Shown one piece after another: positions 1 to 39,240 of a stretch of 39,240 bases of DNA (positions within the stretch are counted from its first letter, which is position 1; every line of letters begins with the position of its first letter). A program made the translations under genes and the position numbers. This DNA is from Patescibacteria group bacterium (lineage in GTDB: Bacteria > Patescibacteriota > Patescibacteriia > WFTA01 > S139-112). Under the pieces are notes generated by a model. The model made no database searches. It had not been told where the DNA came from and was given only the letters and a program-made list of their open reading frames with translations. The stretch is from NCBI GenBank assembly GCA_015485695.1, contig WFTB01000026.1, positions 1-39,240 of the forward strand, written 5' to 3'.

Positions 1-62
1 ACTTTTTCAATGTGAGAAAATATGATATTATTCACACGAATTAAATAAGCGCAGAAATTACC

Positions 63-2153
63 ATGCTCAAATCAAAAAATAAACACGCAATCGGTCTCGA
101 CATATCCGACAGAACTATAGAAGTCGTTCACATATCGCTTGAGAAAAAACAAATCACATTAAAAAGCTCAAACAGAGTCACCATTCCGAGCGGTGTGGTT
201 GTCGGAGGCAGGATTAAAAAAAACAAAACACTGAATGAGGCCGTAAAAAAGGCTTTCAAAGAAGCGAAACCTTATCCAATCTCAACGGAGAAAGTCGTTT
301 TTGGATTGCCTGAATCTCAGGTGTACACTCGAGTGTTTTTTGCCACTCTCAAATCCGAAAAAAACATTCCGGAAGCGGTAAACAAAGAAATCACAAAAAA
401 CATACCCATACCGGAAAATAAATTGACATACGATGTCCGAATATTGTCAAAGCAAAGGGTGAACGGTCGCACAAAAGGTACTCGGTTTGAGATTTTGATA
501 GTCGCCGTGGAAAAAGAAGTTGTCACTGAGTGGCTTCACTTTTTATCGTCATCGCGAATAGGGGTGGAAGGTTTTGACATAGAAACATTCGCTTCCGCTC
601 GCGGGTTGTTTGAGTCCGCGCCACCGCATCCGTTTTGTGTCGTGGATATCGGAGCGGGGAGTACGTCTATCGGGATTTTTAACAAGCATGGTTTGCAGTT
701 TTCGCTTTCCGGAGACATTGCCGGAGATCAATTCACAAAAAGCATATCGAGAGCTCTTAAAATATCTTATTCGGAAGCTGACAAGCTCAAAAAAACGCAC
801 GGAGTGTCAAATCCAGAAGAAAAAGTTTTTGCCGTTTTGGTCAAGCAATTGGAAGAAATCCGAAAAGACATAGCCGGCGCAATCGCATACGTCAAAAGAA
901 AGAGCGATTTGAGCGTAAAGGAAATCATCCTGATAGGCGGGTCTTCTCAGCTGAAAGGCATTGAAAGTTATTTCGAAAAAAACCTTAATATACCCGTTCG
1001 CAGAGGAAAATCCATATTGTCTCCGGTCAAAAGGACAAAAGTAAATCAACTGTTTTATTTGAGCGCGATAGGACTCGCGATGAGAAACATCAATCCATCA
1101 AGAGCGTTAAAAGACCCTTTCATACCATTGATATCAGGCGATGAAGATATGGTGGTTATGGATTGTTCGGACGGAAAATCCTGCGAAAAATCGGAATTGT
1201 CGGACGGCAACCAAAGCGATTCGCCCAAAGACATGGAGTTTTTGCGTCCGGACGGTCGTGAATTCAAAACACCCGAAAGCAATTCGAGAATTCGTTTCGG
1301 TTTTTATGCGTTCATAGCGGTTTTGGCGGTTTTGTCTTTCTTGTCATGGGCGTTTTTTGAATATCAAGACAGACAACGGGAAATAGTGATACTGAGATCC
1401 GAGGCGATTATGGACGAGTACTCCAATGAACGCAATGTCCCCGTGATTGTCAGAATAAGCGTTGATGAAGAATCTTACAGCGAAAATTCCGCGAAAGGAA
1501 AATTAATCGAAACGGTGGTAAACGAATTACAAGAAGGCGAGACCGTCGTGCAGGTTGCAAGAGACTCCATTGCGGAGAAACTGGCTCAATATGAAAGCGC
1601 AAAGGTTTTGTCGATAAATAACGGCTCCGATGGTTCCGATTCCAAGTTGCCGGTTACTGTTGTTTGGCTGGTGTATGATTCCGATAAGGCGAAAGATTTG
1701 GCGTTTTCACAAGCGACAGATTCGATTCCTTCCGATGTTGATTATAAATTGGGCGAAGTTGTATATAAATCAATCGATTCCGTAGACGGGCAATCTTCAT
1801 CATATGTTCTGAACGGTGTTGTGACATTGCTTTTTAAATCCCCATACTCGGACGAAATAAATACAGCAGAGAAAATCGCCGACAAAGACGAAAAAAACGC
1901 CAAAGCCGAAGAAGAAAAACAAACAAATAACCAAAGCTCTCTAACGGCTTTGATAACTGACACACCAACGGGTTGGTTGCGCGTGAGATCCTCGGCGGGA
2001 ACTCAGTTTCCGGAAATAGACAAGGTTAATCCGAAAGAGAGATTCGAAGTTATTGAAATTCTAGATGATTGGGTTAAAATAAAACTTGATGATACAAGAG
2101 AAGGCTGGGTTTATTCGGGTTATGTGACTTTGGAAGATTCATCTTCTCAATAA
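63..2153 (+). CDS. PilM/FtsA-like actin-fold protein fused to a TM segment and SH3b domain
   Basis: 696 aa. Residues 1 to about 350 read as a type IV pilus PilM-type actin-like ATPase: an N-terminal 'AIGLDISDRTIEVV' phosphate-1-like strand, a second 'VVDIGAGSTSIGIF' loop near 200 and 'ILIGGSSQLKGI' near 295. Ordinary PilM is cytoplasmic and about 350 aa. Here an acidic linker leads to one membrane helix (about 411-432), then about 190 residues that are probably extracytoplasmic, then a C-terminal bacterial SH3 domain (about 628-692; 'GWLRVRSSAGT' and 'GWVYSGYV'). The layout resembles PilM joined to a PilN-like membrane part with a wall-binding tail, but no pilN, pilO or pilQ follows. ATG 63 is the only good start and no Shine-Dalgarno is visible. 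The PilM and SH3b calls are solid; a role in pili or in cell-wall tethering is inference. Confidence 0.82.
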   Translation: MLKSKNKHAIGLDISDRTIEVVHISLEKKQITLKSSNRVTIPSGVVVGGRIKKNKTLNEAVKKAFKEAKPYPISTEKVVFGLPESQVYTRVFFATLKSEKNIPEAVNKEITKNIPIPENKLTYDVRILSKQRVNGRTKGTRFEILIVAVEKEVVTEWLHFLSSSRIGVEGFDIETFASARGLFESAPPHPFCVVDIGAGSTSIGIFNKHGLQFSLSGDIAGDQFTKSISRALKISYSEADKLKKTHGVSNPEEKVFAVLVKQLEEIRKDIAGAIAYVKRKSDLSVKEIILIGGSSQLKGIESYFEKNLNIPVRRGKSILSPVKRTKVNQLFYLSAIGLAMRNINPSRALKDPFIPLISGDEDMVVMDCSDGKSCEKSELSDGNQSDSPKDMEFLRPDGREFKTPESNSRIRFGFYAFIAVLAVLSFLSWAFFEYQDRQREIVILRSEAIMDEYSNERNVPVIVRISVDEESYSENSAKGKLIETVVNELQEGETVVQVARDSIAEKLAQYESAKVLSINNGSDGSDSKLPVTVVWLVYDSDKAKDLAFSQATDSIPSDVDYKLGEVVYKSIDSVDGQSSSYVLNGVVTLLFKSPYSDEINTAEKIADKDEKNAKAEEEKQTNNQSSLTALITDTPTGWLRVRSSAGTQFPEIDKVNPKERFEVIEILDDWVKIKLDDTREGWVYSGYVTLEDSSSQ

Positions 2154-2307
2154 CACAAAGCATTCAACTCGGTGCTTGTATTGATGGTTAACGGTTATTC
2201 GGTCGCAAAAACGTTTCAGTTAAATATCTCTGATTATCGCAGGCGCTAATTATCTAAATCGAAAACATAAAAACGGCAAAAGAACTTTCGAATCAGAATT
2301 TGCGATT

Positions 2308-2772
2308 ATGACAAATAATAAAATTTCGTGGATTATTGCAGGGTTTATAATTTTGAGTCTGATTGGGTTTGCGGATTCGGGATATCTGGCGCTGAAACAT
2401 TATCAAGGAGAACCTCCTTCTTGTTCATTTGCCAAAGGATGTGACAAAGTCGTGTCTAGTGAGTGGGGAACGGTTGCCGGAATACCGGTGTCCGTTGGCG
2501 GAGTTTTCTATTATATTGTCGTTCTGGTTCTTTCATTGTGGTATTTTGAGACCGAAAACAGGCTGTTCTTGCAAATTATCTTTCCTTTGACTCTGATTGG
2601 GTTTTTGGTTTCGATGTGGTTTGTGTATTTGCAGTTGTTCGTGATAAATGAAATTTGCGTATATTGCATGGGGTCGGCGATTACTTCAACATTATTATTC
2701 ATACTTGGCGCCTTGGTTGTCAGGCAACATGGTGGCAAAAAATCGTCATATGGCCAAACAAATCGGATTTAG
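2308..2772 (+). CDS. Vitamin K epoxide reductase (VKOR) family protein
   Basis: 154 aa integral membrane protein with about four helices. The VKOR signature is visible: a loop cysteine pair C39/C45 ('CSFAKGC') after the first helix and the active-site CxxC at C117/C120 ('CVYC') near the start of the last helix. Bacterial VKOR reoxidises a DsbA-like oxidase using quinone, driving disulfide formation outside the membrane. The usual fused or adjacent thioredoxin-like partner is absent; the next gene overlaps the 3' end and encodes a cysteine-free protein. Possible clients here include the exported subtilase, which carries C243 and C275. The fold assignment is strong; electron donor and substrates are inferred. 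Confidence 0.9.
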   Translation: MTNNKISWIIAGFIILSLIGFADSGYLALKHYQGEPPSCSFAKGCDKVVSSEWGTVAGIPVSVGGVFYYIVVLVLSLWYFETENRLFLQIIFPLTLIGFLVSMWFVYLQLFVINEICVYCMGSAITSTLLFILGALVVRQHGGKKSSYGQTNRI

Positions 2773-3379
2773 GAAAAAAAGAAATATTTTACCAAACCTT
2801 TTCGGGCTTTTGCTTTTTGTCGCAATCGTGATTGTCGGTTATTACTGGATTTTAGATGATGCCGAATACGAAATCACCGAATACGGAGGAAAAACAAAAA
2901 TTGATTCTTCGATTCAAAAAAATACATTGGAAGATTCGGTTGAAACTTCTAAAAGTGATGATGGCGTGATTGACAAGGTATTGCCGGCGCCAAATAAAAT
3001 CGACAAGAAACCGCAGAGCGCGACAAATGATGAAAATGAAACGAAAAAAGAAATTAATATATCTAATTCGAATTCGACCGAAGAATTGTCGGTATTATCG
3101 CCTAAGAACAATGAGTATTTAACGTCTCCGTTTACAATAACCGGCAAGTCCGGAGCTTTGGATGATAAAATATATATACGGATAACTAATTCAGCCGGCA
3201 TACCGCTGATTGAAGAATTCACAATAGCAAGAGGACGTGAGGGCGAAGAGTGGAAGAATTTTAGAATAACAATAAACTATCAATTTACGAGCACCAAAGA
3301 AGGGTATGTAGAGGTATATACAAAATCGACGGAAGGAGATGAGCAAAGCCTTGTCAGAATTCCCGTATATTTTAATTGA
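2750..3379 (+). CDS. Membrane-anchored protein with C-terminal Gmad2 domain
   Basis: The ORF track starts this at 2648, deep inside VKOR. More likely starts are ATG 2750 (MAKQIGFRKKRN, 209 aa, chosen) or ATG 2729 (216 aa); both still overlap VKOR, suggesting translational coupling. A basic N-terminus is followed by one TM helix ('LFGLLLFVAIVIVGYYWIL'), a Lys/Asp/Ser-rich linker of about 80 residues and a beta-rich C-terminal domain beginning 'LSVLSPKNNEYLTSPFTITGKSG'. Together with 'ARGREGEEWKNFRITINY', that domain fits Gmad2 (the immunoglobulin-like domain first described in spore-germination proteins). It is therefore probably a surface-facing anchored protein. It has no cysteine, so it is not a disulfide substrate of the VKOR. 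Function unknown. Confidence 0.7.
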   Translation: MAKQIGFRKKRNILPNLFGLLLFVAIVIVGYYWILDDAEYEITEYGGKTKIDSSIQKNTLEDSVETSKSDDGVIDKVLPAPNKIDKKPQSATNDENETKKEINISNSNSTEELSVLSPKNNEYLTSPFTITGKSGALDDKIYIRITNSAGIPLIEEFTIARGREGEEWKNFRITINYQFTSTKEGYVEVYTKSTEGDEQSLVRIPVYFN

Positions 3380-3388
3380 ATGATTTAA

Positions 3389-4327
3389 ATGTCTTGGATA
3401 ATCATAGCCATAATTGCATATTTTTTCTTAGCGATGGCGAATGTGGGGGATAAGTTGTTTTTGAATGATTTTGTCCCTGATTATAAGACTTACACGGCTC
3501 TGGTGGCTGTGTTGGGTCTTGTCGTGTTTGCCGTTTCTCCGTGGTTTATCGTTTGGCCGGGGTTTCAAGTTGTTTCTATAGCGATCGTCTCCGGCGCTCT
3601 TTTTATATTTGCTTTGCTTACTTTTTTTTATTCTTTGCAAATTGGGGAAGTGAGCAGGGTAATACCGTTTATAGGCGGTCTTGTACCGGTTTTTTCATTG
3701 CTTCTTTCAATTGTTTTCATCGGAAGAGTTTTTTCTTACGAGGAATCTCTGGCTTTCATATTGCTGGTTGCGGGTTCGGTGTTGATAACCAGAATGCCTC
3801 ACAAAACACATTGGTGGAGTCATGTTTTGGATAAAATGCGCAATAAACGCCACACATATGGTATTTGGGTGGCGGTTTTGTCGTCTTTTCTTTTTGCCGT
3901 TTCTTTCGTTTTGTCCAAGATTGTATACGAAGAAGCGGACTTTTGGAACGGATTTTTATGGATTCGTCTCGGCGGTTTAATCCCTATCGTGACATTACTT
4001 GCAAATGAGGATGTTAGAGATTCTTTCAAGAGTATTTTACTTAAACTGAAATCCAAAAAGGGAGCCCTGTTCTTGATGAATCAAGGATTTGGCGCGACCG
4101 GTTTTATAATGCAGAATTTCGCCATATCAATCGGCTCGGTCGCGCTTATCAACGCATTGCAGGGCGTGCAATTCGTGTTTGTTATATTTTTGGCGTTAAT
4201 CGCTTCGGTATTTTTTTCGTCTATGCGTTCATCCGAAAACATGAGTTTGAGAATGGTGGCGGAAAAGATATTGGCAGTGTTTATTGTCGGGGCGGGACTT
4301 TGGGTGTTGGCATTTGCGGGCTTGTAG
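3389..4327 (+). CDS. EamA/DMT-family transporter
   Basis: 312 aa with about ten predicted membrane helices arranged as two repeats of five, divided by a short basic loop ('KTHWWSHVLDKMRNKRHTYG') near the middle. Hydrophobicity, length and the 'GEVSRVIPFIGGLVPVFSLLLS' segment at the end of the first repeat fit the EamA drug/metabolite transporter superfamily (RhaT/YdcZ-like). Members export or import small metabolites; the substrate cannot be read from sequence. It begins 9 nt after the Gmad2-domain gene stops, so it may be the last gene of a VKOR-Gmad2-EamA operon. A hairpin suited to terminating both strands lies between it and the convergent SET gene. Confidence 0.78.
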   Translation: MSWIIIAIIAYFFLAMANVGDKLFLNDFVPDYKTYTALVAVLGLVVFAVSPWFIVWPGFQVVSIAIVSGALFIFALLTFFYSLQIGEVSRVIPFIGGLVPVFSLLLSIVFIGRVFSYEESLAFILLVAGSVLITRMPHKTHWWSHVLDKMRNKRHTYGIWVAVLSSFLFAVSFVLSKIVYEEADFWNGFLWIRLGGLIPIVTLLANEDVRDSFKSILLKLKSKKGALFLMNQGFGATGFIMQNFAISIGSVALINALQGVQFVFVIFLALIASVFFSSMRSSENMSLRMVAEKILAVFIVGAGLWVLAFAGL

Positions 4328-4348
4328 TTTTGATTTTTCAATTGTTTG

Positions 4349-4374
4349 TCGTTTTTTGGCTTCCGAAAAAACGA
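4349..4374. terminator. Bidirectional terminator between convergent eamA-like and SET genes
   Basis: A 9-bp perfect stem TCGTTTTTT/AAAAAACGA encloses an 8-nt loop that can partly close by GG/CC pairing. The T-run is built into the stem, so it could act on transcripts from either side, which suits its place between two convergent genes. Confidence 0.6.
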
Positions 4375-4400
4375 AATCAGAGCAAAATAAAGTCAATCGC

Positions 4401-4829
4401 TTAGTCCTTGAGGCATGATTCGCATTTGCATCCGTTTGGTTTTATGAATTCATCGAAGTATTCTTCTCCGTAATCGTATGTTATTTCTTCGCCTGGGAGT
4501 ATTGTTCGTTTCGAAACAATGTACACTCTTCCGCGTATTATTTCTATTTCGCAATTCGGTTTGCACGAATGATTGACATACCTTGCGGTGTTTTCTCTGC
4601 ATGACCCGTCTATTGTTCTATTAGCGCTTGTTTCAAATAAATACCTGCCTCCTTTCTCGTCTCGTTCTTTATTTGACAGTATTTGACCGAAATATTCTAT
4701 TATAAAAGAGTTTTTCGGAATTTTTTTTGTGGCGAACAGCCCCAATCCGGCTTTTGATTTTTTTACCTTTACCGAATCTCGAAACTTTTCTTTTGAGTTG
4801 GGTTTTTGCATGTGCATTTTATCGAACAT
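4401..4829 (-). CDS. SET-domain protein (putative protein lysine methyltransferase)
   Basis: 142 aa, essentially a bare SET domain plus a post-SET-like tail. Visible motifs are 'AGLGLFATKKIPKNSFIIEYFG' (27-48), the SAM/pseudoknot motif 'RYVNHSCKPN' (83-92), 'ITYDYG' (116-121) with the expected active-site tyrosine, and 'CKCESC' (134-139). The last resembles the Zn-binding post-SET CxCxxxxC cluster and could share zinc with C89. SET enzymes transfer methyl from SAM to lysine; small bacterial ones may act on ribosomal or nucleoid proteins, but nothing here identifies the substrate. It is one of only two - strand genes in the first 27 kb. Its start codon abuts the -35 of the divergent greA promoter. 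An upstream-of-window origin by transfer is possible but unproven. Confidence 0.85.
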   Translation of the reverse strand: MFDKMHMQKPNSKEKFRDSVKVKKSKAGLGLFATKKIPKNSFIIEYFGQILSNKERDEKGGRYLFETSANRTIDGSCRENTARYVNHSCKPNCEIEIIRGRVYIVSKRTILPGEEITYDYGEEYFDEFIKPNGCKCESCLKD

Positions 4830-4857
4830 TGAAATATCATACGGTGTAGATTACACT
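4829..4857 (+). promoter_or_regulatory. Predicted sigma70-type promoter for greA
   Basis: TTGAAA (4829-4834), 17-bp spacer, TACACT (4852-4857). The predicted start is about 4864, giving a leader of about 23 nt before the greA ATG at 4887. Confidence 0.55.
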
Positions 4858-4886
4858 ATGTATGTGTTTTATTCAACCATGTAACA

Positions 4887-5387
4887 ATGAGAGTTCCAAC
4901 CAGAAAATCCGATCAATACAAAAAAAGAGACAGCGGACCTATTTATTTGACTTCGGAAGCGCTTGAAAAACTTAAACGCAAATTAAAACGACTTGAGTCC
5001 GCGTTGCCAGTGGCGATAGCGGAAGTCGAAAGAACAAAAGAATACGGAGATTTTTCCGAAAACGAAGAATACAAAGCGGCTAAGCGTAAAATGCGGGCTA
5101 TACATTATAAAATAGCGGAGTTAAAATCAAGTATCGCGAGATCAACCGTAATAAACAAAAACCGCACTTCATCGAATGAAATTCAAATAGGGTCAACCGT
5201 CACGATTGTCGATAGTGATGGAAATGAAAAAACCTATAAGATATTGGACTCCATAGAATCAAATCCGTCCAAAGGGGTAATATCGTACAAATCTCCTCTC
5301 GGCATGTCTCTTATGGGAAAGAAAACCGGAGACAATGTGAGGGCGGGCATTCGAAATACGCGATATAAAATAATCAAAATAGAGTAA
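4887..5387 (+). CDS. greA: Transcript cleavage factor GreA/GreB family
   Basis: 166 aa, close to the usual 158. The N-terminal coiled-coil finger (about 20-95) carries the diagnostic tip motif 'GDFSENEEY'. D55 and E58 match the acidic residues that coordinate Mg2+ in the RNA polymerase secondary channel to trigger cleavage of backtracked RNA. The C-terminal FKBP-like half shows 'IGSTVTIVDSDGNEKTYKILD' and the typical 'SPLGMSLMGKKTGDNV' segment. The roughly 16-residue basic extension at the N-terminus is slightly longer than usual. It has its own promoter and a convincing ATG, but no clear Shine-Dalgarno. GreA versus GreB cannot be fully separated by eye; GreA is the commoner form. Confidence 0.92.
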   Translation: MRVPTRKSDQYKKRDSGPIYLTSEALEKLKRKLKRLESALPVAIAEVERTKEYGDFSENEEYKAAKRKMRAIHYKIAELKSSIARSTVINKNRTSSNEIQIGSTVTIVDSDGNEKTYKILDSIESNPSKGVISYKSPLGMSLMGKKTGDNVRAGIRNTRYKIIKIE

Positions 5388-5403
5388 ATAATGCCGATTC
5401 ATG

Positions 5404-5432
5404 TTTACAGAGTTTTTGATTTCTGGTATATT
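5404..5432 (+). promoter_or_regulatory. Predicted promoter for the BlaI/M56 operon
   Basis: TTTACA (5404-5409), 17-bp spacer ending TGG, TATATT (5427-5432). The classical BlaI/MecI operator with paired TACA/TGTA halves is not seen. A short dyad CGATtATCG lies just downstream, near the predicted transcription start, and is the only operator candidate. Confidence 0.5.
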
Positions 5433-5474
5433 TTAATCGATTATCGTGTGTGAGAAGTTTTAAACTCCGTGAAT

Positions 5475-5903
5475 ATGTCGGTTTTCAAGCCTAAAACTGT
5501 TCATCTTGATGAAAAGGGTTTCGCCAAAGTTTTGGGTGACCTTGAAGCCAAAATAATGAACCTGGTATGGAAAAAAGGGGACTCTTCAGTCAGGGCGGTT
5601 CGCGACTCTTTGGAACGACAAGGGCGCGACCTTTCTTTTAATTCCGTAATGACGGTTATGAATCGACTTGTCGAAAAAGGCTTGCTCAAAAAACAAGATG
5701 ATAACGGAACTTACGTCTATGGAGCCTTGGTCCTGAAAAAAGACCTTTCAAGAATAGTTGCAAAAGACATAATATCCTCCGTGGTAAAAGACCCGGCGCT
5801 TTTCAGCGCTTCCAGTTTTGCGGATTTGGCTTCAGAATTGGATGAAGAAACCATCAGCAAACTGCGGTCTTTTTTGGACAAAAAGCAAAATGCGAAAACT
5901 TAA
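5475..5903 (+). CDS. BlaI/MecI/CopY-family winged-helix repressor
   Basis: 142 aa from ATG 5475; the track's 5469 start is a GTG two codons upstream and is equally possible. The winged-helix fold is clear: 'LGDLEAKIMNLVWKKGDSSVRAVRDSL' as the first helices, 'LSFNSVMTVMNRLVEKGLLKKQ' as recognition helix and wing entry, 'GTYVYGALV' as the wing. The C-terminal helix (about 85-140) is the usual dimerisation arm. Members repress their own operon and are removed when a partner metalloprotease acts. That partner is encoded immediately downstream, overlapping by 14 nt. The target genes and the inducing signal are unknown; no beta-lactamase is nearby. Confidence 0.88.
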   Translation: MSVFKPKTVHLDEKGFAKVLGDLEAKIMNLVWKKGDSSVRAVRDSLERQGRDLSFNSVMTVMNRLVEKGLLKKQDDNGTYVYGALVLKKDLSRIVAKDIISSVVKDPALFSASSFADLASELDEETISKLRSFLDKKQNAKT

Positions 5904-6894
5904 TTTCAAAAAACGATTCTTGCTTGTCGCCATAGCTTCCGTACCGATTGTATTTTCGGTTGTTATTTTGCGTTCCGTTGAAATACTCGGTTCCGGAGCA
6001 AAATCGACACTGATTGCGTGCGCGAAAAAAGCGGGAGTCTTATTAAGCTATGCGTCTCATCCTGAAAATTTGATTCTCGCCACTCTTGGAGTACTCGCGT
6101 CAATCGGATTGGTAAAAGGCACTTGGTTTTTTATCGGACAGTTGCGTGCCAGTAGAGAACTTGTAAACAGATTCAAATTAAACAAATCAACAAGTAAGAT
6201 GGAGACGGGCGATTCGGGCATAGATGTGTGGGTGGTTAAAGATAACAGAGTATTTGCCTTGACTGTCGGGTTTTTAAAACCGTCAATATATATATCTTCG
6301 AAACTGATAAAAACTTTGAATGATGACGAATTAAAGTCCGTAATATTTCACGAGTACCACCATCAATCAAACCATCATCCATTGGTAAAACTTCTTGTCG
6401 GCACGCTTAAATCTTTTTTGTTCTTTGTGCCGATTATGCATGTGGCTATTTCAAGGATTACGTTGCGTCAAGAGGTTGGCGCGGACAGCAAGGCCATTGA
6501 ACAAACCTCAAGAGAATCTCTAATCTCGGCTTTTTTGAAAATAAGCGGGGAGATTGAAGGATTTTCGAAAATACCCACTACGGTATCCGGGTTTTCGTTG
6601 TCAAAAGACAGATTCACGATATTATTAAATAATGGCAAACATGAGGGATACGGATTTCCGTTTATTCCATCTTTCTTTTCGTTTATTATAGTTTTGACGT
6701 TCATAGCATCGTTCGCATGGTCATACATTCCGTACGTTCATGCTCAAAAAAACACAAGTTTCACGGAAGGCGCTTACAAATCGGGATATACCGCTTTTGG
6801 CGGAAACAAGACGTTGGCAACACGGTACGTTGGCGGTGATTTTGAAAAATACCAATCTTATGTCACCGCCATGCAACATTGCGAGCAACAATAA
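5890..6894 (+). CDS. M56 (BlaR1-type) membrane zinc metalloprotease lacking a sensor domain
   Basis: 334 aa from ATG 5890; the track's start at 5818 lies inside the repressor gene and is unlikely. The membrane protein has helices near 10-28, 61-77, 180-196 and 255-277. The zinc-protease core carries HExxH (H154-E155-Y156-H157-H158, 'FHEYHHQSNHHP') and a likely third ligand E195 in 'RQEVGADSKAIEQ'. This is the peptidase M56 arrangement of BlaR1/MecR1. The roughly 250-aa penicillin-binding sensor of true BlaR1 is missing; only about 50 residues follow the last helix. The pair probably senses some envelope signal other than beta-lactam acylation, or the protease has another role. The 14-nt overlap with the repressor implies coupled translation. 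Confidence 0.82.
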   Translation: MRKLNFKKRFLLVAIASVPIVFSVVILRSVEILGSGAKSTLIACAKKAGVLLSYASHPENLILATLGVLASIGLVKGTWFFIGQLRASRELVNRFKLNKSTSKMETGDSGIDVWVVKDNRVFALTVGFLKPSIYISSKLIKTLNDDELKSVIFHEYHHQSNHHPLVKLLVGTLKSFLFFVPIMHVAISRITLRQEVGADSKAIEQTSRESLISAFLKISGEIEGFSKIPTTVSGFSLSKDRFTILLNNGKHEGYGFPFIPSFFSFIIVLTFIASFAWSYIPYVHAQKNTSFTEGAYKSGYTAFGGNKTLATRYVGGDFEKYQSYVTAMQHCEQQ

Positions 6895-6983
6895 TAGCGC
6901 GCAAACTCGGTTTTTCAAACCTTAATACATCTTGACGAAATTTGTCGGCAAAATTCGCTCAAGACGATTTTTTGCCGTTACCC

Positions 6984-7012
6984 TTGCAAAAAAAAGGTTT
7001 TTATACTAGAAT
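6984..7012 (+). promoter_or_regulatory. Predicted promoter for rpsB-tsf
   Basis: TTGCAA (6984-6989), 17-bp spacer, TAGAAT (7007-7012). The predicted start is near 7019, leaving a leader of about 125 nt before rpsB, unusually long for this window. Confidence 0.5.
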
Positions 7013-7035
7013 TCTCTGGTCGAACAATAATTAGC

Positions 7036-7120
7036 GTTTGATATGGTTTTTGTTGCCATATCTTAAATCAAACCACATCGTCGCGCTCAAAGCCCTGGCT
7101 TGACAAAGCCTATTGCGACG
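7036..7120 (+). promoter_or_regulatory. Structured rpsB 5' leader (candidate S2 autoregulatory element)
   Basis: Two hairpins follow the predicted promoter. The first pairs GATATGG (7040-7046) with CCATATC (7056-7062) around a 9-nt loop, and its base can extend by GTTTG (7036-7040) with CAAAC (7069-7073). The second pairs CGTCGC (7079-7084) with GCGACG (7115-7120) around a 30-nt internal segment. S2 represses its own operon through the leader in several bacteria, so this is a reasonable candidate. It is not recognised as a named RNA family. Confidence 0.45.
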
Positions 7121-7143
7121 AGAAGTGATAATAAGGGAATTTT

Positions 7144-7950
7144 ATGTCATACACACTTCCTACTCTGGAGGAGATGCTGAAAAAAGGCATGCATTTCGGT
7201 CACAAGGACCATAAATGGCATCCTTCGGCGGCTCCGTACATTTACACAACCCGCAACGGGATTCACATAATAGACTTACAGCAAACCGCCGAGAGACTTA
7301 AGGTTGCGTTGGATTTTTTGGAAAAAGCAGCCAAGGACAACAAGGTGGTTCTTTTTGTCGGAACCAAAAAATCCACAAAACACATACTGAGAAAACACGT
7401 TGATGAAAAAAATCTTCCGTATGTTAGCGAAAGATGGTTGGGCGGAACCATTACCAATTTTGAAAGTATAAACGGATTGGTTAAAAAACTGGAGGAACTG
7501 GAAAACCAAGCCCGGAAACCGGATTACGAAGACAAGTACAACAAAAAAGAACGTCTTATGTTTTCGGTGGAGATGAAACGACTTGAAAAAATGGTAGGCG
7601 GAATTCGTTCTCTTACAAAAATTCCTGACGTTATATTTGTTACGGATGTTCGCACCGAAAAAACGGCGATTCGCGAAGCGGTAATGAAAAATATTCCGGT
7701 TGTGGCAATAGTGGATACGAATGTCGATCCGAGCGTTATCACATATCCGATACCCGCGAACGATGATTCGGTAAAGTCGGTTGATTGCATTGTCGGCCTT
7801 GCTACCGACGCGGTGGTGAAGGGAAAGGCTCAAGCACCCAAGATAAGCGCGCCGGAAAAGAAGGATGGCAAATCTCGGAGCGAAAAATCGGTAAAACAAG
7901 ACAATGCCGAAAAGACAAACAAAGACAACGAAAGCAAAAAAGAAGATTAG
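7144..7950 (+). CDS. rpsB: 30S ribosomal protein S2
   Basis: 268 aa. It opens with the S2 hallmark 'MLKKGMHFGHKDHKWHPSAAPYIYTTRNGIHIIDLQQT', followed by 'VVLFVGTKKSTKHIL', 'RWLGGTITNFESI' and 'PDVIFVTDVRTEKTAIREA'. The globular core ends near residue 230; a tail of about 40 residues rich in Lys, Glu, Asp and Asn extends beyond it and has no recognisable fold. S2 joins late in 30S assembly and bridges head and body. An AAGGGA Shine-Dalgarno sits 7 nt upstream of the ATG, one of the few clear ones in this window. It forms the classical rpsB-tsf pair with the next gene. Confidence 0.97.
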   Translation: MSYTLPTLEEMLKKGMHFGHKDHKWHPSAAPYIYTTRNGIHIIDLQQTAERLKVALDFLEKAAKDNKVVLFVGTKKSTKHILRKHVDEKNLPYVSERWLGGTITNFESINGLVKKLEELENQARKPDYEDKYNKKERLMFSVEMKRLEKMVGGIRSLTKIPDVIFVTDVRTEKTAIREAVMKNIPVVAIVDTNVDPSVITYPIPANDDSVKSVDCIVGLATDAVVKGKAQAPKISAPEKKDGKSRSEKSVKQDNAEKTNKDNESKKED

Positions 7951-7994
7951 CTGTCTTCGGGTTTTACAAGTTTATAATTATTAATTCGTAAATT

Positions 7995-8576
7995 ATGTCA
8001 CTTGAAATTATAAAAAAACTTCGAGCCCAGACCGGAGCGGCGATGAACGATGTTAAAAAAGCGTTTGATGAATCCGGTGGCGATATCGAAAAGGCAAAAG
8101 AAATACTTCGGAAGCGAGGAGCCAAGTTGGCCGCCAAAAAACAAGACAGGGAAGCTTCGGAAGGTCTTGTCCATTCGTACATACATCCGCCGGGCAAAAT
8201 TGGCGCCATGGTAAAGATAGCTTGCGAAACCGATTTTGTCGCTCGAAACGAAGACTTTAAGTCTCTTGCGCATGATATAGCGAAACAAATAGCGGCGATG
8301 TCGCCCTTGTATTTGAAACCGGAAGATGTGCCTGACGCCGAAGTCGAAAAAGAAAAAGAAATACACAAAGAGGTGTTGTTAAAAGAAGGAAAGCCGGAAG
8401 ACATGATTGAAAAGATTTTGGAAGGAAAGCTGGACAAATATTACGAACAAGTGTGTTTGGTTGAACAGAAATTCATATTGGATGATAAGAAAAAAATAAA
8501 AGACGTTATCAATGAGGCCATAGGTAAGCTCGGAGAAAAGATAGAGATTGTGGATTTTGTTCGATACGAGTTATAA
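7995..8576 (+). CDS. tsf: Elongation factor Ts, short form
   Basis: 193 aa, against about 280-300 in E. coli. It has the N-terminal UBA-like domain ('EIIKKLRAQTGAAMNDVKKAFDESGGDIEKAKEILRKRG') and one core subdomain with the nucleotide-exchange motif 'CETDFVARNEDF' (about 75-86). It ends in 'YYEQVCLVEQKFILDD...GEKIEIVDFVRYEL', typical of EF-Ts. The second dimerisation and coiled-coil insert is missing, as in cyanobacterial-type short EF-Ts. EF-Ts promotes GDP release from EF-Tu. It lies 44 nt after rpsB, and a strong terminator follows. Confidence 0.96.
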   Translation: MSLEIIKKLRAQTGAAMNDVKKAFDESGGDIEKAKEILRKRGAKLAAKKQDREASEGLVHSYIHPPGKIGAMVKIACETDFVARNEDFKSLAHDIAKQIAAMSPLYLKPEDVPDAEVEKEKEIHKEVLLKEGKPEDMIEKILEGKLDKYYEQVCLVEQKFILDDKKKIKDVINEAIGKLGEKIEIVDFVRYEL

Positions 8577-8598
8577 AATCGCATACACATACTGCAAG

Positions 8599-8627
8599 CA
8601 AAACCCGCGCGTTGCGGGTTTTGTTTT
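8599..8627 (+). terminator. Rho-independent terminator after tsf
   Basis: A perfect 10-bp stem CAAAACCCGC/GCGGGTTTTG with a 5-nt GCGTT loop, followed by TTTT. It ends the rpsB-tsf transcript, and its T-tract overlaps the -35 of the gap promoter. Confidence 0.88.
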
Positions 8628-8653
8628 ACATGAAGGTTTCATCGTTGTATACT
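8625..8653 (+). promoter_or_regulatory. Predicted promoter for gap
   Basis: TTTACA (8625-8630), exact 17-bp spacer, TATACT (8648-8653). The -35 begins inside the T-run of the tsf terminator. Predicted start is near 8660, leaving a 30-nt A/T-rich leader. Confidence 0.65.
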
Positions 8654-8689
8654 GTTGTTGTCTTTATGTAAAAAAATAATAAATTTAAT

Positions 8690-9733
8690 ATGAGCAAAAA
8701 AACCACAAAGAGAGTTTCGTCGAAGAAAAAAGTAAGAATAGCGATTAACGGTTTCGGGCGTATCGGCAGAGCGGCTTTTGAGGTTGCTCTCTCTCATAAA
8801 GAAATCGAAATAATCGCGATAAATGACTTGACGGACACAAAAACTCTGTCTCATTTGTTGACATATGATACGGTATACGGAAAGTTCGACAGGGAAGTTA
8901 AGTACGATGATTCCGGCATAATCGTAGATAGAAAGAGGTATCAAGTCCTGTCTGTCAAAGACCCGAAAAAACTACCATGGAAAAAAATGAAAATCGATGT
9001 CGTTCTTGAATGCACCGGCAGATTTGTAAAAAACGAATCTTCAAGGTCTCATATCGACGCCGGAGCGAAAAGAGTCATCATATCCGCCCCATCGAAAGGA
9101 ACAGGAAGCGTGACGACTTATGTGAAAGGAGCAAATGACACCTCATACGATAAAAAGGACAAACTGATATCAAACGCGTCATGCACCACGAATTGCATAT
9201 CTCCGATAATGAGAATACTGTCCGACGCGTTCGGAGTGGAAAAGGCATTTATGACCACGATACACGGGTATACGTCTTCTCAAAATTTGGTCGACGGTCC
9301 GCATAAGGATTTGCGCAGAGCCAGAGCGGCGGCTCAGAACATAATACCGACAACCACCGGAGCGGCGATAGCGACGACCAAAGTTCTGCCGGACCTTGGT
9401 GGAAAATTCGATGGAATTGCCATGCGAGTGCCGGTTATTGACGGATCTTTGTCCGACTTTACCGTAATCACGGAAAAGGAAGTAACGGCGCAAAAGATTA
9501 ACGATACGTTCAAAAGAGCTTCTCGGAGCCCGATTTACAAGGGTGTGGTTGATGTCACGGATGCTCCAATAGTGTCCAGTGATATTATCGGTAATTCGCA
9601 TTCGGCGATAATCGATCTTAATTTTACGAAAGTGATAGGAGGAAACATGGTGAAAATATTGGCATGGTACGACAATGAATGGGGATATGCCAATCGTCTT
9701 GTGGAAATGGCAAAAGCGATATCACAAAGCTAA
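8690..9733 (+). CDS. gap: Glyceraldehyde-3-phosphate dehydrogenase, type I
   Basis: 347 aa with a Lys-rich N-terminal extension of about 14 residues before the Rossmann motif 'RIAINGFGRIGRAAFE'. The catalytic segment 'SNASCTTNCISPI' contains the nucleophilic cysteine. 'TTIHGYTSSQNLVDGPHKDLRRARAAAQNIIPTTTGAA' holds the catalytic histidine and phosphate-binding residues, and the protein ends with 'WYDNEWGYANRLVE'. It oxidatively phosphorylates glyceraldehyde-3-phosphate to 1,3-bisphosphoglycerate in glycolysis. The gene is monocistronic with its own promoter; pgk and tpi are not adjacent. Confidence 0.97.
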   Translation: MSKKTTKRVSSKKKVRIAINGFGRIGRAAFEVALSHKEIEIIAINDLTDTKTLSHLLTYDTVYGKFDREVKYDDSGIIVDRKRYQVLSVKDPKKLPWKKMKIDVVLECTGRFVKNESSRSHIDAGAKRVIISAPSKGTGSVTTYVKGANDTSYDKKDKLISNASCTTNCISPIMRILSDAFGVEKAFMTTIHGYTSSQNLVDGPHKDLRRARAAAQNIIPTTTGAAIATTKVLPDLGGKFDGIAMRVPVIDGSLSDFTVITEKEVTAQKINDTFKRASRSPIYKGVVDVTDAPIVSSDIIGNSHSAIIDLNFTKVIGGNMVKILAWYDNEWGYANRLVEMAKAISQS

Positions 9734-9743
9734 CGATTGTCGC

Positions 9744-9774
9744 TTGCGAATTTATGAGTTTGCGATTCGCAAAC
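9744..9774 (+). other. Two mutually exclusive hairpins downstream of gap
   Basis: TTGCGAAT (9744-9751) can pair with ATTCGCAA (9765-9772), or GTTTGCG (9758-9764) can pair with CGCAAAC (9768-9774). The two share the same right arm. No T-run follows, so it is not a standard terminator. It may stabilise the gap 3' end. Confidence 0.35.
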
Positions 9775-9855
9775 GGTGAAACCTTAATTGATTCTCCAAA
9801 AACACCAAATATGTTAAATGGAGGTGTTTGTGACATACTCTCTTAATGACAAGAT

Positions 9856-12102
9856 ATGAATTTTAAAAATCTTGACAATGTCGGTCGCTTTTTGTATTTC
9901 GGTACGCTTGTGCCCGTTTTTTTGTCGCTCATAACGCCGATACTCATTGACAGTTCTTTCTTGTTTCCGTTCATATCTCCCAAGACTTTCTTTTTCAGGA
10001 TTCTGATTGAAATCGCTTTATTCTTTTACGTTTTATTGGCTTTTCGGGAGCCGGAATTTCGCCCAAAATTTTCTCCCATAGTAAAAGCGGTTTCCGTCTT
10101 CATGCTTATAATAACTGTTGCGAGTGTTTTTGGTGTTGACCCATACAGGAGTTTTTGGGGGAATATAGAGAGGGGAGAGGGATTGTTGACATTGTATCAC
10201 CTGTTCGCTTTGTTCTTCATAGTCGCGCAAGTATTGAAAACACGCAAGTCTTTTGAGTGGCTATTGCACGCCATGGGTCTTGTAACTTTAATTGTTTCGA
10301 TTTACGGTCTAAGACAGTTTCTGGGCGACGAAGGAGTGATAAATACCGGAGGAGAGCGCTTGACGGCAACGATAGGAAACGCCGCCTTTTTCGCCGGTTA
10401 CTTGCTGTTTGGAATATTTTTATCCTTATGGTTTGCCGTAACGCGTAGGAATTTATGGATTCGAGCTTTGTATGTCGTCGTCGGTTTGTTTGAATTGTTT
10501 ATTTTGATTCAGACAGAGACCAGGGGGGCTTTTATTGGACTTGTTGCGGGAATCTTGGTCGCGTTGATTATCGCTTTTCTGACTTCAAAAAACAGAAGGC
10601 ATAAAACCGCGATGATATCGATTGTGCTATTGATGGGATTGTCAACCGTTTTTGTGTGGACGCAAAAAGATGCCGATTTTGTTCAAAATTCCGGAATCTT
10701 AAAACGACTGACAACCATATCTTTTGACGATATAACCACTCAATCAAGATTGCTTACATGGGATTCCTCTTGGCGCGGATTAAAAGACAGACCGATTCTG
10801 GGATATGGTTGGGAAAATTACAACATAGCATTCAACAAATATTTCCATCCGGAAATTTATCGTGACAGAGGGTCGCAAATATGGTTTGACAGGGCGCATA
10901 ATATTATATTTGACATATCCGTCACATCCGGCATATCTGGTCTTTTGGCGTATTTGTCCATATTCGTTTTGTCCGTTTTGGCATTATATAAAAACTATCG
11001 CGCGACAGACGACTCTTCGACGTTTTCCGTTTTATTCGGGTTGTTTGTCGCTTACTTTGTTTCCAATATGTTCGTCTTTGACGTATTGGCGACTTATATA
11101 AATTTTTTCGCGTTATTGGCTTTTATCGTTTTTATTGAAAATTCCAATTTACGGGAAACGTCAAAGACGGAACGCGAAAAAACTATAAATAAAAAATTGC
11201 CAAAACAAGCGGTTCTGTCAATCACGGCCTTGTCGGTTGTTTTACTTGTGATGTCTGTGTATTATTTTAACATTCAACCGGCAATTACCAATCGAGAAGG
11301 ACTGAGAGCGTGGAAGTACTTCATGGCGGAAAATAAACCGCGAGAGGCTGATGATTTGTTCAAGCGAATTTTTCTTGAAAAGAATTATCAAATACCGGAA
11401 ATACGGCAAAAATACGCCGAATTCGCCCTAATGTATTCGTCCGGCAATTCTCCGGCATCCGCAAGGATTATTGACTCCGCAATCATAGAAATTAAAAAAT
11501 CGATAAAAGAACAGCCGTTAAACGTTCAGCACAGATTATTCCTGATGATGCTGTATAATCAATCCGCAAGATTCAATAAAAACAGATTGAGCCTTGTGTT
11601 CGATGAAGGACAAAAGGCATTGGAATTGTCGCCGACACGCCCGCAAATTTACTATGAAATAGCGCGGGCGCATATAGCCCTCGGTGATTTCGATAAGGCT
11701 TTGGAAGCGTTTGAAAAGGCGCTTGAATTGCAACCCGACGTTTTGGATTCCCAATGGAACGTTGCGGTGGCAAACATATACAACGGCAATATTTCAAAAG
11801 CCTCAAAAATGTTTAATGAAATGAAAGAAAACGGATTTGATTATTACAGTGATTACAATTTGCAAAGAATGGAACGAGTTTTTTCGGAAACCGGAAATTG
11901 GAAATTATTGGCAAACACTCTTGAGTATAGAATCAAGACAAATCCGAAAAACGCGTCGCTTTATATAAGTCTGGCTCGGGCATATGAATTATCGGGATTA
12001 CCGGAAAAAGCTCTGGTATCGGCTCGAATGGCGAAAGAATTGGACGATAGCGTAAGTGAAAAAGCTCAAGCGATAATTTCTCGCATTAAATCGACCGAAT
12101 AA
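9856..12102 (+). CDS. O-antigen ligase (Wzy_C/WaaL)-like membrane protein with C-terminal TPRs
   Basis: 748 aa. About 12 membrane helices fill residues 1-430. A long non-membrane segment carries the O-antigen ligase signature region ('LLTWDSSWRGLKDRPILGYGWENYNIAFNKYF', then 'RAHNIIFDISVTSGISGLLAYL'), including the conserved Arg and His positions. After one further helix near 450, the C-terminal 250 residues are helical with TPRs, clearest at about 594-630 ('PQIYYEIARAHIALGDFDKALEAFEKALELQPD') and 695-735. Members polymerise or transfer lipid-linked glycan on the outer face of the membrane. With the epimerase and GT2 downstream it fits a surface-glycan block. Some relatives are protein O-oligosaccharyltransferases, so a role in glycoprotein assembly is an alternative. 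Confidence 0.82.
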   Translation: MNFKNLDNVGRFLYFGTLVPVFLSLITPILIDSSFLFPFISPKTFFFRILIEIALFFYVLLAFREPEFRPKFSPIVKAVSVFMLIITVASVFGVDPYRSFWGNIERGEGLLTLYHLFALFFIVAQVLKTRKSFEWLLHAMGLVTLIVSIYGLRQFLGDEGVINTGGERLTATIGNAAFFAGYLLFGIFLSLWFAVTRRNLWIRALYVVVGLFELFILIQTETRGAFIGLVAGILVALIIAFLTSKNRRHKTAMISIVLLMGLSTVFVWTQKDADFVQNSGILKRLTTISFDDITTQSRLLTWDSSWRGLKDRPILGYGWENYNIAFNKYFHPEIYRDRGSQIWFDRAHNIIFDISVTSGISGLLAYLSIFVLSVLALYKNYRATDDSSTFSVLFGLFVAYFVSNMFVFDVLATYINFFALLAFIVFIENSNLRETSKTEREKTINKKLPKQAVLSITALSVVLLVMSVYYFNIQPAITNREGLRAWKYFMAENKPREADDLFKRIFLEKNYQIPEIRQKYAEFALMYSSGNSPASARIIDSAIIEIKKSIKEQPLNVQHRLFLMMLYNQSARFNKNRLSLVFDEGQKALELSPTRPQIYYEIARAHIALGDFDKALEAFEKALELQPDVLDSQWNVAVANIYNGNISKASKMFNEMKENGFDYYSDYNLQRMERVFSETGNWKLLANTLEYRIKTNPKNASLYISLARAYELSGLPEKALVSARMAKELDDSVSEKAQAIISRIKSTE

Positions 12103-12120
12103 TAAATCCGGCCGTAAAGA

Positions 12121-12126
12121 TATAAT
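12121..12126 (+). promoter_or_regulatory. Consensus -10 (TATAAT) directly before the subtilase start
   Basis: TATAAT ends one base before the annotated ATG 12127. A start 7 nt downstream of the -10 would fall on the A of the in-frame ATG at 12133, implying a leaderless mRNA. No good -35 is seen at 17 bp. Confidence 0.4.
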
Positions 12127-12132
12127 ATGCAA

Positions 12133-14157
12133 ATGACAAATCAACCAAAAAAGGCGTTAAACAATATCGCCAAATTTTTCATAATCGTCGTTGTGAGTCA
12201 TTTGTTTTTTGCTCCAACGGCTCTTCTTGCCAAGGAGCCCTCAGACCCGTTTTATCCTCAGCAAATATATCTATCGAACATATACGCGCCTCAAGCATGG
12301 AATACCGTAACTGACGCGTCGGATATAATAGTTGCCGTAATAGATGCCGGTGTCGATATAGATCATGAAGATTTAAAAAACAATATATGGAAAAACGACG
12401 ACGAAATACCTGGGAACGGTATAGATGATGATGGAAATGGATTTATAGACGATGTTTATGGGTGGGATTTTATAAACGACGCTCCCGACCCGAGACCCAA
12501 ATTCGAAGACGGGTTCAGCGAGTTTGCGATGCAACACGGCACGGTTGTATCCGGTATTATAGGAGCGTCCGGCGGTAACGGAATCGGAACGTCCGGAATA
12601 GCGTGGAAAGTGAAAATAATGCCTTTAAGGGCTCTGAATTCAAGAGGCACGGGTGATATAGTCGCCATAGTGAGAGCGCTAAATTATGCCCGTCAAAACG
12701 GAGCGGACGTGATTAATCTGAGCCTGGTCGGAGACGAATCATCGAGCATGTTGGAGATAGAGTTGGACCAGGCTTACAAAGAGGGAATCGTCGTCGTGGC
12801 GGCATCGGGCAATGAGGGAATAAATTTGAACGAATTTCCAAGATACCCCATATGCAATAAAGGCCCCAAAGGAGAAGATTGGATTCTGGGAGTGTCGGCC
12901 ATTGATTTTGCGGGCAGAAAAGCGAAGTTCGCAAACTACGGAGATGACTGTGTTGACATAAGCGCTCCGGGGGTGAATATTTTTTCAACTCAATTTACGA
13001 GCAACCTCGAACCGGGATACGCGAATCCGTATATGGGAAAATGGTCCGGAACTTCCGTGGCCGCACCTCAGATAACCGGAGCCGTGGCTATGATAAAATC
13101 TCAAAACCCGAACCTGTCGGTTGATGAGATACGAGAAATCATAATATCGGAAGCCGACAACATTGATGATGTTAACCCATTGATACCCGGGATGCTGGGT
13201 GGTGGACGAATCAACCTCGAGAAGATAATGCAAAACGACCTTATCAAGTTCAATCAAAATGTAAAAGAAAGAGCTATTGTGACCGGAGCGGGTCCGGGAG
13301 GCGGTCCCCATGTCAAGGTATATGATTCACGAGGTGTTGTGCGCCAGCAGTTTTTCGCATACGATGACCCGAATTACAGTGAAGGAGTATATGCGAAATT
13401 GGGCGATGTGACGGGGGACGGCAAAACAGAAGTCGTAATATCTTCAGGCAAGGGTGTTGCCCCGATTATACAAGTTTACGATTCAACGAATAAGAAACTT
13501 TCTTCTTTTTTGGCTTATGAAAAAGACATGCAAAGCGGTGTTGAATTGAGCGTGTTTGACGTTGATGCGGACGGAAAATCCGAAATAATCACCGTGCCGA
13601 GGAACGGTTCTTCACCTCTTGTTCGCGTATTCGACGATTCCGGAAAATTAAAGAGAGAGTTTTTCGTGTTTATGCCGTCTCTTAAAAGCGGGGCTCGCAT
13701 GGATGTCGCCGACGTTGACAATGACGGTCTTGGCGAAATAGTAGTGGTACCGGACGCGAATTTGACTCCGGTGGTTAGAGTATACTCTTATCACGGATTT
13801 CTGGAACGGGAGTTTTATCCGTATGACACCGGCGTGACCAGGATTTTGACCGTTGGCGCCGGCCCCGGGATAATCGCGGTTGGAAACGGCAAAGGAAACT
13901 CCCCCGAAGTCAAAACCTTCAATTACAAAGGTGATGTGATTGATTCGTGGATTGCTTATTCCGATTCATTTAACGGAGGAATAAACGTTTCCGTGTCCGA
14001 TATCGATGATGATGGTATTTTGGAAATAATCACAGGACCTCAGAGAGGTGGCGGTCCTCATTTGAGAATATTCAACCCTTCTGGTAGAATTATTGCACAA
14101 TGGATGGCGTATAATACGGGGTTCAAAGGAGGTATCAGCGTTGGGTTGTCTAAATAA
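12133..14157 (+). CDS. Secreted subtilisin-like serine protease (S8) with FG-GAP/VCBS-like repeats
   Basis: 676 aa from ATG 12127 or 674 from ATG 12133; the latter is chosen because of the abutting TATAAT. Residues here are numbered from 12127. A signal peptide ('FFIIVVVSHLFFAPTALLA', about 17-35) precedes a full catalytic triad: D73 in 'VIDAGVDIDH', H137 in 'QHGTVVSG' and S310 in 'SGTSVAAPQ', with oxyanion N229. An Asp-rich insert 'GIDDDGNGFIDD' probably binds calcium. From about 385 the protein has beta-propeller-type repeats with calcium loops ('DVTGDGKTEV', 'DVDADGKSEI', 'DVDNDGLGEI', 'DIDDDGILEI'). No sorting signal or C-terminal TM is present, so it may be released or held non-covalently. 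C243 and C275 could form a disulfide. Confidence 0.93.
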   Translation: MTNQPKKALNNIAKFFIIVVVSHLFFAPTALLAKEPSDPFYPQQIYLSNIYAPQAWNTVTDASDIIVAVIDAGVDIDHEDLKNNIWKNDDEIPGNGIDDDGNGFIDDVYGWDFINDAPDPRPKFEDGFSEFAMQHGTVVSGIIGASGGNGIGTSGIAWKVKIMPLRALNSRGTGDIVAIVRALNYARQNGADVINLSLVGDESSSMLEIELDQAYKEGIVVVAASGNEGINLNEFPRYPICNKGPKGEDWILGVSAIDFAGRKAKFANYGDDCVDISAPGVNIFSTQFTSNLEPGYANPYMGKWSGTSVAAPQITGAVAMIKSQNPNLSVDEIREIIISEADNIDDVNPLIPGMLGGGRINLEKIMQNDLIKFNQNVKERAIVTGAGPGGGPHVKVYDSRGVVRQQFFAYDDPNYSEGVYAKLGDVTGDGKTEVVISSGKGVAPIIQVYDSTNKKLSSFLAYEKDMQSGVELSVFDVDADGKSEIITVPRNGSSPLVRVFDDSGKLKREFFVFMPSLKSGARMDVADVDNDGLGEIVVVPDANLTPVVRVYSYHGFLEREFYPYDTGVTRILTVGAGPGIIAVGNGKGNSPEVKTFNYKGDVIDSWIAYSDSFNGGINVSVSDIDDDGILEIITGPQRGGGPHLRIFNPSGRIIAQWMAYNTGFKGGISVGLSK

Positions 14158-14178
14158 ATCATATATAACTTACAAAAT

Positions 14179-15195
14179 ATGTCTGGACTGGACAGAAAAA
14201 ATATTTTAATAACCGGAGGAGGGGGGTTTATAGGCTCTCACTTGGCTGAGAGTCTTGTTGAGGATAATAACGTTATAGCGGTTGACAATTTCATAACTTC
14301 GCAAATAGAGAATATTCAGTTCCTTTTGGAACATCCGAATTTCGAGTTTATCAAGCATGATATAATAAATCCGATTGATCTGAATAAATTCCCTGAGCTC
14401 AAGCAATTTAAAGTAAAAGCATTGGGAGTTCAAGAGATTTATCATCTCGCTTGTCCCACTTCTCCAAAACACTTCAACAAATATCCGGTTGAAACGATTT
14501 TAGCGAATTCGTACGGAACGAAAAACGTACTGGACCTGGCTCGAGGTTATGGAGCCAAAATGCTTTTTACTTCCACCGCCGCGGTGTACGGATATTACAG
14601 AGAGAACGCTCCGATAAGAGAAGACTATTGGGGAGAAGTCAATCCTGTTGGGCCCAGATCGTCATACGACGAAGGAAAGAGATTTTCCGAGAGCTTGGTT
14701 ATGAATTATCGGCATGTATATAACATAGACGCGAAAATCGCTCGCGTATTCAAGACTTACGGTCCTCGCATGCGCCTTGATGACGGCAGACTTATTCCGG
14801 ATTTTATAGATTCGGCGTTGAACGGACGACCTTTGCACATATATGGAGACGAATATTTGACCGCCACTTTTTGTTATGTCAGCGATTTGGTTGAAGGGTT
14901 GATACGTTTAATGCACTCTGATGAGCCCGGGCCCGTTAATTTCGGTTCGGACCACGCGTATAGAGTGGCGGATGTCGCCAGAAGAATTACGGACTTGACT
15001 CAATCAAAATCCGAAATATTGTTCAATGAACCCTTGCCGTACCCTTCCGAGCACGGTGTACCGAACATAAACAGAGCAAAGGAAATTCTAGGGTGGTTTC
15101 CACTCATTTCTCTTGATGACGGAATACGGAAAACGGTCGAATTCATGAAGGCTCATTATCGCTTGTATGGCATAAACTTCAAAACGAGAAATTGA
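14179..15195 (+). CDS. NAD-dependent epimerase/dehydratase, UDP-glucuronate decarboxylase (UXS)-like
   Basis: 338 aa extended SDR. It shows the NAD motif 'ITGGGGFIGSHLAESL' (about 11-26), 'YHLACPTSPKHFNKYPVETILANSYGTKNVLDLAR', which is very like the UXS 'LACPASP...P..T...N..GT' block, then 'STAAVYG' and a catalytic 'SSYDEGKRFSE' (YxxxK). UXS turns UDP-glucuronate into UDP-xylose, but related enzymes are 4-epimerases or 4,6-dehydratases, so the exact substrate is uncertain. It lies in the middle of the envelope block and overlaps the possible TTG start of the GT2 gene, so the two are likely co-transcribed. Confidence 0.87.
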   Translation: MSGLDRKNILITGGGGFIGSHLAESLVEDNNVIAVDNFITSQIENIQFLLEHPNFEFIKHDIINPIDLNKFPELKQFKVKALGVQEIYHLACPTSPKHFNKYPVETILANSYGTKNVLDLARGYGAKMLFTSTAAVYGYYRENAPIREDYWGEVNPVGPRSSYDEGKRFSESLVMNYRHVYNIDAKIARVFKTYGPRMRLDDGRLIPDFIDSALNGRPLHIYGDEYLTATFCYVSDLVEGLIRLMHSDEPGPVNFGSDHAYRVADVARRITDLTQSKSEILFNEPLPYPSEHGVPNINRAKEILGWFPLISLDDGIRKTVEFMKAHYRLYGINFKTRN

Positions 15196-15209
15196 TTAAT
15201 ACGACATAT

Positions 15210-15938
15210 ATGAAAAAGTTTATCGTCATTCCGGCGTACAATGAAGAGAAAACGATACGTTCCGTGGTTTCAGATATTTTTAAGGCGTATAATGATGAGT
15301 ATAACGTGATTGTGGTTGATGACGGATCTGTTGACAACACCGCGAGAGAAGCGAAAATTGCGGGAGCCACGGTGATTAGGCATTCTATCAACAGGCGTCA
15401 AGGCGCGGCGCTTGTAACCGGAACCGAGTATGCGTTAAAGGAAGGCGCGGATATAATAATGCACATGGACGCTGACGGGCAACACGATGTATCAAACATA
15501 GCGAGAATGATTCTTCCGGTTGAAAACAAAGAAGTCGAAATGACAATAGGAAGCCGGTTTTTGAAAAAAACGAACCGAAACAAACGGTCTTTGTTCGTCG
15601 CTTTGTCTTCTTTGCTGTCGAACCCCGATTATCCGTTGACTCGCAAGTTACTTTTGGGTATGGGTTTGATTGTGAATACGGCAATGACCGGAATCGCTCT
15701 TACCGACGCTCATAACGGATTGAGGGTTCTGTCCCGTTATTCCGCCGAAAAAATAAAAATAACGCAAGACGGAATGTCGCATAACACCGAGTACATACAA
15801 GAAATGCGTAGCAATAAACTGTCATTTAAAGAAGTTCCCGTCATTGTTCACTACAACACGACAGAGAAAAAAAGTCAGGGCTTTTTTCATGGAATCAAAA
15901 TTATTCGAGAAATACTTGTCGGTAAAATGATGAGATAA
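15210..15938 (+). CDS. Family 2 glycosyltransferase (dolichyl/polyprenyl-phosphate mannose synthase-like)
   Basis: 242 aa from ATG 15210. The track's 15192 start is a TTG, and the ATG six codons later begins the fold correctly with 'KKFIVIPAYNEEKTIRSVV'. GT-A signatures are 'VVDDGSVDNT' (about 34-43) and the metal-binding 'HMDADGQHD' (DxD-type). No extensive C-terminal membrane region is present, so it resembles soluble DPM1-like enzymes that load a sugar on polyprenyl phosphate. It sits after the epimerase and just before a small membrane protein, which could supply a membrane anchor. The sugar is unknown. Confidence 0.88.
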   Translation: MKKFIVIPAYNEEKTIRSVVSDIFKAYNDEYNVIVVDDGSVDNTAREAKIAGATVIRHSINRRQGAALVTGTEYALKEGADIIMHMDADGQHDVSNIARMILPVENKEVEMTIGSRFLKKTNRNKRSLFVALSSLLSNPDYPLTRKLLLGMGLIVNTAMTGIALTDAHNGLRVLSRYSAEKIKITQDGMSHNTEYIQEMRSNKLSFKEVPVIVHYNTTEKKSQGFFHGIKIIREILVGKMMR

Positions 15939-15947
15939 GTCACATAT

Positions 15948-16292
15948 ATGTCATCATCTTTTTGGCAATCGAGATTCAATCAATCGAGCTTATATGTAAG
16001 CGCGTTTTTAAATGTTTTGACATGGGGGCTGTTGGTTTGGAAAATAGTATTGCCGGGAGGGTCCGTTATTTTGCATTATACTGTATATCTTGGAGTCGAT
16101 ATATATGACGATGCGAGATATGCGATTTTTATTCCGTTGGTTGCTCTTGTTTTTTTGATAATAAATACGGTACTGTCGATTCTGACGTCAAAAAACGATA
16201 GAGAAATAGCTCAGATAATAATGGGAGTTACCGTTTTGATCCAAATCTTCGCCCTTGTTGCCGGCACCATAATCACTCTTGTGAATACATAA
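15948..16292 (+). CDS. Small hypothetical membrane protein (three helices)
   Basis: 114 aa with three clear hydrophobic spans (about 15-40, 58-78 and 88-112) and a short polar loop 'YLGVDIYDDARYA'. No family recognised. It begins 9 nt after the GT2 gene. Small membrane proteins beside DPM1-like transferases sometimes help position them at the membrane; that is only a guess here. Confidence 0.7.
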   Translation: MSSSFWQSRFNQSSLYVSAFLNVLTWGLLVWKIVLPGGSVILHYTVYLGVDIYDDARYAIFIPLVALVFLIINTVLSILTSKNDREIAQIIMGVTVLIQIFALVAGTIITLVNT

Positions 16293-16347
16293 ATCTTACA
16301 GATGTGTTAGTTGTGTAAGCCAAACATTAAAACATCCACCTTTTATT

Positions 16348-16965
16348 ATGTATCAAAAGTTTAGCCAAAAGACGATTGAAGATTTTTCGGAATCAAACAT
16401 AGAATCAATGTACGATCAGGGTTTCGTGTTTACCAGAATCGCCAAAGGAACGATGAACCAAATCGAATCCGTAAGGGTTCGTCTTGACTCGTTTGAGCTT
16501 TCAAGCGAAAACCGAAGAATTCTGAAAAAGTTTGACAACATGAACGTATTCAAAAAACCGCTTCCGTATGATGATTATTCTTGGGAGATTGGGAAACTCG
16601 CGAAAAGTTTTTACAAAACAAGATTCGGGTCGGAAATATTTTCCGCCAACAAAATAAAAGAGCTTTTTACAGATTCGAAAAAGTCGAACATGAACGGAGT
16701 ATTGGTTTTCACAATACCGGAATACGGCACGGTCGGGTATTGCTTGACTTTTGACACGGAGCGAATATTGCATTACTCTTACCCGTTCTATGACATGAAT
16801 AAAACGACAGACAAAAGCACTGGAATGGCAATGATGGTCAAGTCCGTGCTTTGGGCGAAAGAAAACGGCAAAAAATTCATTTATCTTGGAAGCTTTGATA
16901 AGTACAAATTACAGTTCAAAGGAATCCAAGCGTATCACCCGGAAGATGGTTGGCGCGAAAGATAG
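16348..16965 (+). CDS. ATE/GNAT-like acyltransferase (arginyl/leucyl-tRNA-protein transferase C-terminal type)
   Basis: 205 aa, soluble. The second half reads like the C-terminal GNAT domain of arginyl- or leucyl-tRNA-protein transferases: 'GTVGYCLTFDTERILHYSYPFYD' followed by 'STGMAMMVKSVLWAKENGKKFIYLGSFDKYKLQFKGI'. The last segment matches the family pattern S-x-G-x(n)-WA-x-E-x-GK-x-x-YLG...YK-x-F. The N-terminal Cys-rich ATE domain is absent. Such domains move an amino acid from aminoacyl-tRNA to a protein N-terminus. FemABX-type GNATs that add amino acids to muropeptides have the same fold, and the next gene is a peptidoglycan-type ligase, so that alternative deserves thought. The family call is moderate and the substrate unknown. 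Confidence 0.55.
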   Translation: MYQKFSQKTIEDFSESNIESMYDQGFVFTRIAKGTMNQIESVRVRLDSFELSSENRRILKKFDNMNVFKKPLPYDDYSWEIGKLAKSFYKTRFGSEIFSANKIKELFTDSKKSNMNGVLVFTIPEYGTVGYCLTFDTERILHYSYPFYDMNKTTDKSTGMAMMVKSVLWAKENGKKFIYLGSFDKYKLQFKGIQAYHPEDGWRER

Positions 16966-16984
16966 AGCGGCATCAAAGCTACTC

Positions 16985-17002
16985 GAGAGCCTAACGGCTC
17001 TT
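16985..17002 (+). terminator. Weak hairpin after the ATE/GNAT-like gene
   Basis: AGAGCC/GGCTCT stem with a 4-nt TAAC loop followed only by TT. It could be a weak terminator or attenuator before the Mpl-like gene. Confidence 0.3.
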
Positions 17003-17035
17003 TGCGCATTGAATCTTTAAACGATTGATTTGAAT

Positions 17036-18439
17036 ATGAAACACGTTCACTTTATAGGGATATGCGGAGTTGCCATGGCTCCGATAGCAAAGATGATGGC
17101 GGACCTCGGATGGAAGGTTTCGGGGTCTGATTCGGGTTTTTATCCTCCCGTTAGCGATTATTTGAAAAAACACCCGGAAATTGTTTTTTATCCCGGATTT
17201 CATCCTGAAAAAATGGGCAACCCCGATCTTGTCGTTGTGGGAGGTTTTATCAGTATGAAAAACCCCGAATTTATTTATGCCAGAAACAATAACATACCCT
17301 ATAAATCATATCCGGAGGTATTGGAAGAATTTTTGATAAAAGAGAACTCCGTTGTGTGTTCGGGAACTTACGGTAAAACAACCTCAACAGCGCTTGCGAC
17401 ACAAATATTGAAACTGGACAACCTGAATCCGTCATACATGTTTGGCGGAATAGTTTCCGGATTTTCCGACAGTGTTGGCGTGACGGATTCTGTTTGGTCC
17501 GTTGTTGAAGGAGACGAGTACATATCAAGTCGTTGGAACCCCGTGTCAAAGTTTTTTTATTACAAACCAAAATACCTGTTGCTTACGTCGGCATCATGGG
17601 ATCATTCGGATGTTTTTCGTTCCGAAGAAGAATTCGTGGAAAATTTCAGAAAACTGGTGCAGACAATGCCGAGTGACGGAATCGTGGTGGCGAACAGGCT
17701 CGATGAAAATCTAGACAAAGTCATAAAAGACGCTCCATGCAAAGTTGTCAGATATCAAGGGCGAAAAAGCGACGAAGCAAACGTTTATAATGTAGTTTCT
17801 CGCAGTCCGGACGGAGATTTGACTCGTATATCGATAGAATGCGAGGCAAACGGATTCTCCGAGAGCTTTGAAACGACCCTTATCGGGTCGCACATGATTG
17901 ATAACATTACCGGTGTTGTCGCTCTTTTGAATGAGGCTGGAATAGGCGTAAAATCCATGCAAGACGGAGTATCTGAATTCCGGGGAGTGAAAAGGCGATT
18001 GGAAATTCGAGGGAGGACAAGAAACGGAGTAACGATTATTGATGACCTGGCGCACTCGCCGGCGAAAGCGCTCGCGGGATTGCACGCTTTGGGGCATCGG
18101 TTCCCTCTTCGTACGCGAATTTTCGTCGTATACGAACCCAATGTGGGCAACAGGACGATAGAATCTCTCCCCGGCTATGATCGCGCCTTCGGATTGGCCC
18201 ATGAGGTGATAATACCGCGCTTATCCAAAACAAAGACAAAAAAAGACGAAACCAGAATAAACGGAAAGGAATTGGCGAAAGTTATAGAAAAAACCCAAGA
18301 AAACGTTAAATACATCGAAGATGACGATGAGCTTGTCAAGTACATCAAAAAAAACACCCGAGAAGGCGATGTCGTTGTGTTCATGGGAGCTCACGGATTT
18401 AGGGGCATGATTGAACAGGTGCTTGAAAGGGCCGGCTGA
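17036..18439 (+). CDS. Mur ligase of the Mpl/MurC type
   Basis: 467 aa from ATG 17036; the track's 17030 is a TTG two codons earlier. Three Mur-ligase domains are visible. The N-terminal Rossmann domain has 'HFIGICGVAMAPIAKMM'. The ATPase domain has the P-loop 'CSGTYGKTTS' (about 107-116) and 'VEGDEYISSRWNPVSKFFYYKPKYLLLTSASWDHSDVF', which closely matches Mpl's 'EADEYDTAFFDKRSKF...LNNLEFDHADIF'. The C-terminal domain has 'IIDDLAHSPAKALAGLHAL'. Mpl joins UDP-MurNAc to the recycled tripeptide; MurC joins L-Ala. With no other MurC here it might do either. It lies near mraY and the ATP-grasp cluster. Confidence 0.85.
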   Translation: MKHVHFIGICGVAMAPIAKMMADLGWKVSGSDSGFYPPVSDYLKKHPEIVFYPGFHPEKMGNPDLVVVGGFISMKNPEFIYARNNNIPYKSYPEVLEEFLIKENSVVCSGTYGKTTSTALATQILKLDNLNPSYMFGGIVSGFSDSVGVTDSVWSVVEGDEYISSRWNPVSKFFYYKPKYLLLTSASWDHSDVFRSEEEFVENFRKLVQTMPSDGIVVANRLDENLDKVIKDAPCKVVRYQGRKSDEANVYNVVSRSPDGDLTRISIECEANGFSESFETTLIGSHMIDNITGVVALLNEAGIGVKSMQDGVSEFRGVKRRLEIRGRTRNGVTIIDDLAHSPAKALAGLHALGHRFPLRTRIFVVYEPNVGNRTIESLPGYDRAFGLAHEVIIPRLSKTKTKKDETRINGKELAKVIEKTQENVKYIEDDDELVKYIKKNTREGDVVVFMGAHGFRGMIEQVLERAG

Positions 18440-18543
18440 CTCCGACCCTTAATATTTTTGTAACTTGCTTGTTGCAAGAAAATCCAAACGTGCGACACAA
18501 TAGTCAGGCAGACTGATTGTCAAATTTGAAATTTAGATCGATA

Positions 18544-18726
18544 TTATTTTTCAGTCTCAACGATTTCGGGATTGTTTATCTCGCGCGCACCATCGTTGTC
18601 TCGTATATCATGAGCTTCAAGAGTTATACCGCATGTGGGGCATTCGAAATGTTCACTTTCTTCGAGAGACTCATGGTCAAGGTTTATATCGTTTTTACAT
18701 TCCGGACAAATTGCGTGATATGACAT
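18544..18726 (-). CDS. Small acidic LysW-like zinc-ribbon protein
   Basis: 60 aa. Four cysteines in two CPxC knuckles (C7/C10 'CPEC' and C29/C32 'CPTCG') are separated by an acidic stretch and followed by an acidic tail ending '...NPEIVETEK'. Spacing and acidity match LysW-type amino-group carrier proteins, on which ATP-grasp ligases build lysine or arginine precursors. The canonical LysW C-terminus EDWGE, whose last Glu is the attachment site, is absent and the last residue is Lys. It may therefore be only a structural zinc ribbon. It is one of two - strand genes in the first 27 kb and diverges from the PLP/ATP-grasp genes. A perfect 12-bp palindrome lies just upstream. Confidence 0.72.
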   Translation of the reverse strand: MSYHAICPECKNDINLDHESLEESEHFECPTCGITLEAHDIRDNDGAREINNPEIVETEK

Positions 18727-18734
18727 ATTGATAA

Positions 18735-18746
18735 TTTAACGTTAAA
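18735..18746. promoter_or_regulatory. 12-bp palindrome in the divergent region
   Basis: TTTAACGTTAAA is a perfect palindrome about 9 bp upstream of the LysW-like start and about 100 bp upstream of the PLP gene. It could be an operator for either divergent unit, though AT-rich palindromes of this size also arise by chance. Confidence 0.3.
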
Positions 18747-18847
18747 ACTTCAAAAATCGAAAGATTGCTCGACCAATACATTCTAGACAAAAATAGAAGC
18801 ATAGTCAATTGCTAAAATACGTTTTATCTATCAGATAATAAAACACT

Positions 18848-19753
18848 ATGGAATCAGATTTTACACCGCTTGAACAATATGATTCGCTTGCTAGACGGCT
18901 CGGACTTGAAAAGCTGTTTATCAAGCGCGAAGATCTCAATCCTTCAGGCTCGCATAAAGACAGGGGAGTGTGGGGAATGATGCTCGGGCACATGGATGAA
19001 GGTGTCTCAAATTTCGTTATTTCTTCGTCCGGAAATTCGGCAATATCCGCTGCGTATTTTATGCAAAAATCGCAAAACAACGAAAATAACAAATTATACA
19101 TATACATCTCCCCGAGGATGTCGAATGAAAAGCGCGAACGACTTGATGAAATAGTCAATGACAATCCCAATATTGAAGTACGTTTGTCGGAACGGGCGAA
19201 AAGCGATGCATTTGCATTTGCAAAGGAGAGTGGTTTCCGGTTGTTGCGCGCGTCGGTCGATGACAGAGCGCTAATCGGTTATGGTGACTTGGCTCGCGAG
19301 ATAAACAATCAGATTGATGGCGACTTATCATATCACATATTCATCCCAACATCATCGGGGACTACGGCTCTGGGGCTTTACAAGAGTTTTAAGACTGACA
19401 ATATTGGGCAAACACGCGAAATATCGATACACATAGCGCAATCAGTGGCGTGTAATGTAATCGCAAAAAAATTTGATTCCGATTTTACTCCGTCAGACAC
19501 GTCGTTGGCGTCCGCCATAGTGGATACGATAGGGCATCGCAAAAAAGAAGTAATCGAGGCGGTGAAAGATTCAAACGGATTCGGATGGGTAATAAGCGAT
19601 GACGACCTCATAAAAGCCAGAGAGCTTCTGGAATCCTATACGGATATTTGCGACGCAGGGTGGGACTCTCTCTTGTCGTTGGCGAGTCTTATGAAAGCCA
19701 TGAAGACAAGAAACGACATAAAAAACGCCATATTGATATTTACCGGCAAATAA
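18848..19753 (+). CDS. PLP-dependent enzyme, threonine synthase/tryptophan-synthase-beta superfamily (fold type II)
   Basis: 301 aa. Fold-type II signatures in order: 'EDLNPSGSHKDRG' with K37 as the predicted Schiff-base lysine (compare NPTGSFKDRG in ThrC), 'SSSGNSAISAAYF' (59-71) as the substrate carboxylate loop, and 'TSSGTTALGLYKSF' (about 165-178) as the phosphate-binding loop. It is shorter than classical ThrC (350-480 aa) and lacks its extra N-terminal domain. Reactions of this superfamily are beta- or gamma-replacements or eliminations on amino acids; the actual one cannot be named. Its stop is followed after a single base by the ATP-grasp start (TAA-A-ATG), so the two are almost certainly translated together. 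Confidence 0.86.
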   Translation: MESDFTPLEQYDSLARRLGLEKLFIKREDLNPSGSHKDRGVWGMMLGHMDEGVSNFVISSSGNSAISAAYFMQKSQNNENNKLYIYISPRMSNEKRERLDEIVNDNPNIEVRLSERAKSDAFAFAKESGFRLLRASVDDRALIGYGDLAREINNQIDGDLSYHIFIPTSSGTTALGLYKSFKTDNIGQTREISIHIAQSVACNVIAKKFDSDFTPSDTSLASAIVDTIGHRKKEVIEAVKDSNGFGWVISDDDLIKARELLESYTDICDAGWDSLLSLASLMKAMKTRNDIKNAILIFTGK

Positions 19754-19754
19754 A

Positions 19755-20942
19755 ATGCAATTTTTTGTAACAAACAACATAGAACGCGTGTCCGGAATGA
19801 ATTTTGAAAACCATCCGAATTTGCGTATAATCTCAAACAACTCTCCATTGGCGGAAGTCTTGCTTGAGAAATATCCGGACAGGATCATATTAAACACGGA
19901 TGATGAGTTTTTGAGCACCCTGGATTTGATGAAAAAATTCTCCGATAAGATAGATTCTGGATCCAAAATAGCGGTATTCAAAAACACAATTCATATTCAA
20001 CGTTTTTGCGAACAAAACGGATGGATTAATGTTCATGCCGACGCGGAAATCGGGAAAATGCTCGAAGACAAAGTGAGTCAACACTCTTGGCTCGTCGACA
20101 ACGACTTTGGTTCCGTGATTCCGAAAACATATACCGGTTTCGTTGAGTCTTTTGAATTTGAAGACTTGGGCGAGCGACTTGGCTTGCCGTTTATATTGCA
20201 ATACAATTCCGGGCATACGGGCTCAGGGACAAAATTAATATCGAATTCCGATGATTGGAGCATGGAATTGAGAAAATTTCCAAAACGAGATGTTAAAATA
20301 TCACGATTTATTGAAGGTGATACATATACGATAAACGCGTGCGCGATGGGCGATAAAATTCAATGCGGAAAAACAAGTCTGCAAATTACCGGGATTCCCG
20401 ATTTGACTGATAATCCTTTCTCGACAGTCGGCAATGTCTGGGGTGAGGATTCTTATTGGGTTCACGATAAGATAAAAAATATGGCTCAAGAAATCGGAAA
20501 AGCCATGATATCCATCGGTTGGAAAGGTTTGTTCGGCATAGACGTAATCAAAGAATCGAAAACCGGAAAGTTGTTTCTTATAGAAATAAACGCTCGACAA
20601 ACAGCGTCCGCCAGCTTTGAAAATCGTCTTGCCAATTTACAAAAAGCGTCCGGTCCTCTCGATTGGTTAATGCGCTCCTTGTTTGACTCCGATTGCGATT
20701 TTCCCGTGGGTGAGACTTATTATAACGCCTCTCAGTTATCGGTAAGAAAAAAATCCGGAAAATTCCACGAAAAGTACGGCGATTTTGACAAGGTTGGGGA
20801 GTGGGACGACGAACTCGGCGCATTCGAAGAAACCCCTACATTTAGTCTTCCACCTCAATCAAACAAGGTATTTGTAATACCGAAGGCAACTGCTTCAGAA
20901 ATTATTCGTATACAATCTCGAAAGCCTTTGATTTGGCATTGA
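19755..20942 (+). CDS. ATP-grasp ligase of unknown substrate
   Basis: 395 aa. An N-terminal pre-ATP-grasp region (1-105) is followed by the ATP-grasp core: a Gly-rich nucleotide loop 'LQYNSGHTGSGTKLI' (about 154-168), 'SRFIEGDTYTINACAMGD' and the Mg2+ residues D263 ('GLFGIDVI') and E277/N279/R281 ('LIEINARQTAS'). These features fit the carboxylate-amine ligase superfamily that includes D-Ala-D-Ala ligase, LysX and carbamoyl-phosphate synthase. The last 80 residues are an unassigned beta-rich tail. Such enzymes activate a carboxylate as acyl phosphate and join it to an amine. Tight coupling to a PLP enzyme suggests that enzyme makes or edits the amino substrate. It is not an obvious ddl, purD or purK. 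Confidence 0.83.
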   Translation: MQFFVTNNIERVSGMNFENHPNLRIISNNSPLAEVLLEKYPDRIILNTDDEFLSTLDLMKKFSDKIDSGSKIAVFKNTIHIQRFCEQNGWINVHADAEIGKMLEDKVSQHSWLVDNDFGSVIPKTYTGFVESFEFEDLGERLGLPFILQYNSGHTGSGTKLISNSDDWSMELRKFPKRDVKISRFIEGDTYTINACAMGDKIQCGKTSLQITGIPDLTDNPFSTVGNVWGEDSYWVHDKIKNMAQEIGKAMISIGWKGLFGIDVIKESKTGKLFLIEINARQTASASFENRLANLQKASGPLDWLMRSLFDSDCDFPVGETYYNASQLSVRKKSGKFHEKYGDFDKVGEWDDELGAFEETPTFSLPPQSNKVFVIPKATASEIIRIQSRKPLIWH

Positions 20943-20974
20943 TGGCGATAAAAACGTGTTTTTTCTCGGTTTTT

Positions 20975-21002
20975 TTGAAAAAAGCCGATTATATGCTACA
21001 CT
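20975..21002 (+). promoter_or_regulatory. Possible promoter for the NlpC/P60-like gene
   Basis: TTGAAA (20975-20980), 16-bp spacer, TACACT (20997-21002). The predicted start near 21009 would give a leader of only about 6 nt. The -35 lies in the right arm of a TCGGtTTTTTT...AAAAAAGCCGA hairpin that may also end the ATP-grasp transcript. Confidence 0.4.
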
Positions 21003-21014
21003 GATAAACGCCTT

Positions 21015-21752
21015 ATGGATGAATTATTGTCAAAAAACGGCATTGAAACGATAGACAAATATGCCAATCTGCCGATAGGTGAGCGCGCAATTCGTTGCCC
21101 ATACTACAAGAACTCGACGCTGGCAAGGGCATTGTCGGTTTATTCCGGAAAAGGGTCACCGCAAGAAATAGTAGACGAAGTATCTGAACTGTCCCATAAA
21201 GAACGAATCGATTTTTCTTCATGCTCCGACAGTCAGGTTCGGGATTTTTTGATTGAACACGGAATCGGTATTGACTGTTCCGGGTTTGTCAGCAATGTGT
21301 TAAACGATATAAACCCCGAAATCATACGCGGTATACAGCTGGACAAAGCGCGCAAAAATCCAATCATGAACTGGTATGTTAATCGGTTTCGAAAAATATC
21401 AAACATATCCGTTAAAACTTTGACATCCGATAAAAACGCGCATGAAATAAAAAGCCTTCACGATATAAGGCCGGCGGATATGATAGAAACCAGAAACGGA
21501 CAGCATGTTTTGTTGGTATTTCGTGTTGTTATGGCTGAAGATTATGTGAGAGAAATCGAATACGCTCACTCTACGATGTACTACGGAAAAGAAAACGGAG
21601 TCAGAAAGGGGACTATCAAAATAACTCAAAAAGACAAAGACTTGGGAAATCAAGAATGGACGGAAGTTGACGATAATACGGGAGTGAATTATACCCACGA
21701 AGGTTATCTTGATGGCGGGAGAGTTTTCCGGTTAAGATATTTTACTAATTGA
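21015..21752 (+). CDS. Cytosolic NlpC/P60-like cysteine hydrolase
   Basis: 245 aa. The NlpC/P60 core is recognisable: 'GIDCSGFVSNVL' with the likely nucleophile C88, then 'IRPADMIETRNGQHVLLVFRV', which matches the family's L-x-P-G-D...HVGI block with H164. A polar residue near 'YAHSTMYYG' could complete the triad. Known members cut D-Glu/DAP bonds in peptidoglycan peptides or act as amidases or acyltransferases. Unlike exported wall hydrolases it has no signal peptide, TM or SH3 domain, so it should act in the cytoplasm. It lies 72 nt after the ATP-grasp gene and 4 nt before mraY, suggesting a link to muropeptide precursors or recycling. Confidence 0.68.
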   Translation: MDELLSKNGIETIDKYANLPIGERAIRCPYYKNSTLARALSVYSGKGSPQEIVDEVSELSHKERIDFSSCSDSQVRDFLIEHGIGIDCSGFVSNVLNDINPEIIRGIQLDKARKNPIMNWYVNRFRKISNISVKTLTSDKNAHEIKSLHDIRPADMIETRNGQHVLLVFRVVMAEDYVREIEYAHSTMYYGKENGVRKGTIKITQKDKDLGNQEWTEVDDNTGVNYTHEGYLDGGRVFRLRYFTN

Positions 21753-21756
21753 TTAC

Positions 21757-22869
21757 ATGACTGAAATAATCTCACAAAGCTTATTATTCCTCGTGGCAAG
21801 CGCGTTTCTCGGTTTTGTTTTGGCGAACCCTCTTATTGAGGTTTTAAAGTCTCTGGGAATAACTCGCAGAGGGGAATACGACGACACGACCATAATCGAA
21901 GGAAGAGTGGGCAAGGTCGGAACCCCGATAATGGGTGGCGCTTTGGTTATAATGGTTGTCGCTATAATAACAATATTGTTTAACTGGGACAGGAGGTTTA
22001 CATGGGTACCAATGGGAGTCATGGCTCTATCCGCTCTTTTGGGGGGAGCTGATGATTTGTTGAACATATTCGGGCACATACGTCGTATTCGAAAAATAGA
22101 TCACATAAAACGTTTGTCTCGAGTTCACAAACACGCATACATGCGCGCGTGGTTTAAATTGCAAATTCCGTGGACAAGAATCAAACGTTTCTTTCTGTTC
22201 ATAGGTTCAAGACCCGGAAAAGGAATACAAGTCCATGAAAAGTTGTTTTTTCAACTTGTGGCGGGCGCAATAACGGCCTGGTGGTTGTTTGTGAAACTTG
22301 GTCCCGAATGGGAGAGGATGTGGATTCCATTTGTCGGGGAGGTCGCTATAGGCTGGTTGCTGATTCCGCTTATCATATTGGTTGTCATGGCTACGGCAAA
22401 TGCGGTTAATTTTGCCGACGGCTTAGACGGATTGGCGGGCGGAACGCTCATAACATCGTTCGGCGGATTGATGATTGTTGCTTGGTTGCAAGGTAATATT
22501 TATTTTGCGGTAATGAACGCAACGGTAATAGGCGCTCTTCTTGCTTATACTTATTTCAATGTTAAGCCTGCGCAGTTTGAGATGGGGGATATCGGCTCTC
22601 TGGGTCTCGGGGCATTGCTTGCCGTAATGCTGATAGCTCAAAACAGAATTTTATTACTTCCTTTTTTCGGATTTATTTTTTTTCTTGAGCTCGGGTCCGT
22701 TATTTTGCAACTTTTTTGGAGACATTTTTTCGGTAGGCGCCTATTTAAGATGTCTCCATTGCACCATCACTTGGAAATAAAAGGTTGGTTGGAAGAAAGA
22801 ATAGTTCAGCGTTTTTGGATTCTGAACGCAATAGCGGTATTTATAGGGATCTGGCTTTCCGTGCATTAA
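21757..22869 (+). CDS. mraY: Phospho-N-acetylmuramoyl-pentapeptide transferase
   Basis: 370 aa polytopic protein with about ten helices. MraY/WecA-family landmarks are 'GKVGTPIMGGALVI' (about 50-63), 'GGADDLLN' (about 89-96), 'NAVNFADGLDGLAGG' (catalytic Asp loop), 'MGDIGSLGLGALLAV' and the His-rich 'MSPLHHHLEIKGW' loop that distinguishes MraY. It transfers phospho-MurNAc-peptide to undecaprenyl phosphate, giving lipid I. Two oddities: the usual DDxxK reads DDLLN, and the cytoplasmic loop after it carries about 45 extra, strongly basic residues ('HIRRIRKIDHIKRLSRVHKH...'). The gene follows the NlpC/P60-like gene by 4 nt and ends in a terminator. Confidence 0.94.
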   Translation: MTEIISQSLLFLVASAFLGFVLANPLIEVLKSLGITRRGEYDDTTIIEGRVGKVGTPIMGGALVIMVVAIITILFNWDRRFTWVPMGVMALSALLGGADDLLNIFGHIRRIRKIDHIKRLSRVHKHAYMRAWFKLQIPWTRIKRFFLFIGSRPGKGIQVHEKLFFQLVAGAITAWWLFVKLGPEWERMWIPFVGEVAIGWLLIPLIILVVMATANAVNFADGLDGLAGGTLITSFGGLMIVAWLQGNIYFAVMNATVIGALLAYTYFNVKPAQFEMGDIGSLGLGALLAVMLIAQNRILLLPFFGFIFFLELGSVILQLFWRHFFGRRLFKMSPLHHHLEIKGWLEERIVQRFWILNAIAVFIGIWLSVH

Positions 22870-22914
22870 AATCAAGCCACGACAGCGAGCTTTGAATAAT
22901 CCGATGTTTTACAG

Positions 22915-22941
22915 GTTCGAGCGTCTTCGCGCGAACTTTTT
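22915..22941 (+). terminator. Rho-independent terminator after mraY
   Basis: GTTCG-a-GCG/CGC-g-CGAAC stem with one A/G mismatch and a TCTT loop, followed by TTTTT. The remaining 150 nt up to the serS promoter hold nothing else recognisable. Confidence 0.72.
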
Positions 22942-23092
22942 GATACCTTGCGAATACCGCAGAAAAGATCAATAAACCGATAGTAAACCTTGCAAAAGAT
23001 TAGATTAAATATCCTAAGATAAAAAAACATATTAACTGGATTCAAACTTACTGAATTACTCCAACGCGAAGTCGGAACGTTACTGCATGGGA

Positions 23093-23120
23093 TTGACCAA
23101 AATTTCAGAATTGTTATGAT
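23093..23120 (+). promoter_or_regulatory. Predicted promoter for serS
   Basis: TTGACC (23093-23098), 16-bp spacer, TATGAT (23115-23120); each box matches consensus at 5 of 6. The resulting leader of about 36 nt is too short for a T-box. Confidence 0.6.
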
Positions 23121-23162
23121 TACACAGATGAATAATCTTTAGTCGTTTTAAATTGAAAACTT

Positions 23163-24485
23163 ATGGTGGATATAACGTTTATCAGAGAAAATCCGGACGC
23201 GGTTCAAAAGGCCGCGAATGAAAAGGGGATTGGTATCGACATTTCAGAACTTCTTTCGATTGATGAAAAGAGGCGATCGATCCAACAAGAAGTGGATTCT
23301 TATCGCGAGGAACGAAACAGGGTGTCGGACGAGATAGCGAAAGAGACGGACCCGGAAAAGCGCGCTAGTCTTATATCGAGAATGAAACAAAAAAAAGAAG
23401 AAGGAAAGAAACTGGAAGACAAATATTCAGAAATCGAGAAAAAGTTCAACGAATTGATGCTCAAGGTCCCAACGGTGCACGCCGAAGACACTCCGATAGG
23501 GGAGGGGGAATCGGCTAACACCGAGGTTTACAGGTCGCAAGACCCTCCAACGTTTGATTTTGAACCGAAAAGCCACATTGAGCTTGGTGAGAGCTTGGAT
23601 ATAATCGATTTCGAAAAAGGAGCGGATGTTGCCGGGTACAGAGGTTATTATTTGAAAAACGAAGCCGTAATGTTGCAGATGGGATTCTTGATGTATGCGT
23701 TGCAAAAGGCGATAAGCAAAGGATACGCGCCGATGATACCTCCCACGCTTGTCAGAGAATTCGCTCTTAAGGGGAGCGGATATTTTGCGGGCGACACATA
23801 CAATCCGGACGTTGACGAAATATATAAAATCGCGAATGATGAAAAATTGGCTGACGGAACGACGAAAAAAGAAGATAAGTTTTTGGTCGGGACGGCTGAA
23901 CCGTCTATACTCGCTTATTATTCAAACAAAGTTCTGGATGAAAAGGATTTACCTTTGCGCATTTGCGGTTTTTCTCAGTGTTATCGCAGTGAAATCGGGA
24001 GTTACGGAAAAGACACAAAGGGGATATTTCGCGTGCACGAATTTATGAAAGTCGAACTTGTGAGCATTTGCAAGGCAGACATAGAAACCTCTGACGCAGA
24101 GCACATGGAAATGCTGGATTTGTCAAAAGAGCTTCATGAAGATTTGGGACTGCCGTATCATGTGTTGAGAATAGGTTCGGGTGACATGTCCGCCGGAAAA
24201 TACAAAATGTTTGACTTGGAAGCGTGGATACCGAGTCGGAATAATTGGGGGGAGACGGGGTCCGCTTCGAATTTTCTAGACTGGCAATCAAGACGACTTA
24301 ATGCGCGTTATAAGACACCTGAAGGCGAGACTAAATATGTATACATGCTGAACGACACTGCTCTTCCGTCTCCCAGGATTCTAATCTCGATATTGGAAAA
24401 CTACCAACAAAAAGACGGGTCGGTGAAAGTGCCGGACGTACTTGTGCCATTTACAGGATTTGAAACAATCGAGCCGAAATCATAA
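23163..24485 (+). CDS. serS: Seryl-tRNA synthetase
   Basis: 440 aa class II synthetase. The N-terminal tRNA-binding coiled-coil hairpin spans about 28-100. The catalytic core has 'LVGTAEPSILAYY', motif 2 'ICGFSQCYRSEIGSYGKDTKGIFRVHEFMKVE' and motif 3 'NDTALPSPRILISILENYQQKDGSVKVPDVL' with the ATP-binding Arg. It also has the SerRS-type 'SASNFLDWQSRRLNARYK' segment. It charges tRNA-Ser. The gene is preceded by its own promoter. A hairpin AAACTCG/CGAGTTT overlaps and follows the stop codon but lacks a strong T-run. Confidence 0.96.
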   Translation: MVDITFIRENPDAVQKAANEKGIGIDISELLSIDEKRRSIQQEVDSYREERNRVSDEIAKETDPEKRASLISRMKQKKEEGKKLEDKYSEIEKKFNELMLKVPTVHAEDTPIGEGESANTEVYRSQDPPTFDFEPKSHIELGESLDIIDFEKGADVAGYRGYYLKNEAVMLQMGFLMYALQKAISKGYAPMIPPTLVREFALKGSGYFAGDTYNPDVDEIYKIANDEKLADGTTKKEDKFLVGTAEPSILAYYSNKVLDEKDLPLRICGFSQCYRSEIGSYGKDTKGIFRVHEFMKVELVSICKADIETSDAEHMEMLDLSKELHEDLGLPYHVLRIGSGDMSAGKYKMFDLEAWIPSRNNWGETGSASNFLDWQSRRLNARYKTPEGETKYVYMLNDTALPSPRILISILENYQQKDGSVKVPDVLVPFTGFETIEPKS

Positions 24486-24593
24486 ACTCGCATCGAGTTT
24501 TGAATGACGAAAGCTTTTCTTTTCTGATGGGAAAAGATCCAATTTTTTGCCATGGAGGGCTTTTTAAACAGTTTCTTAAACTTTAACTTCTTT

Positions 24594-25301
24594 ATGTCTA
24601 CACTTTCCAAACCAGATATTCTAAAGCACATCGAACATGGCAATATAATAATTAATCCGTACAACGAAAATAACTTACAAAACGCGAGTTATGATGTTCG
24701 ATTGGGGAAATATTTCTACCGTCAATATACCATGAGCCACACGCAGACGCTTAATCCGTTTCACGAGAAGTCATTACGTAAGATGTATCGTGACGTAGAA
24801 GAGGGAATACCGGTGAGCAAACTCAAATCAGAAAAAAATCCGTTTCACAATCTTGATAATGACGACTTGGTTATTTTGGTCGCTCCAAACGAAACAATAC
24901 TAGCTCATACGGTTGAATTCATAGGGGGGAGAAACGGTGTGCCGGATAAAAATCTTGGCGCTGTAGCAACAGAAATGCGAGCCAGAAGTTCTATCGGCAG
25001 GATCGGTATCGCGGTTTGTAAATGCGCCGGTTGGATTGATATCGGATACATAAATCGAGTCACAATGGAAATCACAAACTTTAGCACAAGTATAATACCG
25101 CTCGTGGTCGGCATGCGTATCGCCCAAATTATTTTTCACGAAACCACACCGACAAAAGAAGAAGACACGTATTACAACGGGGGCAAATATCAGACAACCG
25201 GAGATTTTAATGAACTGAAGAAATCATGGAAGCCCGAAATGATGCTTCCAAAGTTGTATATTGACTCAGATCTCGGGCATTTTAAAGAATATTATTCGTA
25301 G
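24594..25301 (+). CDS. dCTP deaminase/dUTPase-family protein
   Basis: 235 aa from ATG 24594 (MSTLSKPDILKHIEHG), which is where dCTP deaminases begin; the track's start at 24552 adds a poorly supported 14 residues. Trimeric dCTP deaminase/dUTPase motifs: 'LQNASYDVRLG', 'RARSSIGRIGI', 'CAGWIDIGYINRVTMEITN', where the Glu fits the deaminase catalytic position that dUTPase lacks, and 'GMRIAQIIF'. It would make dUTP, and possibly dUMP, for thymidylate synthesis. It is about 40 residues longer than the usual 190, with an insert at about 60-90 ('HEKSLRKMYRDVEEGIPVSKLK'). Bifunctional dCTP deaminase cannot be excluded. It ends 2 nt before ftsQ. Confidence 0.86.
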   Translation: MSTLSKPDILKHIEHGNIIINPYNENNLQNASYDVRLGKYFYRQYTMSHTQTLNPFHEKSLRKMYRDVEEGIPVSKLKSEKNPFHNLDNDDLVILVAPNETILAHTVEFIGGRNGVPDKNLGAVATEMRARSSIGRIGIAVCKCAGWIDIGYINRVTMEITNFSTSIIPLVVGMRIAQIIFHETTPTKEEDTYYNGGKYQTTGDFNELKKSWKPEMMLPKLYIDSDLGHFKEYYS

Positions 25302-25303
25302 AG

Positions 25304-26149
25304 ATGCCAAAAAAGGACTATTCCAGAAAGAAGTTCACTCATCCTTTGCGACAACGAAAAAAAAGACCGGCTTTAATCGGCCCGTCTTTGAAGAAACATT
25401 TGATTCGTCTTGTGTTTGCGGGAGGTGCAATCGGAGTGCTTTGGGTCACTCTGTTTTCCCCGTGGTTGAAAGTAAAAAATATAGTAATTGAGGGAAATCT
25501 GAGATCCGATGCATACACAACAGCTTGGCGATGGCTGGGTCGCGAATCCATGAGAAAACTATACGGAAAATTCTCGGGAAATCATATTTTTTTCATACGA
25601 ACAAAAGAATTGGAAAACGCTCTCATGGAAGATGAACTAATAGATTCCGTTGTTATTGAAAAAAAATTCCCATCAAGCCTGGTTATTGGAATAGAAGAAA
25701 GAACGGCGTCGTTTACGTATGTTCTCGACGGGGTTAGATACATATTGGATTCTCGCGGGAGTTTGTTGGAAGTGACGGAAAAACCGATTGAAAAGAACGA
25801 CGCTTATTCGAGCTTGCCGATTGTGTACGGGACATCAACGTCACCCATGATTGTAAATAACGAAAGTTCGTTTACCCCTCAATTGACGAAATTTATAAAG
25901 CGATTGAGTGTTGAATTTTCGAAATTTTTTGAAAATTTGGCGATTGTACGATTCGCGATAGGGGACAACGGCAATACGATAACCGCGATGACATCGGAAG
26001 GTTGGTACGCTCTCTTGGATCCGACAACGGACATTATGGTCCAATTATCCAATCTATCACGCGTATACAAAGAGGTAGTAAGCGAATCCCGCAAAAAAAG
26101 GTTGGAGTACATAGACGTGCGTATAGAAAATTACGCTTATTACAAATAG
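25304..26149 (+). CDS. ftsQ: FtsQ-type cell division protein (POTRA)
   Basis: 281 aa. A strongly basic cytoplasmic N-terminus of about 33 residues leads to one TM helix ('LIRLVFAGGAIGVLWVTLF', about 33-52), then a POTRA domain starting 'WLKVKNIVIEGNLR'. The FtsQ/DivIB beta region follows, with the typical 'IDSVVIEKKFPSSLVIGIEERTASFTYVLDGVRYILDSRGSLL'. FtsQ links early and late divisome proteins through the FtsB/FtsL pair. No ftsA or ftsZ follows; the next gene is a Xer recombinase across a long intergenic region. The FtsB-like partner is encoded at 32.7 kb on the other strand. Confidence 0.9.
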   Translation: MPKKDYSRKKFTHPLRQRKKRPALIGPSLKKHLIRLVFAGGAIGVLWVTLFSPWLKVKNIVIEGNLRSDAYTTAWRWLGRESMRKLYGKFSGNHIFFIRTKELENALMEDELIDSVVIEKKFPSSLVIGIEERTASFTYVLDGVRYILDSRGSLLEVTEKPIEKNDAYSSLPIVYGTSTSPMIVNNESSFTPQLTKFIKRLSVEFSKFFENLAIVRFAIGDNGNTITAMTSEGWYALLDPTTDIMVQLSNLSRVYKEVVSESRKKRLEYIDVRIENYAYYK

Positions 26150-26288
26150 AGCGGGGGAGTTAATAAATTGTTTTCGGGTCGTCCCCCATCAATACCGGAT
26201 TTTTCGCACCGGACTTGCGTCGAACGCGCTCGTTTTCGACGAATCTAAATATGAACCCAAAAATTTTAAAAGTTTTATAAAGTGTTTC

Positions 26289-26319
26289 TTTCGCTGAAAA
26301 AGCCAGCGAGAATTTTTTT
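26289..26319 (+). terminator. Rho-independent terminator after ftsQ
   Basis: TTTCGCTG pairs with CAGCGAGAA (core TCGCTG/CAGCGA, 7-nt loop), followed by seven T residues (26313-26319). Confidence 0.72.
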
Positions 26320-26420
26320 AAAAAATATTTTTATCTAACGCGCTTACCATTGTCCCGAGTCTATATATAATCGAAATTTTAATTAAAATTCCTTGTTCGA
26401 AAGGTTGATTTTATCGATAT

Positions 26421-26450
26421 TTGACATAAGTACATAAGATATAGTAAACT
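26421..26450 (+). promoter_or_regulatory. Candidate promoter for xer
   Basis: Consensus TTGACA (26421-26426), 18-bp spacer, TAAACT (26445-26450). The -10 lies inside the left inverted-repeat unit. A second TATAAT (26454-26459) is in the repeat's spacer. The leader to xer would exceed 170 nt. Confidence 0.4.
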
Positions 26451-26483
26451 GAGTATAATATCTCTTACACTCAATTTACTATG
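26440..26483. repeat. Imperfect inverted repeat; candidate Xer/dif or operator site
   Basis: Left arm TATAGTAAACTGAGT (26440-26454); the right arm (26469-26483) reads CATAGTAAATTGAGT on the other strand. They agree at 13 of 15 positions and flank a 14-bp AT-rich spacer. The tAGTAAACT part resembles the XerD-side arm of known dif sites (B. subtilis TTATGTAAACT). The site is 150 bp upstream of the tyrosine recombinase gene. The 14-bp spacer is longer than the 6-8 bp of ordinary dif, so the site might hold two half-sites or be an operator. Confidence 0.45.
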
Positions 26484-26488
26484 CGATA

Positions 26489-26519
26489 TGTTCAATTGTG
26501 TTCAATCTTTAGTGTTCAA
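26489..26519 (+). repeat. Three direct TGTTCAA repeats upstream of xer
   Basis: TGTTCAA occurs at 26489-26495, 26499-26505 and 26513-26519, spaced 10 and 14 bp, i.e. roughly one helical turn or a little more. Possible binding sites for a protein. Confidence 0.5.
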
Positions 26520-26630
26520 CCGGTAAACCCAAATTTGAAAACAAAATAAATCGTATTTGAGTAAGACAAGCGATACAACACTTGCCCATCGCTGACAAAA
26601 AATATTTTTAAAAAATTATTCAACAAAACC

Positions 26631-27608
26631 ATGCCGATTGATTCAAAATCCGAACAACATGATTATTTACCGTTATTGGATGATTATTTATTGCATTTGC
26701 AATCAAATAATTACTCTGACAAAACCATATACAACTACGAAAGAGATTTGACCGTGTTTGAAGAGTTTTTAAGACTTGAAGTTCGCACTCCCCTGTTTTC
26801 CGCTTCTAAACGCACAATTCAGGAATATAAGGCATATTTGTCATCCAAGGACAGGAAAACCCCACTGACGGGCGCTGAAGGGCTTAAAAAGCTCAATTCT
26901 TACAGTATAAACCGAATGCTATCGGCACTTCGGTCTTATTTGACTTTTTTGGTCGATTCCGACTACAAAACTCCGATTACGCCCGAAATGGTAAAACTTA
27001 TAAAAAACGACAAAAAACATCCACGAGTCGCCGAACTGGAAGATTTGATAATGCTTATCGAATCTCCGAGCAAGTTCGAAAAAAACAAAAAAATAGCCCT
27101 TCGAAACAGGGCGATGCTTGAGGTATTGTTTTCGACCGGAATGCGAATATCTGAACTCGTAAACATAAAAAGATCGCAAATCGACGATACGGGAAAAATA
27201 TTCATCACCGGCAAAGGCAAAAAACAAAGATTCGTGTATTTGACAAATCGAGCCAGGGCTCACATAGATGCATATCTTAAAACTCGGACAGACATGTCCG
27301 AATACCTTTTCGTTCCCTATCGCGGATCCAATTCAGGCTCACTGAAACGTAAAATATCGACAAACTATCTCCAAATGAAAATAAAACAATACAGAGAAAT
27401 TCTGCGAATCAATGTTCCGACATCCGCTCACTCTCTACGCCACGGATTCGCCACTTATCTCGCTGAAAGTGGAGCCAATCCCGCGGCGATTCAAATACTT
27501 CTCGGACACGAATCATTGGAGACGACAACTCGTTATGTGCACGCTTCCGACCGTTACGCCGAAAAATCTCACAAAAAATTTCACCCGTTAAACGAAAAAA
27601 CCGATTAA
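26631..27608 (+). CDS. xer: Tyrosine recombinase of the XerC/XerD/XerA family
   Basis: 325 aa. An N-terminal SAM-like core-binding domain (about 10-115, 'LDDYLLHLQSNNYSDKTIYNYERDLTVFEEFL') precedes the catalytic domain with the full set: R172 ('STGMRISELVNI'), a Lys in 'GKGKKQRFVYL' near 196, H267-x-x-R270 ('SAHSLRHGFATYLAESG'), H293 ('LLGHESLETTTRYVHAS') and nucleophile Y302. The length is normal for a chromosome-dimer-resolving Xer and there is no integrase-type extra domain. It stands alone, with no phage or mobile genes nearby, downstream of a repeat-rich region and at the strand switch, which fits a terminus-proximal single-recombinase dif system. Confidence 0.93.
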   Translation: MPIDSKSEQHDYLPLLDDYLLHLQSNNYSDKTIYNYERDLTVFEEFLRLEVRTPLFSASKRTIQEYKAYLSSKDRKTPLTGAEGLKKLNSYSINRMLSALRSYLTFLVDSDYKTPITPEMVKLIKNDKKHPRVAELEDLIMLIESPSKFEKNKKIALRNRAMLEVLFSTGMRISELVNIKRSQIDDTGKIFITGKGKKQRFVYLTNRARAHIDAYLKTRTDMSEYLFVPYRGSNSGSLKRKISTNYLQMKIKQYREILRINVPTSAHSLRHGFATYLAESGANPAAIQILLGHESLETTTRYVHASDRYAEKSHKKFHPLNEKTD

Positions 27609-27612
27609 AAAC

Positions 27613-27655
27613 AGAACCAATGCACGAGAATCATCAAAGGTTGAAGCGTGGTTCT
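27613..27655. terminator. Inverted repeat between convergent xer and M16 genes
   Basis: AGAACCA (27613-27619) pairs with TGGTTCT (27649-27655) across a long 29-nt loop. It lies exactly where two convergent transcripts meet, but the loop is long and T-runs are poor. Confidence 0.3.
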
Positions 27656-30561
27656 TATATTTTAGAAATCGCCAAATTCAAAGACGATTTTTTGATTGAT
27701 GTCTCGGAACCTAGGACCGAAATCGCCCCATTGTCGCGAACCAATTCGAACACATCCGAAAGTTTAACCAAATCTTGAAGTCGAGTTCCAAAGACAGTAT
27801 CACGAATCTCTTGGCGCATTTCATCCGTTATACCCGTAAGATGTCGGACAAATGCGGTAAACCCCCTTTCGTCCGGTCGCATATACGGGCTTATCCCCCC
27901 TATTGTTGAGATTTTTATTCTCTCCAATTCGTCGTCGTTTAATTCCAAATTTTTCAAACAATCCGGAACAAAATCGAATCTGGCAATAGTTTCGGAAATG
28001 TTCGGATCTCGATATGAAGCGAATACGCACATTCCTGTTTGCTTGTCGAACATGCAATATCCTCCATAAGCCCCGCCTTGAAGCCGTACCGTATCCCAAA
28101 TGTACACACTGTTCAAAAACTTCACGGCAACTAGCAAAGACGCGTCAAAATCATATCCCAAATTATATAAATTGGCGCCTTTTCCAACATAGTTTACCTG
28201 TGTCGGTATTACCAACCCTTCATCGTTCGGCCGCAAAGGCTCTTCCCAATCATTCTCTGTAGCGGGTTTGTTCGTTTTGAATTCGGACGCAAAAGAGCGT
28301 ATGTCGGACTTAATTGATTCAAACACGGTCGAAGAGCAAGTTATGTTTATTATCGGTACGCTTTCCTTTATTAGCTTTTCTTGAATCTCTCGAAGATCGG
28401 AAAGGACGCTCTCCCATTCATTGTCCATTTTTTCAATAAGAGAACGAACAAAACGCAATTGCTCTATTCCCCCGAGCTGTTCCGCGATATATCCGGATTG
28501 ACTGAACATGGATTTAAGCCTGCTTGCCACGACAGCGCTTCCGGAGCTTATTATGCCGGATTCAAGTGCCACCTTTTCTTCCATGAGAATTTGCCTTAAT
28601 CGTTTTTTATCGTCAAATCGAGTGTCGAACAAAGCGTCTTTTACTATATTAAGCAATTCAGGAACACGCTCAATTACGGAACGACTCCTCATGAACAAAT
28701 ACGCCACAACGGAAGCATCTTTCCCGTGAGTCATTACTGCGTGTTCAAATCCCACTCCTCCAGTGTTTTCATCTATTCTCTGAGTGAAGCTTATGTAATC
28801 TTCTGAGGATGTTCCCAATTTCGTGAGCGCGGAGCTGAACAAAGGCATATAAGGCAAAAGTCTTTTCGGTAATACCTTCATGTCAATCCCCAAGTCAAAA
28901 TAGACTATATCGTTTGTTTCTATGTCGTGATGAAGTACTTCAATTCCCGATATGGTGTCCGCGTCCGTCGGGATTGTTTCTATCGTTTTATCAAGGTCGG
29001 ATAATTTAAGAGTTGGTATTTTCGCAAGGTCTTCTTTTGAATCCAGAGTGTTTTGCCATAATAAGAGCGCGCTGTGTTCTTCTTTGATTTTGTTCAATTC
29101 TTCCTTGCTTAAAGACGAATGTATTTTATCAAGTTTATTTCTCTCTTCCGATTCTCTCTTTTCCACGAATTCGGTGTCCGGTTCGAGAACGACCAATGTC
29201 CTGTGCGTATTGTCGATTAATCGTTCTTTTATGATTTTTTCGAAAAACAAAGGTTCAGTCCGTATTTTTTCTTTTATCTTTTCAAGTTTTGACTCAAACG
29301 AAAGAACGTCTATCGGATCGGCGCCGTAAATCCAGCCCCCCAAAATCCTGATATACAGATTGAGTCCCTTTGGCTTCGGAAATCCGGAAGAGCTACTCGC
29401 TTCTCTAAATTCGAAAGTTGTGACATTCATGGCGGCGTTTATCATTCTGTCGCTTATCCCCTTTTCACCTTTACATAGAGATTTTAAAGTGCCAAGAACC
29501 AACAATTCAAGTTTTTCGGCGTCAGACGGTTTTATGCCTTTCAGCCCCACACTGATACATTGCTGTCGAAACTCGTCTTCCGGACTTAACGCGGACACGA
29601 AATCGTCCCCCAATCCGGAATCCAGAATCGCCTTTCGCAACGGCGATGCGGGCGTGCCGATTAAAATATAACCAAGAATAATCCAGGACAGACGCTCAAT
29701 CTCGTTTGACGGCTCTCCCAACATCCAATTTATCGACACCATGCCCTTGTCCCCCTCTTTTGCGGGATACGTTTCGATTAAACGACGAGGTCCCGAAAAA
29801 CGAGGTTGTAATGGAATCTCGGACAGTGTGTTTTCGCGCTTGAAATCTTTAAGGTAAGAGTCAATAATTTCGAATCTAAGCTCCGGGTCATCGTCTCCGT
29901 AAAAATAAATAAAACTGTTCGACGGATGATAAAAATCATTGTAAAACTCTTTGAATTTTTCCCATGTCAAATCCGGAATAAATCTAGGGTCTCCGCCGGA
30001 TTCAACCCCGTAAACGGTGTCCGGGAAAAGCGATTGGATAGATACCGTTTCCAATATGCGCTCGGCGTCCGAATACGCTCCTTTCATTTCGTTAAACACA
30101 ACGCCTTTGTATTTCAGTTTTTCGTTTTCTATCTCATAGTGCCAGCCTTCTTGCAAAAATGCTTCTTTCTTCAGCAAAGGATAAAAAACCGTGTCCAAAT
30201 ACACGTTTACGAGATTGTAAAAATCTTTTACATTTGCGCTCGCGCACGGATAAACGGTTTTATCCGGATAAGTAAAAGCGTTCAAAAAAGTATTAACCGA
30301 ACTGCCCAAAAGTTGTTTGAAAGGGTCTTTTACCGGATATTTTCGTGAGCCGTTCAATACCGAGTGCTCAATTATGTGCGCAACTCCGGTGGAATCGCCT
30401 GGAGGCGTCGGAAAACCTATTCCGAACACTTTATTTTTATCATCGTTTACAAGTGACAAGAAGCGAGCTCCGGTTTTTATGTGCTCATACAAAAAAGCCT
30501 CGGTTCTCAATTCTTCCACAAATCGTTCTTTTATCAAATTAAATTCATTTTTTGCTTGCAT
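27655..30561 (-). CDS. M16C zinc metallopeptidase, presequence protease (PreP)-like
   Basis: 968 aa, the right size for the PreP/Cym1 subfamily, which carries four M16 half-domains in one chain. The inverted zinc motif HxxEH is H62-I-I-E65-H66 ('AHIIEHSVLNGSRKYPVKDPF') and the distal ligand is E158 in 'GVVFNEMKGAYSD'. The domain linker (about 480-560) is helical and charged. The C-terminal half has 'GAYGGYCMFDKQTGMCVFASYRDPN', typical of the second lobe. It has no signal peptide, so it probably degrades oligopeptides in the cytoplasm. Its neighbour is another peptidase (M29), suggesting a peptide-salvage pair in a host-dependent or scavenging cell. Confidence 0.93.
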   Translation of the reverse strand: MQAKNEFNLIKERFVEELRTEAFLYEHIKTGARFLSLVNDDKNKVFGIGFPTPPGDSTGVAHIIEHSVLNGSRKYPVKDPFKQLLGSSVNTFLNAFTYPDKTVYPCASANVKDFYNLVNVYLDTVFYPLLKKEAFLQEGWHYEIENEKLKYKGVVFNEMKGAYSDAERILETVSIQSLFPDTVYGVESGGDPRFIPDLTWEKFKEFYNDFYHPSNSFIYFYGDDDPELRFEIIDSYLKDFKRENTLSEIPLQPRFSGPRRLIETYPAKEGDKGMVSINWMLGEPSNEIERLSWIILGYILIGTPASPLRKAILDSGLGDDFVSALSPEDEFRQQCISVGLKGIKPSDAEKLELLVLGTLKSLCKGEKGISDRMINAAMNVTTFEFREASSSSGFPKPKGLNLYIRILGGWIYGADPIDVLSFESKLEKIKEKIRTEPLFFEKIIKERLIDNTHRTLVVLEPDTEFVEKRESEERNKLDKIHSSLSKEELNKIKEEHSALLLWQNTLDSKEDLAKIPTLKLSDLDKTIETIPTDADTISGIEVLHHDIETNDIVYFDLGIDMKVLPKRLLPYMPLFSSALTKLGTSSEDYISFTQRIDENTGGVGFEHAVMTHGKDASVVAYLFMRSRSVIERVPELLNIVKDALFDTRFDDKKRLRQILMEEKVALESGIISSGSAVVASRLKSMFSQSGYIAEQLGGIEQLRFVRSLIEKMDNEWESVLSDLREIQEKLIKESVPIINITCSSTVFESIKSDIRSFASEFKTNKPATENDWEEPLRPNDEGLVIPTQVNYVGKGANLYNLGYDFDASLLVAVKFLNSVYIWDTVRLQGGAYGGYCMFDKQTGMCVFASYRDPNISETIARFDFVPDCLKNLELNDDELERIKISTIGGISPYMRPDERGFTAFVRHLTGITDEMRQEIRDTVFGTRLQDLVKLSDVFELVRDNGAISVLGSETSIKKSSLNLAISKI

Positions 30562-30616
30562 ATTTCGAGTTTATTTTTTTCGTCAATCGTATAACATGGC
30601 GTTTATTTAGTTAATA

Positions 30617-31834
30617 TTATTCGCCAAAGGTAAACATCCCGTCTTTGTAAATAACTTTCTCGCTCCCGTCTTTTAGCGTGGCCGTAACAATGCGGTTTGT
30701 CGTCGAAATGATATCCGTGTGCTCGGCAGAGTCATTGTATCCCATATCTTCCCACTGTTGTTTGGACACGGATTCGACATTTCCGTCGTAAGTGTCTTTG
30801 TACGCCATGCCTATGGCAACATGCGTGTTGCCGTATTTTCCACCTATGTTTTCGTCGTATAAAGTATCTCCCATTGTTCTCGTTATTCGACTCATTCGCT
30901 TATCCGTCAGACTGAACTCCCCCAGTCTGTTCGCTCCCGGAATTTCTATCATGCTCTTTAGGGTTTGTTCGTTTTTCTTTGCCGAATATTTAACGATAAT
31001 ACCCTTTTCAAATTTGAGTTCTATGCCCTCTATGACAGTGCCGTGACGATAAAGGGGCTGGTCGAATCGAATCCACCCTTCGGTTCCGCGCCAATCCGGA
31101 GACGTGAATATTTCGAAACTTGGAATATTGTTCCCTTCCCCGCCGAGCCACTTTCGATTATCTCCGATTACAATCGTTATGTCGGCATCTTCGCCTTCGA
31201 CACGAACCGATTGAATCTTCAAACCATCGAGCCATGCTCTGATTTCTTTTTGTTCTTCGTTGATTTCGCGCCATCTTGCGACGGGGTCGTCAATATCGAG
31301 ATAACACGCCTTTATAATCTGTTCCCAATATTCTTCGATTGACATTCCGGCTTCTTCCGCCATTGATTCCGTTGCGTACGAGCACAGGGTCCAGCTGAGC
31401 TTTCCGGCGTGCACTTTTTCGAACATTGCATCGGACGCGAATTTCATGCCTTTTTTGCGTTTCATTATTTTTTCAGGGTCAACTCCGCTTAACAAGTTTT
31501 TGTCATTGGTTGAATCCACAGACAGCATATGATTACATGTTTTTATCTTTTCAAGAATCAAATCCTTGGGATAAAAATCAATCTGCGAATCTCCGGCATG
31601 TTCATAAAACGTCGGCGATTCGGTTCTTCCGTTATCATATCTGTAATCCAGAATATAATGCCCGCCGGCTTTGAGAATGGCGGCTTGCAACGGCTCAACG
31701 AAAGCGCGAGCGCTGTCGGGTATTCTCAAACATACGATATCCCCTTCTCGTATCCCCTTTCCATTCCATAGAGCGAAATTTACCATAACATCGGCGTATT
31801 TTTCCAGTATTTTTTTGTCCGGAACGTAGTGCAT
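30617..31834 (-). CDS. M29 aminopeptidase (AmpS/AmpT-like)
   Basis: 405 aa, the usual M29 length. The dinuclear metal-binding pattern of the family is seen: a Glu in 'VIEGIELKFEKG', a Glu in 'NRLGEFSLTD', 'ENIGGKYGNTHVAIGMAYKD' with His and nearby Tyr, and 'SAEHTDIISTTNRIV' with the final His and Asp. These leucyl-type aminopeptidases trim N-terminal residues with broad specificity. It precedes the M16 protease on the same strand by about 55 nt and is probably co-transcribed. Confidence 0.92.
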   Translation of the reverse strand: MHYVPDKKILEKYADVMVNFALWNGKGIREGDIVCLRIPDSARAFVEPLQAAILKAGGHYILDYRYDNGRTESPTFYEHAGDSQIDFYPKDLILEKIKTCNHMLSVDSTNDKNLLSGVDPEKIMKRKKGMKFASDAMFEKVHAGKLSWTLCSYATESMAEEAGMSIEEYWEQIIKACYLDIDDPVARWREINEEQKEIRAWLDGLKIQSVRVEGEDADITIVIGDNRKWLGGEGNNIPSFEIFTSPDWRGTEGWIRFDQPLYRHGTVIEGIELKFEKGIIVKYSAKKNEQTLKSMIEIPGANRLGEFSLTDKRMSRITRTMGDTLYDENIGGKYGNTHVAIGMAYKDTYDGNVESVSKQQWEDMGYNDSAEHTDIISTTNRIVTATLKDGSEKVIYKDGMFTFGE

Positions 31835-31855
31835 AAAGTTAAAATTATTTAATGT

Positions 31856-32572
31856 TTATAAAAAACTTTGAACATATCCTTTCGGATATATCTCATACTC
31901 CTCTTCCCTGTTCGGATTGTTTATTATTTCAGTTATTTTACCGGCCACGAATTCCGGCGTTAGATAGTCCTTTCCGTTTTGCATCAGAGATTTTTTGTCT
32001 TCAATGGTCAGCGGACCGAATTCCGTAAGAATGCTACCGAGCGTAACAACGCAAAATCCTGGAAATCGATTCGTGAATTCTTTGGACAGACTGAGCGACC
32101 AACCTCTCATCGCGAATTTTGTCGCGCAATACACGCTTCTGTTTTTCATCGGAATCACTCCAGACCCGGAACCTATGTTTAACACCAGCGAATCTTCATT
32201 GCGGGACAGTTTTTCCATAAGACGTGATGTCAAAACAAAAGGAGAGGTTATGTTTATATTGAACGAATTTATCCAATCCTCATCCGACACTTCCTCGAAA
32301 GACTTATACACACCTATTCCCGCGCCGTGAATGAGAATATGAATATTTTCGATTTCGTTTTTTATTCGTTCCCCGAGTTTTTTTACATTGTCGACAACTG
32401 ACAAATCGCAATCGTAATACTTATTATCACTCCCGAACATGCTTGAAAGTTTTTTTGATTCGTCTGCTGTTCTTGAAACCATGACAAGACGGAACCCGCT
32501 CTCCGAAAGACTCTTTGCCAATGCGATTCCAATACCTCCGCTCGCTCCGGTCATTACGATGGTTTTTTTCAT
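31856..32572 (-). CDS. Short-chain dehydrogenase/reductase
   Basis: 238 aa classical SDR. Cofactor motif 'MTGASGGIGIALAKSL' (about 7-22), 'LIHGAGIG' (NNAG-like position), catalytic Ser in 'VLNIGSGSGVI' and 'YCATKFAMRG' (YxxxK). The C-terminal region 'ITEFGPLTIEDKKSLMQ...LTPEFVAGKITEIINNP' resembles 3-ketoacyl-reductase-like or general SDRs. No substrate can be assigned. It lies 21 nt upstream of the M29 peptidase on the same strand, directly downstream of tRNA-Gly. Confidence 0.9.
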   Translation of the reverse strand: MKKTIVMTGASGGIGIALAKSLSESGFRLVMVSRTADESKKLSSMFGSDNKYYDCDLSVVDNVKKLGERIKNEIENIHILIHGAGIGVYKSFEEVSDEDWINSFNINITSPFVLTSRLMEKLSRNEDSLVLNIGSGSGVIPMKNRSVYCATKFAMRGWSLSLSKEFTNRFPGFCVVTLGSILTEFGPLTIEDKKSLMQNGKDYLTPEFVAGKITEIINNPNREEEYEIYPKGYVQSFL

Positions 32573-32594
32573 ACAATCCGTTTAATCAACTTTG

Positions 32595-32666
32595 AGCGGG
32601 TGAGCGGAATCGAACCGCCGTATCAAGCTTGGGAAGCTTGTGTAATAGCCATTATACGACACCCGC
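32595..32666 (-). tRNA. tRNA-Gly(CCC)
   Basis: 72 nt on the - strand. Acceptor stem GCGGGTG/CACCCGC; the 5-bp anticodon stem CAAGC/GCTTG encloses TTCCCAA, giving anticodon CCC (codon GGG). The T-arm GGCGG-TTCGATT-CCGCT is intact. The discriminator base is U and CCA is not encoded. Confidence 0.94.
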
Positions 32667-32701
32667 TTAATTCTCAAAACCGTTTCAATAAAAACTATTG
32701 A

Positions 32702-33106
32702 TTACCGTTTTTTGTTGGCGAAAAAATAGTTAAACCATTGAACAGGATTGGAAGGCGACTTTTCAAGTCGCGTCGCGACTCCCGCGACACGCCCCTTCGT
32801 CGGACGAGCGTTTTCCGGTATGCTTACGACCGTTTCTCCAGGTTTTTTAAGTCCCAGGTTTTTGCGCGCTTCTTTTTCTATATAGTTGCTTGTCTCAAGA
32901 ATAGTAATCAATTTCGAAAGTTCCAGATTTTTGCCTTTTAACTCTTCCGTCTCCATGCGCAGTTTTTCGATTTCATTTTGGACTTCTTCCCGGCGAATGC
33001 GATCTTTGTAAAGAGAAGTTCCCAAAAAAGTAATCAACACCAAAACAATCACGGTAAACAAACGAGACGTCAATATTCGCGTTAACTTGTCATTGCCTTT
33101 TGTCAT
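32702..33106 (-). CDS. FtsB/DivIC-type septum formation initiator
   Basis: 134 aa. A short basic cytoplasmic end, one TM helix ('LFTVIVLVLITFLGTSLY', about 16-33), then a coiled coil (about 38-72). The family hallmark 'SNYIEKEARKNLGLKKPGETVV' comes just after. FtsB/DivIC bridges FtsQ and FtsL in the divisome. It is longer at the C-terminus than E. coli FtsB (103 aa), ending in an Arg/Lys-rich tail. It is the last gene of the lepA-peptide-PH run and is 17 nt from the PH-domain gene. Confidence 0.85.
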   Translation of the reverse strand: MTKGNDKLTRILTSRLFTVIVLVLITFLGTSLYKDRIRREEVQNEIEKLRMETEELKGKNLELSKLITILETSNYIEKEARKNLGLKKPGETVVSIPENARPTKGRVAGVATRLEKSPSNPVQWFNYFFANKKR

Positions 33107-33123
33107 AAAATGTCAAATGTCGA

Positions 33124-33612
33124 TTATTCCAAATCTCTGCGAACGTCGTTTATGAATCTCTGAGCTTCTTCCGGGTATTTTACTCCGTGCAATACAAATA
33201 CTATTTCACCGTCTTGAGATTGCACCCTAATCGAACCCACGTTCATAGCGGTATTGACGGGACCTTTGATTCTGTACGAAACGTCGTATATTTCATCGAG
33301 CGAAATTTCCGAAATTTCTTGATCGAACAATCCTCTCTGGTCCCAATCTATCAATCTCGTATCCGTAATTATAAAACTGTTGTATTTGGCCATGACTATC
33401 ACCCGGATTCCCAAAAAAATCCCAACAACCAAGAGAAAGCCGAATACCGAAAACCCTATTCTGCCAATCCCGAATAACGGCACCATAAAGAAAGCCGCTG
33501 AGCATATTAGCAACAGGCTGAAAAATATCGACCAAGCGAAAGCTATGGGTTGCGAGCGGATAACTTTTATTACCCGTTCGTCTTCGTTTAACAATCTATC
33601 GTAAAAGCGCAT
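33124..33612 (-). CDS. Bacterial PH (bPH2/YdbS-like) domain membrane protein
   Basis: 162 aa. It starts 'MRFYDRLLNEDERVIKVIRSQP', the typical leader of PH-domain membrane proteins, and has two helices (about 27-47 and 50-72). A beta-rich PH-like domain follows: 'YNSFIITDTRLIDWDQRGLFDQEISEISLDEIYDVSYR', then 'GSIRVQSQDGEIVFVLHGVKYPEEAQRFI'. Role unknown. It begins 4 nt after the 32-aa peptide gene and precedes the FtsB-like gene, so it may be envelope or division related. Confidence 0.85.
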   Translation of the reverse strand: MRFYDRLLNEDERVIKVIRSQPIAFAWSIFFSLLLICSAAFFMVPLFGIGRIGFSVFGFLLVVGIFLGIRVIVMAKYNSFIITDTRLIDWDQRGLFDQEISEISLDEIYDVSYRIKGPVNTAMNVGSIRVQSQDGEIVFVLHGVKYPEEAQRFINDVRRDLE

Positions 33613-33616
33613 GGTA

Positions 33617-33715
33617 TCAAATCGAAAACGGAGTTACAAATGTCATCGCGATAAAACTTATTATTATGATAGTCGACAAGATTGTCCAAACTATTTTGGC
33701 GGTTTTTCGTTTCAT
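33617..33715 (-). CDS. 32-aa single-TM membrane peptide (below ORF-track cut-off)
   Basis: ATG at 33715 to TGA at 33617 translates as MKRKTAKIVWTILSTIIIIS followed by FIAMTFVTPFSI. A basic N-terminus is followed by one hydrophobic helix. It lies between lepA (43 nt upstream) and the PH-domain gene (4 nt downstream) on the same strand. The gene-like spacing and clean membrane-peptide pattern argue that it is real. No family recognised. Confidence 0.6.
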   Translation of the reverse strand: MKRKTAKIVWTILSTIIIISFIAMTFVTPFSI

Positions 33716-33758
33716 GTGCGTAAGGATTTAAGGTTATGATTAAATTTCAAATTTACGA

Positions 33759-35564
33759 TTATCGTTTAAGCAAGTCTATGTATACATTACTTGGAATCTC
33801 CACCTTCCCCTGCCCCATCATTTTCTTTTTCCCTTTTTTTTGTTTTTCGAGGAGTTTTCGCTTTCTCGTGACATCTCCTCCGTAAAGTTTTGCCGTTACG
33901 TCTTTTCGATACGCGGATATTCTGTCGCCCGCTATTATTTTACCGCCAAGCGCGGCTTGCAGTTTTATGACGAACATTTGTCTTGGCAATATTTCCTTTA
34001 GCTTGCTCACTATTTCCTTTCCTATGGATCTGGCATCCGGCTCGTAAACCAATTGCGAGAGCGCTTCTTCCTTTTCTTCGGCTATCAATATGTCCAGCCT
34101 TACGATTTTGCTTTCCCGCCATTCTTTGAATTCCCACGCCAGTGACGCGTATCCTTGGGATACTCCTTTTAATTTATCATAAAAATCGGTCAAAATCGAG
34201 GATAACGGGATAAAATAATTTAAAACCGCTCTTGTTTGGTCGAGGTATTCCGTGCTTTTGTATTCTCCTCTTCTTTCCTGTGCAAGTTGCATTATATTTC
34301 CGATATATTCGGACGGAGTTACTATTTCCAAAGAAACCCAAGGCTCTTTTGTATTGGCAATCGTCGTCACGTCCGGATATTCCTGCGGTCTTCTGACCGA
34401 TAAGGAAGTCCCGTCCGATTTTTCGACTTTATATTCAACCGACGGTGTGGTCACTATGACTTCAAGGCCGTACTCTCTCGTAATACGCTCTTTTATTATA
34501 TCCAAATGCAAAAGTCCCAGAAAGCCCGCGCGAAAGCCCGGTCCGAGAGCATCTGATCGCTCGGGTTCGAAACTGAAAGAAGCGTCGTTCAGGTGTATTT
34601 TTTCAACCGCGTCCCTAAGCTCAACGTGTTGCTCGGTTTTTTGCGGATATATCCCCGCAAAAACCATCGGACGCACTTCTTGATATCCGGGTAATTCCAA
34701 TGACTCTTTATTGACTTTGTCCTTTTCCAAGATAATCGTATCTCCAACACGAACCGAGTGTAAATCCTTTATGCTGGTAATTACATATCCAATCTCCCCC
34801 GCGCTCAAGGCATCCGTCTTCGCCCTTTTGGGGGTAAACATGCCCACCTCTATGACCTCTGTCGTCTGCCCAGTGCCTATCATGTGAATTTTATCTCCTT
34901 TTTGTATGGACCCGTTAAGAACACGAACATACGCGACCACCCCTTGAAAACTGTCATAGAGGGAGTCGAATATCATAACTTGCAATGGCTCGCTTTCCGA
35001 CCCCTTTGGATGCGGAAGTTTGTTTATAATCGCAGGCACGACGGACTCCACTCCTTCTCCCGTTTTGGCGGATATTTTCAATATCTCTTCCGTGTTTTCG
35101 GAATCTCCGTAAAGCAAAGTTCTGATTTCTTCTTCCACCTTCGGAACATCCGCGGCGGGCATGTCTATCTTGTTTATTATAGGCACTATTTCAAGGTTCT
35201 GCTCAATTGCAAAATGCAAATTCGCCAAAGTCTGAGCCTGTACTCCCTGAGCGGCGTCGACAACAAGCAAAGCTCCCTCAACGGCCGCCAGTGACCTTGA
35301 CACTTCATAGGCGAAATCAACGTGTCCGGGAGTGTCTATCAAGTTTAACTGGTATTTTTGACCGGATAAATCGTACTTCATTCGAACCGGTTGCATTTTG
35401 ATTGTGATACCCCTTTCTTGTTCAAGCTCCATGGAATCCAGCAATTGGGCGTGCATTTTCCTCTTATCAACAGTATCGGTTAATTCCAAAAGCCTGTCGG
35501 CCAGGGTGCTTTTCCCGTGATCGATGTGCGCTATAATGCAAAAATTTCTGATATTCTCAATCAT
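33759..35564 (-). CDS. lepA: Elongation factor 4 (LepA), back-translocating GTPase
   Basis: 601 aa, full length. G-domain motifs: G1 'AHIDHGKSTL', G3 'DTPGHVDF', G4 'NKIDMP'; also 'ERGITIKMQPV' (switch I). EF-G-like domains II, III and V follow, and the LepA-specific C-terminal domain ends with 'AYRKDVTAKLYGGDVTRKRKLLEKQKKGKKKMMGQGKVEIP', the family's basic signature. It rescues stalled or mis-translocated ribosomes. It has its own promoter and a short hairpin leader, and heads a run with the 32-aa peptide, PH-domain and FtsB-like genes. Confidence 0.97.
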   Translation of the reverse strand: MIENIRNFCIIAHIDHGKSTLADRLLELTDTVDKRKMHAQLLDSMELEQERGITIKMQPVRMKYDLSGQKYQLNLIDTPGHVDFAYEVSRSLAAVEGALLVVDAAQGVQAQTLANLHFAIEQNLEIVPIINKIDMPAADVPKVEEEIRTLLYGDSENTEEILKISAKTGEGVESVVPAIINKLPHPKGSESEPLQVMIFDSLYDSFQGVVAYVRVLNGSIQKGDKIHMIGTGQTTEVIEVGMFTPKRAKTDALSAGEIGYVITSIKDLHSVRVGDTIILEKDKVNKESLELPGYQEVRPMVFAGIYPQKTEQHVELRDAVEKIHLNDASFSFEPERSDALGPGFRAGFLGLLHLDIIKERITREYGLEVIVTTPSVEYKVEKSDGTSLSVRRPQEYPDVTTIANTKEPWVSLEIVTPSEYIGNIMQLAQERRGEYKSTEYLDQTRAVLNYFIPLSSILTDFYDKLKGVSQGYASLAWEFKEWRESKIVRLDILIAEEKEEALSQLVYEPDARSIGKEIVSKLKEILPRQMFVIKLQAALGGKIIAGDRISAYRKDVTAKLYGGDVTRKRKLLEKQKKGKKKMMGQGKVEIPSNVYIDLLKR

Positions 35565-35612
35565 AGACTACAAATCTCCCTCATTAGCGAGAAGGAGAGA
35601 TACCTGTCGTAC

Positions 35613-35641
35613 ATAATACGAAAATCAAAGGTCGCAGTCAA
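35613..35641 (-). promoter_or_regulatory. Predicted lepA promoter
   Basis: On the - strand, TTGACT (35641-35636), 17-bp spacer, TATTAT (35618-35613). Predicted start near 35606 gives a leader of about 42 nt. That leader can fold: ATCTC(T)CC.../...GGGAGAT arms lie within it, just before the ATG. Confidence 0.6.
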
Positions 35642-35702
35642 TCGACCGCTCTTATTGGAGCGTCGTATGATTATCGTGCTTTCAAACATCCGAAACGTAT
35701 TC

Positions 35703-35725
35703 AAAATCTCGGTTCCTAACCGAGA
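35703..35725 (-). terminator. Rho-independent terminator after murG
   Basis: On the - strand, TCTCGGTT-AGG-AACCGAGA forms an 8-bp perfect stem with a 3-nt loop, followed by TTTT. Confidence 0.78.
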
Positions 35726-35734
35726 AGCTTCCAA

Positions 35735-36826
35735 TCAGTTCATTATCGATAGCACGATATCGGATATTCTTTCCGCCGAGTTATTTGGCATTATCCGAGA
35801 TATGTTTTGAGAAAGTTTCTTCCTTTTCTCTTCGTCATTTATCAGTGTTTTTATTTCCTCGATAAACCTTTCGCATTCTTCGTCTTTGATTTTTCGATTA
35901 AAGTTTAGGACTATCGCCGAACCTTTGTCTTGATAGTAAATCGCGTTTTTCTCTTGATGAGTGTTCGGCATCGGTATAATCACGCACGGTTTTTTCAGTA
36001 CGGACAATTCCGAAAGAGAAGACATTCCGGCGCGCGTGACAACAATATCCGAAACCGCGTAAGCGTCTGACATATTGTGGCTTAAAAACTCAAACATCTT
36101 ATACGCTGGATTCGAATCGCTTTTGGAATTCAGATTCCCATTAGAGCGACCTCCGGTTATGTGAATAATTTTGCAGAATTTCGTTATTTTATCCAAGGTC
36201 CTTGAGATTAATTCGTTTATCTGCTCGGATCCGGTTCCGCCTCCCATCACAAGAACCGTGGGTAAATCCGTTTTCATGTCGAATACGTCCAATCCGGATT
36301 CGGACGGCTTTAGGATATCTTTTCTGACCGGATTGCCGGTTGCAACGGATTTTTCGCCGAAATGTTTTTTTTGCGATTCGAACGTGAGTGTTATCGCTTT
36401 CGCGAAAGGTTTCATCAGCTTGTTCGAAAGAGACGGAACGATGTCTTGCTGATGAATAAGCGATGGTATGCGCAAAACCCACCCTGCGATAACAATCGGA
36501 ACGGACACCGAAGCTCCCGCGGACAATATTATCGAAGGTCTGTTAAACAACAAATAAACAATCGCTCTTAAAAAGGCGTAAACGAATACAACGGGCTCGA
36601 TTACGGTGCGCCACGAAAAATAACGACGAAGTTTCACGGACGGGAAAGCCGTAAAAGGTATGTCGTACTTTTCAATCATTGCTTTTTCCGGTCCACCGTT
36701 CGTGCCTATCCACGCGAACTTGATATTTTCATCGTTTTTCAGAGACTCGTATACGGCGATAAGAGGCGATGTCGGACCTCCGGTTCCCCCACTTGTCATT
36801 AGAACCGTTTTTTTATCAGTAGCCAT
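35735..36826 (-). CDS. murG: UDP-GlcNAc transferase MurG (GT28)
   Basis: 363 aa, normal length. N-domain G-loop 'TSGGTGGPTSPLIAVYESL', 'FAWIGTNGGPEKAMIEKYDIPFTAFP' and 'LSAGASVSVPIVIAGWVLRIPSLIHQQDIVPSLSNKLMKPFAKAITLTF'. C-domain 'VLVMGGGTGSEQINELI', 'VTRAGMSSLSELSVLKKPCVIIPMPNTHQEKNAIYY' and a C-terminal helix. MurG adds GlcNAc to lipid I, forming lipid II. The first G-loop normally reads GGTGGH; here the His is Pro (P18). The rest of the fold is intact. The gene starts 15 nt after ftsW stops, so the two form an ftsW-murG pair as in dcw clusters. Confidence 0.9.
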   Translation of the reverse strand: MATDKKTVLMTSGGTGGPTSPLIAVYESLKNDENIKFAWIGTNGGPEKAMIEKYDIPFTAFPSVKLRRYFSWRTVIEPVVFVYAFLRAIVYLLFNRPSIILSAGASVSVPIVIAGWVLRIPSLIHQQDIVPSLSNKLMKPFAKAITLTFESQKKHFGEKSVATGNPVRKDILKPSESGLDVFDMKTDLPTVLVMGGGTGSEQINELISRTLDKITKFCKIIHITGGRSNGNLNSKSDSNPAYKMFEFLSHNMSDAYAVSDIVVTRAGMSSLSELSVLKKPCVIIPMPNTHQEKNAIYYQDKGSAIVLNFNRKIKDEECERFIEEIKTLINDEEKRKKLSQNISRIMPNNSAERISDIVLSIMN

Positions 36827-36841
36827 AAAATGCGAAGTGAT

Positions 36842-37996
36842 TTATCTTGATTTGACGGGTTTTTTCCAACGCCTAGCGGAGCTTTTCTTGATTATGTGCC
36901 CAGTTTGCCTTGATATATTAATCAAAATACCGAAAGCGGCAAGTGTTGTCATCAAAGCGGTTCCTCCGTGCGATATGAACGGCAAAGGTATTCCGGTCAG
37001 GGGTAACAGTCCTATTATCGCTCCCATGTTCACAAACGCTTGCCAACCTATCCACCCGACGATACCGGTTGCGACGATTCTGCCATACATGTCCGGAGCG
37101 TATCTGGCGATACGCAACCCTCGCATCACGAAATAAACAAACGCGATTACGATAATCGTGGATACGAAAAACCCGAGCTCTTCCGCCGCTATGGCGAATA
37201 TCGAATCTCCCGCGACTTCCGGTAAGTATGCGAATTTTTGCCTGGAATATCCAAGACCGAGCCCGAACAAACCGCCGGAACCGACGGCCAAAATAGATTG
37301 CCTCAGTTGATATCCTATGCCTTGGACATCGGTATCCGGTTGCAAGAACACCGTAAGTCGAGCCATTCTGTAAGGCGCCGCTTTTATCAGAGCCACAAAC
37401 CCTGCTATCCCAAGAGCTCCTATCGAGGCAAGATGCGCGATCGGCGCCCCCGCAGCGAAATACGCAATGAGAGATATCGCGACTATGACGGTAAGTGTGC
37501 CTATGTCCGGTTGAAGTATTATAAGTCCTGCTATCACCGTCAAAATAACGGTGAACGGAACCAAACCGACCATCATATCCGATATTCCTTGCGAACGTTT
37601 TTCCAGCCACCCCGCCAAATACAGCAAAAAAGTAAGTTTAACTATCTCGGACGGCTGAAGAGAAAATCCGCCGATTATTATCCAACTCCTGCTCCCTCCA
37701 AGCTCCTGCCCTATTCCGGGGACAAACACGGCGACAAGCAACAATATGGACAGTAAAAGCAATGAAAAAGAATATTTTTTCCATACTTGATAATCAATTC
37801 TATACAAAACAAAAAAAGCGACAATACCCGGCAACAGCCCAAACAAGACTTGTCGTTTTAGATAATAGAAAGTGTCGCCGAATTTTTGGAATCCCAGAAC
37901 GGAAGACGCGGATGAAAGTATTATAAGACCGGCCACGACAAGAAATATCGTGACTCCGATAAGTTGATAATCCGGAGCGTGAAGTTTTCGTTTCAT
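36842..37996 (-). CDS. ftsW: FtsW/RodA/SpoVE (SEDS) peptidoglycan polymerase
   Basis: 384 aa from the internal ATG at 37996 (MKRKLHAPDYQLIGVT). The track's 38023 start adds nine unlikely residues including two cysteines. About ten TM helices, with SEDS signatures 'GSRSWIIIGGFSLQPSEIVKLTFLLYLAGWL', 'LQPDIGTLTVIV', 'GYQLRQSILAVGSGGLFGLGLGYSRQKFAYLPEVAGDSIFAIAAEELGF' and 'GIPLPFISHGGTALMTTLAAFGILINISRQ'. The last two cover the catalytic Asp loop and the FISHGG motif. FtsW polymerises lipid II at the septum. A TATACT -10 lies 7 nt upstream of the chosen ATG. Confidence 0.94.
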   Translation of the reverse strand: MKRKLHAPDYQLIGVTIFLVVAGLIILSSASSVLGFQKFGDTFYYLKRQVLFGLLPGIVAFFVLYRIDYQVWKKYSFSLLLLSILLLVAVFVPGIGQELGGSRSWIIIGGFSLQPSEIVKLTFLLYLAGWLEKRSQGISDMMVGLVPFTVILTVIAGLIILQPDIGTLTVIVAISLIAYFAAGAPIAHLASIGALGIAGFVALIKAAPYRMARLTVFLQPDTDVQGIGYQLRQSILAVGSGGLFGLGLGYSRQKFAYLPEVAGDSIFAIAAEELGFFVSTIIVIAFVYFVMRGLRIARYAPDMYGRIVATGIVGWIGWQAFVNMGAIIGLLPLTGIPLPFISHGGTALMTTLAAFGILINISRQTGHIIKKSSARRWKKPVKSR

Positions 37997-38002
37997 GCCA
38001 AA

Positions 38003-38008
38003 AGTATA
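38003..38008 (-). promoter_or_regulatory. -10 element (TATACT) for ftsW-murG, implying a leaderless start
   Basis: On the - strand TATACT ends 6 nt before the ATG at 37996. A start about 7 nt downstream falls on the ATG itself. The -35 at 17 bp (TTTTAT) is weak. Confidence 0.42.
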
Positions 38009-38065
38009 GCAGATATGGCACAAATATAAAAAACCACATTAAGTGGCGATGTTTGTGTAGAAGAA

Positions 38066-38572
38066 TTAATCCTCGACAGGAAACAAAGATTCGTTGATTT
38101 TATTTTTTACTTCTTCAAAATCCACGTCTTTCCGGTGTTCGATGCGAAGACTTTTTATTCCTGCTGACTCCAATACTTTGTTTACAAATTCATCTCTTCT
38201 CTTTCTGTCACTTCTGCCGTGAGTTTTTCCGTTGTACTCAATCGCGATAACGGGCTTCAGGTATTGTTCTTCGAATACTACAAAATCTATCGTCTTTCTG
38301 TTTATTTTGTTTTGATAAGTCCAAAACTCTTTTCTGGATGAATTTGTTTTTACGATATTACTCAATACAATTTGCGGAAACACAACATATCCGGATGGAA
38401 TGACTTGTTGCAAACCCTCAAAAAACTTTCTTTCAGGAATATTCAGCAAAAAATTCTTTCTTTTAAATGGCAAAACATTCTTTTCTCGTTGTTCGGAAAC
38501 AAAAATCCCTACCTTGAAAAAATAAAACAAAATTCCTAGAGTTATTACAATTATTGTCAATAAAAATTCCAT
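38066..38572 (-). CDS. DUF2726-family protein with N-terminal membrane helix
   Basis: 168 aa. One TM helix (about 3-20, 'FLLTIIVITLGILFYFFKV') is followed by a soluble domain. It shows the DUF2726 pattern: 'LLNIPERKFFEGLQQVIPSGYVVFPQIVLSNIV', then 'KTIDFVVFEEQYLKPVIAIEYNGKTH', 'RRDEFVNKVLESAGIKSLRIEH'. This family is thought to have a PD-(D/E)xK nuclease-like fold; D, E and K of 'IDFVV...AIEYNGK' would be the catalytic set. The biological role is not established. It lies upstream of ftsW with its own 3' end. Confidence 0.8.
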   Translation of the reverse strand: MEFLLTIIVITLGILFYFFKVGIFVSEQREKNVLPFKRKNFLLNIPERKFFEGLQQVIPSGYVVFPQIVLSNIVKTNSSRKEFWTYQNKINRKTIDFVVFEEQYLKPVIAIEYNGKTHGRSDRKRRDEFVNKVLESAGIKSLRIEHRKDVDFEEVKNKINESLFPVED

Positions 38573-39051
38573 ACATCGTATAAATTAACCAGGCGTTCAC
38601 AGTCTCGTTTTTGCAACATTATTCTCATAATACATACAAAATACAGAAATTGGAAACAAGCGAGGTTGATCATGAGTTTGAGTTTTCGCCAACAAAACAC
38701 TTCAACGCCCCAATATCCAAGGAGTTTGATTGTTCTCTTTGGGAATATATCCATTTGCGGTCATTGCCATGTATAAACTTTAATATATTGAGCACAATAT
38801 TAATTTTCATGAATACCTCGAAAACTCTTAAACGCCAGCGAACTTTTGAAATTGATTTTGCCAAACCTCATCCACAAAAGCAATTTGTGTTAACTCCATA
38901 CTCCGCTCACACTCCGCAAGCACCTCGCACTGACCGCTCACAAAGCTCGCGATACCTTCTCGGTGTTGCTTCCTGTTCGCTCTATGGCTTCGTTCACGGC
39001 TTATGGTAACTCAAAAAAACGGCATCTTGTATACTCGACCGGGCTTTGCCA
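38573..39051. other. 480-bp intergenic region between DUF2726 gene and tRNA-Gln
   Basis: The track offers a 132-aa + ORF and two - ORFs here, none convincing. The left part is AT-rich. The right part (about 38830-39010) is more GC-rich, open on both strands, and contains a 9-bp direct repeat CCGCTCACA (38903-38911 and 38934-38942). On the - strand it holds a 23-aa frame MELTQIAFVDEVWQNQFQKF plus AGV (38828-38899). It may be an intergenic repeat or a decayed gene. Confidence 0.5.
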
Positions 39052-39086
39052 ATAAAAACCCGGTACGAATCGTACCGGGTTTTTAT
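39052..39086. terminator. Strong bidirectional terminator next to tRNA-Gln
   Basis: ATAAAAACCCGGTACG (39052-39067) pairs perfectly over 16 bp with CGTACCGGGTTTTTAT (39071-39086) around an AAT loop. The A/T arms give T-runs on both strands. It ends the tRNA-Gln transcript on the - strand. Confidence 0.85.
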
Positions 39087-39093
39087 CAAATTG

Positions 39094-39164
39094 TTCGGGG
39101 ACAGGGATTCGAACCCCAATTTTCAGGACCAAAACCTGACGTCCTGCCGTTAGACGATCCCCGA
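39094..39164 (-). tRNA. tRNA-Gln(UUG)
   Basis: 71 nt. Acceptor TCGGGGA/TCCCCGA, anticodon stem TCAGG/CCTGA with loop TTTTGGT giving anticodon TTG (UUG). The T-arm GGGGTTCGAATCCC is intact. The discriminator is A and CCA is not encoded. A strong terminator follows. Confidence 0.95.
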
Positions 39165-39174
39165 CTGTCGTGGT

Positions 39175-39240
39175 TTATTCATTCATGACAACCCAATACA
39201 CGGCCATGAAGCCCGCGCCAAGGTATATCATTACGGCGAG
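39175..39240 (-). CDS. C-terminus of a membrane protein (partial at window end)
   Basis: Reading leftwards from the edge, the frame gives LAVMIYLGAGFMAVYWVVMN then E and a TAA stop at 39177-39175. Twenty-one mostly hydrophobic residues fit the end of a polytopic membrane protein. It lies 10 nt upstream of the tRNA-Gln gene. The family cannot be named. Confidence 0.5.
   Translation of the reverse strand, partial: LAVMIYLGAGFMAVYWVVMNE

Follow-up and report, generated by a model that had tools for sequence, protein, structure and literature searches.

Background

The MurC and MurD steps are seen as near-universal among bacteria with peptidoglycan and serve as drug targets. In Xanthomonas, MurD2 and MurL reportedly avoid MurI by epimerizing L-Glu on UDP-MurNAc-L-Ala-L-Glu, and in Mycobacterium tuberculosis the CysO/CysM/Mec+ system is said to make cysteine on a ubiquitin-like carrier through a thiocarboxylate. 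Ate1/Bpt aminoacyl-tRNA-protein transferases, by comparison, use N-terminal acidic residues as acceptors. Structurally, MurC contacts L-Ala through His376, Arg377, Arg380, Tyr346, and His348, and the only murein peptide ligase (Mpl) studied acts poorly on L-Ala-D-Glu (PMC3060825), while the NlpC/P60 enzyme YkfC frees L-Ala-γ-D-Glu from Lys/DAP (PMC2954226).

Here we describe a gene set, centered on a LysW-like zinc ribbon, in a window of 39,240 nt (the whole stretch of DNA that was analysed; contig WFTB01000026.1, assembly GCA_015485695.1, Patescibacteria group bacterium). Judging from sequence comparison, we give close to an even chance to the reading that, in many of the ultrasmall Patescibacteria, this set forms the heart of a different way to UDP-MurNAc-dipeptide and stands in for MurC, MurD, and MurI, the last being the glutamate racemase.

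Locus organization

The set and its immediate neighborhood comprise the following features, in window coordinates:

16348–16965, + strand: Ate1-like (arginyltransferase-family GNAT) aminoacyl-tRNA transferase; proposed adder of the first stem residue
17030–18439, + strand: MurC-type ligase whose active site is Mpl-like; proposed to couple a ready-made dipeptide to UDP-MurNAc
18544–18726, − strand: 60-aa acidic zinc-ribbon protein of LysW-like type; putative covalent carrier
18727–18847: intergenic gap separating the divergently oriented LysW-like and PLP genes
18848–19753, + strand: fold-type II PLP enzyme, threonine-synthase-like, 301 aa; proposed racemase on the carrier-bound residue
19755–20942, + strand: ATP-grasp ligase, 395 aa; would load the carrier
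21015–21752, + strand: diverged, signal-less cysteine hydrolase of NlpC/P60-like type, 245 aa; proposed for the release step
21757–22869, + strand: mraY (MraY, 1.8e-50), a member of the conserved neighborhood and the next user of the UDP-MurNAc-peptide product

A preliminary description of this DNA had singled out four ORFs (zinc ribbon, PLP enzyme, ATP-grasp ligase, and NlpC-like protein), and their coordinates and named residues all hold, as does its spacing: the ATP-grasp ORF (19755) begins one base past the PLP stop (19753), and 4 nt separate the NlpC-like stop from the mraY start (21757). Less stressed there was the orientation of the LysW-like gene, which lies on the minus strand and diverges from the PLP, ATP-grasp, and NlpC-like genes; the divergent LysW-like/PLP arrangement recurs in 32/32 loci holding both, usually with a spacing of 30–170 bp. 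The set also reaches beyond those four genes to the Ate1-like gene (16348–16965) and the MurC-type ligase (17030–18439), and four gene fusions were found: ATP-grasp–NlpC (two), Ate–Mpl-like (one), and Mpl-like–NlpC (one).

Distribution across Patescibacteria

Profile searches of about 400 Patescibacteria genomes, by which gene absence was also judged, recovered the LysW-like ribbon, PLP enzyme, ATP-grasp ligase, and NlpC-like protein together as one recurrent set. Co-occurrence in relatives, which had been proposed as the check on the original grouping, is strong, and the four genes are real and form one functional set. We distinguish type I genomes, which have the full set, from type II genomes, which have a MurD-like ligase within the cluster. 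In the one 380-genome sample used for MurD counts, MurD was found in 0/28 type I genomes versus 258/346 genomes without the PLP gene (Fisher, 5e-16, uncorrected for relatedness, with type I spread over 15 families), and the remaining six PLP-positive genomes are type II, with the MurD-like gene inside the cluster. Profile searches gave no MurD-level match in G000 or in any type I genome, and the PLP family, found in all cluster-positive genomes, was absent from 25 MurD-positive ones. That the gene set takes the place of MurD in many Patescibacteria is, on these sequence data, well supported.

MurI was likewise not found by profile searches in type I genomes (0/31 versus up to 13/28); since a MurI match is also missing in many MurD-positive Patescibacteria, its absence alone is weak evidence. 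The losses of MurD and MurI, like the membership of the Ate1-like gene and the Mpl-like ligase, had been missed in the preliminary description.

Several candidate observations were discarded. PF01177 matches in G000, G168, G338, G280, G329, and G380 were rejected as MurI, their motifs (GGMGP, GCTELPL) being those of RacX/YgeA-type racemases. Three genomes taken to hold the ATP-grasp gene only (G352, G254, and G076) encode LysW and PLP genes elsewhere, and most other such genomes apparently carry a different ATP-grasp family. Finally, type II MurD proteins considered N-terminally truncated are full length but diverged.

Protein families

The window ribbon is LysW-like, as first described, scoring 32.4 bits against the Pfam LysW (PF21344) cut-off of 27; this family was matched by 32/33 ribbon relatives, and the closest solved structure is Thermus LysW (3wwl, E 1.9e-10). 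Only five residues are invariant in 33 aligned ribbons, namely the zinc cysteines C7, C10, C29, and C32 and the terminal K60 (codon at 18547–18549 in the window), with a C-terminal Lys in 33/33 carriers versus 15% of other local genes. No ribbon of the family bears the EDWGE tail with Glu as the attachment point. The missing tail had been noted before, correctly, and read as a caveat on carrier function; it does not count against a carrier, since these ribbons possess an invariant tail of their own with Lys at its end. With 15.1 bits against a cut-off of 53.2 for the LysW/ArgW equivalog TIGR01206, the ribbon lies outside that equivalog, yet it may act in a LysW-like mode.

The PLP enzyme (Pfam PALP, 6.6e-33) has an invariant K37 in an alignment of 21 relatives, a conserved SSSGN loop, and, in nearly all of the 21, the Ser of the SSG loop, a residue also present in non-racemases. 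Among solved structures, threonine synthases and not racemases are closest to it, but it scores below the threonine synthase equivalogs (best 90.8 versus 358 bits), and Asn154 and Arg160 of the Thermus threonine synthase, which we take to be functionally relevant there, align to other residues. The ATP-grasp ligase (ATP-grasp_3, 6.3e-08) keeps D263, E277, and N279 invariant among 24 aligned relatives; its AlphaFold model (pLDDT 91.6) confirmed the fold by Foldseek with 583 matches at E ≤ 0.001, generic relatives, and that search gave no pointer to function. LysX-type ATP-grasp profiles gave no match above cut-off. ATP-grasp_3 is presumably shared with PylC, so that PylC-like ligation onto a Lys side chain served us as an idea for this enzyme; our literature search found no paper supporting such chemistry. 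The preliminary description had raised the prospect that the ATP-grasp and PLP proteins might belong to known single-function families, and both fall below every single-function cut-off.

The NlpC-like protein of the window matches NlpC/P60 at 0.096 (13.1 bits, cut-off 23), with type I relatives reaching 6.2e-05 and 0.0056 and relative L064 reaching 23.4 bits. C88 and H164 are invariant among 18 aligned relatives, and D/E87 precedes Cys88. A fold search with its model returned no NlpC/P60 structure, the best match being IdeS (E 0.005), and no functional pointer. Type II loci instead encode canonical NlpC/P60 proteins, clear family members with an SH3-NlpC/P60 architecture.

The Ate1-like protein of the window matches the NCBIfam arginyltransferase at 1e-10, below cut-off, and Pfam ATE_C at 15.9 bits (cut-off 25), which relatives just exceed (25.1 and 25.9). 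Its gene occurs in 25/29 type I, 0/7 type II, and 0/25 MurD-positive genomes, a distribution predicted from the carrier model ahead of the search. It went undetected in four type I genomes (G001, G369, G391, and G399), two of them <90% complete.

The neighboring ligase, by sequence, is Mpl-like. It scores below cut-off for both murC (263 versus 335.1 bits) and mpl (235 versus 388.7 bits) and groups with E. coli Mpl (support 96/85), whose branch in this tree is long. The MurC L-Ala-site residues Tyr346, His376, and Arg377 are replaced in the window ligase. More broadly, the Tyr346 equivalent is lost in 28/28 type I ligases and kept in 17/18 others, Gln before Pro has become Glu, the Mpl state, in 26/28 type I ligases, and MurC profile scores drop from 426–452 bits to 213–295 in type I. 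This ligase is the sole MurC-type ligase of the genome and sits inside a biosynthetic cluster.

Proposed route and alternatives

The set had originally been read as building or modifying an amino acid or short peptide, perhaps for a non-standard muropeptide. Of this, a cell-wall peptide precursor as the product is very probable; missing from that reading was that the set replaces a standard step and does not decorate a muropeptide.

We tentatively propose, at somewhat under an even chance, a protein-borne, tRNA-dependent start of the wall peptide, in which the carrier's C-terminal Lys is the site where D-Glu forms and receives the first residue. A single step would then transfer the complete dipeptide to UDP-MurNAc, with no need for MurC, MurD, or MurI. 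First, the ATP-grasp ligase with ATP would link glutamate, probably by its γ-carboxylate, to the C-terminal Lys of the carrier, most simply at the side-chain amine. The PLP enzyme would then act at the free α-amino end of the bound residue to give the D form, after which the Ate1-like protein would use an aminoacyl-tRNA, most likely one charged with L-Ala, to acylate the free amine. The NlpC-like hydrolase would cut the dipeptide off the carrier, and the Mpl-like ligase would couple it to UDP-MurNAc, with MurE-like and MurF-like ligases and MraY following as usual. In type II, the tRNA-dependent step would be missing: MurC would add L-Ala ordinarily, and the in-cluster MurD-like ligase would add glutamate freed from the carrier.

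An unlikely alternative places a residue other than D-Glu at position 2, with the PLP enzyme carrying out a threonine-synthase-like or β-replacement reaction on the carrier-bound residue to yield a non-standard stem peptide, as the threonine synthase kinship of this enzyme and the lack of MurI in these genomes might suggest. However, genomes with and without MurD retain MurE-like and MurF-like ligases of the same form, so that a product close to the usual dipeptide is expected, and type II uses a MurD relative together with an NlpC/P60 protein that keeps γ-D-Glu-binding residues. A PLP enzyme supplying a new residue, as first suggested, is possible but not favored. The MurE/MurF-like ligases lack the N-terminal UDP-binding domain, which we first took as a hint that the entire stem is built on a carrier; we dropped this argument because the lack is common to essentially all sampled Patescibacteria genomes, whether or not they have the set.

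Less probable again is replacement of MurD with no covalent carrier, the ATP-grasp enzyme itself extending UDP-MurNAc-L-Ala by glutamate or a different residue, with the zinc ribbon as a binding or regulatory subunit only. Peptide-bond formation is an ATP-grasp activity, and MurD is missing where this ATP-grasp is present, but such a scheme leaves unexplained the Mpl-like shift of MurC with loss of its L-Ala site, the Ate1-like transferase and hydrolase in the set, the MurD-like ligase kept in type II, and the invariant C-terminal Lys.

Salvage, whereby host-dependent bacteria without MurC, MurD, or MurI activity would recycle host stem peptides by NlpC/P60 and Mpl amid unrelated neighboring genes, is improbable: Mpl and YkfC do function in recycling (PMC3060825, PMC2954226) and an obvious Ddl is also missing in some MurD-negative genomes, but the carrier, PLP, ATP-grasp, and Ate1-like genes go with the NlpC/Mpl pair in many families, fusions included, and MurE and MurF homologues are kept that scavenged tripeptides would make partly needless.

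Comparison with known systems

Assembly of the dipeptide on a protein carrier, our preferred reading, looks like a previously undescribed route, and we infer its chemistry; full-text literature searches, with most subscription papers outside their coverage, found no description of it. If true, a second route in at least 15 Patescibacteria families would mean that the first two wall-peptide residues can be made another way, carrier-protein chemistry of the kind used to make amino acids and natural products would also serve the cell wall, with tRNA delivering an amino acid, and several “hypothetical” genes of a large bacterial radiation would gain a use.

The window ligase shares active-site changes and tree position with Mpl, the murein peptide ligase of recycling. 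As in YkfC/dipeptidyl-peptidase VI, the type II SH3-NlpC/P60 proteins keep the residues that bind γ-D-Glu, namely a small residue and the DCS motif (PMC2954226), whereas they have no counterpart of the Asp256 that serves a free N-terminal L-Ala, and the type I proteins are far more diverged. The Ate1/Bpt match is weak but specific to the family, and here the gene goes with wall genes and not with protein degradation. In the Xanthomonas MurD2/MurL system D-Glu arises once the residue is attached to a larger carrier, as it would in the proposed route; in the present case a protein carrier is proposed, and type I lacks MurD. CysO/CysM/Mec+ resembles the proposed scheme in its use of a small carrier's C-terminus, a PLP enzyme of fold type II, and a protease for release, although carrier and protease are not homologous. 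With the LysW/ArgW pathway, by which Thermus and archaea make lysine and arginine, the set shares a small acidic zinc ribbon of the same Pfam family, an ATP-grasp loader, release by a hydrolase, and gene clustering, the roles here being predicted; it differs in its C-terminal Lys in place of the EDWGE Glu, its fold-type II PLP enzyme, its NlpC-like release, and its cell-wall enzyme partners.

Gene content and conservation of the cluster

The four ORFs of the preliminary description, with every residue it named, were confirmed in the window sequence, where the LysW-like ribbon runs divergently from the PLP, ATP-grasp and NlpC-like genes. The wider set and its neighbours in the window are:

16348-16965, Ate1-like transferase
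17030-18439, MurC-type, Mpl-like ligase
18544-18726, reverse strand, LysW-like ribbon (proposed carrier)
18848-19753, fold-type II PLP enzyme
19755-20942, ATP-grasp
21015-21752, NlpC-like protein
21757-22869, mraY
15948-16292, membrane protein of 114 aa, encoded ahead of the Ate1-like gene; of the loci read, only that of genome G019 conserves it
12127-14157, large subtilisin-like protease with FG-GAP-type repeats

In profile searches, the ribbon exceeded the Pfam cut-off as a LysW-domain protein; the PLP enzyme, ATP-grasp and NlpC-like protein were members of, or similar to, their respective superfamilies, and none reached a single-function cut-off.

A first ATP-grasp search of 57 genomes gave three clear relatives (~30-45% identity) with the order Ate-like, MurC-type ligase, LysW (divergent), PLP, ATP-grasp, NlpC-like, mraY; no Ate-like gene was found in G001, and G039 is reduced to Ate-like, LysW, PLP and ATP-grasp, with an ATP synthase operon nearby. 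Profile searches of 380 Patescibacteria added many more relatives, and among 85,462 species genomes scanned, all records recovered were from Patescibacteria, including Uhrbacteria, Magasanikbacteria and Taylorbacteria. Two main orders of the same genes occur in ~40 further neighbourhoods, with the LysW/PLP pair divergent in 32/32 loci having both. At L012:5042-8078, the Ate-LysW-PLP-ATP-grasp core is separate from Mur genes and precedes an ATP synthase operon, and in three loci of family f130 (L070, L076, L077) LysW and PLP are 1.4-4 kb apart, still divergent, with a MurF-like gene (in L076 also a Ddl-like gene) close to the NlpC-like gene and mraY.

A well-supported replacement for MurD

None of the first cluster-positive genomes has canonical MurD, and every tested cluster-negative genome of their class does (in G028, divided between two contigs). 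Called at E < 1e-50, the cluster-type PLP enzyme occurs in 34 of the 380 genomes; by raw genome counts, uncorrected for shared ancestry, 28 of these (type I, with the full set) lack MurD, their best match of 7e-28 being a cross-hit, and the LysW cluster of the other six (type II) includes a MurD-like ligase, though type I nonetheless spans 15 families. MurD exceeds the cut-off in 258/346 genomes without this PLP enzyme; in many of the remainder Mur ligases matched just once or twice, and the wall pathway may be missing. As an independent check, two genomes from the PLP search not read before (G059, G193) were also MurD-negative. These gene contents give good support to the set taking the place of MurD.

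Type I genomes have only one ligase with a UDP-binding domain, and it has lost L-Ala contacts of MurC: Tyr346 is substituted and HHP has become SP or NP in 28/28, and the Gln preceding Pro is Glu in 26/28, with Tyr and Gln kept in 17/18 canonical enzymes of the comparison set (Patescibacteria and E. coli). MurC scores fall by ~150-200 bits, with Mpl scores unchanged or higher. Phylogenetically, type I ligases group with E. coli Mpl (96/85), apart from canonical MurCs (98/96) and from MurD with the type II in-cluster ligases (100/100); given the length of the E. coli Mpl branch, we weight the residues above the tree. Separately, two type I loci encode a second, MurD-like ligase next to PLP in addition to the Mpl-like one (L020:14438-15736, L017:9755-10648), and PF01225, the UDP-binding domain, is absent from MurE-like and MurF-like ligases in essentially all Patescibacteria sampled (e.g., L001/L148, L002/L149), LysW set or not.

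Since enzymes of the Ate1 family use aminoacyl-tRNA to extend an N-terminal residue by one amino acid, we predicted, before searching 61 genomes, that an Ate1-like gene accompanies the Mpl-like ligase. It was found in 25/29 type I genomes, with none visible in the other four, in 0/7 type II genomes (one, G094, on a broken contig) and in 0/25 MurD-positive genomes. True MurI motifs were found in none of 31 cluster-positive genomes searched; PF01177 matched in 13/28 others (six of the 13, on reading, were MurI), and three of the 28, later shown cluster-positive (G352, G254, G076), had no match. The absence of MurI is supportive of the model, not decisive. Some cluster-positive genomes, G000 among them, encode RacX/YgeA-type amino acid racemases (L157-L164).

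Proposed mechanism and carrier

Functionally, sequence comparison, from which each chemical step is proposed, suggests a core of carrier, ATP-grasp, PLP enzyme and hydrolase that produces a D-Glu unit and then sets it free; in type I genomes, an N-terminal residue would first be added by the Ate1-like enzyme, and the Mpl-like ligase would then put the dipeptide onto UDP-MurNAc. The PLP enzyme could instead catalyse a different reaction. Our guess is a gamma-carboxylate linkage to the carrier's Lys side chain, chosen as making the other steps possible: the PLP enzyme and transferase would then have access to an unblocked alpha-amino acid end, and the hydrolase to a gamma-D-Glu-Lys bond.

Four single ORFs are fusions: ATP-grasp with NlpC-like domain (L061, L024), Ate-like with Mpl-like ligase (L055) and Mpl-like ligase with NlpC-like domain (L083). 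Counted apart, type II locus L087 fuses a canonical SH3-NlpC/P60 to ATP-grasp; in type I, the divergence of the NlpC-like protein prevents its assignment by fold. A Nudix-like domain ends the ATP-grasp C-terminally in two genomes (L062:8466-10163, L068:8070-10055), and a stand-alone Nudix-like gene lies close to the cluster in three loci.

The six type II genomes with LysW, PLP, ATP-grasp and MurD-like ligase (G141, G412, G380, G075, G112, G076) have no Ate1-like gene; canonical MurC is retained in all three whose MurC was read, and five of six have an SH3-NlpC/P60-type protein within the cluster or fused to ATP-grasp. This fits carrier-bound Glu without Ala.

An alignment of 33 LysW-like proteins has just five invariant columns, those of the four cysteines and of the Lys at the C-terminus; Lys is the last residue in 15% of the other proteins encoded at these loci. 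A covalent carrier would require a fixed last residue of this kind behind a variable tail. In true LysW the C-terminus is EDWGE, whereas in the present family Lys directly follows the acidic stretch.
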